Source: Isosphaera sp.
Lineage (GTDB): Bacteria; Planctomycetota; Phycisphaerae; Phycisphaerales; UBA1924
Direction: 5' to 3'
Assembly (NCBI GenBank): GCA_013822085.1
Contig: PNJV01000005.1
Span: forward strand, 1 to 64,000
DNA length: 64,000 nucleotides
The stretch's first letter is position 1. The number at the start of each line of letters is the position of its first letter. Of this stretch, positions 1-64,000 are shown piece by piece. Position numbers and translations under genes: made by a program. Under the pieces are notes generated by a model. It had not been told where the DNA came from, made no database searches, and saw only the letters and a program-made list of their open reading frames with translations.

Positions 1-98
1 TGGGGGTGTGGGGGTGGTTGGGAGCGTTGGCCGAGCTTTGGGCGGGCGCGCGGGCGGAGGCTTCAGCCGCGCGAGGCCCGGGGCACGTAGAGACGCCC

Positions 99-1790
99 AT
101 GAACGACCCGCGTGGGGTGATCGCTGCTGTCATGGGTGTGCTTGTGCTGCTGGGGGTGCCCGCTGGGGCGTCGCCGGGCGCCGATCACGCGTCGGCGGGC
201 GAGGCGAGGCCGGCGGACGCCGCTGTGGGCGTTGGTGCCGCTGTGGATGTTGGCGCCGCGGGGGGCTCAGCGGCGGGGGTGCCCGCTGGGCAAGGGCGCC
301 AACGGCCGGGCCGCGCAGACGCGGTCGGGGCGGCGCTGGCGCTGGCCCGCGGCCGCGCGGCGCGCGTGCTGATCACGCGGCCGGGTGTCCAGCTGCGGGA
401 GGATCTGCTGGCACTCCCGCCGATGGCCCAGCGCGTGGCCGGTGTGATCGGCGAGCTCACGGGGGCGCAGGCGCGGCTGGTCGCGGGCGCGGCGCAGCGT
501 CGGGGCGCAGCGGGGCAACGCGCGGGGGGTGAGGATCGCGGCGAGGACGGCGGCGACGCGGGCGACGCGGGGCACATCGGCGACCTGTGGGTGCTCAGCG
601 GGGCGGACCAGCGGCGCGTGGCGCTCCACGCGCCGGCGGCGGGGCGTTACGAGGCCCGGGCGGGGGCGGACCGCTCGGCCCTGCGGGCGTCGGCCATCGC
701 TGCGGTGCTGATGGAGCTGGGGGGCTACGTGGGGGGCTTCGGTCCCGGGGCGGGCGAGCCGCGGGGGCGTGCGTTCGATGTCGCCATGGCCCCCGTCAGT
801 CACGCGCCGGGCCTGGTCGAGTGGCCCGAGACGCTCACCGCCAGCGAGTACTCCAAGCGCCTGGGCAAATCCCGGCTGCGCTTCGAGGCGGTGACCAGGC
901 GGCTCCAGAGCGAGCGCATGTGGGCGCGGCTGCCGGCGTCGTACGACCCCAAGAGCCCGGCGGGCCTGCTGGTGTGGGTGGACGCGTCGCCGAGCGGCAA
1001 GCCGCCGGCGGCCCTGCACCCGGCGCTGGACGCCCTGGGGTTCATCGCCATCGGGGCTGAGCGATCGGGCAACGACCGGCACGTGAGCGAGCGGATGCAG
1101 CTGGCGCTGGACGCGGTGGCCACGGCGCAGCGTCGCTGGCACATCGACCCGCGGCGGGTGTACGTGACGGGGATCTCCGGCGGGGGCAAGATGACGACGC
1201 TGCTGTGGGCCGGGTACCCGGAGGTCTTCGCTGGGGCACTGCCGATCGTCGGGCTCAGCGCGTTTGCCGACACGCCGACGGGTGAGGGCGGCCGGTTCTG
1301 GCCGGCGGAGTTCGAGAGGCCCTCGGGCCGGGCGTGGCAGCTGCTCAAGACCAGGCGCCTGGGGCCGGTGACGGGCCCGGCGGACTTCAACTACGCCCCC
1401 ATGAAGGCGATGGCGCCCGAGATGGCCCGGCTGGGGCTGGAGGTGCGGCTCTTTGACGTGCCCGGGATGGGGCACACGATGCCGCCGCCGGCGACGTTCG
1501 TCGAGCAGCTGATGTGGGCCGACGAGCCGGCGCGGTCCGAGCGTCAGCGGGGCATCGACGAGGCGCGGGGCGCCCTTGGGGCCCTGGGGCCCTCAGCTGG
1601 GCGCGATGCGCTCTTGGACATCGTGCGCCGATGGCCCTGGACGCCCGCGGCGTGGGAGGCGCTGGAGCGCGCGGGGCTGTCGGCGGGGCCCGACCCAGCG
1701 CCCGCCCGAGCGCCCGCCCCAGCGCCCGACCCGGCGCCCGACCCGGCGCCCGGCGGCGGGGCCAACCCGGGGCCCCAGGCCGGCCGCTAA
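99..1790 (+). CDS. secreted alpha/beta hydrolase (esterase/depolymerase-like)
   Basis: Probable exported serine hydrolase of 563 residues. The ATG at 99 is chosen because it opens a signal peptide (charged start, then AAVMGVLVLLGVPAG); the frame is open from position 6 but the extra residues are not signal-like. The catalytic half has the nucleophile elbow GISGGGK (Ser near residue 360) after a strand ending RRVYVTG, and a later GMGHTMPPP segment fits the catalytic His. This layout resembles PHB-depolymerase/feruloyl-esterase-like hydrolases; the substrate cannot be told. Residues about 30-220 are a poorly conserved Ala/Gly-rich region. The C-terminus is a run of Pro/Ala/Asp repeats (PAPAPDPAPDPAP), probably disordered. 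The gene faces a minus-strand regulator 26 nt away. Confidence 0.7.
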   Translation: MNDPRGVIAAVMGVLVLLGVPAGASPGADHASAGEARPADAAVGVGAAVDVGAAGGSAAGVPAGQGRQRPGRADAVGAALALARGRAARVLITRPGVQLREDLLALPPMAQRVAGVIGELTGAQARLVAGAAQRRGAAGQRAGGEDRGEDGGDAGDAGHIGDLWVLSGADQRRVALHAPAAGRYEARAGADRSALRASAIAAVLMELGGYVGGFGPGAGEPRGRAFDVAMAPVSHAPGLVEWPETLTASEYSKRLGKSRLRFEAVTRRLQSERMWARLPASYDPKSPAGLLVWVDASPSGKPPAALHPALDALGFIAIGAERSGNDRHVSERMQLALDAVATAQRRWHIDPRRVYVTGISGGGKMTTLLWAGYPEVFAGALPIVGLSAFADTPTGEGGRFWPAEFERPSGRAWQLLKTRRLGPVTGPADFNYAPMKAMAPEMARLGLEVRLFDVPGMGHTMPPPATFVEQLMWADEPARSERQRGIDEARGALGALGPSAGRDALLDIVRRWPWTPAAWEALERAGLSAGPDPAPARAPAPAPDPAPDPAPGGGANPGPQAGR

Positions 1791-1802
1791 GCGATCGGCC
1801 GG
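1780..1802. terminator. inverted repeat between convergent genes
   Basis: CCGGCCG (1780-1786) and CGGCCGG (1796-1802) form a 7-bp GC stem with a 9-nt loop that contains the TAA stop of the hydrolase. It lies between two convergent genes and could serve both. There is no T-run, so it is a candidate only. Confidence 0.4.
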
Positions 1803-1816
1803 GCCGCCGGCGGTGA

Positions 1817-2395
1817 TCAGTGCACCAGGTTGGTGCAGGCCTCGATGGCGTCGATGACCTGGCGGACCTGGAAGGGCTTGCGCAGGGCCAGCTCAAAGCC
1901 CTGGCCGCGCAGCCCCGAGAGCTGGGCGTCGGTGAGCTTGCCGCTCATGGCGATGACCTTGGTCAGCTGCAGGTCGTCCTCGCCCTGGATCGACTGGATG
2001 AACTCGACCGGGTCGGTCTGGTCCAGGTGCACGTCCAGGAGCATGACGTGGGGCTTGAAGCGCTCGCACTCGAGGCCGGCGGCGAAGGCGGTGGCGGCGA
2101 CGCGGACCTCGTAGTTGGCCTGCTCGGAGAGCACCTTGTGGAGGATGTCGGTCACGTCGGCCTCGTCGTCGACGATGAGCACGCGCGTGCGGCCCGAGAC
2201 GATGCCGTCGAGCGGGATGCCGTGCTCCTTCATGAACTTGACCAGCTGGCCGACCGGGATGCGGCGGTCCTTGGACCCCGGGATGCGGTACCCTCGCAGC
2301 TGGCCCGAATCGAACCACTTCGAGACCGTGCGGGGGGCGACGTTGCAGATCTTGGCGACCTCACCTGTGGTGAGCACGTCCTTGTCGAAGGGCAT
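1817..2395 (-). CDS. response regulator with excisionase-type HTH
   Basis: 192-residue two-domain regulator. Residues about 8-60 form an excisionase/MerR-like helix-turn-helix (TTGEVAKICNVAPRTVSKWF, then a GYRIPGSKDRRIP wing and a QLVKFMKEHG helix). A receiver domain follows: acidic pair VDDEAD, phospho-acceptor in LLDVHLDQ, Ser in AMSGK and Lys in LRKPF. The start at 2395 (MPFDKDV) is preceded on the minus strand by AAGAAGGA about 9 nt upstream; the frame stays open further upstream but that part is low complexity. HTH-first receiver proteins of this kind are common in planctomycetes. No histidine kinase is adjacent, so the partner is unknown. Confidence 0.8.
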   Translation of the reverse strand: MPFDKDVLTTGEVAKICNVAPRTVSKWFDSGQLRGYRIPGSKDRRIPVGQLVKFMKEHGIPLDGIVSGRTRVLIVDDEADVTDILHKVLSEQANYEVRVAATAFAAGLECERFKPHVMLLDVHLDQTDPVEFIQSIQGEDDLQLTKVIAMSGKLTDAQLSGLRGQGFELALRKPFQVRQVIDAIEACTNLVH

Positions 2396-2810
2396 GGGGC
2401 GGTCCTTCTTGTGTTCGCGTCGGGGCATCCGTGCGCGACGGGTCTGGGCATGGGCGGGCGTCCGATTTCCCGTCCGCAGGTTCCATCGACGCAAAGCGGG
2501 GGCGTCTTGACGCCCAGGGAAGCGCTCCGGGCTGTTCCTAGTGGGAGGGACCTGCCGATTGTGCGGCCCCCTGCCGCGACCCATACGCCCCACCCCCACC
2601 CCCCACCCCCTGTTCCCACCTCCCACACCCGCCACCCCCGCTCGCCCGCTCCACACCCCCGCGCGCGTTCACCAGCTGACAGAGCAACCGCCGACGGGGC
2701 GCAAGCGGAAAGTCTGGTGCGATCGGCGCTCCGGCTGGGACACCGGGGGCGCCGAGAGTGCGCACGACCGACAGCGCGGGTGCGCGGGCGCGCTGGCGCG
2801 CGGCGCCGCG

Positions 2811-2840
2811 TTGACAGACGGGCAGGGGCGCGGGTATTTT
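2811..2840 (+). promoter_or_regulatory. sigma70-type promoter
   Basis: TTGACA (2811-2816), 18-nt spacer, TATTTT (2835-2840). This is the only near-consensus -35/-10 pair noticed in the window. It would give the HEAT gene at 3099 a leader of roughly 250 nt. Confidence 0.55.
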
Positions 2841-2910
2841 CTCGGCCCCGCCCGGCGGAGGCGCACCGTTGGGGCGCACCCGGTGTGCGGGTGCGGGTCC
2901 TGGCGAGTTG

Positions 2911-2956
2911 CACCCCCCCACACACACCCACACACACCCACACCAACACCCCCCCG
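2911..2956. repeat. CA/CCCA simple-sequence repeat
   Basis: Two exact copies of CACACACCCA (2921-2940) flanked by related C-rich copies. It lies in the presumed long 5' leader of the HEAT gene. A pyrimidine-only or A/C-only leader could stay unstructured. Confidence 0.6.
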
Positions 2957-3098
2957 CGCCCCTGACTGACCACAGCCCCCGGCTCAGGTTCGGGGAAGCT
3001 GGAACGAGATTCCACACTCCCCGACGCGCCGCCGGCGTTCGGGCAGCGAAAGATGCCGGTTCGACCGCGACACGAGGAACGCGACCAAGGAGCCCGAC

Positions 3099-5612
3099 GT
3101 GACAGGATCTCAAACAGTGGCCGGTGGTCCCCGTGGCCTGAGGCAGGGCCTGATCGGCCTGACGCTGTGCGTTGGCCTGGCCCTGAGCGCCGCGGCGCAC
3201 GCACAGGAACGCGCGCCGCGCGACGAGGAGCTCCTGCGCGACTTCATCCACTTCGTGCGCATCGACCGCCCGGACCTTGCCGCGTCCTTTGGCGAGGCGC
3301 TCCTGGCCCGGCTGGGGCCGCCGATCGGGACCGCCGCCCAGGGCCAGGGCCTCTCGCTGGAGCAGTTCGTCAAGCTCCTGGAGAGCTCGGGGGAGCTGGC
3401 CCGCTTCGAGGAGGCCACGGCCCGGGCCCAACGGCAGGGCGACGTGCAGAGCGTGGCCTCCAAGCTCCAGCAGGCCCTGGAGCAGGGCCGGCGGAACACC
3501 TCGCGCGACCCGGGACAGATCGCCGCCAGCGTGCAGCTGCTGGTGGGCACGCAGCGCCAGCGCCTGGTGGCGCGCGAGCGGCTCGGCGCCGCCGGCGAGT
3601 ACGCCGTGCCCCAGCTGCTCACGGCCCTCCAGTCCCGCCAGAACGCCACGCTCACGGCGGAGGTTCGGCTGCTGCTTGTGGACATGGGCCTCAAGGCCGT
3701 GGCGCCGCTGGCGGCCGCCCTGGAGGGCCTGGAGCCGGCGGCCCAGGAGACGGTCGCCGGCATCCTGGGCGATATCGGCTACCCCGTGGCCCTGCCGTAC
3801 CTGTCGGAGCTGCTGACCACCGCCACGACCCAGGGCCCGCGCGACGCGGCCCGGCGTGCCATCGCCAGGATCACCGGCGCCGAGCCGGGCGAGCGGCCCG
3901 ACGTGAGCGCGCAGTACGAGGCCCTGGCCGAGGGCTTCTACGACCAGCCGAGCCAGCTGATCGCCTACCCCGGCGAGGCCCAGCAGCCGGTCTGGTCCTA
4001 CGACCCGCGGCTGGGCCTGTTCCCCACGACCGTGGACACAGCGGTGTTCCACGAGACCCAGGCGCTGCGCCTGGCCGAGCGGGCCCTGCGGATCGACCCG
4101 TCGCGCTCCAGCGCCCTGGCCCTGTGGCTGGCCGGGAACTTCCGGCGCGAGCTGGACACGCCCAGCGGCTACGTCAACCCGCTCTACGACCGCCGCAAGG
4201 CCGAGTACTGGGCGGTGCTGGCCGGCCCGTCGGCGTGCCAGCGCGTCCTGGCCCGCGCGCTGGACGACCGGGACACGCCGCTGGCGCGCATGAGCATCGC
4301 GGCCCTGATCCAGATGGCCGGGGCCCAGAGCCTCTCGGCACCCGAGGAGGGCCGACGCCCGCTCCTTGAGGCCCTGCGCTACCCCAACCGCCGGGTGCAG
4401 CTTGAGGCCGCCCTGGCCCTGGCCCAGGCCCAGCCGGCCCAGACGTTCGACGGCGCCGACCGGGTGATCCCGATCCTGTCCTCGGCCGTCCGCGACGCGG
4501 GGAGGCTCTTTGCCGTCGTGCTGGCCTCGGACAACGAGCGCGCCGGCTCGCTGGTCGATCAGCTCACCCAGCGCGGCTACACCGTGCTCCCGCCGGCGGG
4601 GGCGCTGCCCGAGATCGAGCAGGAGATCGCCGCCGCACCCGGGATCGACCTGCTGGTGACCGACCTGACGCTCAGCCGCACGCAGGCGGCCCTGGAGCAG
4701 GCCCGCGGCATCGTCCGCCTGCAGGCCACGCCGATCGTGTCGCTGCTGAGCACCGAGTCGCAGGTCGAGCTGGCCGGGCGCTACTCGCAGGACCCCGGCG
4801 TCCGCTTCGTCCGCCCCGGCCTGACGCCCGAGCAGCTGGCCGAGAACGTCACGCAGGTCGTCACCGCCAGCACCGGCGGCGTGATCACCGCCGACGAGGC
4901 CGACGCCTACCGCGACCGCGCCCTGTCGACGCTCCGCGACCTGGCCATCGCCGACAGCCCCGTCTTTGACGTGGTGGACGCCACGGCGCCGCTGATCGGT
5001 GAGCTGGGCTCGGCCACCGGGAGCGTCCGCCTGCGCATCGCCGACGTGCTGGCGGCCGTGCCGGACCACCGGGCGCAGGTCGCCGTCCTGGACGCGGCCC
5101 TCGCCTCGGCCGACGACGAGCAGCTGGCACTGTTCCGCTCCGCCACCGACTCGGCCAAGCGCTTCGGCAACCTGGCCACCGACCGCCAGGTTCAGCGGCT
5201 GCTCGACCTGGCCGGCACCGGCACCGACGAGCAGGCCACCACCGCCGCGGCGCTCATCGGCGCCCTGAACGTCCGCAACCAGAACCTCGTGCCCCTGATC
5301 CTCAAGCACCCGCCCAGGCTGGCTCGGGCACGGCCCGGCGCTGAGCACGCCAAGAACTCCCCGTCGGCACCGGGCAGACCGCGATGGCGACCGCGGGGAT
5401 GGGTGGCGGGGGGTGGCGGGGCGCGGACGGAACGGGTGACGCAGCGCCCGCGGCCTTGGCCCGACGCCCTGCGCCGGCTATCATCTCGGCCCCGCGTGCG
5501 ACGGGCCCGACCGGCCCGGGACGTGGGCCATCCGCGGAGCCTCGGCGATGTTCGACGCATTCAAGCCCGGCCAGACCATCCACCTGACCATCGAGCGCGT
5601 CCCACGCCGTGA
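3099..5612 (+). CDS. exported HEAT-repeat protein with receiver-like insert; probable 3' frameshift
   Basis: The GTG start at 3099 follows AAGGAG (about 8 nt away) and opens a signal peptide (GLIGLTLCVGLALSAAAHA). Residues about 150-460 contain HEAT-like helical repeats (PQLLTALQSRQ, VAPLAAALEGL, ALPYLSELL). Residues about 465-600 instead read like a Rossmann-type receiver domain: FAVVLASDNERAGSLVDQL, then LLVTDLTLSRT, PIVSLLS and FVRPGLTPEQL, followed by more helical repeats. Coding bias stops at about 5315; the remaining frame to 5612 loses GC at third positions and runs 65 nt into the next gene. One extra base near 5310 would give the end HPAQAGSGTARR with a TGA at 5342-5344, so the true gene probably ends there. 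Function unknown; a periplasmic scaffold is only a guess. Confidence 0.7.
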   Translation: MTGSQTVAGGPRGLRQGLIGLTLCVGLALSAAAHAQERAPRDEELLRDFIHFVRIDRPDLAASFGEALLARLGPPIGTAAQGQGLSLEQFVKLLESSGELARFEEATARAQRQGDVQSVASKLQQALEQGRRNTSRDPGQIAASVQLLVGTQRQRLVARERLGAAGEYAVPQLLTALQSRQNATLTAEVRLLLVDMGLKAVAPLAAALEGLEPAAQETVAGILGDIGYPVALPYLSELLTTATTQGPRDAARRAIARITGAEPGERPDVSAQYEALAEGFYDQPSQLIAYPGEAQQPVWSYDPRLGLFPTTVDTAVFHETQALRLAERALRIDPSRSSALALWLAGNFRRELDTPSGYVNPLYDRRKAEYWAVLAGPSACQRVLARALDDRDTPLARMSIAALIQMAGAQSLSAPEEGRRPLLEALRYPNRRVQLEAALALAQAQPAQTFDGADRVIPILSSAVRDAGRLFAVVLASDNERAGSLVDQLTQRGYTVLPPAGALPEIEQEIAAAPGIDLLVTDLTLSRTQAALEQARGIVRLQATPIVSLLSTESQVELAGRYSQDPGVRFVRPGLTPEQLAENVTQVVTASTGGVITADEADAYRDRALSTLRDLAIADSPVFDVVDATAPLIGELGSATGSVRLRIADVLAAVPDHRAQVAVLDAALASADDEQLALFRSATDSAKRFGNLATDRQVQRLLDLAGTGTDEQATTAAALIGALNVRNQNLVPLILKHPPRLARARPGAEHAKNSPSAPGRPRWRPRGWVAGGGGARTERVTQRPRPWPDALRRLSSRPRVRRARPARDVGHPRSLGDVRRIQARPDHPPDHRARPTP
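5479..5484 (+). promoter_or_regulatory. -10-like TATCAT
   Basis: TATCAT within GGCTATCATCTCGG, 63 nt before the start at 5548. No -35 is recognisable. It supports independent transcription of the small gene and an end of the HEAT gene upstream. Confidence 0.35.
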
Positions 5613-5865
5613 GAACTCCGTGCTCACCATCGAGCGGCTCATGCGCCTGGACCCTGACACGGCTCGGGCCCTGCGCCACGCCCACGCCAAGCGCCAGCAG
5701 CGCCTCAACGTCTTCAACCGCGGCAACCGCGACTGGACCAGCCGCGAGACCTGCGGCCGGATCGTCCGCTGCCTGCCCGGCCAGAGCTGGAAGCTGGTCT
5801 TCAACCTGAATCTCAAGTCCGACCTGGACTCGGTCGCGCCGTACCTGGCCGTCAAGGGCGGCTAA
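5548..5865 (+). CDS. small conserved-looking protein, function unknown
   Basis: 105 residues, no signal peptide or membrane segment, rich in Arg (MFDAFKPGQTIHLTIERVP at the start, then RHAHAKRQQRLNVFNRGNRDW). The basic character and the alternating strand/helix pattern would suit a small nucleic-acid-binding or ribosome-associated protein, but this is a guess. It overlaps the nominal end of the HEAT frame, an overlap that vanishes if that gene ends at 5344. Third-position GC is strongly biased in this frame, so it is a real gene. I do not recognise the family. Confidence 0.7.
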   Translation: MFDAFKPGQTIHLTIERVPRRENSVLTIERLMRLDPDTARALRHAHAKRQQRLNVFNRGNRDWTSRETCGRIVRCLPGQSWKLVFNLNLKSDLDSVAPYLAVKGG

Positions 5866-5957
5866 GCCCGTCGCCGGGTATCCGCCCCGGCCTTGCCCGG
5901 CACGCCCGGAGCCCCCGAAACCCAGCGGCGCACGGCGATGCGCCCGCCGTGGTCGCA

Positions 5958-5963
5958 TAGCAT
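5958..5963 (+). promoter_or_regulatory. -10-like TAGCAT of a leaderless start
   Basis: TAGCAT followed by 6 nt and the ATG at 5970, so transcription would begin at or within a few bases of the start codon. Confidence 0.45.
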
Positions 5964-5969
5964 CCGGAC

Positions 5970-6530
5970 ATGGCACCCCGACTCACCGCCGCCCTGACCA
6001 TCGCTGTGCTCTGCGCCACCGCTGCGCTGCCCGGCTGCGACTCCAAGCCCTCGGCCCAGCCGGCCCGCAAGGCCGCTGCGCCCGATATGCCGCCGGACCA
6101 GACCTACACCGTGCGCGGCGTGGTCCGCTCCTCGCCGCTGGCAAGCTCGAAGTTCGCCGAGACGCGGATCGAGCACGAGGCGATCGACGGGTTCGTCAAC
6201 CTCAACGGCCAGGTGGTGGGGATGAACTCGATGATCATGGACTTCCCGCTCGACGGCTCGATCGACGCCGGGTCGATCAAGCCGGGGGACAAGGTCGAGG
6301 TGACGTTCTCGGTGTGGTGGAAGGGGGACCCGAAGTGGATGGCCACGCGGATCAAGCCGCTGGACCCGGCGACCGAGCTGACCTTCGGCAGGGCCGACCC
6401 GTCCCGGGCTGCGTCGGGCGCCGCCGCCGCGCCCGCTGCTGAGCCCACCCCCGCGCCCGCAGTGCCCGCGCCCGACGCGCCCGACGCGCCCGCGAGTCAG
6501 CCGCAGGGGGCCGCCCAGCCTCAGGGGTGA
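5970..6530 (+). CDS. CusF-like copper-binding-domain lipoprotein
   Basis: 186-residue lipoprotein. The signal sequence ends in the lipobox LPGC (about residues 19-22). Residues about 36-118 match the CusF/Ec-type fold seen in periplasmic copper chaperones: YTVRGVVRS, IEHEAIDGFVN, VGMNSMIMDFPL and IKPGDKVEVTFSV. In this family the strand carrying the His/Met pattern binds Cu(I)/Ag(I); here HE, GM and MIMDF are kept. The C-terminal 50 residues are Ala/Pro-rich. It lies 7 nt before a glycosyltransferase gene, so the two may be cotranscribed. In many bacteria this domain sits beside SCO1 proteins; none is present here. Copper binding is family knowledge, not shown. Confidence 0.75.
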   Translation: MAPRLTAALTIAVLCATAALPGCDSKPSAQPARKAAAPDMPPDQTYTVRGVVRSSPLASSKFAETRIEHEAIDGFVNLNGQVVGMNSMIMDFPLDGSIDAGSIKPGDKVEVTFSVWWKGDPKWMATRIKPLDPATELTFGRADPSRAASGAAAAPAAEPTPAPAVPAPDAPDAPASQPQGAAQPQG

Positions 6531-6537
6531 GCGTGAG

Positions 6538-7392
6538 ATGGCCGACCCCGACGCGCCAGCGCACCAGCCGACCGCGCCCGGTGCGCCGGTGCGCCTGACC
6601 GATCGGCGCGACCCGCTCCGGCCGGCGCGGACCTCGATCGTGATGGCCAACCACAACCGAGGGGCGTACCTGGAGGCCGCGGCCCGGAGCGTGCTGGCCC
6701 AGACCGACGGCGACCTGGAGCTGATCCTGTGGGACGACGGCTCGACCGACGACTCTGCGCAGATCGCCGGGCGCCTGGCCGATGAGGACGCGCGCGTGGT
6801 GTTCGCTTCGGCGGGGCACGGCGGCCTCGGGCGTGCCATGCTCGGGGCGCACGCGCTAGCGCGCGGGGAGCTGGTCGGGTGGGTCGACAGCGACGACCTG
6901 CTCATGGCCCACGCGGTGGCCCGCTGCGCGGGCGAGCTGCTGGCCCGCCCCGGGGTGGGCATGGTCTACAGCGACCACTACGCCATGTCCGCCCAGGGTC
7001 AGGTGATGGGCCTCGGGCACCGCTGCCGAGTGCCGTACTCGGCGCAGGGCCTCTTGGTGAGCTTCATGACGTTCCACTTCCGGCTTGTGCGGCGCGCGCT
7101 GATGGAGCGCGTGGGGGGCATCGACGCGGGGCTGGAGATGGCCTGGGACTACGACCTGTGCCTGCGCCTGAGCGAGGCGGCGGGGGTGACGCATCTGCGC
7201 GAGCCCTTGTACATGTACCGCGTGCACGCCGGGAGCGTCTCGGAGACCCGCCGGGCCGAGCAGGTGGCCCACGCCAAGCGCGCCGTGGAGGCGGCGCTGG
7301 TGCGCCGGGGCATGGCGCCGTCGACGCGCGTAGAGGTCGACGCGCACGGCGTCTTCCGGCTCGTCACGTCCGACAAGGGGCCCGCTGTATAG
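6538..7392 (+). CDS. family 2 glycosyltransferase
   Basis: 284-residue GT-A fold transferase. The N-terminal nucleotide-binding half has SIVMANHNRGAYL, then LILWDDGSTDDS, and the metal-binding DxD appears in GWVDSDDL. A later AWDYDLCLRLSE segment matches the usual W-(E/D)-D acceptor/catalytic region of GT2 enzymes. No membrane segment, so it should act at the cytoplasmic face. It transfers a sugar from a nucleotide donor; donor and acceptor cannot be read from the sequence. It follows the CusF-like gene by 7 nt without a clear functional link. Confidence 0.85.
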   Translation: MADPDAPAHQPTAPGAPVRLTDRRDPLRPARTSIVMANHNRGAYLEAAARSVLAQTDGDLELILWDDGSTDDSAQIAGRLADEDARVVFASAGHGGLGRAMLGAHALARGELVGWVDSDDLLMAHAVARCAGELLARPGVGMVYSDHYAMSAQGQVMGLGHRCRVPYSAQGLLVSFMTFHFRLVRRALMERVGGIDAGLEMAWDYDLCLRLSEAAGVTHLREPLYMYRVHAGSVSETRRAEQVAHAKRAVEAALVRRGMAPSTRVEVDAHGVFRLVTSDKGPAV

Positions 7393-7472
7393 AGCCCGCG
7401 TGCGGGGCCGCTGCGTGGGCCCGCTACGCCGGCGGGGCCGGTGTGCGCACGCCCGCGGCGCTGGCCACGCTC

Positions 7473-7478
7473 TACGCT
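7473..7478 (+). promoter_or_regulatory. -10-like TACGCT of a leaderless start
   Basis: TACGCT, 6-nt spacer, then the ATG at 7485. It favours that ATG over the alternative TTG at 7611. Confidence 0.45.
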
Positions 7479-7484
7479 GGCCCG

Positions 7485-10053
<2,569 letters not shown>

Positions 10054-10067
10054 CCCGCCAGCGAGCC

Positions 10068-10083
10068 CCCGCCGGTCGGCGGG
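10068..10083 (+). terminator. short GC hairpin after gap
   Basis: CCCGCC, GGTC loop, GGCGGG, 15 nt after the gap stop. No T-run follows, so termination would be weak or factor-assisted. Confidence 0.35.
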
Positions 10084-10219
10084 CTTCCAACAACCGGGCC
10101 GCCAGCCCGGAGCCAAACTTTGCCCTAGGCGCACCCAGTCCCTGCCGGGCCCGGTGGTACGTGCGCGCCCGCCCGTGCGCTTCAGCGCGGGGGTGTGGCG
10201 CACGGGGGGTGGGGGGCGG

Positions 10220-10225
10220 TATGCT
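10220..10225 (+). promoter_or_regulatory. -10-like TATGCT of a leaderless start
   Basis: TATGCT, 6-nt spacer, ATG at 10232. No Shine-Dalgarno can fit between them. Confidence 0.5.
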
Positions 10226-10231
10226 CTGGGC

Positions 10232-11950
10232 ATGATCGAGCGCGCATCTGCGTGGACCCTGCCTCGCGCCTGGACCGGTCTGCTGCTGGCGGCGCCGTTG
10301 GCGCTGCTGCTGGCTGTGTCGGCGGTCAGGGCAGCCGCCCCCGTACCCCCCACTGCCCCCGCCGCCCCCGTTGCCCCCGCCGCCCCCGTTGCCCCCGTTG
10401 CCCCCGTTGCTCCGCCTGCCCAAGCCACAGCCGAGCCAGGCCGCCAGGCGCTGGCAACGCCGGTCTTCTCGCTCACCCTCGACCCGTCCGTGCAGCCGGG
10501 GCCCTACTCGGGCCGGCTGTACGTCGTGCTGGTCGCCACCAACGGCCGCGACGCGCAGCGCGAGCCCCGCCTGAGCATGGGCAACTGGTTCAACGGGCCG
10601 CAGGTGCTCGCCCGCGACGTCGAGGGCCTGGCCCCGGGCACGCCGGCGACGCTGGACGCGGGCTCGCTCAGCTTCCCCGCGGCCCTGAGCGCCGTGCCCC
10701 CGGGGCGGTACCACGTGCAGGCCGTGGCCCGCCGAAGCCCGGACTCGCCCAAGCCCGGCCAGGGCCCGGGCGACGCGCACTCGGCCGTGGCCACCGTCAC
10801 GCTCCCGCTGAGCGAGCCCCTGGCCCTGAGCCTGGACAAGGTCGTCGCGCCGCCGCAGTTCCCCGAGACCCAGAGCATCCGCCTGGTGGAGGTCCAGAGC
10901 CGGCTGCTGACGGAGTTCCACGGCCGGCCCATCACGATCCGCGCGGGGGTCTCGCTGCCCGAGGGACACACCGGCGACGGCTCGGCGCGGTACCCCGCGG
11001 TGTACTTCCTCACCGGCTTCGGGGGCGATCACCGCGGCGTGGCCAACACGGCTCGCTCGTTCCGCTCGGCCGCTGCTGCGCCGGGCCCCGACGGCAGCCC
11101 CGCCGTCGGCGCACCCCCGATGATCTTCGTGGTGCCCGACCCGCTGTGCTTCCAGGGGCACAGCGTCTTTGCCGACTCGGCCAACAACGGCCCCTGGGCC
11201 CGCGCGCTGGTCGAGGAGCTGATCCCCGAGGTCGAGCGCCGCTTCGCCGGCCCGATCACCGGGCCCGACGCGGGCCGGCACCGCTACCTGACGGGCGTCT
11301 CGTCGGGGGGCTGGGCCTCGCTGTGGCTCCAGCTGACGCACCCGGACTTCTTCGGCGGGGTGTGGTCGCACGTGCCCGACCCGGTGGACTTCCGCGACTT
11401 CCAGCGCATCGACCTGTACGCCGACGGCGCCAACATGTACCGCGACGCCCAAGGCGAACGCCGGCCGCTGGCCCGCCGCCAGGGCCAGGTGTCGATCTAC
11501 TACCAGGACTTTGTCTCGCAGGAGACCGTGCTGGGGCCGGGGGGGCAGATCGGTTCGTTCGAGGCGGTCTTCAGCCCGCGCGGCGCCGACGGCCGCCCCG
11601 TGCCGCTCTTCGACCGCGCCACGGGGCGCGTCGACCCCGAGGTGGCCAAGGCCTGGGAGCGGTACGACATCAACCTGCTGGTGCAGCGCCAGTGGGCGAC
11701 GCTCGGGCCCAAGGTTGCCGGCAAGATCCGGGTGTACGCCGGCGAGGTGGACTCGTTCTATCTCGAAGGCGCCGCGGCCAAGCTCAAGGAGACGATGGCC
11801 CGGCTGGGCTCCGACGCGGTGATCGAGGTGGTCCCGGGCATGGGGCACGCCATCGCGCCGGCGGGCGTGCTGGACATGCTGCGGACGATCGCGGCCAACC
11901 CGCCAGTCGCGGGGCCGGCGCCTCCCATCGGCGGGGGGGCGGGGCGCTGA
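10232..11950 (+). CDS. secreted putative esterase (enterochelin-esterase-like)
   Basis: 572-residue exported hydrolase. The signal peptide spans about residues 1-36 (GLLLAAPLALLLAVSAVRAAA) and is followed by a VAP/AAP tandem repeat encoded by 9-bp DNA repeats. Residues about 70-210 resemble a carbohydrate-binding or immunoglobulin-like entry domain. The catalytic domain has YPAVYFLTGFGG, the nucleophile elbow GVSSGGW (Ser near residue 357) and GMGHAIAP for the His. These match the putative esterase family (enterochelin esterase, esterase D). It would act in the periplasm or outside on an ester-linked substrate. It is similar in plan to the hydrolase at 99-1790, although the elbows differ. Confidence 0.75.
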   Translation: MIERASAWTLPRAWTGLLLAAPLALLLAVSAVRAAAPVPPTAPAAPVAPAAPVAPVAPVAPPAQATAEPGRQALATPVFSLTLDPSVQPGPYSGRLYVVLVATNGRDAQREPRLSMGNWFNGPQVLARDVEGLAPGTPATLDAGSLSFPAALSAVPPGRYHVQAVARRSPDSPKPGQGPGDAHSAVATVTLPLSEPLALSLDKVVAPPQFPETQSIRLVEVQSRLLTEFHGRPITIRAGVSLPEGHTGDGSARYPAVYFLTGFGGDHRGVANTARSFRSAAAAPGPDGSPAVGAPPMIFVVPDPLCFQGHSVFADSANNGPWARALVEELIPEVERRFAGPITGPDAGRHRYLTGVSSGGWASLWLQLTHPDFFGGVWSHVPDPVDFRDFQRIDLYADGANMYRDAQGERRPLARRQGQVSIYYQDFVSQETVLGPGGQIGSFEAVFSPRGADGRPVPLFDRATGRVDPEVAKAWERYDINLLVQRQWATLGPKVAGKIRVYAGEVDSFYLEGAAAKLKETMARLGSDAVIEVVPGMGHAIAPAGVLDMLRTIAANPPVAGPAPPIGGGAGR

Positions 11951-12023
11951 GGGGGCCACTGTCGGTTGGCAGTGCGGGCACCGGATAGCCCGAGAGGTAG
12001 TGGTCCGGGGCGTGCAAAGCCGA

Positions 12024-12029
12024 TAATCT
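12024..12029 (+). promoter_or_regulatory. -10-like TAATCT for mreB
   Basis: GATAATCT 38 nt before the mreB GTG. It would give a leader of about 30 nt with the AAAGGAG site. Confidence 0.45.
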
Positions 12030-12067
12030 GGGGTGGTCGCGGGCTGCGCGGCGAAAGGAGTCGTCAC

Positions 12068-13126
12068 GTGCCTGGCTGGATGGACCGTCTGCGGGGCTAC
12101 TTCTCGGTCGATATGGGCATCGACCTGGGCACGTGCAACACGCTGGTCGCGGTGCGCGGCCAGGGCATCGTGCTCAACGAGCCGAGCGTGGTCGCCGTCA
12201 AGAAGGACACCAAGCGCGTGCTCTACAACGGGCAGGCGGTCGGGTGGGCGGCCAAGGAGATGCTCGGCAAGACGCCCGGGACGATCACGGCGATCCGCCC
12301 GCTCAAAGAGGGCGTGATCAGCGACTTCGAGATCACCGAGGCGATGCTGGCGTACTTCATCAACAAGGTCAACGGGCGGATGTCGCGGCTCTTTCGGCCG
12401 CGGGTGGTCATCAGCGTGCCGTCGGGGATCACGGAGGTAGAGAAGCGCGCGGTCTTCGATTCGGCCATGCGCGCCGGGGCGGGGAGGACCTACCTGTGCG
12501 AGGAGCCCCTGGCCGCGGCGATCGGCGCGGGCCTGCCGGTGAGCGAGCCGACGGCGTCGATGATCGTGGACATCGGCGGCGGCACGACGGAGGTGGCGAT
12601 CCTCTCCCTGGCGGACATCGCCGTGTGCGAGAGCCTGCGCGTGGCCGGCGACGACCTGGACGAGGGCATCATCAACCACATGAAGAAGACGTACAACCTG
12701 ATGATCGGCGAGCAGACGGCCGAGCGGATCAAGATCGACCTGGGCTCGGCGGCCCCGTACGGCAACGAGGGGACCATGGAGGTGCGCGGGCGCGACCTGA
12801 TCAGCGGGCTGCCGCGCAAGACGGTGGTGACGGCCGAGGAGATCCGCGAGGCCCTCCAGGAGCCGGTGTCGGCCATCTGCGACGCGGTGTCGCGCACGCT
12901 CGAGCGGGCCGAGCCTGAGCTGGCCGCGGACCTGGTCGAGAACGGCATCACGCTGGCCGGGGGCGGGGCGCTGCTGCGCGGCATCGGCACGGTGATCCAG
13001 AACGCGACCGGCCTGAGCGTGAAGGTCGCCGACGACCCGCTGACGTGCGTGGCGCGGGGGACGGCGATCTTCCTGGACAACTTCGAGCTGCTGAAGATGA
13101 CGCTGGAGAATGACTCGGACGAGTAA
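12068..13126 (+). CDS. mreB: rod-shape-determining actin homologue MreB
   Basis: Membrane-associated bacterial actin that guides lateral wall synthesis. 352 residues. The phosphate-1 loop is GIDLGTCNTLVAV, phosphate-2 is IVDIGGGTTEVAI, and the adenosine motif is ITLAGGGALLRGI. The GTG start at 12068 is fixed by AAAGGAG with 7-nt spacing; the N-terminus PGWMDRLRGYFSVDMG carries an amphipathic-looking membrane anchor. mreC and mreD follow on the same strand, the standard order. Its presence implies a rod-type elongation machine, notable because many Planctomycetota lack or have lost it. Confidence 0.95.
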   Translation: MPGWMDRLRGYFSVDMGIDLGTCNTLVAVRGQGIVLNEPSVVAVKKDTKRVLYNGQAVGWAAKEMLGKTPGTITAIRPLKEGVISDFEITEAMLAYFINKVNGRMSRLFRPRVVISVPSGITEVEKRAVFDSAMRAGAGRTYLCEEPLAAAIGAGLPVSEPTASMIVDIGGGTTEVAILSLADIAVCESLRVAGDDLDEGIINHMKKTYNLMIGEQTAERIKIDLGSAAPYGNEGTMEVRGRDLISGLPRKTVVTAEEIREALQEPVSAICDAVSRTLERAEPELAADLVENGITLAGGGALLRGIGTVIQNATGLSVKVADDPLTCVARGTAIFLDNFELLKMTLENDSDE

Positions 13127-13252
13127 CGCCAACCCGCGCGGGGGCGGCGCCGCACGGCGCAGCGGTCGCGCGCCCGCGTGGCGGTGGCACGCGCTGGACG
13201 ACCGGCGCTGGGGGGGCGGCGGGGGGGCGTTGGCAGTGCGGGGGGGCCGCCC

Positions 13253-14212
13253 GTGAGCTCGCGCAGGGCCCTGACAGCGCTGTGCCTGCTGGTGGTTCTC
13301 TCGCTGGCGGCCCCGCGGCTGGCGGTGTGGGTCGATCCGATGGCCCGGCTGGCCGAGACGCTGGTCGCGCCCAGCCAGTCGGTGATCCGCGCGGTCTTCC
13401 TGCCGCGGGCCGAGCGTCTGATCGACACCGATCCGAACCCCGCGGTGGCGGGCCTGGAGGCCCAGACCCAGCAGCTGCGCACGCTCCTGCGCCGCAGCGA
13501 GCAGCGCGTGCGCGAGCTGGAGCGTCTCATCGAGCAGCTCCAGCAGGGGCGCCTGCTCAACCAGTTCACCGGCGTCAACCAGCTCGACGCGGCGGTGATC
13601 GGCCTGCACGCCAACCTGAGCACCAGCCTGCTCAAGGTGCTCGCCGGCACCCGCGCCGGGGTCGGGCCCGGCTCGGTGGCGGTGTTCGACGGCGTGAACG
13701 TGGTGGGGCGCGTGGTGGACAGCGACGAGCGGCTCTGCCGGGTGCTGCCCATCACCGATCGCCAGGCCGGCCGGCTGCGCGGCATGGTGCTCACGGCTGA
13801 GCGGCTGACCCCCGAGAGCGACCCGCTGGGCCGACGCGTGCGGGTGGGGCCGGCCGAAGGGCAGCGGCTCTCGGTGATCCTCGAGCCCAACGGCCGGGGC
13901 GTCCTGACCGGCAGCGTCGAGTACCCGCCGATCCAGGCCGGCGAGACGCTCGAGGACCGGGCTCGCCGCGAGCAGGCCGTCGAGCCGGGGATGCTCGTGA
14001 GGCTCAGCGACCCGAGCTGGCCGCGCAGCGCCCAGATGCTGGTGCTGGGCGTGATCGAGCGGGCCGAGCGGCTGGACAACGACCGCCGCCGAGTGACCGT
14101 GCGGCCGCTGGCCGACCTGGAGCGGCTCAGCGAGGTCTCGCTGCGGGTGCCGGTCGATGCGCTCGCCGACGCGCCCGAGCAGGGCGTGCCGGGGGCCGGA
14201 GCGCCCCGATGA
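13253..14212 (+). CDS. mreC: rod-shape-determining protein MreC
   Basis: 319-residue bitopic membrane protein of the elongasome. A single N-terminal membrane segment (LTALCLLVVLSLAAPRLAVW), then a coiled coil (about residues 65-100, QTQQLRTLLRRSEQRVRELE) and the two beta-barrel MreC domain (VGPGSVAVFDGVNVVGRVV). The GTG at 13253 is preferred because it lies just before the membrane segment and behind a G-rich site; a GTG at 13178 in the same frame would add 25 residues of no clear meaning. The gap to mreB is 126 nt and the stop overlaps the mreD ATG (ATGA). Confidence 0.85.
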   Translation: MSSRRALTALCLLVVLSLAAPRLAVWVDPMARLAETLVAPSQSVIRAVFLPRAERLIDTDPNPAVAGLEAQTQQLRTLLRRSEQRVRELERLIEQLQQGRLLNQFTGVNQLDAAVIGLHANLSTSLLKVLAGTRAGVGPGSVAVFDGVNVVGRVVDSDERLCRVLPITDRQAGRLRGMVLTAERLTPESDPLGRRVRVGPAEGQRLSVILEPNGRGVLTGSVEYPPIQAGETLEDRARREQAVEPGMLVRLSDPSWPRSAQMLVLGVIERAERLDNDRRRVTVRPLADLERLSEVSLRVPVDALADAPEQGVPGAGAPR

Positions 14213-14790
14213 GCAACGTCGCCATCGCCGTCGTCGCGTACCTGCTCCTGGCGGTGGAGATCGCGGTGCGTCAGGCCCTCAACCCCGGCGGCACGGCCAC
14301 GCCGGTGGCGCCGTACTTTGTGCTGCCGCTGGTGGTGCACGTGGCCCTGCACGCGTCGGTGCCCCAGGCGCTGTGGACGGGCGCGCTGTGCGGGCTGATG
14401 CTCGACCTCCTCTCTCGGCACACGCCGGCGGGGGGCGTCGGGCCCAGCGTGGTGGTGGTCGGGCCCGGCGCGCTTGGGTACCTGGCGTGCGCGTACCTGG
14501 TGCTGGTGCTGCGCGGCGTGCTGCTGACGTGGAACCCGCTGGTGCTTGTGACGATGTCCATCGTCGGCTCGGCCCTGGCCGGCGTGGTGGGCGTGGCGCT
14601 GCTGCTGGTGCGCGCAGCGATCGACCCGGCGGTGGGCGTGGCGGCCCGCGCCGAGCTGAGCGGCGCGCTCCTCTCGTCGCTCTACACCGGCCTGACGGCG
14701 CTGGGGCTCTGGCCGGCGCTGCGCGTGATCGCGCCGCGCATCGGCCTGGGCGGCCCGGCGGCGCGGCGCTTCGGCAGGCCGATGCGATGA
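14209..14790 (+). CDS. mreD: rod-shape-determining membrane protein MreD
   Basis: 193-residue integral membrane protein with about five hydrophobic segments (VAIAVVAYLLLAVEIAV, PYFVLPLVVHVALHA, LGYLACAYLVLVL, LVTMSIVGSALAGVVG). Identification rests on position directly after mreC with a 4-nt ATGA overlap, on length, and on the CGLMLDLLS segment, which fits the MreD pattern of a small-residue/Asp motif in a membrane helix. It would partner MreC and the RodA/PBP2 complex. Confidence 0.8.
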   Translation: MSNVAIAVVAYLLLAVEIAVRQALNPGGTATPVAPYFVLPLVVHVALHASVPQALWTGALCGLMLDLLSRHTPAGGVGPSVVVVGPGALGYLACAYLVLVLRGVLLTWNPLVLVTMSIVGSALAGVVGVALLLVRAAIDPAVGVAARAELSGALLSSLYTGLTALGLWPALRVIAPRIGLGGPAARRFGRPMR

Positions 14791-14844
14791 GTCCCGCCCG
14801 CGGCGCCTGGCCCGCGCAGCGCGGGCCCCGGGGCTGCGCGCCTG

Positions 14845-14850
14845 TACACT
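14845..14850 (+). promoter_or_regulatory. -10-like TACACT of a leaderless start
   Basis: TACACT, 7-nt spacer (all C/G/T), ATG at 14858. Confidence 0.5.
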
Positions 14851-14857
14851 GCCCCCT

Positions 14858-16081
14858 ATGAGCACCGGGCTGGTCATCACCGATCACGTGACCCCCGAGC
14901 TGGCCCCGCTGGCGGACCTGCGCGCCCTGGCCGCGGTACGCGTCGGGGCCAGGACGGGCCTCGAACGCTGGTGCCAAGCCCTGGGCGCGCCCGCGGTGGG
15001 GCTGGCCTGCGACCCGGCGCGGGCGGCCATGCTCGCCGAGCAGCACCCGGGCCTGGCCGTCAACGCGACGCCCGCCGCCGACGGCGGCCTCTACGCCGTG
15101 GGGGGCGACTGGCCCATCCCGCCCGCGGAGGCCGGCCAGCTCGGGCTGGGCCAGGCGATCGTCGACCCGACCGACGGCGGGCTGATCGTGGCGCTGGTTC
15201 GATCGAGCGACCTGCCCGCGGCCCTGGCGGGGCGATGGTCGCAGATCGGCGTGCGCGCCTCCGAGCTGCCCGCCGAGCCCCAAGGCCGAGCCCCGCTAAG
15301 ACGCCCCTGGCACGCCCGCGCATTGCGCGACGCCGCCCTGGCCGAGGACCTGGAGCGCCTCAGCGGCGACACACCCGTGTATGTGCCAGGGCCGGGCGTG
15401 ATCTCGCTGGGGACGCGCGGCCTGTTCGCCGGCCCGGGGGCGCGCGTCGCGCCCGGCGTGGTGCTGGACCACGAGTCGGGCCCGATCGTCATCGGCCCCG
15501 GCGCGGTGCTCCGGCCGGCGTGCACGGTGATCGGGCCCGCATACATCGGGGCCGGCTCGACGGTGCTCGACCGCGCCGTCATCCGCCCCGGCACGGCCAT
15601 CGGCCCCATGTGCAAGATCAACGGCGAGGTCGGCGGCGTGACCTTCCAGGGACACGCCAACAAGGCTCACGACGGCTACCTCGGCGACACCTGGGTCGGC
15701 GCGTGGGTCAACCTGGGCGCGGGCACCACCGGGAGCAACCTCCTCAACACCTACGGCGAGGTGACGGCGGTGGCTGTGCCCGGCGGCTCGGCCGAGCGGA
15801 CGGGGCAGCGCTTCTTCGGCGCCGTCATCGGCGATCACGTCAAGACCGCCATCGGCACACGCCTGATGACCGGCTCGGTGCTGCACACCGGCGCGATGAT
15901 CGCCACCACGGCCGCTGTGAGCGGCTGCGTGCCCAGGTTCGCCTGGCGGACCGACGGCGGCTCGCAGCGCTACCGCCTGGCGCGCTTCGTGGAGGTGATG
16001 CGTGCCGTCATGTCTCGGCGGGGCGTCGAGCCATCGGCGGCGTACCTCGCCCGCGTTGGGGCCCTCCACGCAACCCCCTGA
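14858..16081 (+). CDS. GlmU-like sugar nucleotidyltransferase with left-handed beta-helix
   Basis: 407 residues. The N-terminal region (TPELAPLADLRALAAVRVGA) matches the diverged nucleotidyltransferase domain of the GlmU-related family common in Bacteroidetes and planctomycetes, in which the DLR segment replaces the usual signature. Residues about 185-350 form hexapeptide repeats of a left-handed beta-helix (VIGPAYIGAGSTV, GPMCKINGEV, GNTWVGAW-type turns, LGAGTTGSN), as in acetyltransferases. By analogy it may make UDP-GlcNAc or another activated sugar for wall or surface glycan, but the reaction is not proven. The catalytic Lys/Asp pattern of true GlmU is not evident in the N-terminal half. 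Confidence 0.75.
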   Translation: MSTGLVITDHVTPELAPLADLRALAAVRVGARTGLERWCQALGAPAVGLACDPARAAMLAEQHPGLAVNATPAADGGLYAVGGDWPIPPAEAGQLGLGQAIVDPTDGGLIVALVRSSDLPAALAGRWSQIGVRASELPAEPQGRAPLRRPWHARALRDAALAEDLERLSGDTPVYVPGPGVISLGTRGLFAGPGARVAPGVVLDHESGPIVIGPGAVLRPACTVIGPAYIGAGSTVLDRAVIRPGTAIGPMCKINGEVGGVTFQGHANKAHDGYLGDTWVGAWVNLGAGTTGSNLLNTYGEVTAVAVPGGSAERTGQRFFGAVIGDHVKTAIGTRLMTGSVLHTGAMIATTAAVSGCVPRFAWRTDGGSQRYRLARFVEVMRAVMSRRGVEPSAAYLARVGALHATP

Positions 16082-16166
16082 CGCCACGACCGCACCCCGC
16101 CCCCCCGCCCCCGCCCCCCCGCGCCCCCCTCTCCCCGCACGCTTGCACGCCCGCTGAGCCCCCACC

Positions 16167-19100
16167 GTGCCCACCCTGTGCATCATCGACGGCTACGCGC
16201 AGTTCTTCCGCGCCTACCACGCCATCCGCACGCCGATGACCTCGCCGGTCACCAAGGAACCGACCAACCTCACCTTCGGGTTCGTGGGCCTGATCCTCAA
16301 GCTCCTGCGCAGCGAAGGCGGGCGCGACCTGCCGTGCGACATGCTCGCCTGCGCGGTCGACGTCAGCAGCGATCGCGGGACCTTCCGCTCTGCGCTCTAC
16401 CCGCAGTACAAGGCCACGCGGCCACCGCCGCCCGAGGACCTGCCGACGCAGGTCGATCGCTGCCTGCGGCTGCTGGGGAGCCTCGGCGTGCCCGTGGTCG
16501 GGGCCGAGGGCTTCGAGGCCGACGACGTGATCGCCACGCTGGTGCGCCGGGCCGTGAGCCAGCGCCCCGACCTGCGCGTGCGGATCATCAGCAAGGACAA
16601 GGACCTGCGGCAGCTGCTGGTGCCGGGCCGCGTGGAGATGTACGACGCGCACACCAGCGCCGTGATCGACGCCGAGTCGCTGCGCGCCGAGCACGGGATC
16701 ACGCCGGCGCAGGTCGTCGACTGGCTGGCGCTGATGGGCGACACCGTCGACAACGTGCCCGGCGTGCCCGGCGTGGGCCCCAAGACCGCCGCCGAGCTGA
16801 TCGCCCAGCACGGGTCCATCGCCGCGCTCCTGGAGCACGCCGAGTCCATCAAGGGCAAGCGGGGCGAGGCCATCCGGGCCGCTGCGCAGACGCTGGCGCT
16901 CTCGCAGCGGCTGGTCACGCTGCGCGACGACGCGCCGGTGACGCTCGACCTGGACGCCTGCGCCGTCGACCGGTTGCGTCTGGAGGAGCTGCTGCCGATC
17001 CTGCGCGAGCTTGGCTTCAACCGCTACCAGGACGAGGTCCGCCAGCTCCTCCGTGCGCGCAGCGGATCGCCCCACGGGCCGGCGTCCCAGCCACCGGGCG
17101 GCGCCCAGCCCGGCGACGCCGCAGCGCCGCCGCCGCTGAGCCCGACGCGCCGCCCCGTGCGCGGCGACATGGCCGGCCAGTGCGGGCTCTTTGACGACCT
17201 GCCCGCGGGCGCCACGACCGGGGCCGGCGCCGGCGGCCTGAGCAGCATCGAGGCGGGCGCGCCCACGCGCGGCACCTACCGCTGCGCACGCACACCCGCC
17301 GACCTGGCCGAGCTCATCGACGAGCTGCGCGCCGCCCCGGTCATGGCCCTGGACACGGAGACCACCGGCCTGGACCCCCGCAGGAGCAGGCTCGCCGGCC
17401 TGTGCTTCTCGACGCGCGCCGGCACAGGCTGGTACGTGCCGGTGCGCTCACCCGAGCCGGCGCAGCACATGGACCAGGCCGCTGTGCTGGGCGCCCTGCG
17501 GCCGATCCTGGAGCGCCCCCCCGGGCGCGTCTGCGGGCACAATCTCAAGTTCGACCTGCTGGTCCTCCGCGCAGCCGGCGTGCGCTTCGAGTGCGACCCC
17601 TCACCGGCCGACGCCCCGCCCGGCGGCCGCGTCTTTGACTCCATGGTCGCCTCGTACCTGATCGACGCGTCGCGCTCGGGCCACGGCCTGGACGCGCTGG
17701 CCCTGGCCCTGCTGGGGCACACCAACATCTCCATCAAGGAGCTGCTCGGCCCCGACGCGGCCAAGACCGGCCGCACCTTCGCCGACGTGCCCCTGGACCT
17801 GGCCACGCAGTACGCCGCCGAGGACGCCGACGTGGCCCTGCGCCTCATGGGGTTCATGGAGCCGCAGCTGCGCGCCCTGGGCCTGGTGCGCCTCTTTGAG
17901 ACCCTGGAGATGCCGCTGGTCCAGGCCCTGGCAGACCTGGAGTGGAACGGCGTCCGCGTCGAGCCGACCGAGCTGGACCGCCAGCGCGACCGCCTCGTGG
18001 CCCTGGCCCAGCAGACCCGCGGCAAGATCGACGACGCCGCGATGGAGTCCATCGGCCGCACCTTCAACCCCGACTCGCCCAAGCAGCTGGCCGGCGCCCT
18101 GTTCAACAAGCCCACCGACGCCGACCCCGGCCTGGGCCTGCGGCCCGTCAAGCGCACCAAGACCGGCCCGAGCACCGACGCCGAGGTCCTCGAGTCGCTC
18201 GCCGAGGACCCGGCCGTCTCCACGCCGATCCCGCGGCTGATCGTCGAATACCGCCAGCTCACCAAGCTGGTATCCACCTATTTAGTGGCCCTGCGCGAGG
18301 CGATCAGCCCCGTGACTGGCCGCATCCACGCCTCGTTCCATCAGACCGTCGCCGCCACCGGGCGGCTCTCATCGAGCGACCCGAACCTCCAGAACATCCC
18401 GATCCGCACCGACACCGGGCGCGAGATCCGCCGCGCGTTCGTGGCCGAGCCGGGGCACCTGCTCCTCTCGGCCGACTACTCGCAGATCGAGCTGCGCCTG
18501 CTGGCGCACCTCTCGCGCGACCCGGCCCTGACCGAGGCCTTCCGGTCCGACGAGGACATCCACACCGCCGTGGCCGCGCAGGTGGCCGGCATCGAGCCGA
18601 GCCAGGTCACGCGCCAGCAGCGCTCGGGGGCCAAGATGGTCAACTTCGGCATCGTCTACGGCATCACCGCCTTCGGCCTGGCGCGTCGCCTCGGCATCAC
18701 CACCCAGGCCGCCGACGAGATCATCACCTCGTACAAGCGTCGCTTTGCGGGGATCACCACGTTCCTCCAGGAGTGCGTCGAGCAGGCGCGCCGGCACGGG
18801 GCCGTCCTGACGATCATGGGGCGCCGCCGGCCGATCCCCGACATCGACAGCGCCACCCCGGCCCGCCGGGCGCTGGCCGAGCGCACGGCCATCAACAGCG
18901 TCGTGCAGGGCTCGGCCGCCGACCTGATCAAGCTGGCCATGGTGGACCTGCGCCGCCGGCTGGCCGCCGCCGACCTGGGCGCTCCCCTCGATGCGCCCGA
19001 CGCGGCCCTGGCCGGCTCGCGCATGCTCCTCCAGATCCACGACGAGCTGGTCTTCGAGTGCCCCCGCGACCGCGCCGAGGCGGCCCGCGCCGTCGTCGTC

Positions 19101-19181
19101 TCCAGGATGGAGTCGGCCATGTCGCTGAGCGTCCCGCTCCGGGCCGACTCGACCCTGAGCCACAACTGGTACGACGAGTAG
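16167..19181 (+). CDS. polA: DNA polymerase I with 5' nuclease and proofreading domains
   Basis: 1004 residues, GTG start (PTLCIIDGYAQFFRAYHA). Order: 5' flap nuclease (residues 1-300; EGFEADDVIATL, ISKDKDLRQLL, GDTVDNVPGVPGVGPKTA); a Pro/Ala-rich linker (about 295-370); 3'-5' exonuclease (about 371-580; ALDTETTGLD, CGHNLKFDLL, YAAEDADVAL), with the DxE, NxxxD and YxxxD residues kept, so proofreading should be active; polymerase (about 600-1004) with motif A LLSADYSQIELR, motif B RSGAKMVNFGIVYG and motif C QIHDELVFE. It fills gaps and removes RNA primers. No Shine-Dalgarno is obvious before 16167. Confidence 0.97.
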   Translation: MPTLCIIDGYAQFFRAYHAIRTPMTSPVTKEPTNLTFGFVGLILKLLRSEGGRDLPCDMLACAVDVSSDRGTFRSALYPQYKATRPPPPEDLPTQVDRCLRLLGSLGVPVVGAEGFEADDVIATLVRRAVSQRPDLRVRIISKDKDLRQLLVPGRVEMYDAHTSAVIDAESLRAEHGITPAQVVDWLALMGDTVDNVPGVPGVGPKTAAELIAQHGSIAALLEHAESIKGKRGEAIRAAAQTLALSQRLVTLRDDAPVTLDLDACAVDRLRLEELLPILRELGFNRYQDEVRQLLRARSGSPHGPASQPPGGAQPGDAAAPPPLSPTRRPVRGDMAGQCGLFDDLPAGATTGAGAGGLSSIEAGAPTRGTYRCARTPADLAELIDELRAAPVMALDTETTGLDPRRSRLAGLCFSTRAGTGWYVPVRSPEPAQHMDQAAVLGALRPILERPPGRVCGHNLKFDLLVLRAAGVRFECDPSPADAPPGGRVFDSMVASYLIDASRSGHGLDALALALLGHTNISIKELLGPDAAKTGRTFADVPLDLATQYAAEDADVALRLMGFMEPQLRALGLVRLFETLEMPLVQALADLEWNGVRVEPTELDRQRDRLVALAQQTRGKIDDAAMESIGRTFNPDSPKQLAGALFNKPTDADPGLGLRPVKRTKTGPSTDAEVLESLAEDPAVSTPIPRLIVEYRQLTKLVSTYLVALREAISPVTGRIHASFHQTVAATGRLSSSDPNLQNIPIRTDTGREIRRAFVAEPGHLLLSADYSQIELRLLAHLSRDPALTEAFRSDEDIHTAVAAQVAGIEPSQVTRQQRSGAKMVNFGIVYGITAFGLARRLGITTQAADEIITSYKRRFAGITTFLQECVEQARRHGAVLTIMGRRRPIPDIDSATPARRALAERTAINSVVQGSAADLIKLAMVDLRRRLAAADLGAPLDAPDAALAGSRMLLQIHDELVFECPRDRAEAARAVVVSRMESAMSLSVPLRADSTLSHNWYDE

Positions 19182-19199
19182 GCCTCGCCCGCCCCCCGC

Positions 19200-19205
19200 T
19201 ACCGT
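19200..19205 (+). promoter_or_regulatory. -10-like TACCGT of a leaderless start
   Basis: TACCGT, 5-nt spacer, ATG at 19211. It would allow prmC to be made separately from polA. Confidence 0.4.
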
Positions 19206-19210
19206 CGGGC

Positions 19211-20251
19211 ATGACCGCCAGCGGCCAGGGCAACCCAGGCCAGAACACGGACGTGTGGACGACCCGCCGACTCCTTGGCTGGACATCCGATGCCTTTGCG
19301 CGCCGCGGCCTTGACTCGCCCAGGCTCATGGCCGAGGTCCTGCTGGCTCACACGATCGGGTGCGACCGCCTCCGGCTCTACACCGACCCCGACCGCCCGA
19401 CCCCGCCCCCCGAGCTGGCGACGCTCCGGGCCCTGGTGGCTCGGGCGCTCCGCCACGAGCCCGTGCAGTACCTGACGGGGGAGGCGTGGTTCTTCGGCCT
19501 GCCCATGCACGCCGACCGCCGCGCGCTGATCCCTCGGCCGTGCACCGAGATGCTCGTTGAGACGGTCCTGCAGCGGTTCCGCCTGACCACCACGCCCGTG
19601 CCGCCAGCGCCCGAGCCGCCAGCGCCCGAGCCCGCAGAGCCAACCTTATCTGCCTTGCCCGCCGATGAGCCATCGCACGCCACGCCCACGCCCACGCCCG
19701 CCGCTGCGCGCCGGCCGCAGCAGCACGCGCCGGCCCTGATCGCCGACGTGTGCACCGGCTCCGGGTGCGTCGCCGTGGCGATCGCCCGGCACATGCCCGC
19801 TGCGCGCCTGGTCGCCACGGACATCTCGCCGGGGGCGATCGAGCTCGCCCGCGCCAACGCCCAGCGGCACGGGGTGGGCGCTCGCGTTGACCTGCGCACG
19901 GGCGACCTGCTCGAACCGCTGGCCGACCTTGCCGGCTCCCTCGACGCGCTCCTGAGCAACCCGCCGTACATCCCCGACTCCGAGTGGGGCGACGTGCCGC
20001 CCAACGTGCGCGACCACGAGCCCGAGCTGGCCCTGCGCGGCGGCGCCGACGGCCTGCGGTTTGTCCTGCCGGTCCTCCGCGGGGCCCCGCGGCTGCTGCG
20101 CCCGGGCGGGCTGCTGATGATCGAGCTGGCCGCGGCCACCGCCGCCCAGGCGCTGGCGGCCGCCACGCTCACGCCCGGCCTGACGGACCCCCGCGTGCTC
20201 AAGGACCTGGACGGGCTCGACCGCGTGCTCACAGCCACGCGCGCCGGCTGA
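19211..20251 (+). CDS. prmC: release factor glutamine methyltransferase
   Basis: 346-residue SAM-dependent enzyme that methylates the GGQ glutamine of peptide release factors. The N-terminal helical domain (about 1-115) has RHEPVQYLTGEAWFFG and LIPRPCTE, the standard PrmC hinge. The methyltransferase domain has ADVCTGSGCVAVAIA (SAM loop), VATDISPGAI and the NPPY catalytic motif (SNPPYIPDSE). Unusual: about 50 residues rich in Pro, Ala and Thr (near residues 125-175) are inserted between the two domains. The gene ends 11 nt from the convergent GldG-like gene. Confidence 0.9.
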   Translation: MTASGQGNPGQNTDVWTTRRLLGWTSDAFARRGLDSPRLMAEVLLAHTIGCDRLRLYTDPDRPTPPPELATLRALVARALRHEPVQYLTGEAWFFGLPMHADRRALIPRPCTEMLVETVLQRFRLTTTPVPPAPEPPAPEPAEPTLSALPADEPSHATPTPTPAAARRPQQHAPALIADVCTGSGCVAVAIARHMPAARLVATDISPGAIELARANAQRHGVGARVDLRTGDLLEPLADLAGSLDALLSNPPYIPDSEWGDVPPNVRDHEPELALRGGADGLRFVLPVLRGAPRLLRPGGLLMIELAAATAAQALAAATLTPGLTDPRVLKDLDGLDRVLTATRAG

Positions 20252-20267
20252 GGGCGCAAGGCTCAGC
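20247..20267. terminator. bidirectional hairpin holding both stop codons
   Basis: GCTGAG (20247-20252) and CTCAGC (20262-20267), 9-nt loop. The left arm contains the prmC TGA and the right arm the TGA of the minus-strand gene, so one stem serves two convergent genes. Confidence 0.5.
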
Positions 20268-22509
20268 GCCGCAGCGCGCCGTACACCCCGCCCAGGAGCA
20301 GCACCACGATCGGCGGCGTGAGCACCACCGCCCACTTGAGCCCGACCAGCCTGCGCGGCTCGATCGCCGGGACGACCCCGATCGCCACGGCCTCGCCAGC
20401 GGCCCCGCGCACCACCTGGTCGTCGCGGCCGGCCAGCCAGAGCACCGACGCCGCCCACAGCTCGGCGTTGCCCGCTGTGCGAGAAACCGGCCGACCGTCG
20501 ACCACCTCGCTCTGGTTCAGCGCTCGGTCGTTCATCCACTCGTTGTTGCCGATCGCCAGCACGCGCTGCCTGCCGCCGGGCACGCCCGGCCCAGCCCGCT
20601 CGGCGCTGGCCATGACGACCCACGGCTCGGCCCCGGGGGCCGCGTCGCGCACGCCGCCGGGCTCGTAGCCCTGGGCCGGCCACTCGCCCTCGAGCCACGC
20701 CCCGCCCCGCGCCGGCACGCGGATCACGCCCAGGGTCCGCACCTGGCCCAGCGACTCGTCGGCGGCCTCCAGCCGCATCGTCACGGGCGCCACCAGCCGC
20801 AGCGGCAGCCCCTCGATCGCCATGGCCACGGGGTGCTCGCTCATCGGGTCCAGCACGCGCGTCTCGGTCTGGACCACGCGCAGCGAGCCGGCGCCGACCT
20901 CGCCCAGGAGGATCCGCGCCGAGTCGATGGCGATCCCGAACCGCTCCAACGCCTGCGCCAGCGGGTCGGGCGCCCCGCGCGCTGCCAGCGAGGACGGCGG
21001 CACCATCACCAGCGCCGAGCCCCCCGCGCCCAGCACCGACTCTGTCACGCGCACAAGGTCCCCCAGCGCCGCCGCGCGCAGCGACGCATCGGGCTGCTCG
21101 CCGCGACCGGCGACCATGCCGGGATCGAACCCCACGATCGTGTGGACGATCGGCCTGCCCGCCGCCCGCGCCGCCGCGACGGCCGCGGGCTCCTGGCCGC
21201 CCCCGGCCACGGGCCACTCGACCACCTCCACGCCGCGCAGCCGCAGCGACCGCTCGGCAAGGCCGAAGAACCCGAACGCCTCCCCCAGCGGCGCAAAGGC
21301 GTGCACCAGCGCCACCAGGGGCCGCTGCTGCGCGTCCAGGTCCGACAGCGCCGCCGTGAGCAGCTCCTCGGCCCGGTACCGGCGGTCGACGACCGCCTCG
21401 CCGCGCACCGGCGGGGGCAGCAGCTCGTCGATGGGGATGGCGCGGATCTTGGGGTCCGCCGCGGCGCGAGCCTCCGACGGCCCCGCCGGCGGGCCGATCA
21501 CCAGCGCGGCCTGCGTCTGCGAGACCGCTTCCTGCACCAGCAGCGTCCGCAGCGGCGGCAGCGCGTCGAGCTGGAGCGCCCCGCGCGCTGCGCGGTCGCG
21601 CATCGGCGCCACCACCCTGGCCAGCTCCCCGGCCGCATCGCGCACGCCGGGGCTCAGCGCGCCCTGGCCCGTGGGGCTCCGCCTGATGCCATCGGCCTGC
21701 TGGCCGAGGCTCTCGAGCTGTCTCGTCGCACCGCCCAGCTGGACCGCAAGGGCGCGCCGGCCCGCGGCCAGCCCGGCCACGCCCGCGGCGCCGACGCCGC
21801 CCTGGATCGATCGCTCGCCCTCGTCGGCCGCCCGCCGCAGGCCCGACTGCGTCACCCGCAGCACCGCCTCCTGCTCGGCGAAGCTCCCGCGCACCCGCTG
21901 GCCCTGCGTGGTCGTCAGCCCCCCGACGGCCTCCACCTGCAGCTCGCCGATCTTGCCCACCGCCGCGATCACCCCGTCCATGCCCTCCGCCAGGCCCCGG
22001 CACTGGCCCGCTGCGTCGGCCACCGCGCCCCGGGCCCTGTCGATGTGCGGCCGCTCCTCCTCGACGAGCCCGGCAAGCAAGCGATCGAACGCCTCCACGC
22101 CGCCGGCCGAGGCCGTGTCGATCACCTCCACCCGCAGGCGATCGCTCTGGCGTGCAAAGGCGCCCAGCACGTCGCTGAGCCTCTGACTGGCCGCCCTGTC
22201 CGCCGCTGAGACGTTGGCGGCGATCACCACCCGCACCGGGCCCGCCAGCGCGTCGAGCACCGCCCGCGTCCTGGGCGAGAGCGCGTGCGAGCGCGTCGCC
22301 GTCACGTCCCACTGCGCCGGCCACAGCGACAGCAGCAGCAGCGACAGCGCCGCCACCGCGCTGACGGCAAGCCCGAGGACCGCTGCGCGCAGCGTGTGCC
22401 CCAGGCGCGACCCATCGCCGCGCCGCCCACCCCCGCCACCCTCACCGCTCCCGCCACCTCCACCACCCGCCAGCCCCACATCCGCCGCAGCTGCGCCGCG
22501 CGTGCTCAT
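20263..22509 (-). CDS. GldG-like ABC-associated membrane protein with long helical insert
   Basis: 748 residues. The start at 22509 follows AGGAGGT (6-nt spacing) and overlaps the upstream permease stop (ATGA). A Gly-rich N-terminus is followed by a membrane segment (about 45-68, LGLAVSAVAALSLLLLSLW), then DVTATRSHALSPRTRAVLDAL, which matches the start of GldG/IflAB-like periplasmic domains. Residues about 110-280 are a long Ala/Gln/Arg-rich helical region, probably coiled coil. The second half resembles the GldG-type Rossmann region (VALVHAFAPLGEAFG, VLAIGNNEWMNDRAL), and a C-terminal membrane segment precedes a short tail (VVLTPPIVVLLLGGVYGALRR). It is the third gene of an ATPase-permease-GldG set. 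In Bacteroidetes GldG is tied to gliding; here the role is unknown. Confidence 0.75.
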   Translation of the reverse strand: MSTRGAAAADVGLAGGGGGGSGEGGGGGRRGDGSRLGHTLRAAVLGLAVSAVAALSLLLLSLWPAQWDVTATRSHALSPRTRAVLDALAGPVRVVIAANVSAADRAASQRLSDVLGAFARQSDRLRVEVIDTASAGGVEAFDRLLAGLVEEERPHIDRARGAVADAAGQCRGLAEGMDGVIAAVGKIGELQVEAVGGLTTTQGQRVRGSFAEQEAVLRVTQSGLRRAADEGERSIQGGVGAAGVAGLAAGRRALAVQLGGATRQLESLGQQADGIRRSPTGQGALSPGVRDAAGELARVVAPMRDRAARGALQLDALPPLRTLLVQEAVSQTQAALVIGPPAGPSEARAAADPKIRAIPIDELLPPPVRGEAVVDRRYRAEELLTAALSDLDAQQRPLVALVHAFAPLGEAFGFFGLAERSLRLRGVEVVEWPVAGGGQEPAAVAAARAAGRPIVHTIVGFDPGMVAGRGEQPDASLRAAALGDLVRVTESVLGAGGSALVMVPPSSLAARGAPDPLAQALERFGIAIDSARILLGEVGAGSLRVVQTETRVLDPMSEHPVAMAIEGLPLRLVAPVTMRLEAADESLGQVRTLGVIRVPARGGAWLEGEWPAQGYEPGGVRDAAPGAEPWVVMASAERAGPGVPGGRQRVLAIGNNEWMNDRALNQSEVVDGRPVSRTAGNAELWAASVLWLAGRDDQVVRGAAGEAVAIGVVPAIEPRRLVGLKWAVVLTPPIVVLLLGGVYGALRR

Positions 22510-23222
22510 CGCCACCTCCTGGCCCGCAGCGTGATCGCGCTGAGCCCAAGCGCCCACAGGATGGCCACCAGGAAGTAGCCGACCGTCCACAGGTCGATCA
22601 GCCCGCGCGCAAAGTCCGCGGCGCGCCGGTTGATCGACAACGCCAGCGCCGCCCGCGCCCAGGCCTCGGGCAGGTACGGCGCCACCACCCCGAGCCCGAC
22701 CTCGACAACCAGGAGCGCAAAGAGCGTCGAGAGAAACGCCAGCGTCTGGCTCGCCGTCAGCCCGCTCAGCAACACGCCGAGGGCCAGGTACAGCCCACCC
22801 GTGAGCGTCACGCCCAGGTACCCCGCGGCGATCGGCCCCGGGTCCGGCGCCGCCAGGCTCGTGAGCACGGCCACGTACGCCAGCGTCGGCACCAGGCACA
22901 CCACCAGGAACCCGAGCGCCCCGAGATACTTGCCCAGCACCAGGGCCCACTCCCCGACGGGCGCGCTCATCAGCGGCTCGATCGTCCCGGTGCGCAGCTC
23001 CTCGCTGAGCGACCGCATCGACAGCGCCGGCGCCACCACCACAAGCAGCGCCCACGCCGCGGCGAAGAACCCGCGCATGCTCGCGGCCTCGCCGGGCACC
23101 AGCGCGCTCTCGACGAAGACCACCCCGCCGATGAGCAGCCACACCGCGCCCACCAGCCACCCGATCGGCGTGCGGAAATAGCTCATGAACTCGCGCGCCG
23201 CAAGCGCCCAGGCGCCGCTCAC
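22506..23222 (-). CDS. ABC-2 type permease (GldF-like)
   Basis: 238 residues with about six membrane segments (TPIGWLVGAVWLLIGGVVF, AAAWALLVVVAPALSM, LGALGFLVVCLVPTL, YLFLA-type helices). SMRSLSEELRTGTIEPLMSAPV is the signature cytoplasmic loop of the ABC-2/GldF family. GTG start at 23222 overlaps the stop of the ATPase gene (GTGA), and its own stop overlaps the GldG-like ATG (ATGA), so the three are translationally coupled. It should form the membrane channel of the same exporter. Confidence 0.85.
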   Translation of the reverse strand: MSGAWALAAREFMSYFRTPIGWLVGAVWLLIGGVVFVESALVPGEAASMRGFFAAAWALLVVVAPALSMRSLSEELRTGTIEPLMSAPVGEWALVLGKYLGALGFLVVCLVPTLAYVAVLTSLAAPDPGPIAAGYLGVTLTGGLYLALGVLLSGLTASQTLAFLSTLFALLVVEVGLGVVAPYLPEAWARAALALSINRRAADFARGLIDLWTVGYFLVAILWALGLSAITLRARRWR

Positions 23223-24349
23223 GCCGCACCCGCCTTGGGTCCCTGCCCGAGCACCTCGGCCGGGCGTTCCTCCTCGGCGGCGGCGCTCTCGACCACCGAC
23301 ACGAACACGCGTTCGAGCGAGCGACCCCGCGCAGCGAGCTTGGTCACCGTCACCCGGCCGGCCCTGGCCAGCGGCTCGATCGCGCGGGCCACGCGCACCC
23401 TGGCCGCCGCGTCCTCGCCCATCTCGGCGCCGCGCGCTGCGCCCGGCGTCGCGGGGGCGCCGGCGGGCACACGGACCACGCCCGACCACCTGCCGCCGTC
23501 GCTGCCGAACCACCGCGGCCCGGGTTCCAAGACCACGCCGTCACCCAGGGCGCTCAGTGCCGCGTCCAGCGCCGTCGCGTCGTGGACGCTGCCGCACAGG
23601 GCCTCGGCCTCGATCTCCACGCCGCCCCCGCCGCGCATGAGCTGGCCGGGCGTGCCGTCGGCGCGCACGCGCCCGCGCGCCATGATCACCACGCGCCCGC
23701 ACGTCTGCTCCACCTCCGGCAGGATGTGCGACGAGAGCAGCATCACGCGCCCCTGGCGGCCGGAGGCGTCCGCGCCGCCCAGGGCACCCCCGCCGCCCAG
23801 GGGCCGCTCGGCCGAGAGCTCGGCGATCAGCCCGCGCATGGCCACGATCTGGGTCGGGTCCAGCCCGGACGTCGGCTCGTCAAGGATCAGCACCGGCGGG
23901 TCGTGCAGGATCGCGGCCGCCAGCCCGACCCGCTGCCGGTAGCCCTTGGACAGCTCGCCGATCCGCCGCCGCCGAACGTCGGCCAGCGCGCAGCGGTCCA
24001 CAGCCCGGTCGATGGCCGACCCCCGACGACGCCGCCCGATCCCGAACAGCCCCGCGCGGAACCGCAGGTACGACCCGACGGTCATCTCCGGGTACAGCGG
24101 CGCCGACTCGGGCAGGTAGCCGATCAGGCCGCGGGCCGCCAGGCTCCGCACCACCGCGTCGTGCCCGCCGACGACGACCGAGCCGGCGCTGGGCAGCAGG
24201 AACGACGTGATCATGCGGATCAGCGTGGTCTTGCCCGCGCCGTTGGGCCCGAGCAGGCCCGTCACACGACCAGGTGTCACCGACAGGGTCACGTCCCGCA
24301 CGGCCCACACCCGCCCGAACCGCTTGCTGACGCCTCGCACCTCGATCAT
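23219..24349 (-). CDS. ABC transporter ATPase (GldA-like)
   Basis: 376 residues. Walker A GPNGAGKTT, Q-loop replaced by the YLPESAPLY segment typical of GldA/NatA-type exporters, signature LSKGYRQRVGLA, Walker B LILDEPTSGLDP, and the H-loop SSHILPE. A C-terminal region of about 130 residues is family-typical but low in conservation. The ATG at 24349 (MIEVRGVSKRF) is chosen because TATGGT lies 7 nt before it; an ATG at 24361 would add four residues. It powers the permease encoded next. Confidence 0.9.
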   Translation of the reverse strand: MIEVRGVSKRFGRVWAVRDVTLSVTPGRVTGLLGPNGAGKTTLIRMITSFLLPSAGSVVVGGHDAVVRSLAARGLIGYLPESAPLYPEMTVGSYLRFRAGLFGIGRRRRGSAIDRAVDRCALADVRRRRIGELSKGYRQRVGLAAAILHDPPVLILDEPTSGLDPTQIVAMRGLIAELSAERPLGGGGALGGADASGRQGRVMLLSSHILPEVEQTCGRVVIMARGRVRADGTPGQLMRGGGGVEIEAEALCGSVHDATALDAALSALGDGVVLEPGPRWFGSDGGRWSGVVRVPAGAPATPGAARGAEMGEDAAARVRVARAIEPLARAGRVTVTKLAARGRSLERVFVSVVESAAAEEERPAEVLGQGPKAGAA

Positions 24350-24762
24350 CGCTGCCACCATAGCCCAAACCCAGCCACGCTCGGGCAGCCCACCCCGCAG
24401 CCCCGCGCCAGGCCGGGGCATATATGTCACCGACACGGGCCACAACGTTCGACCGATCAGGACCCGATCACGCGATCCTTCTGCCTGGTTTGTCCGTATT
24501 GAGATATGACCCTTGAGCGGGGCCCGGCTCCGAAAGCTCGGCCCGGGGCCAGCTCAGGCGTGGTCGGCATGGCTGTGCGCCCGCTGGGGCACCGCCGCGC
24601 CGGCGGGCACGCCGCGAGGGTCTGGCAGCCCCCTGTGCATCGGGCGGCGGTCACGTTCTTGCGCTGCCGAAGATATCGGCCGTGCGGTGTGCTCACATGG
24701 GCTCGGAACCGACGATAGACTTTCACGGCGTGTATGCGGCCCTGACCACCCCGGCGTCAATC
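24350..24762. other. divergent intergenic region, relatively AT-rich
   Basis: About 410 nt between the ABC operon and the GAF/receiver gene. It is less GC-rich than the genes, with GCATATATGTCACC near 24420 and three CGATC words within 24454-24480. No open frame shows coding bias. TAGACT at 24716-24721 may be the -10 of the plus-strand gene. A regulator site is possible but none is recognised. Confidence 0.4.
24357..24362 (-). promoter_or_regulatory. -10-like TATGGT of a leaderless start
   Basis: On the minus strand TATGGT, 7-nt spacer, ATG at 24349. The box overlaps the alternative upstream ATG, arguing against its use. Confidence 0.4.
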
Positions 24763-26643
24763 ATGGTGTCACAACCGATGTCCGCCGTGCTGCTCATCGC
24801 CGAACCGGGGATGACCGACGACCCGCCGGTCCGCACGCTCGTCGAGCGGCTCTCGCGGACGCACACGGTCGAGACCTGCCTGCCCTGCGAGGCCCAGGCC
24901 TGTGCCGAGCGCATCCAGCCCGTGCTCACGCTCCGCATCGACGCCCCGCCGGGACAGCCCGCCGAGCACGCCGGCCCGCAGGACCCCAAACACGCCCCCG
25001 CCCACCACGCCCCCGAGACGACGCAGCACAAGACGACAGACCAGGACGCCTCCGCGGCGATCCTCAACGCCCTCGGGTTGGCCGCCTGCATGGTGAGCCC
25101 CGAGGGCGTCGTTGTTTCCAGCTCGCGCGCGCTGACGGCCCTGGAGCCGGGCCTGCGCGCCCGCGTCATCGACGTGGCGCGTCGGGCGGCCTGCGAGCCG
25201 GGGCGCCTGCCGCTCTCGGTCGATGTCCACTCGCCCGACGAGTCGCGCTGCCTGGAGGTCTCGATCCACCCCGCGGTGCAGCCGGCCGAGCCGGCCGCCG
25301 CCGGGCCCGGCCCCGGTCAGCCCGGGACCGGAGCGGGCTGGGCCGTGGCCCTGGTGGCCCTGATCGCCCACGACGTGACGGCCCTGCGGCGCACCCAGAG
25401 CAAGCTGGCCGCCATCGACCGCGCCGGCGACGAGCTCGTCCGCCTCGACCGCGAGCTGGTCAAGAAGATGCACGCCGCCGACCGCCTGCGCGTGCTCGAG
25501 CAGAAGATCGTCCGCTACGCCCACGACCTGCTCCACTTCGACCACTTCGCCATCCGCCTGACCGACGACCGCTCGGGCAAGCTCGACCTGATCATGTGCC
25601 AGGGGCTGCCCCCGGCGGCCATGGAGGTCCAGCTCTACGCCCAGCCCTCGGGCAACGGCATCTCCGGCTACGTCGCCGCCACGGGGCGGTCGTACGTCTG
25701 CCACGACACCTCCAAGGACCCGCGCTACGTCATCGGCATCGACCTGGCCCGGTCCTCGCTGACGATCCCGCTGCGGCTGTCCGACCGCGTGATCGGCGTG
25801 TTCAACGTCGAGTCGACCAGGCCCAACAACTTCACCGAGGAGGACCGCCAGTTCGGCGAGAAGTTCGCCACCTACGTGGCCCTGGCCCTGCACATCCTGG
25901 ACCTGCTGGTCGTCGAGCGGTGCGCCACCGGCCAGGCCGTCTCGGGCAACGTCGAGGGCGAGCTCTCCGAGCCGCTGGACGACATCGCGCAGATGGCCGC
26001 CCGCCTCAAGCTGGCCCTGACCGCCGCCGGGCCGGCCACCGACCCGGCCACGCTGCGCGCCATCGACCGCATCGCCCTGGACGTGGACTCCATCCGCCGC
26101 CGGGTCAAGGACGTCGCCGCTGGGCCGGCCACGATCTTCGGCGCCGACCGCCTGCTGGCCGAGTCGGCCATCGACCCGGTCATCGCCGGCAAGCGCGTGC
26201 TGGTGGCCGACGACGACCCGCGCATCCGCCAGGTCATCCGCGACGTCCTGCGGGCGCGCGGCGCCGACGTGGTCATCTGCGAGGACGGCTCGACCGCCGT
26301 CGCGGCCCTCTCGGGCACCGGCGGCGCGGGCGGGCCGGCGGTCTCCTCGGGCGCCCCGGGCCAGGAGCGGCCGCTCGAGCCGCTCGTCTCCCTGCCCAGG
26401 CCCTTCGACATGCTCATCTCGGACATCCGCCTGCCCGACAAGTCCGGCTACGAGGTCTTCTCGGCGGCGCGCCAGGCCAACGCCGACCTGCCCGTCATCC
26501 TCATGACCGGCTTCGGGTACGACCCGCACCACTCGATCGTGCGCGCCTCGCAGGAGGGCCTCTCCTGCGTCCTCTTCAAGCCCTTCCAGGCCGAGCGGCT
26601 GATCGAGGAGGTCCACAAGGCCCTGGGCGCTGCGCAGGGCTGA
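24763..26643 (+). CDS. GAF-domain response regulator
   Basis: About 626 residues, soluble. The N-terminal 170 residues are a weak sensor-like region, with a PAS-like strand pattern around ILNALGLAACMVSPEGVVVSSS. A short coiled coil (LAAIDRAGDELVRLDRELVKKM) leads into a GAF domain (about 235-390; HFDHFAIRLTDDRSGKLDL, GISGYVAATGRSYVC, LTIPLRLSDRVIGVFNVES). The C-terminal receiver (about 478-625) has VADDDP, phospho-acceptor in LISDIRLPDKSG, LMTGFG and LFKPF, plus an unusual Gly/Pro-rich insert of about 30 residues between its second and third strands. The start is uncertain: ATG 24763, ATG 24778, or a GTG at 24730 lying 8 nt after TAGACT. No output domain is present, so it probably signals through partners. 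Confidence 0.75.
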   Translation: MVSQPMSAVLLIAEPGMTDDPPVRTLVERLSRTHTVETCLPCEAQACAERIQPVLTLRIDAPPGQPAEHAGPQDPKHAPAHHAPETTQHKTTDQDASAAILNALGLAACMVSPEGVVVSSSRALTALEPGLRARVIDVARRAACEPGRLPLSVDVHSPDESRCLEVSIHPAVQPAEPAAAGPGPGQPGTGAGWAVALVALIAHDVTALRRTQSKLAAIDRAGDELVRLDRELVKKMHAADRLRVLEQKIVRYAHDLLHFDHFAIRLTDDRSGKLDLIMCQGLPPAAMEVQLYAQPSGNGISGYVAATGRSYVCHDTSKDPRYVIGIDLARSSLTIPLRLSDRVIGVFNVESTRPNNFTEEDRQFGEKFATYVALALHILDLLVVERCATGQAVSGNVEGELSEPLDDIAQMAARLKLALTAAGPATDPATLRAIDRIALDVDSIRRRVKDVAAGPATIFGADRLLAESAIDPVIAGKRVLVADDDPRIRQVIRDVLRARGADVVICEDGSTAVAALSGTGGAGGPAVSSGAPGQERPLEPLVSLPRPFDMLISDIRLPDKSGYEVFSAARQANADLPVILMTGFGYDPHHSIVRASQEGLSCVLFKPFQAERLIEEVHKALGAAQG

Positions 26644-26744
26644 GAGGCCCGCCGGCGACGCGCCCCCACTCCGCCCTCCGCCCCCACGCTGCGCCCCCTC
26701 ACCGGCGGGACACCCCCCGGCGCCGGTCGTCAGCGCGCGGGCTC

Positions 26745-26750
26745 TATCAT
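26745..26750 (+). promoter_or_regulatory. -10-like TATCAT for glycyl-tRNA synthetase
   Basis: TATCAT 30 nt before the ATG at 26781. No -35 match seen. Confidence 0.35.
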
Positions 26751-26780
26751 CGGCCCGCGCAGCCCCCAGTGAGCCCCCTC

Positions 26781-28388
26781 ATGCACGACTCGCCCACGCC
26801 ACACCATCCCCCGGCGCCCAGCAAGCCCATGGACGCCATCGTCGCCCTGTGCAAGCGCCGCGGCTTCATCTACCAGGCCTCCGAGATCTACGGCGGGCTC
26901 AACGGCTTCTGGGACTACGGCCCCCTGGGCACGCTCCTCAAGCGGAACCTCCGCGAGGCCTGGTGGCAGGACGTGGTCATGCTCCCCTGCTGGGGCAGGC
27001 CCGGCCCGGACGGCAAGCCCGTGAGCATCCTGCCCGTCGACACCCGCATCATCCAGCACCCCAAGGTCTGGGAGGCCAGCGGCCACGTCGCCGGCTTCAA
27101 CGACCCGATGGTCGATTGCAGGCTCACCAAGCAGCGCTACCGCTACGACCACGTCCAGGTCTTCGTCCCCGCCTCGGGCGACGCCGGCGACAAGCCCCTC
27201 TTTGCGTACATCAGCGACCAGCCCAGCGAGGCCAAGCAACGCAAGAAGGCCGAGAAGGCCCACGGCCCCCTGTCCAGCGTGCTCCTGAGCTCGCTCCCTC
27301 AGCCCTGGGCCCGTGTGATCGCGCCCGACGCCGACGCGCCCGGGTCGCTCACCGAGCCGCGGCAGTTCAACCTCATGTTCCACTCGTTCGTCGGCGCCAC
27401 GGCCTCCGAGTCCGACAAGGTGTACCTGCGCCCCGAGACGGCCCAGGGCATCTTCGCCCAGGCCAAGAACGTCTGGGACACCAACCGCGTGCGCGTCCCG
27501 TTCGGCATCGCCCAGGCCGGCACCAGCTTCCGCAACGAGGTCACCCCGCGCAACTACACCTTCCGCTCGCGCGAGTTCGAGCAGATGGAGGTCGAGTTCT
27601 TCGTCGTGCCCCCAGAGCACCTCGAGGGCGACGAGCCCGCGACAAGCTCGCCCCTGGACTGGTACCGCTTCTGGCGCGACTGGCGCATGGAGTGGTGGAA
27701 GTCCGTCGGCCTGGGCTCGGACAACCTCCAGCTCCGCGAGCACGACAAGGACGAGCTGGCACACTACTCCCAGGCCACCAGCGACATCGAGTACCGCTTC
27801 CCCTTCTCCGCGCCCGGCTTCGGCGAGCTCGAGGGCGTCGCCTACCGCGGCAGCTTCGACCTGACCCAGCACCAGAAGCACTCGGGCACCAAGCTCGAGT
27901 TCCGCGACACCGCCCGCGGCCAAACGCTCCCCAACGGCTCCCGCCGCGGCGTCGCCTACGTGCCCCACGTCATCGAACCCTCGGCCGGCCTGGACCGCGG
28001 CGTCCTGGCCATCCTCTGCGAGGCCTACACCCGCGACGAGTCCCGCCCCTCGCCGGAGCTCATGAAGTTCCACCCGCGCCTGGCGCCGATCAAGGCCGCC
28101 GTCTTCCCGCTCATCGAGAAGGACGGCATGCCCGAGGTCGCCCTCCGCCTCCACGCCGAGCTCTCCAGGCGCTTTGCGCGCCTCGGCCTGATCGAGACCG
28201 ACGCCAAGCAGTCCATCGGCAAGCGATACGCGCGCATGGACGAGGCCGGGTGCCCCTTCTGCTTCACCGTCGACGGCGACACCCTCACCGCCCAGACCGT
28301 CACCGTCCGCGACCGCGACAGCGGCGCCCAGCAGCGCGTCCACCTCGACGCCGTGCCCGCCTTCCTGTCCGACAAGCTCGGCCTCTGA
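26781..28388 (+). CDS. glyQS: glycyl-tRNA synthetase, dimeric type
   Basis: 535-residue class II synthetase that charges tRNA-Gly. The family entry segment is CKRRGFIYQASEIYGGLNGFWDYGPLG; motif 2 is GTSFRNEVTPRNYTFRSREFEQME and motif 3 is IEPSAGLDRGVLAI; the C-terminal anticodon-binding domain starts near residue 430 (LAPIKAAVFPLIEKDG). This is the single-chain alpha2 type, not the GlyQ/GlyS tetramer of E. coli. The ATG at 26829 (MDAIVALCKRRG) is an alternative start; the first 16 residues are a Pro/His-rich extension. Confidence 0.95.
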   Translation: MHDSPTPHHPPAPSKPMDAIVALCKRRGFIYQASEIYGGLNGFWDYGPLGTLLKRNLREAWWQDVVMLPCWGRPGPDGKPVSILPVDTRIIQHPKVWEASGHVAGFNDPMVDCRLTKQRYRYDHVQVFVPASGDAGDKPLFAYISDQPSEAKQRKKAEKAHGPLSSVLLSSLPQPWARVIAPDADAPGSLTEPRQFNLMFHSFVGATASESDKVYLRPETAQGIFAQAKNVWDTNRVRVPFGIAQAGTSFRNEVTPRNYTFRSREFEQMEVEFFVVPPEHLEGDEPATSSPLDWYRFWRDWRMEWWKSVGLGSDNLQLREHDKDELAHYSQATSDIEYRFPFSAPGFGELEGVAYRGSFDLTQHQKHSGTKLEFRDTARGQTLPNGSRRGVAYVPHVIEPSAGLDRGVLAILCEAYTRDESRPSPELMKFHPRLAPIKAAVFPLIEKDGMPEVALRLHAELSRRFARLGLIETDAKQSIGKRYARMDEAGCPFCFTVDGDTLTAQTVTVRDRDSGAQQRVHLDAVPAFLSDKLGL

Positions 28389-28396
28389 CCCCGGCC

Positions 28397-28411
28397 ACGC
28401 CGCTTAGGCGT
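28397..28411. terminator. short hairpin between convergent genes
   Basis: ACGCC, loop GCTTA, GGCGT in the 15-nt gap between glyQS and nuoC; the loop carries the nuoC stop. Weak by length. Confidence 0.3.
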
Positions 28412-29006
28412 CGGTCCGGTCCACGACCTTGTACGTCTCCCGCTCGCCGCGACCGCGGAGCGGGTAGTCCTTGCGCAGCGGGTGGGCGGGGTAGCTCTCC
28501 CAGAGCAGGATCCGCCGCAGGTCCGGGTGGTTGCGGAACCTGATGCCGAACATGTCAAAGACCTCGCGCTCCATCCACTCGGCACCGGGCCACAGACCCG
28601 TCACCGAGTCCAGGTACAACGCCGGGTCCTCCGCCGTCCCCTCCGTGCCCACCGACGGGTCCAGGTACACCTTGACGTAGAACCGGGCCTGGCGCCCAAG
28701 CGAGATCAGCGGGTACACCACGCCGAACCGGCCTGGCATCTTGGCCGGGTAGTTGAGGTAGTCGATCCCCACCACGTCGCCGAGGAAGTCGTACCCCAGG
28801 CGCGGGTCGTCGCGGAGCAGCCCCATCACCGCGCGCAGGTCCTTGGGCTCGACGATCAGCGTGGCGCAGCCGCGGAACTCGGTGGCGCGCAGCCGCAGGC
28901 CGGGCATGGCCGCGCGGACCACCGCAAAGTCCGGGTGCTCAAGCTGGGCGCCCGCCCCGCCATCGCCGCGATGCCCCGCCGTGCCCCCGGTGCCGTTGCC
29001 CTGCAT
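28404..29006 (-). CDS. nuoC: NADH-quinone oxidoreductase subunit C
   Basis: 200 residues, the 30-kDa subunit of complex I at the cytoplasmic side. The family signature region is clear: SVTGLWPGAEWMEREVFDMFGIRFRNHPDLRRIL, then LLWESYPAHPLRKDYPL. The N-terminal 25 residues are a Gly-rich extension. The ATG at 29006 is preceded by AGAGGA at about 6 nt. Odd: no other nuo gene is adjacent on either side, so this subunit is split from the usual cluster or the complex is encoded elsewhere. Immediately upstream on the same strand is an unrecognised gene. Confidence 0.93.
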   Translation of the reverse strand: MQGNGTGGTAGHRGDGGAGAQLEHPDFAVVRAAMPGLRLRATEFRGCATLIVEPKDLRAVMGLLRDDPRLGYDFLGDVVGIDYLNYPAKMPGRFGVVYPLISLGRQARFYVKVYLDPSVGTEGTAEDPALYLDSVTGLWPGAEWMEREVFDMFGIRFRNHPDLRRILLWESYPAHPLRKDYPLRGRGERETYKVVDRTDA

Positions 29007-29040
29007 GCTGGTCCTCTCCGGCGCTCCTGGCGCCACGGCC

Positions 29041-29046
29041 AGTGTA
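29041..29046 (-). promoter_or_regulatory. -10-like TACACT for nuoC
   Basis: TACACT on the minus strand, 34 nt before the nuoC ATG, just downstream of the preceding gene's stop. It would give a leader with the AGAGGA site. Confidence 0.4.
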
Positions 29047-29050
29047 GGGT

Positions 29051-29779
29051 TCACTGCGCCAGCGCCGCGTCCTGGGGGAGCACCAGCACCGGCACATCGG
29101 CCAGCGCGCGCCGCGCCAGCCCGATCACGCCTTGCGCGTCGAACACCCCGGGCATGCTCGTCAGCGGCACCGGCCAAGCCGCCCGGCCGTCGGCGTCCGC
29201 CCGGGCGCCGGCCAGCAGCACCGCCCCGACGCCCCGCGAGTCGGCAGCGTCCTGGACCATCCGCGTCAGGTGGTCCTGCGCCCGCGCGAGCATGCCCGGG
29301 GTGAGCATCGCCGGCAGGTCCCACATCACGCCCACGCCCACCTCCGCGCCCACCTCCGCGCCCACCCCCACGCCCGGCGCTCGCTGCGCCGCCCACGCCC
29401 CGACGCGCCGCGCCCCCACCGCGTCCGAGAGCACGTGCCCCGCGTGGGTGCGCAGCCACACCCGCACGCCGTCGCGCTGCGAGCGCGCCGCCGCCCAGGC
29501 CAGGACCGCTTCGAGCCGCACCGCCCCCGCCGGGCCCCACGCGGGCAGCCCAGATCCCCCGGGGCTCACACCGCCGGCCCACACCGCTATCACGCCCGCT
29601 GCGCGCCGGGCCGTCTGCCACGCCCCCTCGTCGACGGCCACGCCCCCAGCGGCGTCCCAGCCGAGCGGCTCGCCCAGCACCGCGCACAACGCCGCGCCGC
29701 CGCGCGTGTCGTGCGCCCCGCGCACCACGCCCGAGCCACCCACCCGCGCAAGCCCTGCCCCGATCTGCCACACACGCAC
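29051..29779 (-). CDS. unrecognised protein, possibly TIM-barrel
   Basis: 242 residues, Ala/Gly-rich, no signal peptide. The GTG at 29779 (VRVWQIGAGL) is chosen because GAGGAG lies about 8 nt before it; the frame is open to 29830. Segments such as VRVWLRTHAGHVLSDAVGA, VGVMWDLPAMLTPGM and HLTRMVQDA alternate strand and helix in a way reminiscent of xylose-isomerase-like TIM barrels, but no catalytic motif can be named. A GAEV repeat from a 15-bp DNA repeat lies near residue 160. It sits 44 nt upstream of nuoC on the same strand. Function unknown. Confidence 0.5.
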   Translation of the reverse strand: MRVWQIGAGLARVGGSGVVRGAHDTRGGAALCAVLGEPLGWDAAGGVAVDEGAWQTARRAAGVIAVWAGGVSPGGSGLPAWGPAGAVRLEAVLAWAAARSQRDGVRVWLRTHAGHVLSDAVGARRVGAWAAQRAPGVGVGAEVGAEVGVGVMWDLPAMLTPGMLARAQDHLTRMVQDAADSRGVGAVLLAGARADADGRAAWPVPLTSMPGVFDAQGVIGLARRALADVPVLVLPQDAALAQ

Positions 29780-29883
29780 GCCGTTGCTCCTCTCCGCCAG
29801 CTGCCGCCGCTGCGCCAGCCCGGCACACACCTTGCGTCTTGCCCGCGATCGTCATCCTTGCCGCACCGCCAACGAGGATCCGC

Positions 29884-30174
29884 ATGGCCCGACCGCACCG
29901 CTCGATGCCGCTCTTTGACCTGATCCTGGGCGCTCAGCCGGCCGACCCGGCCCACGCCATCTCCTCCGCTGCCGCAGCTCGGATCCACACCATCCAGCGC
30001 ATCATCCAGGTCAACCCCTCGGCGACCGAGGACTTCCTGGCCGGTTTCGGCGACCGCGCCCTGACCAACTACCTGGATCACCTCGACGCCGCCAGCGCGC
30101 CGCGCGGCCGGCAGGCGTACTGGCAACGCCGCAACGAAACCCCAGCCATCTGGGGCCGAAACGTCCCGGACTGA
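29884..30174 (+). CDS. small protein of unknown function
   Basis: 96 residues (MARPHRSMPLFDLILG at the start). Behind the ATG at 29884 lies GAGG at about 8 nt; the frame is open from 29839 but without a site. The middle is helical (ARIHTIQRIIQVNPSATEDFLAGFGDRALTNYL split by short loops), and the end is aromatic and basic (AYWQRRNETPAIWG). It is soluble and shows strong third-position GC bias. It is divergent to the gene at 29051-29779. I do not recognise the family. Confidence 0.6.
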   Translation: MARPHRSMPLFDLILGAQPADPAHAISSAAAARIHTIQRIIQVNPSATEDFLAGFGDRALTNYLDHLDAASAPRGRQAYWQRRNETPAIWGRNVPD

Positions 30175-30260
30175 CCGGACCCGCCCCTGCCTCTTGCCAC
30201 CCACCAGCACCGCCGCTCCCCCGCTCCCCAACCCCCCGCCGACACCGCAGCGGGCCGGCC

Positions 30261-30662
30261 TCAGGCCACGCCCGCCTCCTCGGCTGCGCGCTCAAAGTCC
30301 ACGCGCACCGCCGGCTTGCCCACGCGGCCCTCCGGCGTGTCCTGCCGCGGCGTGCCGCACTCGGGGCACCGCAGCACCGCTCCGTCCAGGCCGCGCAGGT
30401 CGTGGCCGCAGCGGTGGCAGTGCGGGAAGTCCGGCCGACGCGGCGAGAGCACGATCACCAGCCCTATCCCCCCCACCACCACCGACTCAGCGATCAGCAG
30501 CAGCAAGAACCCGCCGCCCCCCAGCCCGAGCACCTGGAGCGCACGCGTGAGCACCACGATCGCCACCGAGCCGGCGATCACCGCCAGCGCCCCAGCCCAC
30601 GTCCGCCGCCACGCGAACGCCACCGCCCACACGATCGCCGCATACAGCGGGAACAGGATCAC
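30261..30662 (-). CDS. small membrane protein with C-terminal zinc ribbon
   Basis: 133 residues, GTG start. Three hydrophobic segments (about 2-20, 25-45, 50-72) are followed by a zinc ribbon: CHRCGHDLRGL, 10 residues, CPECGTPR. The CxxCGxDLRGL/CPECG pairing recurs in many planctomycete membrane proteins; its role is not known to me. The metal site should face the cytoplasm if the N-terminus is outside, but topology is not settled. It lies between the DUF444 gene (upstream, 142 nt) and the convergent small gene at 29884. Confidence 0.65.
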   Translation of the reverse strand: MILFPLYAAIVWAVAFAWRRTWAGALAVIAGSVAIVVLTRALQVLGLGGGGFLLLLIAESVVVGGIGLVIVLSPRRPDFPHCHRCGHDLRGLDGAVLRCPECGTPRQDTPEGRVGKPAVRVDFERAAEEAGVA

Positions 30663-30804
30663 GCGACACGCTCCGTGCTCGCTCCGATCCGGGCTGGTGG
30701 GGCCGTTCGGACGCCGATCCTAGCCCCCCACGCCCCACGCCCCACGCCCACCGCTCCACGCCCCCCCACGCAGCCCGCGCCGCACATGCGCCGTCGCCCG
30801 ACGG

Positions 30805-31914
30805 TCAGCGGCCCGCCTTGAAGAACTGCCGCAGCGACTCGTAGATGTCCTCGCGCTCGTTGACCTTGGTGCTGACCACCTTGGCAGCCGGCGTCCCCTC
30901 GGCGCTGCCCGGCGGGAACGCGTCGCGCAGCACCTGATAAAAGTGCCCAGAGCCGTACGCCGATTTGACCTGGCAGTAGCCGAACATGTTGGCGATCGGC
31001 AGCAGGTGCTTTGCGAGCATCTCGCAGCAGACGCGGTTGTCCGCGTCCGAGGAGTTGTCGCCGTCGGAGAAGTGGAACACGTAGATGTTCCAGTCCTCGG
31101 CGGGGTAGTGGGCCCCGAGGACCTCCCTGCAAACCCCCAGGGCGGAGCTGATCTTGGTCCCGCCGTCCTCGCGGAGCGAGAAGAACGTAGCCCGGTCCAC
31201 CTCGCGCGCCGAGACGTCGTGCACGATGTAGCGCGTCTCGACGCCGGCGTAGTTGCGCCTGAGCCAGGTGTCGATCCAGAAGGCGTGCAGCCGCACCAGG
31301 TGCTTCTGCTCGTCACCCATCGAGCCCGAGACGTCCATCATCAGCACGATCACCGCGTTGGACTGCGGCGTGCGCACCTCGTTCCAGCTGCGGAAGCGCA
31401 GGTCGTCCTTGATCGGCACCACCACGGGGTTCTGGGGGTCGTAGGTGCCGGTGGTCAGCTGCCGCTTGAGGGCCTGGCGGTACGTGCGCTTGAAGTGCCG
31501 CAGCGACGCGGGCCCGACGGGACGCACGCCGGTGTAGCGGTCCCGCACCGTCGTCAGGTGGTGGGCGCCCTTGGGGCGGATCCGCGGCAGGGCCAGCTCC
31601 TCGCCGAGCATGTCGGCCAGCTCGTCCAGCGAGACGTCCACCTCCAGGATGTGCCGGCCTTCCTGCTCGCCGCCGCGCCCCTTGCCCGGGCCGACCTCGT
31701 CGCCCTCCTTGCCCTCGCCGGCGCCGACGCCGCCGGAGTTGTCGCCGTAGCGCAGCGTCGGCAGGTCGATGTCCTGCACCGGCACCGAGACCAGCCTCTT
31801 GCCCTCGCGCCCGATGAACTCGCCGCGGGCGATGAAGCGCTTGAGGTCACGGCGGATCCGCCCCTTGACGATCTGCCGGAAGCGGGCGTGGTCCTGTTCG
31901 ATCTTGTTGATCAT
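30805..31914 (-). CDS. DUF444 family protein (YeaH/SpoVR-associated type)
   Basis: 369 residues. The start HARFRQIVKGRIRRDLKRFI and the SVPVQDIDLPTLRYGDN segment are diagnostic for DUF444 (UPF0229). A von Willebrand-like fold follows with the metal-site motif VLMMDVSGSMGDEQK; the acidic/Gly-rich linker near residues 60-85 is variable in the family. In enterobacteria this protein is encoded with the PrkA-type kinase YeaG and with SpoVR; neither is in this window. A good GGGAGGGG site lies about 6 nt before the ATG, and the end of the upstream flippase-like gene overlaps the start. Role: stress or starvation signalling by analogy only. Confidence 0.88.
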   Translation of the reverse strand: MINKIEQDHARFRQIVKGRIRRDLKRFIARGEFIGREGKRLVSVPVQDIDLPTLRYGDNSGGVGAGEGKEGDEVGPGKGRGGEQEGRHILEVDVSLDELADMLGEELALPRIRPKGAHHLTTVRDRYTGVRPVGPASLRHFKRTYRQALKRQLTTGTYDPQNPVVVPIKDDLRFRSWNEVRTPQSNAVIVLMMDVSGSMGDEQKHLVRLHAFWIDTWLRRNYAGVETRYIVHDVSAREVDRATFFSLREDGGTKISSALGVCREVLGAHYPAEDWNIYVFHFSDGDNSSDADNRVCCEMLAKHLLPIANMFGYCQVKSAYGSGHFYQVLRDAFPPGSAEGTPAAKVVSTKVNEREDIYESLRQFFKAGR

Positions 31915-32944
31915 CGCCGGCCCCTCCCACTATCGCTACGCCGCCCACCCCGCCCGCGGATGCCCCGCCGGCGCCCCGTGAGCGATTTTCGGCTCTCAGG
32001 CCCCCCCAGCCCCACAAACACCCCAGCCCCACGGGCAGGGCCACGGCCAGCTCGGCTGCGCGGTTGACCGTGTCGGCAGCGAGCCCCCAGGCCATCCCCG
32101 CCAGCACACCCCCACCCCCACCCCCACCACCCCCGCTCCCCGCTCCCACGCTCGCCCCAGCCCCCGCGCCCGCTGCGCCGCCCGCCATCGCCCAGGCCAC
32201 AACCCCCACCGCCCACTCGCGCGCACCAAACGGCACCGGCACCACCCCCGCCGCCTGCGTCACCAGCGTCGCCGCCAGCAGCACCGGCGGTGACGCCGGC
32301 GCGCCGATCAGCTCGAAGGCCACCAGGTACCGCGCGTAGTGCACCAGCACGTCCGCCCCGCGCAGCGCCACCGCCAGAGCTGCGCGCCGCCACCGCCCGC
32401 GCAGCGCCGCCACCGCGCAGGCCATCGTCGCGCACCACACCCCCAGCACGCCCGCGCCGGGCAGCCCAAGGCCCACCAGCGCCGGCCCGCCAAAGGCCAG
32501 CCCCGCCACCGCGACCGACCACGCCCAGGCCGCTGCTGCGACCGCGGCGCACGCCACGCTCTGCGCCAGGATCGCTGCGCTGGCCCGGTACCCCACGCCG
32601 TGCACGCGCTTGAGGTACACCGCCCGGGCCGCCAGCCCCGGCTTGAGCGGCAAGTAGTTCAGGAGCCACGACACGCCCACCAGCCGCGCCGTGACGGCCA
32701 CGGGCACCCGCGCGTACGGCCCTGTCAGGACCCCGAGCACCAGCGCCGTCAGCAGCCAGTTGGCCACCGGCAGCCCCACCAGCGCCACGACCATCCCCGC
32801 CGGCGCCCCAGCCAGCGCCGCCCCGGCGCGTTCGAGCACCTGGCGCTGGCCCGCCACCGCCCACACCGCGGCGCCCACCAGGCACACGCCCAGCAGCCAC
32901 CGCCAGGCCCCCGACCACGGCCGACTCGGCGCCGGCCAGGTCAT
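31847..32944 (-). CDS. flippase-like integral membrane protein; probable 3' frameshift
   Basis: Polytopic protein (about eight hydrophobic segments; LLGVCLVGAAVWAVAG, MVVALVGLPVANWLLTALVL, LVGVSWLLNYLPLKPGLAARAVYL). The PLKPGxxxRAxYL segment matches the UPF0104/lysylphosphatidylglycerol-synthetase membrane domain (glycosyl-4,4'-diaponeurosporenoate or polyprenol-linked lipid flippase-like). A poly-Gly stretch lies near residue 280. The open frame runs 68 nt into the DUF444 gene with poor codon bias after about 32020. One extra base in the C-run at 32021-32024 (plus strand) would end the gene at 31911, giving an ATGA overlap with the DUF444 start, as elsewhere in this operon. I therefore suspect a one-base loss. 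Its start overlaps the TPR gene stop. Confidence 0.65.
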   Translation of the reverse strand: MTWPAPSRPWSGAWRWLLGVCLVGAAVWAVAGQRQVLERAGAALAGAPAGMVVALVGLPVANWLLTALVLGVLTGPYARVPVAVTARLVGVSWLLNYLPLKPGLAARAVYLKRVHGVGYRASAAILAQSVACAAVAAAAWAWSVAVAGLAFGGPALVGLGLPGAGVLGVWCATMACAVAALRGRWRRAALAVALRGADVLVHYARYLVAFELIGAPASPPVLLAATLVTQAAGVVPVPFGAREWAVGVVAWAMAGGAAGAGAGASVGAGSGGGGGGGGGVLAGMAWGLAADTVNRAAELAVALPVGLGCLWGWGGLRAENRSRGAGGASAGGVGGVAIVGGAGDDQQDRTGPRPLPADRQGADPP

Positions 32945-35883
32945 GGACGCGGCGCACCGGGCGCGGGCCCACCCGGCCCCGGCAAGGGACCGGGCGCAGC
33001 TGGATCCACCGGCACGGGCACCACCAGCCCGCCACCCGACGGCGGCACCGGCGCGGTGATCCGGAACGGGTTGACCACAGCCCCAGAAACACCGCTGGCC
33101 GAGCCCGTCGCGCCTGTCAGGCCCGCTGGCGTCTCCGGCCGACCCCCACCCCCCCCACCCCCACCCCCTGCCTGCGCCCCCGCACCCCCCGTACCCCCCG
33201 CGCGGGTTCCGCCCGCGGCCCCAGGCCCGACACGCCCGTAGCTGGCGATCCGGCTGTACGTGAACCGCTCGACGTCACCGAGGCGGTCGCGCACGTGCGC
33301 CCGCACGGCCGGGTCGATCCCCTGGCGCTGCCCCAGCGCGTCGAGCACGCCGGCGCCGGCCCGGTTGGCCATCACCAGGCACTTGACCAGCAGCACGCCG
33401 TCGTCCGGCTCGGCCTCAGCGGCGACCGCCGACTCGTACGCCGCCAGCTCGGGCACCGCCGACGCCGGCGGCACGTGCGTGAGCATCAGCAGCCTGCCCA
33501 GCGCCCCCTGCCTGCGATAGCACCCCGCCAGCGCCTCGCTCAGCGCGGCACGGTCCTGGGCCGTGAGCTTGCTCCACTCGGCGGCGATCAACGCCTGCGA
33601 CCCCTGCCGAACCGCCAGCAGGAACTCCGGCCCGGCCTCGGCGTCGAGCCGGCTCAGGCGCGACACGACCTCGCCCGGCGGCGCCGCCGGCAGCGCCGCG
33701 CGCACCGTCGGCCCGGCCGTCCCCGACCGCGCAAACGGGCCGGCCACGGTCCGCCCCAGGCCGTCCACCCCGTAGCCCTGCACGTAGCGCCACGTCAGGG
33801 ACGTCCGCTGGAAGACGAAGCACCGGTGGTACCACCCGGCGTAGCCGGTGTCGCCGCGGACCGTCGTCTCGGCCTGCTCGCCGGCCGCCAGGCGCAGCCG
33901 CGGGGCCATGCCGGTGATGATCGGCGACCGCGACTCCTCGATCGGGATCAGCCCGGTCGTCTCGATCGGGGCCAGCAGCAGGTCGGTGCGCAGCGGCGCG
34001 TCGGGCCCGGCCGGGAGCGGCACCGGCGCCAGGTTGCGCACGCGCGCCCGCAGCAGGACCGGGTCGAAGAGCCCCGCGCTGGGCCGGCTCGGCGTGACGT
34101 CCACCGACATGAACGACCCGCGCTCCAGCACCGCGCGGCTCACCCACGCCGGCAGGCCGTCGATGAGCCGGCGCATCGGCTCGGCAAGGGGCGGGTCCGC
34201 GGGCGGCTGGCCCGCCAGCCGCGCCGCCCGCTCGCGCGCGTAGAGCCCCACGTACTCGCCGGGGTACGCCTGCCACAGCTCGGCATAGATCCGCTCGGCC
34301 TGCGCGCGGTCGGCGGGCCCGGGCGCAGGGCCGGCCTGGGCGCCAGCGGACTCAGCCAGGGCCGCCAGGCCCAGCGAGGCCAGCGGCTCGGCCCTCTCGA
34401 TCGCCCCGAGCTGCTCGGCCGCCTCCTCGGGGCGCCCCTGCCGCAGCGCAAGCCACCCAGTCAGCAGCCGCCGAGTGCCGTCGGGGAGCGCCCCCCGGCC
34501 CTGCGCGCTCAGGAGCCCCTCGACCCGCTTGGCCGCCGGCCCGAGCTCCTGGCCCGTCATCAGGCACAGCCACGGCGCCTCGACCAGCCACGGCTCGAGC
34601 CGCTCACGCACGACCTCAACCGACGCGCCGGGCGGGACCGTCTCCGGCTCAGCGACCCACCCCTCCAGCTGAGCCACCGTGGCCAGCAGGTCCCGCGCCG
34701 ACTCGGCCGCCGACTCGTGATCGCCCGCCGCGTGCGCCGCCACCAGCCGGATGCGCTCCAGGTGCAGCGGCAGGCGCACGCTCTCGGGCTTGGGCGGCGG
34801 GTTGGCGATGCTGAACTCGTCGATGCCGCGCTCGGCCAGATCGTCGCGCAGCGCCTGGATCGTCTGCCGCTCGCGCCGCACGTCGAAGAAGAGCAGCCGC
34901 GAGGCCTCCTCCACCCCCAGGCTCAGCCAGCGCGACAGGTGGTGCCAGGTCTCGATCGTCTCCCCGCCGGGCACGCGCACCCCGGCAGAGCGCAGCTCAA
35001 AGAGCAGCCTGACAAGCCCGCCGGCGCTGTCGGCGGCGCCGTGCTCGACGAGCTGCCGCGCAACGTCGGCGATCACGTCCGGGTCGATCGGGTCGGCGAC
35101 GAGCAGGTTCAGGAGCAGCTCGAGCCGGCCGACGGGGTCGCTCAGGCGGGACGTGTAGAAGCCCAGCGCCACCCGGGCCGCGTCGCGGTTGGAGGGGTCC
35201 AGCCGCACCGCCTGCACCACCAGCCGCAGCGAACGGTCCGTGTCGCCGGCCTGCCGGGCCAGCTCCGAGGCGTCCATGGCCAACCGGCTGCGCACCGCCG
35301 GGTCGAGCGTCGCCCCGTCGGGGCCCAGGACCTTCTCCAGGGCCTGGCGCCGCGCCGCGACGCTCTGGAGCAGCTCTAAGCGCTGACGCATCAGCGAGAG
35401 CTGCGCCACCGTGTCCCGCGGCTCGAGCCTGACCAGCTCGGCCGTCAGCTGGCGCACAAGCTCGGCGTGCCCGGCCGAGTCGGCCGCGTCGATCGTCAGC
35501 CTCAGCAGCTCGGTGTCCCGCGGGGCGTACCGCCGGGCCACGCGCAGCACCTCCAATGCCACGCGGTCGTCGGCCGGATCGCCCTCGGGCGAGCCGCGCA
35601 GGTCGAGCAGCGCCAGGTCCGTCAGGGCCCATCCCAGGACGTCGCCGAGCGTGTAGGGCTCGCTCAGGAGCGGCGCCGGCTCCGCCTCGTCGGGCCTGGG
35701 CGGGGGCGCGGGCGCCGGAGTCAGGGAGGGAGCCGCGGGCGCAATCGGGACCGGGGACGCATCAGGAGCCGCGGGCGCGATCGGGACCGCGGGCGCAGCC
35801 GGCAGCTGAGCCGCGCCCGCCGCCAGCCACGCCAAGGCCCAGGCCGCACCGCCGCGCCGCACGCTCGCCCCACCTCGGGCCAT
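32941..35883 (-). CDS. large secreted TPR-type protein
   Basis: 980 residues. The signal peptide is about residues 8-30 (AAWALAWLAAGAAQLPAAPA), then a Pro/Ala/Ile repeat (APVPIAPAAP-like). Residues about 90-560 contain paired helices of TPR type (RYAPRDTELLRLTIDAADSAG, LVRLEPRDTVAQLSLMRQRL, QAVRLDPSNRDAARVALGFY). A beta-rich region (about 600-740, RARVRNLAPVPLPAGPDAPL) follows, and the C-terminus is Gly/Pro-rich and probably disordered. Likely periplasmic scaffold; no enzyme motif. ATG at 35883 shares a base with the stop of the small membrane gene (TGATG), and its stop overlaps the flippase start (ATGA). Confidence 0.75.
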   Translation of the reverse strand: MARGGASVRRGGAAWALAWLAAGAAQLPAAPAVPIAPAAPDASPVPIAPAAPSLTPAPAPPPRPDEAEPAPLLSEPYTLGDVLGWALTDLALLDLRGSPEGDPADDRVALEVLRVARRYAPRDTELLRLTIDAADSAGHAELVRQLTAELVRLEPRDTVAQLSLMRQRLELLQSVAARRQALEKVLGPDGATLDPAVRSRLAMDASELARQAGDTDRSLRLVVQAVRLDPSNRDAARVALGFYTSRLSDPVGRLELLLNLLVADPIDPDVIADVARQLVEHGAADSAGGLVRLLFELRSAGVRVPGGETIETWHHLSRWLSLGVEEASRLLFFDVRRERQTIQALRDDLAERGIDEFSIANPPPKPESVRLPLHLERIRLVAAHAAGDHESAAESARDLLATVAQLEGWVAEPETVPPGASVEVVRERLEPWLVEAPWLCLMTGQELGPAAKRVEGLLSAQGRGALPDGTRRLLTGWLALRQGRPEEAAEQLGAIERAEPLASLGLAALAESAGAQAGPAPGPADRAQAERIYAELWQAYPGEYVGLYARERAARLAGQPPADPPLAEPMRRLIDGLPAWVSRAVLERGSFMSVDVTPSRPSAGLFDPVLLRARVRNLAPVPLPAGPDAPLRTDLLLAPIETTGLIPIEESRSPIITGMAPRLRLAAGEQAETTVRGDTGYAGWYHRCFVFQRTSLTWRYVQGYGVDGLGRTVAGPFARSGTAGPTVRAALPAAPPGEVVSRLSRLDAEAGPEFLLAVRQGSQALIAAEWSKLTAQDRAALSEALAGCYRRQGALGRLLMLTHVPPASAVPELAAYESAVAAEAEPDDGVLLVKCLVMANRAGAGVLDALGQRQGIDPAVRAHVRDRLGDVERFTYSRIASYGRVGPGAAGGTRAGGTGGAGAQAGGGGGGGGGRPETPAGLTGATGSASGVSGAVVNPFRITAPVPPSGGGLVVPVPVDPAAPGPLPGPGGPAPGAPRP

Positions 35884-36197
35884 CAGATCCCTCCCGTGGC
35901 CAGCCGCCACGCCGCGGTCGCGGTGCCCACCAGGAAGACGCCGGCCGTCAGGGTCTCGAACCCCGCCCGCAGCCCCAGGCTGGCGCGCGGGAAGAGCCGG
36001 TCGGCCACCAGCACCGCAAAGACGAACTGCCCCGCGGCGATGAGCATCACGCCGAACGGCCCCGACAGGTGCCGCAGCGCCGGGAACCGGGCCGACCACT
36101 CGAAGGCCACCCACAGCCCCGAGAGCACGATCAGCCACGCCGTGGCGGCGCTGACGAGCAGGATCGCCACCGCGTGCCCGCCGGGCCGAGCGCTCAC
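35883..36197 (-). CDS. small three-helix membrane protein
   Basis: 104 residues with three hydrophobic segments (AVAILLVSAATAWLIVLSG, GVMLIAAGQFVFAVLVADRL, LTAGVFLVGTATAAWRLA). The GTG start at 36197 overlaps the gyrA stop as GTGA, and its stop shares one base with the TPR gene ATG. It therefore forms the link in a chain of coupled genes. No family recognised. It has strong third-position GC bias. Confidence 0.65.
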   Translation of the reverse strand: MSARPGGHAVAILLVSAATAWLIVLSGLWVAFEWSARFPALRHLSGPFGVMLIAAGQFVFAVLVADRLFPRASLGLRAGFETLTAGVFLVGTATAAWRLATGGI

Positions 36198-38953
36198 GGT
36201 GCGGCCCCCGCGCTGGTTGCCGGCCCGAGCGGCCCGGCCGGGCCGCCGCCCTGCTCGCCGGGCACGCGCGCCGCGGCGATGACCGCGTCGCCCTCGTTGA
36301 GGGCCACCACGCGCACGCCCTGGGTGCCCCGGCCGATGGCGCTGATCTGCGCCGCGGGCATGCGCACCAGCTGGCCCATGCGCGTGACGACCACCAGGTC
36401 GTCGTGGTCGTGCAGCCCCAGCGCAGCGACGGAGCGCCCGTTGCGGTCGTTGACGCGGATGTCGGCGCGCCCCTTGCCGCCGCGCGACTGCGACCGCGCC
36501 TTGCCCGCCTCGGGCTGCACCCGGTACTCGTCGACGAGCGTCCGCTTGCCGAACCCCATCTCGGTGATCGTCAGCAGCGTCAGCGACGCGTCGGCCGTGA
36601 CGGGGTCGCCGTCGGCGTCGGGCCGCATCGGGATCCCGACGATGCCGACCACCCCGTCGTCGTCGGCCAGGTCGATGCCGCGCACGCCCCCGGCGTTGCG
36701 GCCCATCAGGCGCACGTCGTCCTCGGGGAAGCGGATGGCCACGCCCGAGGCGGCCACGATCAGCAGGTCGTCGCCCCCGGTGGTGAGCAACACGTCCAGG
36801 AGCGCGTCGCCCTGGCGGATGTCCACCGCGATCAGCCCGCCGGCGTGGACGTTGCGGTAGTCCTTGAGCGGCGTGCGCTTGACCAGCCCCCGCCGGGAGA
36901 CGAACGTGAGGTACTGGCTCGACTCCTCGAACCCGCGCACCGCCAGGAACGCGCGGGCCCGCTCGCCGGGGCGCAGGTCGACCAGGTTGGCCAGCGAGCG
37001 GCCCTTGGCGGTCCGGTCCATCTCGGGCAGCTGGTAGACCTTGAGCCGAAAGACGCGCCCGGCGCTGGTGAAGCACAGCAGGTCGTCGTGGGTCGAGGCC
37101 ACGAAGAGGTGCTCGGTGAAGTCCTCGTCCTTGGCGCGGTTGGCGATGACCCCCTTGCCCCCGCGCGACTGCTGGCGGTAGGTCTCGAGCACCACGCGCT
37201 TGGCGTAGCCCTGGTGCGAGATCGTCACGGCCATGTCCTGCACCGGGATCAGCGCCGAGAGCGTCAGCTCGTCCCCCTGGGCCTCCTCCACGCGGGTGAG
37301 GCGCGGCGAGTCGTGCCGGGCGCGCATCTGGTCGCAGTCGCGCACGATCATGTCCAGCACCTCTCGCTGTGAGGCCAGCACGCGCTCGTGCCCGTCGATC
37401 TCGCCCAGGCGCGCGGCGTACTCCTCGGCGATCCGCTCGAGCTCCAGCCCCGTCAGCTGGATCAGCCGCATGTTCCCGATGCTCTCGGCCTGCACGCGCG
37501 TCAGCGCCACGCCCGCCTCCCCGGCCTGACGCACCAGGGCCAGGAACCGCTCGGGGATCTTGGCCGCCGCCGGGTGCCCGGCCGGGATCCGCAGCCGCAG
37601 GGCCGTCAGGGCCTCGATCGCTTCCTGACGCGTGCGCGAGGCGCGGATCACGCGGATCACCTCGTCGATGGCGCACACGGCCAGGATCAGGCCCTCGAGC
37701 AGGTGCGCCCGCCGGCGGGCCTCCATCAGCAGGAAGGCCGTCCGCCGACGGATCACCGACACGCGGTGCTCGATGTAGCAGTCGATCATCTGCCTCAGCG
37801 AGAGCTGCCTCGGCTGGCGGTTGACCAGCGCCAGCGACTGGACGCTGAAGCTGTGCTGGAGCGGCGTGTACTCGTAGAGCTGCCGCTCGACCACCCCCGC
37901 GTCGGCGCCCTTCTTGAGCTCGATCACCACCCGCACCGGGCTCTTGTCGTTGGACTCGTTGCGCGCCTCGGCGATGTCGGTGATCTTGTCGTTGTCGGCC
38001 GCGTCCTTGATGCGCTCGATGAGCGTGTCCAGGCCCAGGTTGAACGGGATCTGCTCGATCACCAGCTGCTGGCGGTCCTTGGTCCCCTCGATCGGCTCGG
38101 TGCGCACGACCCCGCGCAGCGTCAGGCGCCCGCGGCCGGTCTCGTAGGCCTCGATCACCCCGCCCCGGCCCAGCACCACGCCCCCGGTCGGGAAGTCCGG
38201 GCCCTTGATCCCGCGACGCACCACCCGCCCGGCCTCGTCGGTCACGTCTTGCATCAGCTCCAGCAGCGTCAGGCCCGGGTTCTCGATCACACGCACGATC
38301 GCGTCGAGCACCTCGGTCGGGTTGTTGGGCGCAAGCGACGTGGCCATCCCCACCGCGATGCCCACCCCGCCGTTGACCAGCAGGTACGGGAACTTGCCCG
38401 GGAGCACCGTCGGCTCCATATTGCGGTCGTCGTAGGTCGGCTGGAAGTCGACCGTGTCGAACCTGAGATCCTCGAGCATCTCCGCCGCGGCGTGGGTCAT
38501 CCGGGCCTCGGTGTAGCGCTCGGCCGCGGGCGGGTCCGGGGCGATGGACCCGAAGTTGCCCTGCGGGTCGATCAGCGTCACGCGCATCCGCCACGCCTGG
38601 CCCATGTTGACCAGCGTCGGGTAGATCACCGCCGTCCCGTGCGGGTGGTAGTCCCCCGACGTGTCGCCGGTGATCTTGGCGCACTTGATGTGCTTGCTCC
38701 CGGGGCGGAGGTTCAGCCCGTTCATGACCACCAGGATCCGCCGCTGCGACGGCTTGAGCCCGTCGCGCACGTCGGGCAGGGCCCGGTCCATGATCGTCGA
38801 CATCGCGTAGGTCAGGTACGAGTCCTGCAACTCGCGTTCGATCTGCAGGTCCACGACCCTGCCCACGCCATGGGCCGGCGACTCGGGCGCCCCGCCGCCG
38901 GCATCGGACGCGTCGGGGTGTCTGTGCAGCGTGGATCGAAGATACATGTTCAT
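36194..38953 (-). CDS. gyrA: DNA gyrase subunit A
   Basis: 919 residues; breaks and rejoins DNA in the GyrA2B2 complex. N-terminal winged-helix region with DGLKPSQRRIL, SGDYHPHGTAVIYPTLV and the catalytic Tyr in RYTEARM. Positions equal to E. coli Ser83 and Asp87 are Ala and Pro here. The C-terminal beta-pinwheel carries the GyrA-box-like QSRGGKG after a YRQ segment, and a second QSRGGKG later, as in other GyrA blades. Start choice is uncertain: ATG 38953, ATG 38947 or GTG 38992. It is the first gene of a chain with overlapping stop/start codons down to DUF444. gyrB is not adjacent. Confidence 0.93.
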   Translation of the reverse strand: MNMYLRSTLHRHPDASDAGGGAPESPAHGVGRVVDLQIERELQDSYLTYAMSTIMDRALPDVRDGLKPSQRRILVVMNGLNLRPGSKHIKCAKITGDTSGDYHPHGTAVIYPTLVNMGQAWRMRVTLIDPQGNFGSIAPDPPAAERYTEARMTHAAAEMLEDLRFDTVDFQPTYDDRNMEPTVLPGKFPYLLVNGGVGIAVGMATSLAPNNPTEVLDAIVRVIENPGLTLLELMQDVTDEAGRVVRRGIKGPDFPTGGVVLGRGGVIEAYETGRGRLTLRGVVRTEPIEGTKDRQQLVIEQIPFNLGLDTLIERIKDAADNDKITDIAEARNESNDKSPVRVVIELKKGADAGVVERQLYEYTPLQHSFSVQSLALVNRQPRQLSLRQMIDCYIEHRVSVIRRRTAFLLMEARRRAHLLEGLILAVCAIDEVIRVIRASRTRQEAIEALTALRLRIPAGHPAAAKIPERFLALVRQAGEAGVALTRVQAESIGNMRLIQLTGLELERIAEEYAARLGEIDGHERVLASQREVLDMIVRDCDQMRARHDSPRLTRVEEAQGDELTLSALIPVQDMAVTISHQGYAKRVVLETYRQQSRGGKGVIANRAKDEDFTEHLFVASTHDDLLCFTSAGRVFRLKVYQLPEMDRTAKGRSLANLVDLRPGERARAFLAVRGFEESSQYLTFVSRRGLVKRTPLKDYRNVHAGGLIAVDIRQGDALLDVLLTTGGDDLLIVAASGVAIRFPEDDVRLMGRNAGGVRGIDLADDDGVVGIVGIPMRPDADGDPVTADASLTLLTITEMGFGKRTLVDEYRVQPEAGKARSQSRGGKGRADIRVNDRNGRSVAALGLHDHDDLVVVTRMGQLVRMPAAQISAIGRGTQGVRVVALNEGDAVIAAARVPGEQGGGPAGPLGPATSAGAAP

Positions 38954-39012
38954 GGTGGTCGTGCCGCCGGTGCGCCCGCGGGCAAAGAACACGAGAATTG
39001 TTCAGGGCCGGG

Positions 39013-39022
39013 GAGAATTCTC
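39013..39022. promoter_or_regulatory. 10-bp palindrome in gyrA/yhhQ divergent region
   Basis: GAGAATTCTC, perfectly palindromic, between the divergent gyrA and YhhQ-type genes, in a relatively AT-rich patch. It could be an operator; a related AATTCTC lies just before the GTG at 38992 on the minus strand. Confidence 0.3.
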
Positions 39023-39104
39023 TCCACGCACAGGGTAGGTTTGAACCCCGGCGGTTCCCACCACTACCGGCGCGGCGCACCCCGCGCGTCCGACAGGAGG
39101 CCCT

Positions 39105-39983
39105 ATGCGCGCCCACGAGCCGCTCCCCACCGAGCAGCACCCCTACCCGGGGCTGCCCCCCCTGAGCCCGCGCGTCGCCCACGCGCGCCGCGAGACCGTC
39201 TTCCTCCTCCTGGCCGGGCTCTTCCTGGGCACCCTGGCCATGCTCAACATCCTGGGCATCACCAAGTTCATCGACCTCTCGTTCGTCGTCCTGGGCGTGC
39301 GCGTGCCCATGGTCGTGGCCGTCGGCGTCCTGCCCTACCCGCTCACCTTCCTGGTCACCGACTTCATCTCCGAGCTCTACGGCCAGAAGCGCGCCAACCG
39401 CGTCGTCTGGGTCGGCCTGCTCCTCAACGGCTGGGTCATGACGATCCTCTGGCTGGGCAGCGTCCTACCGCCCACACCGCCCACCGACCCGGCCACCGGC
39501 GCAGCCCTCCGCGACGCCGCGGGCAGGCTGCCGGTCTTCGACGAGGTCAAGTCCCTGGCCTTCGGCGCCGTCGCCGCCTCCATGCTCGCCTACCTCACCG
39601 CCCAGTTCGTCGACGTCTACGTCTTCCACTTCTGGATGCGCATCTCGCGCGGCAAGCACCGCTGGCTGCGCAACAACGGCTCGACCCTCACCAGCCAGCT
39701 CGTCGACAGCACCGCTGTCATCCTCATCACCCACTTCTTCGCCCGCGCCCTGCCCGTCGACGCCGCCGCGGCGCTGTGGCCGCAACTGCTCACCTTCATC
39801 GCCTCGTCCTACCTCTTCAAGCTGGTCGCGGCCCTGCTAGACACCCTGCCGTTTTATCTCGGCAGCGCCTGGCTGAGCCGATACCTCCGCCTGCCGCCAG
39901 CCGAGGAGCAGTTCGGCACGCTCCTGTCGCAGCCTGCCCCAGCCGCCGGCCCGACGCCCGACCAAACAGGTCTGACCCATTGA
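39105..39983 (+). CDS. YhhQ-family queuosine precursor transporter
   Basis: 292 residues, about six to seven membrane segments. The family signature is VLPYPLTFLVTDFISELYGQKRANRVVWVGL (the D-x-x-SELYG element). ATG at 39105 follows AGGAGG by 4 nt. Proteins of this family import preQ0/preQ1 or related precursors for queuosine in tRNA. A loop of about 30 residues (PPTPPTDPATGAALRDAAG) between helices is longer than usual. No preQ1 riboswitch was recognised in the 110-nt leader region. Confidence 0.85.
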   Translation: MRAHEPLPTEQHPYPGLPPLSPRVAHARRETVFLLLAGLFLGTLAMLNILGITKFIDLSFVVLGVRVPMVVAVGVLPYPLTFLVTDFISELYGQKRANRVVWVGLLLNGWVMTILWLGSVLPPTPPTDPATGAALRDAAGRLPVFDEVKSLAFGAVAASMLAYLTAQFVDVYVFHFWMRISRGKHRWLRNNGSTLTSQLVDSTAVILITHFFARALPVDAAAALWPQLLTFIASSYLFKLVAALLDTLPFYLGSAWLSRYLRLPPAEEQFGTLLSQPAPAAGPTPDQTGLTH

Positions 39984-40102
39984 GGCACGCCCCAGACAGG
40001 CCCCGATCCGTCGGCCGACGACCACGCATCCGGGCGTTCCAGCAGCACCCCGGCGCGGGAACCGCTCGTGCGCCATGTCCGGGCCCGGCGCACGCGGCCG
40101 TG

Positions 40103-40108
40103 TAGAGT
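40103..40108 (+). promoter_or_regulatory. -10-like TAGAGT of a leaderless start
   Basis: TAGAGT, 5-nt spacer, ATG at 40114. It supports 40114 over an in-frame ATG at 40075. Confidence 0.4.
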
Positions 40109-40113
40109 TCGTC

Positions 40114-41262
40114 ATGCCCACGGCCCACACGCTCACCGCCGCCACGACGGAGTTCGAGAAGAAGGACCGCGTGGCCGAGCTGGACCACCGCCCCCGCGTG
40201 CTCCTGGGCAAGATGGGCCTGGACGGGCACGACCGCGGCGTCAAGGTCATCGCGCGGGCCCTGCGCGACAGCGGCGTGCACGTGATCTACTCGGGCCTGT
40301 GGCAGACGCCGCGCAGCCTGGCCATCAGCGCCCGCGACGAGGACTGCGACGTCATCGCCGCCTCGATGATGTCCAACTCGCACCTGGTGCTCGGGCCGCG
40401 CCTGCTGGCCGAGCTCAAGGACCTGGGACGCCCCGACATCCCCGTGCACATGGGGGGCATCCTGCCGCAGGAAGACATCCCGCAGCTGCTGGCAGCGGGC
40501 GTGGCGCGCTGCTTCACGACCGGGACAGGCCTGATGGACGTGGTCGAGGCGGCCAAGTCGGCCACCGGCGCGCACCGGGCGACGGTCGCCACCGGCCACC
40601 CGATCGCCCAGCTGGCGCGGGACATCTCGCTGGCCCACGCCGGCCGGGCCTTGCGACCCGACGCCCCCCGGCGCCGCCCCCGCAAGGTGATCGGCGTCAC
40701 CGGCTCGCCCGGGGCCGGCAAGAGCACGCTGGTGGCCCAGATGGCCGCCGAGCACGCCCGCCAGCACGAGACCGACCCGGCCCTGGGCCGCGTGGCCGTG
40801 GTGGCCTACGACCCCATGAGCCCCATCACCTCCGGGGCGCTCCTGGGCGACCGCCTGCGCGTCGACTTCAACACCCTCGACCAGCGCGTCTTCTACCGCT
40901 CCCTGGCCATCTCCGGCGAGGACTACCGCTCCCTCGACGACGTCGTGCGGCTCATCGGCGGCGCGGGGTTCGAGACCGTCTTTGTCGAGACCGTCGGCGC
41001 CGGCCAGAACGAGACCCGCATCCGCGCCCACACCGACCGGACCCTGGTGGTCCTCACCCCGGGCATGGGCGACGCGGTGCAGATGGACAAGGCCGGCATC
41101 CTGGAGATCGCCGACGTGTTCGTCTGCAACAAGGCCGACTACCCGGGCCAGCACGAGCTGGTCCGCAACCTCCGCGAGATCGCCGGCCGCAGGCCCATAT
41201 TCGAGACCGTCGCCACCATGGGGACCGGAATCCCCGAACTCCTGACGCTGGCCCGGTCGTAG
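40114..41262 (+). CDS. B12-binding domain fused to MeaB-like GTPase
   Basis: 382 residues. Residues 23-160 are a cobalamin-binding domain like the small or C-terminal part of methylmalonyl-CoA mutase: GKMGLDGHDRGVKVIARAL has the base-off DxHxxG motif (His39), YSGLWQTPRSL and VHMGGILPQEDI follow; the usual SxL is SMM. Residues about 190-382 are a MeaB/ArgK G3E-type GTPase: Walker A GVTGSPGAGKST (194-205), VVAYDPMSP, VFVETVGAGQNE and NKAD (339-342). This is the domain order of the N-terminal half of the fused isobutyryl-CoA mutase IcmF, but the mutase barrel is absent, and the C-terminal arm usual in MeaB is missing: only 40 residues follow NKAD. It may load or repair cobalamin on a separate mutase subunit encoded elsewhere. 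Confidence 0.85.
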   Translation: MPTAHTLTAATTEFEKKDRVAELDHRPRVLLGKMGLDGHDRGVKVIARALRDSGVHVIYSGLWQTPRSLAISARDEDCDVIAASMMSNSHLVLGPRLLAELKDLGRPDIPVHMGGILPQEDIPQLLAAGVARCFTTGTGLMDVVEAAKSATGAHRATVATGHPIAQLARDISLAHAGRALRPDAPRRRPRKVIGVTGSPGAGKSTLVAQMAAEHARQHETDPALGRVAVVAYDPMSPITSGALLGDRLRVDFNTLDQRVFYRSLAISGEDYRSLDDVVRLIGGAGFETVFVETVGAGQNETRIRAHTDRTLVVLTPGMGDAVQMDKAGILEIADVFVCNKADYPGQHELVRNLREIAGRRPIFETVATMGTGIPELLTLARS

Positions 41263-41271
41263 ATTGCTCAG

Positions 41272-41289
41272 CGGGGGCCGCCGCCCCCG
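41272..41289 (+). terminator. strong GC hairpin between GTPase fusion and phosphatase genes
   Basis: CGGGGGC, loop CGCC, GCCCCCG, in the 44-nt gap. No T-run follows. It may attenuate read-through or protect the upstream mRNA end. Confidence 0.4.
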
Positions 41290-41306
41290 GGGGACGGTGC
41301 ACAGGC

Positions 41307-42341
41307 ATGGTCGCGCAGGCAGGTCACATCTCACACCAAGCCCAGGCCCACGACGCCGGCCACAAGATGCGCTGCCTGGAGGTCTGGGGCGGCTCCAGCG
41401 CCGCCGCTGAGAAGCTCGAGGTGCCGGGCCTGGACATGTGGGTCCTCTCCAGGCCGCACAACGGCGCAGCCGAGGGCGGGGACCTGCACTACATCTCCTC
41501 CTGCGGCACGGGGCGCATCTCTCGGGTGGTGGTCGCCGACGTGGCCGGCCACGGCCTGGAGGTCTCGTCGCTGGCGCGCGGCCTGCGCGACCTCATGCGG
41601 CGCTACATGAACTTCGTCGATCAGTCCAGCCTGGTCGAGCGCATCAACCGCGCCTTTGCGGCCATCTCCCCCGACGGCCGCTTCGCCACGGCCCTGGTGG
41701 CCACGTACTGGGCCCCGACGCGATCGCTGATCACCACCATCGCCGGCCACCCGCGGCCGATGGCCTACTCGTCCGGCACGGGCCAGTGGCAGCTCCTGGC
41801 CCACGACCCCAGCACGCCGCGCGGGGCCAACCTCCCCCTGGGCATCGACGACGACTCGGACTACACCCACGTCGGCGTGCAGCTCCGCCCGGGCGACGTG
41901 GTCGTCATGTACTCCGACGCCCTGATGGAGGCCCAGCGGGCCGGCTCCTCCGATCAGCTGGGCGAGCCGGGCCTCCTGCGCCTGATCGCGTCCCTGGACC
42001 CGGCCAAGCCCGAGCGGCTGGCCGGCGACCTGCTCACCGCCGTCGAGTCCTACGCCGGCGGGCCTCTCAACGACGACGCGACCGTCGTGGTCCTGACCCC
42101 CAGCGCCCGCGCGCCCGTGGCCCCGCTGGCCGAGCGCCTCAGGGCGCTGGGCAGGCTCTGCTCCATGACCCTCCGCGGCCTGCTGGTCCACGGCCAGGCC
42201 CCCCCACTGCACGACATCCTCCTGGGCCTGCGCACGCCCCAATCCAAGCAGGCCGTGCGCGGCGGGCTGAGCGGGCTGGGCGGGCTGAACGCCGCGCCGA
42301 CGCCCCCGGCCGCGCTGCCGGACCTGCCCGCGGCGCGCTGA
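41307..42341 (+). CDS. SpoIIE/PP2C-family serine phosphatase
   Basis: 344 residues. The N-terminal RCLEVWGGSSAAAEKLEVPGLDMWVLSRP followed by GGDLHYISSC is a pattern of planctomycete SpoIIE-type proteins. Metal-binding residues of the PPM fold are present: GGDLHY, VVADVAGHGLEVSSLA, YSDALMEA and NDDATVVVL. No sensor domain is attached. By family it would dephosphorylate an anti-sigma-factor antagonist (STAS) in a partner switch, but neither a STAS protein nor an HATPase kinase is nearby. The ATG at 41367 is an alternative start, since homology begins there. Confidence 0.88.
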   Translation: MVAQAGHISHQAQAHDAGHKMRCLEVWGGSSAAAEKLEVPGLDMWVLSRPHNGAAEGGDLHYISSCGTGRISRVVVADVAGHGLEVSSLARGLRDLMRRYMNFVDQSSLVERINRAFAAISPDGRFATALVATYWAPTRSLITTIAGHPRPMAYSSGTGQWQLLAHDPSTPRGANLPLGIDDDSDYTHVGVQLRPGDVVVMYSDALMEAQRAGSSDQLGEPGLLRLIASLDPAKPERLAGDLLTAVESYAGGPLNDDATVVVLTPSARAPVAPLAERLRALGRLCSMTLRGLLVHGQAPPLHDILLGLRTPQSKQAVRGGLSGLGGLNAAPTPPAALPDLPAAR

Positions 42342-42462
42342 CGGCCCCGGCCGGCGCGCACCGGGCCTGTGGACAGTCCCGGCTTGCCGCACGTAGGGTC
42401 ACGCCCGGTCGAGCGCGCGGGCCGAGGTCGGCCCGACCTCCCGCGTCCCGCGCCGGCACTCC

Positions 42463-44277
42463 GTGACCGCACCCGACACCACCGACCCGCTCCCCACCCT
42501 CGCGCGAGCGGCCCAGCCCCAGCTGCGCGCCGGGGTCGCGCCCCAGCGCCCCGCCGACGGCTCGCCCGACGCCGGCCCAGCCCAAGCCGTAACCGACGAC
42601 GCCGGCGCCAGCGCGCACACCGCCGCCATCGACCCGATGACCCTCGACCCGCTCTCGGAGAGCCCCGCGCAGGCCGGGCGCGAGCTGCGCGGGCGCGGCC
42701 TGCGCCTGTGGCGGCTGCGTCGCCAGGGGCCGACCCCCACCCCCACTACCCCCCCCACCGCCACCGCAGCGGCCACAACCGCAGCGACCGAAGACGGCGT
42801 CCTCCGCTCGGGCAGGCTCGCCGGCAAGGGCATGAACGCGGCGATCTGGGCGCTCTCCTGGCCCGTGCTGTGCGAGTCGGTCCTCAACTCGACCAACGGC
42901 CTGGTCGACTCCATGCTCGCCTCGGGCGTCTCGCAGGCCGCCGCCGACGCGGTGACCCCCGGCGCGTATCTGACGTGGTTCATCGGGCTCATCAGCATGG
43001 CCATCGGCGTGGGCGCCACGGCGTTGATCGCCCGATCGATCGGCGCCGGGCGCTGGGCGGTGGCCCGGGCGGCGCTGGGCCAGGCGATGCTCCTGGCGGT
43101 GCTCGGCGGGGCGCTGGCGGCGGTCTTCTTGGCCCTGATGGCCGTGCCGCTGGGGGCGGTGATGGGCCTGTCGGGGCGCACGGCCGAGCTGATGCACCAC
43201 TACCTGTGGGCCTACGCCCTGGGCGTGCCCTTCAGCACGGTCCTCTTTGCGGCCAACGCCTGCGCCCGCGGTGCCGGCGACACGCGCCGCCCGCTGTGGG
43301 TCATGGCCACGGTCAACGTCGTCAACGTGATCGCCTCGATCGCCCTGGGCAGCTGGGCCGGCCTGGGCGTGCTGGGCATCGGCCTGGGCACGTCGGTGGC
43401 GCACGTGGTCGGCGCGGCCCTGATCGTCGGCTCGCACGCCAGGGGCGCCTCGGGCATCGGCCTGACTCGGCGGTGGCTGCGGCCCCACCGCGTGACGGCC
43501 GTGCGCCTGCTTCGGCTGGGCCTGCCCAACTTCTTCGAGACCCTTGGCATGTGGGCCGCCAACATGCTCGTCCTGCTCATGGTCGGGTGGATGAACGCCG
43601 CCGAGACCGCCCGGCTGCTCGCCCTGGAGGCAGGCCGGCCCTTGCCGGGCGCGGCGCCGATTGACCAGGCCTCCGGCGGCCTGCTCGGGGCGCACCTCAA
43701 CGCCATCCGCATCGAGGCGTACTCGTTCCTGCCCGGCTTTGCCATGGGCATCGCCGCCGGCGCCCTGTGCGGCCAGTACCTGGGCGCGGGCATGCCCCAG
43801 ACGGCGCGGCGGGCCATCCTCCGCTGCGCCGCCATGGCCGTGAGCATGATGGGACTGATGGGGCTGCTCTTTGTCTTCCTCGGCAGGGCCATCACCGGGC
43901 TGGTCAGCCAGCAGCCGGCCCACCTGGAGCACACGCCGCGGCTGCTGATGATCACCGGCATGGTCCAGATGCCCTTTGCCGTGGCCCTGGTGATGCGCTC
44001 GGCGCTCCACGGCGCGGGCGACGTCCGCGCCGTCATGGTCCTGACCTGGATCAGCCAGTGGGGCCTGCGCCTGCCGCTGGCCTATCTCCTGAGCGGCGTG
44101 GACATCCCCGTGCCCGGCTGGCTCGGCGGCGCCCCGGGGCGGGTCATCGCCAACCCCTCGCCGCTCGATTGGGGCGTCACCGGTCTGTGGGTCGGCCTGT
44201 GCTGCGAGATCGTGATCCGCGCAGCCCTGTACACCGCCCGGTTCCTCCAAGGCGCCTGGGTGCGCGCCAGGGTCTGA
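42463..44277 (+). CDS. MATE-family efflux transporter
   Basis: 604 residues, GTG start. The first 122 residues are a Pro/Ala/Thr-rich cytoplasmic extension not seen in typical MATE proteins. From residue 123 on, 12 membrane segments follow (IWALSWPVLCESVLNSTNGLVDSM is the first, with the usual P-x-x-x-x-x-x-x-x-N/D pattern; ITHVGAAL-like repeats start again near residue 350 at LRLGLPNFFETLGMW). It should export drugs or metabolites by proton or sodium antiport. A weak TAGGGT box lies near 42395. Adjacent genes do not reveal the substrate. Confidence 0.88.
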   Translation: MTAPDTTDPLPTLARAAQPQLRAGVAPQRPADGSPDAGPAQAVTDDAGASAHTAAIDPMTLDPLSESPAQAGRELRGRGLRLWRLRRQGPTPTPTTPPTATAAATTAATEDGVLRSGRLAGKGMNAAIWALSWPVLCESVLNSTNGLVDSMLASGVSQAAADAVTPGAYLTWFIGLISMAIGVGATALIARSIGAGRWAVARAALGQAMLLAVLGGALAAVFLALMAVPLGAVMGLSGRTAELMHHYLWAYALGVPFSTVLFAANACARGAGDTRRPLWVMATVNVVNVIASIALGSWAGLGVLGIGLGTSVAHVVGAALIVGSHARGASGIGLTRRWLRPHRVTAVRLLRLGLPNFFETLGMWAANMLVLLMVGWMNAAETARLLALEAGRPLPGAAPIDQASGGLLGAHLNAIRIEAYSFLPGFAMGIAAGALCGQYLGAGMPQTARRAILRCAAMAVSMMGLMGLLFVFLGRAITGLVSQQPAHLEHTPRLLMITGMVQMPFAVALVMRSALHGAGDVRAVMVLTWISQWGLRLPLAYLLSGVDIPVPGWLGGAPGRVIANPSPLDWGVTGLWVGLCCEIVIRAALYTARFLQGAWVRARV

Positions 44278-44305
44278 CCCGGCGCGCCCGCGACCGACGA
44301 GCCCC

Positions 44306-44311
44306 TACTGT
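44306..44311 (+). promoter_or_regulatory. -10-like TACTGT for carboxyltransferase
   Basis: TACTGT 52 nt before the ATG at 44364, just after the MATE stop. Confidence 0.3.
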
Positions 44312-44363
44312 GCGACCGCGCCCGGGCGCCCGATGCGGCGCCCAGCCGCGGAGCACCCCGATC

Positions 44364-46085
44364 ATGACCCCCGCTCCAGCCTCACCCCCCGGCGCAGCAC
44401 CCGTCGCCCCCGAGGGCGTCACGGACCTGCGCATCCTGGCCGACCAGTACACGCTCCAGGAGCAGCAGATCCGCGCCGGCGGCGGCAGGGCGGCCGTCGA
44501 GCGCCAGCACCACAAGGGCCGCCTCACCGCCCGCGAGCGCGTCAACCTGCTCGTGGACGGCCCCCCCATGGCCGTGCCCCACGGCCCGCAGCCGGTCGAG
44601 CGATTCCAGGAGCTGGGCCTCTGGGCCGCCCACGGCATGTACGCCGAGCACGGCGGGGCCCCGGCAGCGGGCGTCGTCACCGGCATCGGCCTGGTCCACG
44701 GCAGACGCTGCGTGATCATCGCCAACGACGCCACCGTCAAGGCCGGGGCCTTCTTCCCCATGACCTGCAAGAAGATCATCCGGGCCCAGACCATCGCCAT
44801 GATGGCCCGGCTCCCCCTGGTCTACCTGGTCGACAGCGCCGGCGTCTACCTGCCGCTCCAGGAGGACGTCTTCCCCGACGCCGACGACTTCGGCCGGATC
44901 TTCCGCAACAACGCCGTCATCTCCGCCGCCGGCATCCCGCAGGTCGCGGCCATCATGGGCTCGTGCGTCGCCGGCGGGGGCTACCTGCCGGTCCTGTGCG
45001 ACACGCTGCTCATGACCGAGGGCAGCGGGCTCTACCTGGCCGGGCCGGCCCTGGTCAAGGCCGCCATCGGGCAGGAGGTCAGCGACGAGGAGCTCGGCGG
45101 GGCCCAGATGCACGCGGCCGTCTCGGGGACCATCGACTTCCGCGAGAAGGACGACCCGGCGTGCGTCGCGCGCCTGCGCTCGCTCCTGGGCAAGTACGGC
45201 GCCCAGACCCCCGCGCCCGCCGCCATCGCGCCGGCCCAGCACCCCGCCCGGCTCGAGCGCGTCTTCACCGACCAGGCCGGGGCCCAGTACGACGTGCGCG
45301 ACCTGCTGGCCGCCGTCGTCGACGCCCGGGCCGATCAGCCGGGCCAGCCGGACTTTGACGAGTACAAGGCCGAGTACGGGCGCTCGATCGTGTGCGGCCT
45401 GGCGCGCCTGGGCGGGCACGCCGTGGGCGTGGTGGCCAACCAGAAGAAGGCCGTCCAGCGGGCCCTGCCCGGGGGCACCGAGGCCAGGTCGGCCGTGCAG
45501 ATGCCCGGGGTGATCTACGACGACTCGGCCGACAAGGCCGCCCGCTTCGTGATGGACTGCAACCAGCGCCGGGTGCCGATCGTCTTCGTCCACGACACCA
45601 CGGGCTTCATGGTGGGCCGCCAGAGCGAGCAGGGCGGCATCATCCGGGCCGGGGCCAAGCTGGTCAACGCGGTCTCCAACAGCGTCGTGCCCAAGATCGT
45701 GCTGATCACCGGCGGCAGCTACGGCGCGGGCAACTACGCCATGTGCGGCCGGGCCTTCGACCAATTCCTGGCCCTGGCCTGGCCCAGCGCCAAGTGCGCC
45801 GTGATGGGCGCAGCCCAGGCCACCGGCACCCTGGCCATGATCGAGCAGCGCTCCCGCGAGCGCAAGGGCGAGGCCATCGACGAGGCCACCCGCGCCGCCA
45901 TCCTCGACGCCGTCCGCGCCTCCTACACGGAGCAGCAGGACATCCGCCACGCCGCCGCCCGCGGCTGGATCGACCGGGTCATCCGCCCCGCCGACACCCG
46001 CGCCGAGCTCATCGCCGCGCTCGACGCGGCCCAGCAGGGCTGGGACCGCACGCAGCGCTTCGCCACCGGCGTCCTGCAAACCTGA
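44364..46085 (+). CDS. acyl-CoA carboxylase carboxyltransferase subunit
   Basis: 573 residues, biotin-dependent carboxyltransferase of the methylcrotonyl/propionyl/acyl-CoA type. N-terminal crotonase-like half: GRLTARERVNLLVD, VDSAGVYLPLQEDVFPD, SCVAGGGYLPVLCD; C-terminal half: FVHDTTGFMVGRQSEQGGIIRAGAKLV and GGSYGAGNYAMCGRAF. The combination of VYLPLQ and GFMVG points to methylcrotonoyl- or a related acyl-CoA carboxylase rather than acetyl-CoA carboxylase AccD. The biotin carboxylase subunit is not in the window. With the B12/GTPase gene 3 kb upstream it hints at branched- or odd-chain acyl-CoA breakdown. Confidence 0.9.
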   Translation: MTPAPASPPGAAPVAPEGVTDLRILADQYTLQEQQIRAGGGRAAVERQHHKGRLTARERVNLLVDGPPMAVPHGPQPVERFQELGLWAAHGMYAEHGGAPAAGVVTGIGLVHGRRCVIIANDATVKAGAFFPMTCKKIIRAQTIAMMARLPLVYLVDSAGVYLPLQEDVFPDADDFGRIFRNNAVISAAGIPQVAAIMGSCVAGGGYLPVLCDTLLMTEGSGLYLAGPALVKAAIGQEVSDEELGGAQMHAAVSGTIDFREKDDPACVARLRSLLGKYGAQTPAPAAIAPAQHPARLERVFTDQAGAQYDVRDLLAAVVDARADQPGQPDFDEYKAEYGRSIVCGLARLGGHAVGVVANQKKAVQRALPGGTEARSAVQMPGVIYDDSADKAARFVMDCNQRRVPIVFVHDTTGFMVGRQSEQGGIIRAGAKLVNAVSNSVVPKIVLITGGSYGAGNYAMCGRAFDQFLALAWPSAKCAVMGAAQATGTLAMIEQRSRERKGEAIDEATRAAILDAVRASYTEQQDIRHAAARGWIDRVIRPADTRAELIAALDAAQQGWDRTQRFATGVLQT

Positions 46086-46089
46086 CCGC

Positions 46090-46148
46090 GCCCCTCAGGC
46101 GGCCTTGGGTGTCTCAGCCGCCTCGGCCGCCCCTCAGGCGGCCTTGGG
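46090..46148. repeat. 20-bp direct repeat, 39-nt period
   Basis: The same 20-bp word (starting GCCCCTCAGGCGG) occurs at 46090-46109 and 46129-46148. The second copy encodes the last residues (PKAA) and stop of the HDOD gene; the first lies just outside, so the gene end looks duplicated. Confidence 0.7.
46097..46143. terminator. paired hairpins between convergent genes
   Basis: AGGCGGC (46097-46103) pairs with GCCGCCT (46117-46123), and GGCCGC (46125-46130) with GCGGCC (46138-46143) across a 7-nt loop containing the HDOD stop. They arise partly from the duplicated word and sit in the gap of two convergent genes. Confidence 0.5.
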
Positions 46149-47618
46149 GGCGTAGACGCGCATCACGCCCACCCCGGCCCGAACCGCCGCGTCCAGGGCC
46201 TTGTGGGCCATGTCCAGCAGCGCGTCGGGAGTCTCGAACTTGGCGCGGGTCTGGTCGTCCAGGCAGGCCATCCCCACGCTCACGCCCCCAGCGATCTCGA
46301 AGGGACGCAGCCCGGGCGCCTCGCAGCGGAACGGCGCCTGCCCGCCCAGCTGACGCACCCGCTCGAGCGACGCGGTCCCTTGCACACGCGACCGGTTGGG
46401 CAGCATCGCAGCCAGGAGCCGATCGTCGAACCGGCACAGGATGCCCCCCGCCTCGGCGACGGGCCCGGCCAGCCGGTCGGCCACGGCGCGCAGGTAGCTG
46501 TCCAGGCCGGCGGCGCCCATCCGGGACGCCTCCTGGGCCCCAGCAAGGTGGAGCACCGCCACGCACAGCGTGCCGCCGGTGACCTGGGCCTGCTCGAAGC
46601 CCACGGTGATGTTCTGATTGAAGACCGCGCGCGTCGGCAGGCCGGTCACCTCGTCGAGCATCGCCGCGTGGAGCATCTCGGGGTCGGCCCCGGGCGTAAG
46701 CGGCAGGTTGATCTGCCGGAGCTGGTCGGCCGCTCGCTTCTGGACCTCCTCGGCGTCGCGGACCTGCCCGATGTCCATGCTCAGCAGGCGCGCCACTTCC
46801 TTGGCCCCGCTCTGAACCTGCCTCATGACCTCGTCGCACCGCGGCGCCCCGACCGAGAGCCACTCCTCGGCCCGCGTGTAGAGCCGCTTGAGGGCCACGC
46901 CCGGCTCGGCGCTCTGGATCACGTCGCAGGCGATGTTGCCGATGGCCACGCCCTGGCAGGTCGGCATCACCTCCGCCGGCGCCGCCGTCGGGCGCTCGTG
47001 GAACCGGATCGGCTGCACCAGGTCGTCGGGCAGGCGCCACCGCTGGGCCAGCATGGCCCCGATCTCCGGGTGCCCGACCTCCAGCTCGGCCAGCTCGACC
47101 TTGAGCAGCTGGCGGTGATCGCCGTTGGTCATCAGCAGCACGCGCTCGTAGTCCTTGCCCAGGGCGATGTGCATGGCGACCATGCCGATGTCCTGGAGCA
47201 GCCCGCCCAGGAACGCCTCCTCCTCCTTGCCCGCCTTGGCCTCGTGCGCAAAGCACTTGGCCGCCACGCCCGAGAGCAGGCTGCGGCGCCAGTACCCCTG
47301 GTAATCGAAGCCGACGCTCTGGTTGGCGTTGATGCTCGAGACCAGCGAGAAGCCCAGGGCCAGCGTCTTGACCGCCGAGAGGCCCATGAGCACGATCGCC
47401 TGGTTGATCGTCGTGCAGGGCTTGCGCAGCGCGTAGAACGACGAGTTGACCGTGCGCAGGATCTTGGCCGAGAGGCCCTGGTCGTTGTTGATCACCTGCG
47501 CAAGGTCCCCCAGGCGGACCTGCTGGTCCTGCGTCAGGTCGATCACGCGCAGGGCCACCGCCGGCATCGACGGCAGCCGCTGGCATGAGAGCACGCGCTC
47601 GAGCAGTTCTGGGTTCAT
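46134..47618 (-). CDS. HDOD protein with degenerate GGDEF domain
   Basis: 494 residues. Residues about 1-215 are an HDOD domain (LPSMPAVALRVIDL, VINNDQGLSAKILRTVNSSFY, INQAIVLMGLSAVKTLALG), and residues 215-300 complete it (LLQDIGMVAM earlier, VGHPEIGAMLAQRWRLPDDLV). From about 325 a GGDEF-like fold begins with DEVTGLPTRAVF, but the catalytic GGDEF turn is RFDDR, so no cyclic-di-GMP synthesis is expected. HDOD proteins act as signalling or stress scaffolds. ATG at 47618. It lies downstream of recO (103 nt) on the same strand. Confidence 0.85.
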   Translation of the reverse strand: MNPELLERVLSCQRLPSMPAVALRVIDLTQDQQVRLGDLAQVINNDQGLSAKILRTVNSSFYALRKPCTTINQAIVLMGLSAVKTLALGFSLVSSINANQSVGFDYQGYWRRSLLSGVAAKCFAHEAKAGKEEEAFLGGLLQDIGMVAMHIALGKDYERVLLMTNGDHRQLLKVELAELEVGHPEIGAMLAQRWRLPDDLVQPIRFHERPTAAPAEVMPTCQGVAIGNIACDVIQSAEPGVALKRLYTRAEEWLSVGAPRCDEVMRQVQSGAKEVARLLSMDIGQVRDAEEVQKRAADQLRQINLPLTPGADPEMLHAAMLDEVTGLPTRAVFNQNITVGFEQAQVTGGTLCVAVLHLAGAQEASRMGAAGLDSYLRAVADRLAGPVAEAGGILCRFDDRLLAAMLPNRSRVQGTASLERVRQLGGQAPFRCEAPGLRPFEIAGGVSVGMACLDDQTRAKFETPDALLDMAHKALDAAVRAGVGVMRVYAPKAA

Positions 47619-47721
47619 GGATCTGAGCAGCGTCGAGTCTGGGCGACCGATCCCCGCGCGCCGGCCCCGCGCCGGCGTCCGCTGGGGGCTGCTCGGGCAT
47701 CGACGGCCCAGCGGGCGCGGT

Positions 47722-48609
47722 TTATCGCCTCCGCTGCCCGGTCCCCGGTCCCTGGCGACCTGGCCCGGTCGGAGGGGCCGTGCGGGTGCCCCCCGCCGCG
47801 ACAAGGTCCGGGAACACCAGCCCCAGCGTGACCAGCTCGCGTCCGATCACGTGGCGGATCACCGCCGCCAGCAGCCGGGCCGCCCGGGCCCACGTCCGCT
47901 GGTCGTGCCGATCGCCCAGCGCCGACCGCACCTGGGCGATCGGCGCTGCGCTGGCCCCCGGCGGCCCAGCCCGCGCCTCCTGAGCGGCCCTGCGCAGCAG
48001 CCCCGCCGCCAGCGCCACGGTCTGGGCGCGCACGGGCCAGCCCTGGCCGCGGTGCGCCTCGGGGCGCTCCCCGCCGATCACCCCGCCCAGGTCCGGGTGA
48101 TACAGCAGCACCCCGCGGCTGGGAAGCTGGGCGCCGCTGCCGGCCGTGCGCTCCAGGTCCGGCGCCAAGCCCGCCGACCAGAGCGCCCTGGCCTGGAAGA
48201 TGCCCAGCGCGCTCTCGGCCGCGCCCGGGCTGGCCAGGTCACGCAGGGCCCGCAGCACCGCCGCGAACATCCCCGCGTGCGGGTCATGATCGAGCGTCAT
48301 GCCCCGGGCCACGTCGGCGACGTACACCCCGGCGCGGTGGGCCGACAGGTCGCGCCGCAGGTGCCCCATCGGCTCGCGCAGGTCCCACTCGGTGAGCAGC
48401 GCCAGCTCGGTCGTGGGCTTGAGGATCAGCCCCGCCACGCCCGCCGTGAGCCCCTCAAGGCCCCCCGAGTACGGCGCGCCGGCCCGCCGCGAGCCCTTGG
48501 CCAGCGCCCTGACCAGCCCGTGCTCGAGCGTGAAGAGCAGGCAGGTCTGCGAGGTCTCCGAGTAGTCCCACTGCTGCACGCACACGGCCTGGTCGAACAC
48601 CTTGGACAC
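47722..48609 (-). CDS. recO: DNA repair protein RecO
   Basis: 295 residues, GTG start (SKVFDQAVCVQQWDYSETSQTCLLFT). The N-terminal OB fold shows LEHGLVRALAKGSRRAG, followed by ELALLTEWDLREPMGHLRRDL, which are RecO hallmarks; the C-terminal helical region ends in a low-complexity Arg/Gly/Pro tail. The usual Cys4 zinc site is not evident. RecO loads RecA with RecR at gaps. It lies 36 nt after the restored end of the oxidoreductase-like gene, whose start begins with the same 12 bases (GTGTCCAAGGTG). Confidence 0.85.
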   Translation of the reverse strand: MSKVFDQAVCVQQWDYSETSQTCLLFTLEHGLVRALAKGSRRAGAPYSGGLEGLTAGVAGLILKPTTELALLTEWDLREPMGHLRRDLSAHRAGVYVADVARGMTLDHDPHAGMFAAVLRALRDLASPGAAESALGIFQARALWSAGLAPDLERTAGSGAQLPSRGVLLYHPDLGGVIGGERPEAHRGQGWPVRAQTVALAAGLLRRAAQEARAGPPGASAAPIAQVRSALGDRHDQRTWARAARLLAAVIRHVIGRELVTLGLVFPDLVAAGGTRTAPPTGPGRQGPGTGQRRR

Positions 48610-48706
48610 CGGCGATCATTCGCCCGGCCCGGCCCGGCCGCGGCTCAGGCCAGCCCGGCCATGCGGCGCATGGTCGCGGGGCTCTCGCCCTCGCCGGTGC
48701 GGGCGC

Positions 48707-49885
48707 TCAGGACCGCCGCCTGCGCCATGGCCAGCACGCGCGAGAATTGATGCCCCCCAGCGCGCTGGGGCCGTCGCTGAGCAGCCGCGCCAGCTGCGCA
48801 CCGGACAGCTCCTCGAGCGCCGCGGCGCTCGCCCCGATGGCACCCGCCGCCCCCGAAGCGCCCGCTGCGCCAGCGGCGCCCGCCGCCGGCCCGCCGGGAG
48901 CGCCCCGCTTGCGCCGCGCCCCGCCGCGGCCCGCGCCGCCGCGCTCAGCCCCGACGCCCTCGGCGCCGAAGAGACCGCCGCTGCGGTCCACCTCGCGCCC
49001 GGACGGGTCCGTCCAGACCAGGCCCGCCACCGAGACGCGCAGCCTGCCGCCGGCGCCGATCAGGTCCAGCTCCACCGAGCGCTCGCCCACGCGGTCGCTC
49101 ACCAGCACGCTCACAGCCTTGCCCGGCAGGCGCCCGTTGGCGGTCATCTCGCCGCCCAGCCGGCTCAGGGTCTCGCCGGGCGCCGCGTGCAGCGCCGAGC
49201 CGCTGGGCCCCACGTACGCCGCGTCGATCACCTCCGGCTCGCCCACGAACATGTGGACCAGGTCCATGGCCTCAAAGAGCCGCGCCCCCAGCGAGCCGTG
49301 CACGGGCGACCCCAGGCAACGCACCGACGCCGCCCGCACCGGGCCGAACTGCTCCAGCAGCGCCGCCGCGTCGCGCATCGGGCCCAACCACCGCACCGCC
49401 GGGCACAGCGCGCACCACCCCTGCGCAAACCCCCCGCCGTCCCCGCCGCCGCCGGCCTCGCGCACCACGCCCCCGGAGCCGCCCGCGGCGCTCAGGCCCA
49501 GGAGCGAGCCCGGCAGCGGCTCGAGGCTGGCCACCCGCACGCCGCGCGCCGCGCACCCGCGCACCGCCTCCGCGGCGGCGCCGTCCCCCGCGTCGCTCTG
49601 GCCCAGCAGCCCCGGCGTGAGCAACCACACCACGCCCGCCGTCGTCCGCGACAGCGCCGCGCGCAGGTCGTCGTGGGCCTCGCACGCCTGCCCGCTGCGC
49701 TGGGTGATCAGCTCGGCCAGCGGGCCGGCCCGCCCCGCCTCGGGCGTGCCGACGCCGGTCACGCGCAGCCCCGCCCGCGCCGCGGCCCCCAACGCCAGGC
49801 CCACCTGCTCGCTCCGCAGCCACACCACGCACTGGCCGCGTGACCCACCCGGCGGCGTTTGCACATGCTCAGGCACCTTGGACAC
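48707..49885 (-). pseudogene. Gfo/Idh/MocA-like oxidoreductase, frameshifted at a G-run
   Basis: Open frame of 392 residues, GTG start behind GGGAG. The N-terminal part alternates strand and helix like a Rossmann domain (LGAAARAGLRVTGVGTPEAG, DDLRAALSRTTAGVVWLLTP), and HGSLGARLFEAMDLVHMFVGEPEVIDAAY resembles the substrate domain of Gfo/Idh/MocA proteins; the GxGxxG motif is not clear, so NAD binding is unsure. At the 3' end the frame degrades to INSRACWPWRRRRS. Adding one G to the run of six (plus-strand C at 48753-48758) gives the well-biased end LGGHQFSRVLAMAQAAVLSA and more, with a TGA at 48645-48647. The intact gene would thus span 48645-49885. A consensus error is the likely cause. Confidence 0.6.
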
Positions 49886-49938
49886 GCTCGGCTCCCATCG
49901 CGGCCGCCGCCCGGCGAGCCCGGCACCCGCACGCCACG

Positions 49939-49949
49939 TACCATATCAA
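49939..49949 (+). promoter_or_regulatory. -10-like box upstream of rnpB
   Basis: TACCAT (49939-49944) overlapping TATCAA (49944-49949), about 17-27 nt before the P1 helix of RNase P RNA. A small hairpin CTTGG-CAAC-CCAAG (49950-49963) lies between and may be removed or form the 5' end. Confidence 0.35.
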
Positions 49950-49965
49950 CTTGGCAACCCAAGAC

Positions 49966-50419
49966 GGCGTGGCTACGCGACCGCCGCCCCGGCAACCCCG
50001 GCGCGGAGGAAAGTCCGAGCACGGCAGGACACGGCGGTGGGTAACACCCACCCGGGCGTGGTCGTCGCCCGAGGGACAGTGCCACAGAGAACAGACCGCC
50101 GATGGCCCACCCCCGCGCTTGCGCGGGCAGGGATCAGGCAAGGGTGAAACGGTGCGGTAAGAGCGCACCGCCCGCGTGGCGACACGCGGGGCACGGCAAA
50201 CCCCGCCGCGTGCAAGGTCATGCAGCCGCCGGCGCCGAGCCCTCACCGGCTCGACGCCAGGCCCGGTCCGGGCCAGTGCGGCGGGTAGACCGCTCGAGCC
50301 CCGCGGCAACGCGCGGCCCAGAGAAATGGTCGCGCTCGCGTCAAGGCCCCTGCCCAAGCCCCCGTCAAGCGGGCACGGGAACCAGACGCGACGACAGAAC
50401 TCGGCTTACTCGCCACGCC
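49966..50419 (+). ncRNA. rnpB: RNase P RNA, bacterial type A
   Basis: Catalytic RNA that matures tRNA 5' ends. The universal core is present: GAGGAAAGTCCGAGC at 50006-50020 and ACAGAACTCGGCTTA at 50394-50408, which pair as helix P4 with a matched change (CCGAG/CTCGG instead of the usual CCGGG/CCCGG). Helix P1 is GGCGTGGC (49966-49973) with GCCACGCC (50412-50419). AGAGAAATGG, the AAGGGTGAAACGGTGCGGTAAGAGCGCACC-type region (split here as P7-P10) and about 454 nt in length fit a class A RNA. Ends are set from P1 pairing and may be off by a few bases. Confidence 0.93.
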
Positions 50420-50427
50420 CGACCCTT

Positions 50428-50467
50428 CGCGGGCCCTCGGCTTCTCCCGGGGGCCCGCGGCCTTTTT
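50428..50467 (+). terminator. Rho-independent terminator of rnpB
   Basis: CGCGGGCCC (50428-50436), 14-nt loop, GGGCCCGCG (50451-50459), then GCC and TTTTT (50463-50467). The clearest intrinsic terminator in the window. Confidence 0.85.
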
Positions 50468-50530
50468 GCTCCCCCAACCCCGCTCTCCCATCCCCCGCCC
50501 CCGCCCCCGCCCGCCCGCCGGGCCCCCAGA

Positions 50531-50536
50531 TACGCT
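50531..50536 (+). promoter_or_regulatory. -10-like TACGCT of a leaderless start
   Basis: TACGCT, 5-nt spacer, GTG at 50542. It supports this GTG as the start of the flavoprotein. Confidence 0.45.
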
Positions 50537-50541
50537 CGGCC

Positions 50542-51978
50542 GTGCCCCCCCCGCACGAAACACACGACCGTGTGATCGCCGACATCGCCGTCGTCGGGGC
50601 CGGCGCCGCGGGGCTCTTCGCCGCCACCTGGGCGGGACGCCGGGCCCACGCCGGCGGCTCGCGCCCGACGATCCTCGCCCTCGACGGCGCCGCCAAGCTC
50701 GGGGCCAAGGTCCTCGTCGCCGGCGGCGGGCGATGCAACGTCACCCACCACGCCGTCTCCTCCGACGACTTCGCCGGGTCCACCCCGGGCGCCGTCCGCG
50801 CCGTGCTGGCCCGCTGGTCCGTCGCCGACACCGTCGCTTTCTTCGCCGACCTGGGCGTGCCGCTCAAGCGCGAGCCCACCGGCAAGCTCTTCCCGGTCTC
50901 CGACGACGCGCACAGCGTCCTGGACGCCCTCCTGCGCGCAGCCCGAGCCGCCGGCGCCCGCCTGGCACACCCGTGGCGCGTCGCGTCCGTCTCGGCCGAT
51001 GCCGACGGCCTCTTCGACATCCGGCGCGACACAGCGCGCGACGCCGACACCCTCGCCAGGCACCCGGCCGGCCCCGACGCCGACCCGGTCTTGCGCCACG
51101 ACCGTGTCTTGGCCCGCAGGCTGATCCTGGCCACCGGCGGCATGGCCCTGCCCCGGTCCGGCTCCGACGGCGGCGGCTATGCCATCGCCAGCGCGCTGGG
51201 CCACTCGATCACCGAGCACGTCAGGCCCGCCCTGGTCCCGCTGATCCTCGCCGACGCCCCCCCGGCCAGCACGCCCAACGCACCCGCCCCACCCAACGCA
51301 CCCGCCGCGCCCGCCCCACCACCCCCCGGCGTGGCCGAGGCCCTGCGGTCGCTCTCGGGCGTCGCTGCGCTCGCGACACTGCGGCTGCACACCGGCTCGG
51401 GCAAGCGCACCCACCAGGCCACCGGCCCGCTGCTGTGCACGCACTTTGGCCTCTCGGGCCCCGCGGCCCTGGACATCTCCCGCCACCTGACGCACCTGCG
51501 CCACACCGACGCGGGCGCGCACCTGCGCGCCTCGTTCCTGCCCGCCCTGACGACGCAGGCCGCCGACGCCATGCTGCTGACCGCCCGCGCCCTGTCGCCG
51601 TTGCGGGCCCTGTGCGTGCCGCCGCACGCCCTGCCCGAGCGCCTCGTCAGGGCGCTGTGCGCCCTGGCCGGCGCCCCGCCCGCCGAGCCCATGACCAGCC
51701 TGACCAAGCCCGCCCGCCGGGCCCTGGCCGCCGCCCTGACCGACCTCCCCCTGCCCGTCACCGGCGACCGCGGCTTCACACACGCCGAGACCACCGCCGG
51801 CGGCGTGCCGCTGGCCGAGCTCCACCTGGCCACTATGGCCAGCCGAGCGCAAAGCCACCTGTTCGTGTGCGGCGAGCTGTGCGACGTCGACGGCCGCATC
51901 GGCGGCTTCAACTTCCAGTGGGCCTGGGCCAGCGGTCACCTGGCCGGCGTCGCCGCGGCCAGCTCGCTTGCGCAGTGA
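50542..51978 (+). CDS. BaiN/HI0933-family FAD-dependent oxidoreductase
   Basis: 478 residues. FAD-binding VVGAGAAGLFAATWAGRR, then GAKVLVAGGGRCNVTH (family signature), KREPTGKLFPVSDDA and ATGGMALPRSGSDGGGY; the C-terminal end DVDGRIGGFNFQWAWASGHLAG completes the FAD site. Function in this family (aminoacetone oxidase-like or bile-acid BaiN) varies and cannot be assigned. An Ala/Pro/Asn-rich insert of about 25 residues lies near residue 245. The GTG at 50542 follows TACGCT by 5 nt; the upstream open frame overlaps rnpB and is not used. Its last 43 nt overlap the convergent M48 gene. Confidence 0.9.
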   Translation: MPPPHETHDRVIADIAVVGAGAAGLFAATWAGRRAHAGGSRPTILALDGAAKLGAKVLVAGGGRCNVTHHAVSSDDFAGSTPGAVRAVLARWSVADTVAFFADLGVPLKREPTGKLFPVSDDAHSVLDALLRAARAAGARLAHPWRVASVSADADGLFDIRRDTARDADTLARHPAGPDADPVLRHDRVLARRLILATGGMALPRSGSDGGGYAIASALGHSITEHVRPALVPLILADAPPASTPNAPAPPNAPAAPAPPPPGVAEALRSLSGVAALATLRLHTGSGKRTHQATGPLLCTHFGLSGPAALDISRHLTHLRHTDAGAHLRASFLPALTTQAADAMLLTARALSPLRALCVPPHALPERLVRALCALAGAPPAEPMTSLTKPARRALAAALTDLPLPVTGDRGFTHAETTAGGVPLAELHLATMASRAQSHLFVCGELCDVDGRIGGFNFQWAWASGHLAGVAAASSLAQ

Positions 51979-52907
51979 GCGCACCACGCCGCCGCGTCGG
52001 CCGGGCCGACCCCGACCGCCGCCCGCGGGCTGGGCAGACGCGCCAGCCTGTCGAGCATCCGCGACCGGTACCGGTCCTGCCCGAGCGTGCGGGCCGGGTC
52101 GGCCGCGGCCTGGGCGTACTCGCCCGCCAGCAGGGCCGAGATCCGCTCGATCCGCGTCTCGGGGTACGGGTGGGTGGCGAAGAACTCGCCCAACGCCCCG
52201 CCCGCCGAGCCCCCGCCCGACCGCTCGAGGATGCGCATGAGCTCCAGCGCCCCGCGCGGGTTGTACCCCGCCTTGGTCATGTAGCGCATCCCCAGCGCGT
52301 CGGCCTCGCTCTCCTGGTCGCGCCCGAACTTGAGCAGCACGCCCTGCCCGCCCATGTTGAGCACCACGCCCGCCGCCTGGGCCGTGCCGGGGTCGCCCGC
52401 TGCGCGGGAGACACCCACCGCTGCGCCCTGGAGGAGCACCTGCGCAAGCCCGCCCTGGGCGACGCGCTCGGACGTGTGCCGGGCCGTGACGTGGCCGATC
52501 TCGTGCCCGACCACCGCCGCCAGCTGCGCCTCGTTGGTCATCGCCTCAGCCAGGCCGCGCGAGAGGAACACCTTCCCGCCGGGCAGCGCAAAGGCGTTGA
52601 ACACCGGGCTGTCCAGCAGCGTGAACTCCCACGGGATCCCGGGGTAGTCCCCCTCGGTGTGCACCGCCAGGGCCCGCCCGATCTCGGCCATGTAGCCCGC
52701 GGCCGCGGCGTCGGCCACCGCGCCGCCGAACTCCGCTGTCAGCTGCGGGGCCGCCTCGGCGCCCAGCCGCAGCTCCTCGCTGCGCGACAGCCCGCCGAGC
52801 GTCAGCTGGCGGCGCCCGGTCGCTTCGTTGAGCTCGCACGAGGCGCCCGCCCCGAGCACCCCGAGCAGGGCGACCAACCCGACCCCTCGCGTACCCCGCT
52901 GACTCAT
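51936..52907 (-). CDS. M48-family zinc metalloprotease, probable lipoprotein
   Basis: 323 residues. The N-terminus GLVALLGVLGAGASCEL is a lipoprotein-like signal with Cys near residue 24, although the lipobox is not ideal. The zinc site HEIGH is at residues 135-139, preceded by NEAQLAAVVG; a distal Glu in ESEADALGMRYM is the third ligand. PGGKVFLSRGLAEAM is also typical. This is the BepA/YfgC-like periplasmic protease type without TPR repeats; BepA-like quality control of outer-membrane proteins is a family-based guess. ATG at 52907 with GGGAG upstream. Confidence 0.88.
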   Translation of the reverse strand: MSQRGTRGVGLVALLGVLGAGASCELNEATGRRQLTLGGLSRSEELRLGAEAAPQLTAEFGGAVADAAAAGYMAEIGRALAVHTEGDYPGIPWEFTLLDSPVFNAFALPGGKVFLSRGLAEAMTNEAQLAAVVGHEIGHVTARHTSERVAQGGLAQVLLQGAAVGVSRAAGDPGTAQAAGVVLNMGGQGVLLKFGRDQESEADALGMRYMTKAGYNPRGALELMRILERSGGGSAGGALGEFFATHPYPETRIERISALLAGEYAQAAADPARTLGQDRYRSRMLDRLARLPSPRAAVGVGPADAAAWCAHCASELAAATPAR

Positions 52908-53099
52908 GGTTCCGGCTCCCACGCGCACCACTCCCGTCTGGACCGCCACACCCTCACACGGACGCCCGCGCACCCGGCCAAGCCCCACCGCCCGCACCCG
53001 CACCCCCCACCCCCCACGCGCGCACCGAGCGCGTGGCAGAGTCCATCCTACCAGCCGCCCCTGCGCGCAGGCCGCCCCCACGCCCCCACGCCCCCCGCC

Positions 53100-54953
53100 T
53101 CAGCGCTGCCCCTCCGGCGGCGACCAGGTGCTCTTGATGTGCACCTCGGCCAGCTGCTTCTCGGGCACCTGGCTGGGGGCCCTGGTCATCAGGTCCTGGC
53201 CGATCTGCGTCTTGGGGAAGGCGATCACGTCGCGGATGTTCTCCGTCCCGCACAGGTGCATCACCAGGCGGTCGAGCCCGAAGGCGATCCCGCCGTGCGG
53301 CGGCGCACCGAACGAGAGCGCCTCGAGCAGGAACGAGAACTTCTCGCGCGCCTGCTCGGCCGAGAGCCCCAGGAGCTGGAAGACCTTCGACTGCACCGCC
53401 GGGTCGTGGATGCGGACCGAGCCGCCGGCGATCTCGGAGCCGTTGAGCACGATGTCGTACCCCGCCGAGACCACCGACTCGATGGCCACCTCGTCCTGCA
53501 AGTCGGCCCGCACGAACAGGTCGCGCTGGTCGTCGCGCGGGGCGGTGAACGGGTGGTGCATGGCGACCCACTTGCCCGTCTCCTTGTTCTTCTCGAACAT
53601 CGGGAAGTCGACCACCCACAGGAAGTTCCACGCCTTGCCCCACTCGGGCACGAGCCCCATGTCCCGGGCCACGCGCTGGCGCAGCTCCCCGATCGCCTTG
53701 GTGGCCACGGCGTAGGCGTCGGCCACGAAGAGCACCGTGTCGCCGGGCTCGGCGCCGACCGCCGAGAGGAACTCGGCCTTGACCGGCTCGAGGAACTTGG
53801 CCACGCCCGTGTCGAGCCTGGGCCCGCCCTCGCCGCCGAGGACCTTGACCACCGCCACGCCCCCGGCCCCGAAGCCGCGGACCAGGTCGCTGTAGCCGTC
53901 GGTGATCTTGCGGGTGAGCCTCTCGGCGCCGCCGGGCACGCGCAGGGCCTTGACGACGCCGCGCTTGGAGTTGAACCGCGGCCGGTCCTTGCCCTTGTCC
54001 AGCGCCGCGCGGAAGATGGCAAACTCGGTCCTGGCGGCCAGCTCGCTCAGGTCCTGGATCTCCAGGCCGTACCGCGTGTCCGGCCGGTCGATGCCGTACC
54101 GCTCCATCGCCTCCCGGTAGCCCATGCGCAGCATGGGCGGGACCTGGACGCCCAGCACCTGGCCAAAGAGCTCCCGCACGAAGCCCTCCATCGTCTCCAT
54201 GACCTGCTCGCGGCGCACAAACGACATCTCCAGGTCGATCTGCGTGAACTCGGGCTGCCGGTCGGCGCGCGGGTCCTCGTCGCGGAAGCACCGGCAGATC
54301 TGCATGTACCGGTCGGCGCCGCCCACCATCATGATCTGCTTGAAGAGCTGCGGGCTCTGGGGCAGGGCGTAGAACGTCCCGGGCACGTTGCGCACCGGCA
54401 CCAGGAACTCGCGGGCGCCCTCGGGCGTGCTCTTGTAGAGCACCGGCGTCTCGACCTCCAAGAACCCCTGCGCGTCGAAGTACCGCCGCGTCACCTGGTA
54501 CACGCGGTGGCGCGTCTGGAGCGCCTGCTGCATGCGCGGACGCCGCAGGTCCAGGTACCGGTGCCTCAGCCGCAGCTCCTCGTTGGGCAGCTCGGCGCCG
54601 TCGTCGGGCAGGAAGGGCGGGTTGGCCGTCTTGTTGAGCACCTCGAGCGCGGTCACCACGACCTCGACGCGCCCGGTGGCCAGCTTGGGGTTCTCGCCGC
54701 CGACGCGCACCCGCACCCGGCCCTCGACGGCGATCACGTCCTCGTTGCGGAGCTTGTCGGCCGCGTCCATCAGCCCCGCCGGCGCGCCGTCGTCGGGGTC
54801 GAAGACCAGCTGCGTCAGGCCGCTGCGGTCGCGCAGGTCGATGAAGATCAGCCGGCCGTGGTCCCGGTAGGAGTTGACCCACCCGTTGAGCCGCACCGTC
54901 TGCCCGACGTGTCCCTCGCGGGCGTGCCCGCACATGTGTGTCCGGATGAGCAT
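53100..54953 (-). CDS. aspS: aspartyl-tRNA synthetase, bacterial type
   Basis: 617 residues. N-terminal OB fold (VRLNGWVNSYRDHGRLIFIDLRDRSG); class II motif 2 FRDEDPRADRQPEFTQIDLEMSF; the bacterial insertion (GAD) domain in the middle (about 290-420); motif 3 GGIAFGLDRLVM. ATG at 54953 lies 7 nt after TACACT on the minus strand, suggesting a leaderless mRNA. Whether it is discriminating (Asp only) or also charges tRNA-Asn cannot be settled here. Confidence 0.96.
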   Translation of the reverse strand: MLIRTHMCGHAREGHVGQTVRLNGWVNSYRDHGRLIFIDLRDRSGLTQLVFDPDDGAPAGLMDAADKLRNEDVIAVEGRVRVRVGGENPKLATGRVEVVVTALEVLNKTANPPFLPDDGAELPNEELRLRHRYLDLRRPRMQQALQTRHRVYQVTRRYFDAQGFLEVETPVLYKSTPEGAREFLVPVRNVPGTFYALPQSPQLFKQIMMVGGADRYMQICRCFRDEDPRADRQPEFTQIDLEMSFVRREQVMETMEGFVRELFGQVLGVQVPPMLRMGYREAMERYGIDRPDTRYGLEIQDLSELAARTEFAIFRAALDKGKDRPRFNSKRGVVKALRVPGGAERLTRKITDGYSDLVRGFGAGGVAVVKVLGGEGGPRLDTGVAKFLEPVKAEFLSAVGAEPGDTVLFVADAYAVATKAIGELRQRVARDMGLVPEWGKAWNFLWVVDFPMFEKNKETGKWVAMHHPFTAPRDDQRDLFVRADLQDEVAIESVVSAGYDIVLNGSEIAGGSVRIHDPAVQSKVFQLLGLSAEQAREKFSFLLEALSFGAPPHGGIAFGLDRLVMHLCGTENIRDVIAFPKTQIGQDLMTRAPSQVPEKQLAEVHIKSTWSPPEGQR

Positions 54954-54960
54954 GAGGCCG

Positions 54961-54966
54961 AGTGTA
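54961..54966 (-). promoter_or_regulatory. -10-like TACACT of a leaderless start
   Basis: Minus-strand TACACT, 7-nt spacer CGGCCTC, ATG at 54953. Confidence 0.5.
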
Positions 54967-55081
54967 GTGGGCGCCGCCGGGCCGATCACCGCCGATCACT
55001 CCCGCCGCGCAGCTCCGCCGGGCACACCCACACGCCGCCGCCTGCTCCGCCGCCCGCCCGCGCCGGCGCCGGCGCGCCAGC

Positions 55082-55087
55082 TAGGCT
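55082..55087 (+). promoter_or_regulatory. -10-like TAGGCT of a leaderless start
   Basis: TAGGCT, 6-nt spacer, ATG at 55094. Confidence 0.4.
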
Positions 55088-55093
55088 CGTGCC

Positions 55094-55963
55094 ATGCCCG
55101 AGCCGGCGCTCATCTGGGACAGCGTCTCGGCCCGGTACGGCCGGCGCACCGCCCTGGACGCCCTGAGCCTCTCGCTGGCGCCCGGCACCGTCACGGGGCT
55201 GCTCGGGCCCAACGGCGCCGGCAAGTCCACCGCCATCGCCCTGGCCGCCGGCCTGCTCAGGCCCACCAGCGGGGCCGTGCGCGTGCGCACGCCCGCCGGG
55301 CCGCTCCCCCCCACCCACCGGGCCGCGCGGGCCATGATCGGCCTGTGCCCCCAGTCGCCGGCCCTGTACGACGCCCTGACGGCACGCGAGAACCTGGCGC
55401 TCCTGGGCGCGCTCTACGGCCTGCGCGGCGCGGCGCTGACGGCCCGCGCCGCCGAGTGCCTGGAGCTGGTCGCCCTGGCCCCGCGCGCCGCCGACCGCGT
55501 CGGCTCCTTCTCCCAGGGCATGAAGCGCCGCCTCTCCCTGGCCGCGGCGCTCCTGCACAGCCCGGCGGTCGTGCTCCTGGACGAGCCCACCGCAGGCCTG
55601 GACCCGCACGCCCGGGCCGCGATCCTCGACGCCGTCAGCGCCCTGCGCAGCGCCGGCGCCGCCGTGCTCCTGAGCACCCACCTGCTCCCCGAGGCCGAAC
55701 GCCTCTGCGACACCGCCGCGATCATCGACCACGGCCGGCTGCTGGACCTGGCCCCGCCGCGCCAGCTGATCGACCGCCACGCCGGCCCCGGCCGGCTCAC
55801 CGTCCGCCACGAGCTCGGCCAGCGCACCGTCCGGGTCGGCGACCTGCCCGCGGACCTGGCCGCCGCCGCAGCAACCCCCGGGCTCCTCGAGCTACGCCTG
55901 GAGCGCCCCGGGCTCGAGTCGGTCTTCCTAACCCTCACGGGCCGGGCGCCGCGCGACCAATGA
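55094..55963 (+). CDS. ABC transporter ATPase
   Basis: 289 residues, exporter-type ATPase. Walker A GPNGAGKST, GLCPQSPALYDALTARENL (Q-loop), signature GSFSQGMKRRLSLA, Walker B VVLLDEPTAGLDP and H-loop STHLLPE. The C-terminal 60 residues fit the NatA/CcmA-like tail. The stop overlaps the permease ATG (ATGA), so the two form one transporter. Substrate unknown. Confidence 0.92.
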   Translation: MPEPALIWDSVSARYGRRTALDALSLSLAPGTVTGLLGPNGAGKSTAIALAAGLLRPTSGAVRVRTPAGPLPPTHRAARAMIGLCPQSPALYDALTARENLALLGALYGLRGAALTARAAECLELVALAPRAADRVGSFSQGMKRRLSLAAALLHSPAVVLLDEPTAGLDPHARAAILDAVSALRSAGAAVLLSTHLLPEAERLCDTAAIIDHGRLLDLAPPRQLIDRHAGPGRLTVRHELGQRTVRVGDLPADLAAAAATPGLLELRLERPGLESVFLTLTGRAPRDQ

Positions 55964-57174
55964 CCCACGCCCCCCGCCCGCCCCAGACCCTGGCGCTCCC
56001 TCGGGCCGTGGCGACCCTGGCCCTCAAGGACCTCCGCCTGATGTGGCGCGACCGCGTCGGGCTGGTCTTTACCGTCTGGTTCCCCGTCTGCTTCGCCGCG
56101 CTCTTTGGCGCCGTGCTCAGCGGCCCGGGCGTCCCTCAGCGGGCGCCCCTTGCGCTGGTCGACCGCGACGGCTCGGCAGAATCGGCGGCCCTGGTGGCGC
56201 GCCTGCTCGCTGCGCCCGAGGCCCGCGCCTGGCTCGCCCCCGACGAAGACCACGCCCGCCGGCAGGTCCTGGCCAAGCGCGCCGCCGCCGCGCTGATCAT
56301 CGACCCGGGCTTCGCCAAGCCCGACCCGCCAACGCACCGAGCGCACGGCGCCGCGGCGCCCGCGGCGCTGGCCCTGCGGCTGCTCACCGACCCCTCCCGC
56401 GCGCCCGAGGCCGCGGCCCTCCGCGGCGTGATCCTCCCCGCCGCCTTGACCGCCCGCTGGGGCGCGCCCGCCTTAGCCGGCCCACCCCGGGCGCTCATCC
56501 ACACCGAGCCCCTGGGCCCCGGCGCTCCTCAGCTCGGCGCCCCGCCCTCAGCGGGCGGCGGCTACGCCGTGAGCGTGCCGCAGGGCATGCTCTGGGGGGT
56601 CATGGGCGCCGCGATGGCCTTCGCCGGCTCGCTCGTGGCCGAGCGCCGCCGCGGGACGCTGGCTCGCCTGCGGGTCACGCCGGCGGGCCTGACGGGCCTG
56701 CTCGTGGCCAAGCACGCCGCCTGCGCCGTCACCTGCATGGGGGTCTGCGCGCTGATGGTCCTGCTGGGCGTGGGGCTGGCCGGCCTGCGGCCGGTGGACT
56801 GGCCGCTGCTGGTGGCCGCCTCGGCGTGCACGTCCCTGGGCTTTGCCGGCCTGATGCTCCTGATCGCCGGCCTGGCCACCTCAGAGCCGGCCGCCAGCGG
56901 CATGGGCTGGGGCGTGCTGATGCTCCTGGCGATGCTCGGCGGGGCCACCGTCCCCCGCGCCCTGATGCCCCCGTGGCTGAGCGACCTTGCCGGCCTGAGC
57001 CCCGTTGCCTGGGCGCTGGACGCTTTCGAGCACGCGCTGTGGCGGGGCGGGGGGTGGCCCGCTGCGACGCACCAACTCGTGCGCCTGGCGGCGCTGGGCG
57101 TTCTGGCCGCCGCCGCGGGCGCCCCAGCGGCCCGGTACCTCGGCCCGGCGCGCCGGGGCGCTCCTGACACCTGA
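55960..57174 (+). CDS. ABC-2 type permease
   Basis: 404 residues. One membrane segment near residues 30-50 (VGLVFTVWFPVCFAALFGAVL), a large extracytoplasmic region (about 55-215; variable, PRAPEAAALRG-type) and five membrane segments in the C-terminal half (QGMLWGVMGAAMAFAGSLV, ACAVTCMGVCALMVLLGV, LLVAASACTSLGFAGLM). ERRRGTLARLRVTPAG is the conserved loop of this family, which couples to the ATPase. Pairs with the preceding gene. Confidence 0.88.
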   Translation: MTHAPRPPQTLALPRAVATLALKDLRLMWRDRVGLVFTVWFPVCFAALFGAVLSGPGVPQRAPLALVDRDGSAESAALVARLLAAPEARAWLAPDEDHARRQVLAKRAAAALIIDPGFAKPDPPTHRAHGAAAPAALALRLLTDPSRAPEAAALRGVILPAALTARWGAPALAGPPRALIHTEPLGPGAPQLGAPPSAGGGYAVSVPQGMLWGVMGAAMAFAGSLVAERRRGTLARLRVTPAGLTGLLVAKHAACAVTCMGVCALMVLLGVGLAGLRPVDWPLLVAASACTSLGFAGLMLLIAGLATSEPAASGMGWGVLMLLAMLGGATVPRALMPPWLSDLAGLSPVAWALDAFEHALWRGGGWPAATHQLVRLAALGVLAAAAGAPAARYLGPARRGAPDT

Positions 57175-57211
57175 TCCCCGCCCGGCCGCGCCCCGGGCGG
57201 GCCGGGTCATC

Positions 57212-57217
57212 TATACT
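57212..57217 (+). promoter_or_regulatory. -10 box TATACT
   Basis: TATACT, close to consensus, 32 nt before the ATG at 57250. Transcription would start near 57224. Confidence 0.5.
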
Positions 57218-57249
57218 GCCCCGCAACCGTGCGTTCACTAACCAGCGCC

Positions 57250-58143
57250 ATGACACCCCAAGGCCACACCCCAGCGAGCACGCCTGCGCACGAGATCTGG
57301 GACCGGGTCCATTCCTGGCCCATCCCCTCCTCGGAGTCGGCCGGCCTGGCCGCCCGGGTGGCCGTGGCCGGTCCCGGCCCCACCGCGCCCCAGAACGGCT
57401 CGGCCCTCCAGATCGAGCCCGCCCGCGGCATCCCGGTCGTCTTCCTCCACGGCCTGGTCGGCCTCAACGACCACTGGGAGACCGCCGTCGTCGGCCTGCG
57501 CGCCAGGCTCTGGTGCGTCGGCTTCGAGCTCCCCCTGCTCAACCTCCGCGGCGACGACTGCTCCATCGAGGGCGTCACCGCCCTGACCGCCTCGTTCCTC
57601 AGGCAGCACTTCCACACGCCCCCGATCCTGGTGGGCAACTCCTTCGGCGGGCACGTGGCCCTGCGCATCGCCCTTGAGCACCCCGACCTGTGCGGCGCCC
57701 TGGTGCTGGCCGGGTCCTCGGGCATGCTCGAGCAGTCCACCGTCGCCGAGGTGCAGATCCGCCCCAGCCACGAGTGGCTCCAGAAGAAGATCGGCGAGCT
57801 GTTCTACAACTCGGCGGCCATGAACCCGGCCGACGTGGACCGCGCCTTCGAGGAGCTGTCCAACCGCGACTCGGCCCGCGCCATGATCCGCCTGTCCCGC
57901 TCGGCCCGGCGCGACGTGCTCCGCGAGCGCATCAACGCCATCGCCCAGCCCACCCTGCTCATGTGGGGCCGCCAGGACGTCGTCACGCCGCCGGCCGCCG
58001 CTGAGGCGTTCCACCAGAAGATCAAGAACTCACGCCTGGTCTGGTTCGACAACTGCGGCCACGTGCCCATGGTCGAGGCGTCCCAGGGCTTCATCGACGA
58101 GATGCTCCGCTTCGCCCACCACCTGGGCGCACAGGCGGTCTGA
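57250..58143 (+). CDS. alpha/beta hydrolase
   Basis: About 297 residues, no signal peptide. VVFLHGLVGLNDHW is the oxyanion-side loop; the nucleophile elbow GNSFGG places Ser near residue 131; PTLLMWGRQDVVTPP and CGHVPMVEA supply the acid and His. This is the C-C hydrolase/lipase-like class I family (MhpC, epoxide-hydrolase-like); the substrate is unknown. A GTG at 57229 in frame is an alternative start. Confidence 0.88.
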   Translation: MTPQGHTPASTPAHEIWDRVHSWPIPSSESAGLAARVAVAGPGPTAPQNGSALQIEPARGIPVVFLHGLVGLNDHWETAVVGLRARLWCVGFELPLLNLRGDDCSIEGVTALTASFLRQHFHTPPILVGNSFGGHVALRIALEHPDLCGALVLAGSSGMLEQSTVAEVQIRPSHEWLQKKIGELFYNSAAMNPADVDRAFEELSNRDSARAMIRLSRSARRDVLRERINAIAQPTLLMWGRQDVVTPPAAAEAFHQKIKNSRLVWFDNCGHVPMVEASQGFIDEMLRFAHHLGAQAV

Positions 58144-58263
58144 GAGCTGCGGCCGGGCCAGCCGGCGGCGCGGCCTTCCCGCACCCACCGGCCCTCCGCC
58201 CACCGGCACCCGTCCCCCCGCCCCCCCACGCCGCCCCACGCACCCCGCACGGCGATCCCACCG

Positions 58264-59955
58264 ATGCCCACCGCGTCGCACTCCTGGACAAGCCTGATCG
58301 GCCTCGGCCTGGGCCTCACCCTCCGCCGACGCGTGGCGTACCTGAGCGACCTTGGCGCCCGGCGCCGCGACGCCGCCCAGACCCAGCTGGCCCAGCTCCG
58401 GGCCCTGCTGCGCGCGGCCCGGCGCACCGAGTTCGGCCTCGCCCACCGCTTCGAGCGCCTGGCCGCCCTGCCCGACGGCGACCTGCTCCGCGCTTACCAG
58501 GCCTCGCTCCCGCCGGCCGAGTACGCCGCCTTCGCCGGGCCCCTGGCCCAGATGCGCCAGCACGCCCGGCCGGACGTGCTCTGGCCAGGCCTGGTCAGGC
58601 ACTTTGCCCAGACCTCGGGCACCACCGCCGGGGACAAGTTCATCCCCGTCTCCAAGCAGATGCTCCGGAGCAACTACCGCGCGGCCCTGGACATCTTCGC
58701 CCACGCGGTGCGCTTCGGCGTCCGGCTCCCCTGGCTCCTGGGGGGCAAGTCGCTCTTCCTGGGCGGCTCGACCACCCTGGAGGTCAACGAGCACGGCATC
58801 GCCACAGGGGACCTGTCCGGCCTGGTCACGCCGCTGATCCGCTGGCCGATCTCCGAGATCTACCTGCCCGGGCCCGAGATCGCGCTCATGAGCCACTGGC
58901 CCTCCAAGCTCCGCGCCATGGCCGCCCGGTGCCTGGACCAGGACGTGCGCATGCTCAACGGCATGCCCTCCTGGGCCCTGGTGCTCTTCGAGCGCGTGCT
59001 GGAGCTGGCCCGCGCCGCCGGGCGCAAGGCCGGCACCATCGCCGACGTCTGGCCCAACCTGGGGCTCTTCGTCCACGGCGGCGTCAACTACGCCCCCTTC
59101 GACGCCCGCGTGCGGACCATGCTCAGCGGCTCGCCGGCCGGGCCGGACTTTGCCGCACGCGTCGAGCTCTACCCCGCCTCCGAGGGCTTCATCGCCATCC
59201 AGGACACCCCGGCCAAGCCCGGCCTGCGCCTGCTCACGGACATCGGCAACTTCTACGAGTTCATCCCCCTGGAGCGCATCGACGACCCGGCGGCCCCGGC
59301 CTTCATGTGCCACCAGGTCGACAAGGGGCAGCGCTACGTCGTGTGCATGTCCACCTGCGCGGGGCTGTGGCGCTACGTCATCGGCGACGTGGTCGAGTTC
59401 GACTCCGTCCCGGACGCCCCCGCATGGGCGACCGGCACCGCCGCCCGCGCCGGCGACGGCCCGCCCAGGCTCCGGATCGTCGGCCGGCACCGCCACTTCA
59501 TGAACGCCTTCGGCGAGAACCTCATCGTCGAGCACATCGAGAACGCCGCTGCTGCGGCCTCCAGGGCCACCGGCCTGATGATCGGCGAGTTCACCGCGGC
59601 GCCCGTCTACCCCGGGCCCGGGCGCCGGGCCGGGCTGGAGCTGCTCCTGGAGGTCGCCGACCCGACGCCGGCCCCCGTCAACGCCCTGGCCGCCTTCGCC
59701 GACGCCTTCGACAGGTCCCTCAAGGCTCAGAACGTCGACTACACCACCAAACGCACCGACTCGGTTGGCATGGCCGGGCCGACGGTGACCCCCATGCCGA
59801 TCGGGGCCGTGCACCGCTGGCTGGCCTCTCGCGGCAAGCTCGGCGGCCAGCACAAGGTCCCCCGCTGTGCCAATCACCGCGACTACGCCGACGCGCTGAG
59901 GGGCTTTGCCCTTGCTGGCCCAGCGACGCCAGCGCCTCCCGCTGGGCGGGTGTAG
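58264..59955 (+). CDS. GH3 auxin-responsive-promoter-family protein
   Basis: 563 residues, of the bacterial GH3 family, related to plant acyl-acid amido synthetases and to the ANL adenylating enzymes. AQTSGTTAGDKFIPVS is the phosphate-binding loop; YPASEGFIAIQ and DVVEFDSV (with GRHRHFMNAFGENL later) match the family adenylation core. It would adenylate an acid and transfer it to an amine or thiol; the bacterial substrate is unknown. The start ATG at 58264 has no evident Shine-Dalgarno. The C-terminal 20 residues are Pro/Ala-rich. Directly downstream is the 12-bp tandem repeat. Confidence 0.88.
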   Translation: MPTASHSWTSLIGLGLGLTLRRRVAYLSDLGARRRDAAQTQLAQLRALLRAARRTEFGLAHRFERLAALPDGDLLRAYQASLPPAEYAAFAGPLAQMRQHARPDVLWPGLVRHFAQTSGTTAGDKFIPVSKQMLRSNYRAALDIFAHAVRFGVRLPWLLGGKSLFLGGSTTLEVNEHGIATGDLSGLVTPLIRWPISEIYLPGPEIALMSHWPSKLRAMAARCLDQDVRMLNGMPSWALVLFERVLELARAAGRKAGTIADVWPNLGLFVHGGVNYAPFDARVRTMLSGSPAGPDFAARVELYPASEGFIAIQDTPAKPGLRLLTDIGNFYEFIPLERIDDPAAPAFMCHQVDKGQRYVVCMSTCAGLWRYVIGDVVEFDSVPDAPAWATGTAARAGDGPPRLRIVGRHRHFMNAFGENLIVEHIENAAAAASRATGLMIGEFTAAPVYPGPGRRAGLELLLEVADPTPAPVNALAAFADAFDRSLKAQNVDYTTKRTDSVGMAGPTVTPMPIGAVHRWLASRGKLGGQHKVPRCANHRDYADALRGFALAGPATPAPPAGRV

Positions 59956-59997
59956 GCCGCCCACGGGGGCCCAGTCGTTGTTCGATCGTCGTCCAGG

Positions 59998-60069
59998 GGT
60001 TGCCGGGGGGGTTGCCCGGTGGGTTGCCCGGTGGGTTGCCCGGTGGGTTGCCCGGTGGGTTGCCGGGGG
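59998..60069. repeat. 12-bp tandem repeat, six copies
   Basis: The word GGTTGCCCGGTG repeats at exactly 12-bp period from 59998 to about 60069; the first and last copies differ (GGTTGCCGGGGG). It lies between the GH3 stop and the protease promoter. Each unit is GC-rich and could fold. Confidence 0.85.
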
Positions 60070-60147
60070 GTCACGCACGCGCGACCGACCGTTGCGCTTG
60101 CGCGCGCCGATCTTGGCTAAACCTGAACACACGCGGGCTGGATCGGG

Positions 60148-60153
60148 TATTCT
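60148..60153 (+). promoter_or_regulatory. -10-like TATTCT of a leaderless start
   Basis: TATTCT, 7-nt spacer, ATG at 60161. Confidence 0.5.
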
Positions 60154-60160
60154 CTCGATC

Positions 60161-63100
60161 ATGAGCCACCCCCCCGCTGCCCCCGCCACCACCCCTGTCG
60201 CTCCCGCTCGCACCAACGCCGCCCCCCAGGCCAGCTCGCTCGCCCGCCCGCGGGCGCGAGTCCGCCTGACAGCGGCAGTGCTCCTGGCCGCCGCGTCCGG
60301 GCCCCTGACAGCGTGCGCAGCGATCAGCGCCGACGACCGCGAGGCGGTCAGCGGGGCTGTGGCCTCGGTGTCGGCCTTCCAGGACGTGGCCCGGGCGGTG
60401 GGGCTGGCGCAGTTCCCGTCGCTGAGCCCCGACGGACGCGTGATGGTGTTCACATGGCTGGGTGACCTGTGGGCGGCGCCGGTCGAGGGCGGGATCGCCT
60501 CGCGGCTGACGGCCCACGCCTCGCCGGAGCGGCGCAGCGCCGTGTGGGGGCCCGCCGGCGGGCCGTACACGGTGGCCTTCGAGTCGTCGCGCGACGGGGG
60601 GCGGTCGATCTACACGGCGCCGCTGGCCCTGCGCGACCCCGGCGCGGGCCCGGCGGGGGGCTTCGTGCTCGGCGAGATCCGGCGGGTGACCTTCACGGGC
60701 CGGGCCCTGTCGCTCTACGGCTTCACGCCCGACGGCCGCGAGCTGCTGCTCAACGGGCAGATGGAGCCCGAGATCTTCCGCGGCGTGCGCATGTACTCGG
60801 TGCGGATCGACGGCCCGCGCACCGCCGAGGGCGACCGGCCCGAGTCGGCCGGCGCGCCGATCGTCCCGCTGAGCCAGGCCTACGGCTACAACCCGCGCCC
60901 CACCGCCGACGGCAAGGGGGTGCTCTTCTACCGCCGCCGGGCCGACTTCAACCGGCCGCGCTACACCGGCCCGGGCAACGCGGACCTGTGGCGCATGGAC
61001 CTGCCCGCCGGGCCCGGGCAGGAGCCGGCCTTCACGCGGCTGACCAGCTCGGCGCACAACGACGGCGACGGCTTCGGGCTCCCCGACGGCTCGGTGGTGT
61101 ACATGTCCTCGCGCGACGGCACCAACAACCTGTACCTGCTCGGGCCGGGCCAGGACGACGGCTCCTCGGGCGGTCCCAAGCAGCTGACGTTCTTCAAGCC
61201 CAGCGCCGCGGAGGTGACCCTCGGGCACGGCGTGCGCGACCTGGCGGTGTCGCAGGACGGCAGCCGCGCGGTCTTTGCGGTGTGGGACACGCTCTACAGC
61301 CTGGACCTGGGCGCGGCGCGCTCGTCCTTGCAACCGGTGGCGCCGCGCGCGGTGCGGATGGTCGGCTCGGCCGACGCGACGGAGCTCGACTACGTGCGCC
61401 AGGACCTCTCCCGCCAGGTGAGCGAGGCGGCGGTGAGCCCCGACGGGCAGACGGTGGCGGTGATCGCGCGGGGCCAGGTGTTCATCAGGCCGACGGCCGA
61501 GGGGCGGCCGACGCGCCGGCTCACCAGCGAGATCGGGCGCGCCTCGGGGCTGGCGTGGTCGCCCGACGGGCGGACGCTCTTCTTCGCCTCGGACGCGGGC
61601 GGGCCGAGCCAGCTGTACTACGCCACGGTCTCGCTGACGCGCTCGGACCTGGGCGCCAGCGAGTCCGAGGCAGCCGGTCAGGACGACCAGGAGAAGAAGC
61701 CCGAGCCGCCGACGCAGGCCGCAGCCGAGGCCAGCAATGAGGAGAGCAGCGAGGCGGGCCAGCCCGCCGAGCCGCCGGCCGCGGCGCCGACCGAGCCGCC
61801 CGCAGACCCCAAGGCCGACGAGCCCAAGGCCGACGGCGCGCCCGCCCAGGGCGAGGCCAAGCCGGCCGCCAAGCCCAAAGCGCCCAAGGTCGATCACGGC
61901 AAGCGGTGGGCCGAGTCGCTCGAGTACACGGTGACCAGGCTCGAGCTGCCCGGCCTGCCCACGGGCCCCAACGACGGCGTGCTGGGCGTGGAGCTGCGCG
62001 ACCCGCAGCCGTCGCCCGACGGGACCAAGCTGCTGGCCATCAAGGGGCTTGGCGACCTGGTGCTCATCGATCTGTTCACCAAGCAGTCGCGCGTGATCTT
62101 TGCGGGCTGGGACGCGCCGCAGGTGCGCTGGGCGGCCGACTCGCGCCACGTGGTCTACGAGCGGCAGGACCTGGACTTCAACAGCGACCTGTGGCTCCAG
62201 GACACGGCGCCCGACGCGGCGGGGGCCCTGCCGGCGGCGACCAACCTGACGCGCCACCCGGACCTGGACAGCTCGCCGCGGCTGAGCGCCGACGGCAAGG
62301 TGCTCTACTTCCTTGCCGGGCGCGGCGACGACGGGCAGTTCGACGTGTACGCCGTGAACCTGGACCGGACGCTCGACGGCATGGCCGGGTACGAGCGCGA
62401 CGAGTACTTCAAGAAGGCCGCTGAGGCGGCCAAGAAGCGGGCCAAGCCGATCGAGCCGGTGCTGTGGGACACGCCGGGGGCGACGCCGCCGGCCAAGCCG
62501 CTGGTCGAGCCGCTGGTGTTCGGGGACCTGAGCGACGTGCACCTGCGCGCGCGGGTGCTGGTGGGCACGCTGGGCTCCAAGAACGGGCTCGAGATCACGC
62601 CGGGGGGCGACCGGGTGATCTTCAGCGGGGCCGTCGAGGGCGCAGCCGGGGGCGGCGCGGCGCCCGGTGCGCCGGGGGTGCCCGGCGCCGGCGACGGGCC
62701 CGGGGCGGGCCGGGCGGTGTACAACGTGTCGTTCAAGAACGACGACCGCAAGACGATCACCACCGGCGGCGCCGGGGGCGTGGCCGTCACGCGCAGCGGC
62801 GACAAGGTCTCGTTCGTGCGCGGCGGGCAGGCCCTGACCAGCGGGATCAACGGGGGGCGGGCCGACACGCTGGGGATCGACGCGCCGGTGACGGTCGACA
62901 TCGCCCGGCTCCAGCGCCAGAAGTTCCTCGAGGGCGCCCGGGCGATCGGCAACGGGTTCTACTCGCTCAAGGGGCTCGACTGGCGCGCCCTGAGCGAGCG
63001 GTACGCCGGCCTTGCGCAGCTCACGCGGACGCCCGACGAGTTCGACCGCGTCTTCTCGCTGCTCCTGGGCGAGCTGGACGGCTCGCACACCGGGATCACC

Positions 63101-64000
63101 TCGCCGCGGACGAACCTGGGCGCCGGCGAGGCGCCCGAGACCGGGTTCCTGGGCGTCGACACCGACCCGGCGCCGGGCGGGTACCGGGTGCGCCGCGTCA
63201 TCCCGCGCGGGCCGGCCGACGTGCAGGGGGCCAAGCTCAAGGTGGGCGACTTGATCACGTCGATCGACGGCGTGCGGCTCTCGGCCGACGCGCAGAGCCC
63301 GCCGCGGACGGACCTGCACGCGGCCCTGAGCGGGGCCGCGGGGCGCGAGGTGATCGTGTCGTATGTGCCGGCGGGCGTGCCCGCCGGCGGCGGGGCCGAG
63401 AAGCGGTCGCTGATCACGCCGATCTCGGACGGGGCCGAGACGAACCTGCGCTACGCCGCCGAGACCGAGCGTCGGCGGGCGGAGGTGGACCGGCTCAGCG
63501 GCGGCCGGCTGGGGTACCTGCACATCCGCGGCATGGACGCGGCGTCGGTGCGGGCCTTCGAGCGGGACCTGTACGCGGCGGCGCACGGCAAGGAGGGCCT
63601 GATCATCGACGTGCGCGACAACGGCGGCGGCTCGACGGCGGACATCCTGCTCTCGTCGCTGACGGCGCCCCGGCACACCTACACCGTGCCGCGCGGGGCC
63701 GACGCGGCCGGCGTGCCCAAGGACTCCTACCCGCGCGACCGCCGGCTGATCTACGGCTACAACCGGCCCATCACGGTCATGATCAACGAGAACTCGTTCT
63801 CCAACGCCGAGATCTTCGCCCACGCCGTCAAGACGATCGGCCGCGGCAAGCTCGTCGGGACGCAGACCTTCGGCGGCGTGATCTCGACGGGCGCAGCGAC
63901 GCTCATCGACGGCACGACCGTGCGCATGCCCTTCCGCGGCTGGTACCTGCCCGACGGGCGCGACCTGGAGAGCAACGGCGCAGCGCCGGACATCGACGTG
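60161..64000 (+). CDS. Tricorn-type protease, lipoprotein, partial at window end
   Basis: 1280 residues, no stop before the edge. Signal region with the lipobox LTAC near residues 49-52. Residues about 70-500 contain WD40/PD40 beta-propeller repeats (FPSLSPDGRVMVFTW, AVSPDGQTVAVIARG, AWSPDGRTLFFASD); a Lys/Pro/Ala-rich linker (about 500-580); a second propeller (about 580-850; PSPDGTKLLAIKG, LSADGKVLYFLAG); a C1-like domain; a PDZ domain (about 990-1060, ETGFLGVDTDPAPGGYRV); and the S41-type catalytic domain with VRDNGGGSTADILLSSL and NENSFSNAEIFAHAVK, holding the nucleophilic Ser, and QTFGGVISTGA. In archaea Tricorn degrades peptides after the proteasome; in bacteria such proteins are secreted. 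The C-terminal end lies beyond this window. Confidence 0.9.
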   Translation, partial: MSHPPAAPATTPVAPARTNAAPQASSLARPRARVRLTAAVLLAAASGPLTACAAISADDREAVSGAVASVSAFQDVARAVGLAQFPSLSPDGRVMVFTWLGDLWAAPVEGGIASRLTAHASPERRSAVWGPAGGPYTVAFESSRDGGRSIYTAPLALRDPGAGPAGGFVLGEIRRVTFTGRALSLYGFTPDGRELLLNGQMEPEIFRGVRMYSVRIDGPRTAEGDRPESAGAPIVPLSQAYGYNPRPTADGKGVLFYRRRADFNRPRYTGPGNADLWRMDLPAGPGQEPAFTRLTSSAHNDGDGFGLPDGSVVYMSSRDGTNNLYLLGPGQDDGSSGGPKQLTFFKPSAAEVTLGHGVRDLAVSQDGSRAVFAVWDTLYSLDLGAARSSLQPVAPRAVRMVGSADATELDYVRQDLSRQVSEAAVSPDGQTVAVIARGQVFIRPTAEGRPTRRLTSEIGRASGLAWSPDGRTLFFASDAGGPSQLYYATVSLTRSDLGASESEAAGQDDQEKKPEPPTQAAAEASNEESSEAGQPAEPPAAAPTEPPADPKADEPKADGAPAQGEAKPAAKPKAPKVDHGKRWAESLEYTVTRLELPGLPTGPNDGVLGVELRDPQPSPDGTKLLAIKGLGDLVLIDLFTKQSRVIFAGWDAPQVRWAADSRHVVYERQDLDFNSDLWLQDTAPDAAGALPAATNLTRHPDLDSSPRLSADGKVLYFLAGRGDDGQFDVYAVNLDRTLDGMAGYERDEYFKKAAEAAKKRAKPIEPVLWDTPGATPPAKPLVEPLVFGDLSDVHLRARVLVGTLGSKNGLEITPGGDRVIFSGAVEGAAGGGAAPGAPGVPGAGDGPGAGRAVYNVSFKNDDRKTITTGGAGGVAVTRSGDKVSFVRGGQALTSGINGGRADTLGIDAPVTVDIARLQRQKFLEGARAIGNGFYSLKGLDWRALSERYAGLAQLTRTPDEFDRVFSLLLGELDGSHTGITSPRTNLGAGEAPETGFLGVDTDPAPGGYRVRRVIPRGPADVQGAKLKVGDLITSIDGVRLSADAQSPPRTDLHAALSGAAGREVIVSYVPAGVPAGGGAEKRSLITPISDGAETNLRYAAETERRRAEVDRLSGGRLGYLHIRGMDAASVRAFERDLYAAAHGKEGLIIDVRDNGGGSTADILLSSLTAPRHTYTVPRGADAAGVPKDSYPRDRRLIYGYNRPITVMINENSFSNAEIFAHAVKTIGRGKLVGTQTFGGVISTGAATLIDGTTVRMPFRGWYLPDGRDLESNGAAPDIDV

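Follow-up and report, generated by a model that had tools for sequence, protein, structure and literature searches.

A HEAT-repeat protein of Planctomycetota with a predicted signal peptide and an inserted, apparently non-catalytic receiver domain

The 64 kb stretch of planctomycete DNA analysed here (the window) encodes a HEAT-repeat protein in which a domain with the fold of a response-regulator receiver lies between two runs of helical repeats. The most cautious description is of a HEAT solenoid that carries a signal peptide and contains a non-catalytic receiver, inserted long ago. The domain appears to be homologous to receivers yet incapable of phosphotransfer. The assembly from which the window is taken comprises 2.26 Mb in 62 contigs and is 86.7% complete, and the records of the relatives used for comparison are mostly labelled Phycisphaerales or Planctomycetota. 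Feature coordinates are collected in Table 1.

Results

Gene limits and protein architecture

The gene starts with a GTG at position 3,099 of the forward strand, and the same reading frame stays open until 5,612. Matches to most relatives stop at about query residue 734–761, with the relatives' own stop codons close behind. Since the relatives end soon after query residue 735 or thereabouts, the last ∼95 residues of the frame are probably outside the family sequence. This Arg/Pro-rich extension (5309–5612, forward strand) overlaps a small ORF beginning near 5548 and possibly reflects a lost stop codon or an assembly error.

In the predicted full-length model (pLDDT 93.2, pTM 0.87), the strands and helices of the receiver are placed between helical repeats. 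Residues 42–466 are mostly helices, with a two-strand hairpin at 295–313, and the best HEAT_2 (PF13646) stretch within this N-terminal solenoid covers residues 171–256. This Pfam match bears out the earlier description of the flanking repeats as HEAT-like.

Table 1. Coordinates of the HEAT/pseudo-receiver gene, its parts and its divergent neighbour in the window.
Feature	Positions	Strand	Basis or remark
Divergent neighbour, HTH_17 + Response_reg regulator	1817..2656	-	Pfam; ORF limits, conserved start MPFDKD inside
HEAT/pseudo-receiver protein with predicted signal peptide	3099..5333	+	ORF; family length from relatives' ends
Predicted Sec-type signal peptide, residues 1–35	3099..3203	+	Sequence; cleavage between AHA and QE placed by eye
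N-terminal helical solenoid, residues 42–466	3222..4496	+	Pfam and model
Pseudo-receiver domain, residues about 468–592	about 4500–4874	+	Models, fold searches, profile-profile comparison, PDB profile match
End of beta1 and acidic loop, residues 473–481	4515..4541	+	Ser477 = DD1, Asp478 = DD2, Glu480
Asp522, equivalent of the phospho-accepting Asp	4662..4664	+	Asp in 27/81 same-order and 3/29 wider-phylum rows
Arg572, equivalent of the catalytic Lys	4812..4814	+	Register may be off by one residue
C-terminal helical (HEAT-like) repeats, residues about 597–738	4887..5312	+	Model helices 598–734

Predicted export

An initial annotation of this DNA had proposed a signal peptide. By a simple criterion, one is detected in the window protein and in 185 of 189 family rows, a count in which some genomes appear twice; the exceptions are L032, L070, L110 and L152. 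The script that picked the protein starts favours hydrophobic N-termini, which biases the count towards signal peptides, and neighbours from the same loci were therefore run as controls, allowing any Met, Val or Leu start within the first 90 residues. In these controls the criterion picked out 1 of 75 HTH-REC regulators, 2 of 47 M42 peptidases and 3 of 38 GcvT proteins. As positive controls, all secretins (32/32) and all TPR proteins (28/28) were recognised.

The signal peptide does not appear to be an artefact of a start placed too early. Within the first 60 residues the only in-frame start codons are GTGs at residues 1, 7 and 53, and the first two retain the signal peptide. A start at residue 53 (nt 3255) would cost the conserved Asp48 and His51 as well as the signal peptide, which makes a downstream start, named in the annotation as a way in which it could fail, unlikely. 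Residues 1–23 and 25–31 have a pLDDT below 50 in the full-length model. Outside the signal peptide, no 19-residue window rises above a mean Kyte-Doolittle value of 1.54. The HEAT/pseudo-receiver protein is thus predicted to be exported from the cytoplasm; the N-terminus may be a signal anchor in place of a cleaved peptide.

A receiver fold between the repeats

An AlphaFold model of residues 463–602, built from 81 sequences, has a mean pLDDT of 87.1 and strands and helices in the (beta-alpha)5 order of a receiver (model elements E8-14, H17-29, E32-34, H41-50, E56-60, H63-75, E84-87, H90-100, E106-109, H115-129). Foldseek at E≤0.001 returned 26 PDB chains, the titles of which name a response regulator, a receiver or CheY, save two rows for Rv1626, presumably a response regulator as well. 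In VIA-align 2, where rows within 1 Z of each other count as tied, PhoP came out on top (5ed4_A; Z 16.0, rmsd 3.3, 125 aligned), and CheY4 (4h60) reached Z 15.3 with rmsd 2.3 and 118 aligned. Among the 50 rows listed, one is not named as a receiver: 28tm_A, an uncharacterised human Rossmann-fold protein (Z 14.9). A fold search with the full-length model yielded large solenoids with TM scores by query length of 0.11–0.20; they superposed poorly, and the search was not used as evidence.

The receiver-like domain that the initial annotation had read between the HEAT repeats is confirmed by model, fold and profile matches (see below for the last), and the four strings on which it drew were located at residues 471–489, 518–528 (LLVTDLTLSRT), 545–551 (PIVSLLS) and 570–580 (FVRPGLTPEQL). 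Its span of 4485–4905 was too wide and is corrected in Table 1.

Homology to receivers through distant relatives

Pfam is blind to the domain in the window protein: Response_reg is absent at E≤10 from the protein and from a longer segment, and at E≤0.1 from the cut segment. At E≤10 the protein matches HEAT_2 and, weakly, AAA_22 (E 0.05, below cut-off) only, and among 81 close segments a single one matches Response_reg (E 0.031). Such results are what would be expected if the receiver resemblance were due to chance and the segment consisted of ordinary HEAT repeats. That account is contradicted by the alpha/beta fold in both predicted models and by the fold and profile matches, which refute it unless the models are wrong, and we give it practically no credence.

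More distant proteins are recognised more readily. Response_reg is found in 8 of 35 full-length wider-phylum relatives at E≤0.01 (best 1.6e-8; six of the 35 are without the domain) and in 15 of 20 cut wider-phylum segments at E≤1 (best 8e-10). In hhalign, the close set aligned with receivers from the same genome at 95.9% (E 6.4e-9, columns 12–99 of 140), the wider-phylum set aligned with the same receivers at 98.8% over nearly the whole receiver, and the two sets aligned with each other at 98.6%. Searched against PDB sequences, the wider-phylum profile scores best with PleD chains (E 1.3e-19) at chain residues 155–273, which we take to be the second receiver of PleD. The whole-family profile matches CheY chains at profile positions 459–543 (E 2e-4). 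An NCBIfam search gave nothing useful. Profile searching, which had been suggested as a check, thus fails with Pfam in the window, but profile-profile comparison and the relatives tie the segment to receivers; distant relatives bridge the homology gap between the window domain and receivers.

Loss of the catalytic residues

Not one of the 81 same-order rows (the named set, consisting of the best 80 of 246 relatives and the window protein) nor of the 29 wider-phylum rows (the 35 minus the six without the domain) has all five catalytic residues (DD, D, T, K), which agrees with the earlier view of a degenerate receiver. The domain is a pseudo-receiver (PsR) as this term is defined in the available text of PMC12632262, namely a receiver domain in which one or more of the five are missing. 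The first acidic position, DD1 at residue 477, holds Asp or Glu in 9/81 same-order and 5/29 wider-phylum rows. The Asp in VTDL, as had been proposed, occupies the phospho-Asp position 522, and only 27/81 same-order rows have Asp there. The statement that the usual Lys is replaced by Arg stands in one register (Arg572) and falls in the other (Pro573), Lys being rare in either (at 572 or 573 in 4/81 and 4/29 rows). In contrast, phospho-Asp and Lys are invariant in 9/9 receivers from the same genome, a favourable choice made up of the top eight among 20 Pfam matches and the divergent neighbour.

The Asp at position 522 of the window protein and of the 27 rows would fit a functional receiver that acquires its phosphate before export or beyond the cytoplasm. 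Such a receiver is at odds with the conserved signal peptide, with the joint presence of Lys and Asp in only 1/81 and 1/29 rows, whichever register is used, and with the lack of the full five in every row; the catalytic residues led us to reject it, and we regard it as very improbable. The window protein appears not to be a two-component response regulator, since a signal peptide is predicted and the catalytic set is missing.

Several acidic positions are well kept within the order: position 478 (DD2) is acidic in 71/81 rows, with Asp in 66/81, Glu480 is found in 76/81 and Asp517 in 79/81. The conservation of Asp478 and Glu480, both in the beta1-alpha1 loop, would suit a pseudo-receiver whose former active-site loops take up a small ligand, with a change in the solenoid as the outcome. 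However, the wider phylum shows this pattern less clearly (acidic DD2 in 12/29, Glu480 in 6/29), and c-di-GMP, the ligand of the precedent, is a cytoplasmic messenger. The precedent is ShkA, where a pseudo-receiver has c-di-GMP as ligand (available text of PMC7010744). On balance, ligand binding seems quite improbable.

Spread and history of the domain

The protein is present in 60 of 61 genomes searched, the window's own included: 58 have one match and two (G027 and G028) have two partial matches each, close to contig ends or divided between contigs. Across the phylum, the family profile at E≤1e-10 finds 213 of 294 genomes, though many of the matches do not reach the domain. An alignment of 54 rows (the window protein, 18 order rows and 35 wider-phylum rows) was used to score presence of the domain. 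Full-length reading of the 35 wider-phylum proteins found the receiver in 29; the other six lack it, their flanking repeats being joined directly. The domain is also found in all 59 order rows, G028 being omitted as it is split over two contigs, and in every one of the 81 named-set rows. The receiver domain is thus not a local oddity.

In a tree built without the domain, and midpoint-rooted for drawing only, the six domain-less proteins form one group (100/99), and their sister L174 has the domain. One loss of the receiver is therefore the simplest account of the six sequences, provided that the root falls outside the class. Several of the six loci (L175–L180) adjoin a small membrane gene that by eye resembles AtpI/AtpZ. 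One further contig, that of L158, bears this planctomycete locus but is deposited as Leptolyngbya sp. PLA1; the record is probably misnamed.

The six domain-less genomes retain secretins (6–8 matches each) and PilM-like genes (2–5 each). A tie between loss of the domain and loss of secretins or PilM-like genes was rejected, as 20/20 genomes searched have both. Secretins in genomes with a domain-less protein also mean that the domain is unnecessary for such machines in general.

Within the protein the receiver segment is the least conserved part, with a mean pairwise identity of 0.356 versus 0.457–0.653 elsewhere, and no strongly conserved binding surface is evident from it. This low conservation is consistent with the pseudo-receiver being a structural spacer or a relic that separates two HEAT stacks and binds nothing specific, as are the clean absence of the domain from six proteins of one tree group with the flanking repeats kept, the persistence of secretins in their genomes and the structural look of several of the most conserved positions (Ala472, Gly493, Pro545). 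Retention of the domain in every order and named-set row and in most wider-phylum proteins, as counted above, speaks against a mere spacer, as do the kept acidic positions Asp478, Glu480 and Asp517. We consider the spacer or relic somewhat unlikely.

Gene neighbourhood

The neighbour counts cover 108 same-order loci with a length of 7 kb or more; ORFs came from a simple finder, and the models were derived from these loci themselves. In 64/103 same-order loci, the 2 kb downstream of the gene contain a GspG-like pilin (E≤1e-20) on the same strand, compared with 0/103 on the opposite strand and 0/100 upstream. A GspH-like pilin comes next in 51/88 loci and a secretin is found in 34/88. A TPR protein, whose start looks lipoprotein-like by eye, is found in 28/88, and all four occur together in 27/88. 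In L136, Pfam assigns N_methyl and T2SSG to the first pilin, N_methyl only to the next two and PF00263 to the secretin. Five loci (L040, L041, L042, L044 and L074) have three consecutive GspG-like pilin ORFs ahead of the GspH-like one. From the stop of the gene to the pilin motif the median distance is 449 bases (46 ORFs starting within 900 bases, some of them perhaps second pilins), a gap that does not imply one transcript. In genome G056, from another family of the order, the cassette begins ∼8 kb downstream, together with a PilM-like gene (L218). After this cassette, a histidine kinase (16910–18394) adjoins an ORF of 133 residues with a match to the HTH-REC model.

A divergent HTH-REC regulator is found upstream in 72/100 same-order loci (68/100 under a narrower rule). 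It is the sole neighbourhood model matched in the whole 64 kb window, from which the pilin-secretin cassette is absent by these models; matches to the pilin, the GspH-like protein, the secretin and the TPR protein sit together elsewhere in the same genome, on contig C18. Two other places in the window were noted. At 5970–6530 (forward strand) a short protein has an N-terminus that looks lipoprotein-like by eye and a CusF_Ec match with E 4e-5, below the family cut-off, and at 26401–26613 (forward strand) a partial Response_reg match (profile 42–110, 45.7 bits) lies in an open frame of 708 amino acids.

A neighbourhood common to the phylum was rejected within 2 kb of the gene: among wider-phylum loci of at least 7 kb, searched with the same-order models, the GspG-like pilin is found downstream in 0/18 and the HTH-REC regulator in 0/17. 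For a count of secretins, which needs 5.5 kb, the wider-phylum loci are too short. They have other neighbours, e.g., a gene that by eye resembles diaminopimelate decarboxylase.

Discussion

Taken with the lost catalytic residues, our analysis leads us to a tentative reading to which we give not quite an even chance: the protein would be an exported HEAT scaffold of the envelope, its pseudo-receiver a docking module independent of phosphorylation, its likely client a pseudopilus-secretin machine and its upstream neighbour a divergent regulator. The protein would leave the cytoplasm by Sec and form a long HEAT solenoid in the envelope; the pseudo-receiver may have been inserted into this solenoid early in the history of Planctomycetota. 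There the domain would serve as a rigid docking module on the scaffold. We infer docking because the chemistry is lost and because Cg1604 offers a precedent (PMC9897464, in the text available). The earlier suggestion of a degenerate protein-protein module is accordingly, we infer, the most likely reading of the domain. In Phycisphaerales the most likely client would be a pseudopilus-secretin machine (type II secretion or type IV pilus-like), the genes of which are often downstream, a link suggested by gene order alone. The divergent HTH-REC regulator may set expression. A bolder version, which we hold to be unlikely, goes further: a cytoplasmic signalling domain would have become a permanent, catalytically inactive component of the exported solenoid, and the solenoid itself would be a core periplasmic subunit of a phylum-specific secretin-pseudopilus machine.

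FrzS and PleD, two cytoplasmic proteins with pseudo-receivers, differ from the window protein in their partner domains. The likeness lies in the mode of action, since according to the available text of PMC12632262 both pseudo-receivers act by protein contacts, and that of FrzS binds SgmX, leading to activation of type IV pili. Compared with the PsR domains described in the available text of that paper, the window protein stands out by its signal peptide and its scaffold-like build, and the terms periplasm, extracellular, secreted, cytoplasm and signal peptide have 0 occurrences in the main text of PMC12632262.

The closest precedent is Cg1604 of Corynebacterium glutamicum, whose periplasmic domain, as described in the available text of PMC9897464, has receiver topology and activates a hydrolase by binding it. 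Both domains share a globular (beta/alpha)5 receiver topology with a predicted or known place outside the cytoplasm, and Cg1604 binds another envelope protein, as our domain would. Cg1604 is membrane-anchored (same text). It bears its binding site on a helical beta2-beta3 insertion, unlike the window domain, which in the model has one helix between beta2 and beta3, no added subdomain and a place inside a HEAT solenoid. Its PDB entry is absent among the 50 fold-search rows listed, and the likeness rests on this description. The solenoid itself resembles HEAT_2 and alphaRep-type solenoids, alphaRep-type chains matching the family profile with a best E of 2.9e-23. A HEAT protein with an inserted receiver is named in no title of the 27 profile-matched chains or of the 50 full-length fold rows listed.

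Pseudo-receivers were thus already known, as was one extracytoplasmic domain of receiver topology, that of Cg1604. What appears to be new is a widespread pseudo-receiver, predicted to be exported, inside a HEAT solenoid: among the literature matches listed there is no paper on this protein, nor on any exported pseudo-receiver besides Cg1604.

Receivers are the textbook cytoplasmic switch. A widespread exported pseudo-receiver, found in nearly all of the searched genomes of one order, would show that this fold can leave the cytoplasm and become a fixed structural element. Nature also supplies a domain-less version, in the six proteins of one group, which is a ready comparison for the role of the domain. 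The neighbourhood, finally, offers a first testable guess at the function of a conserved planctomycete protein of which no description was found among the literature matches listed.
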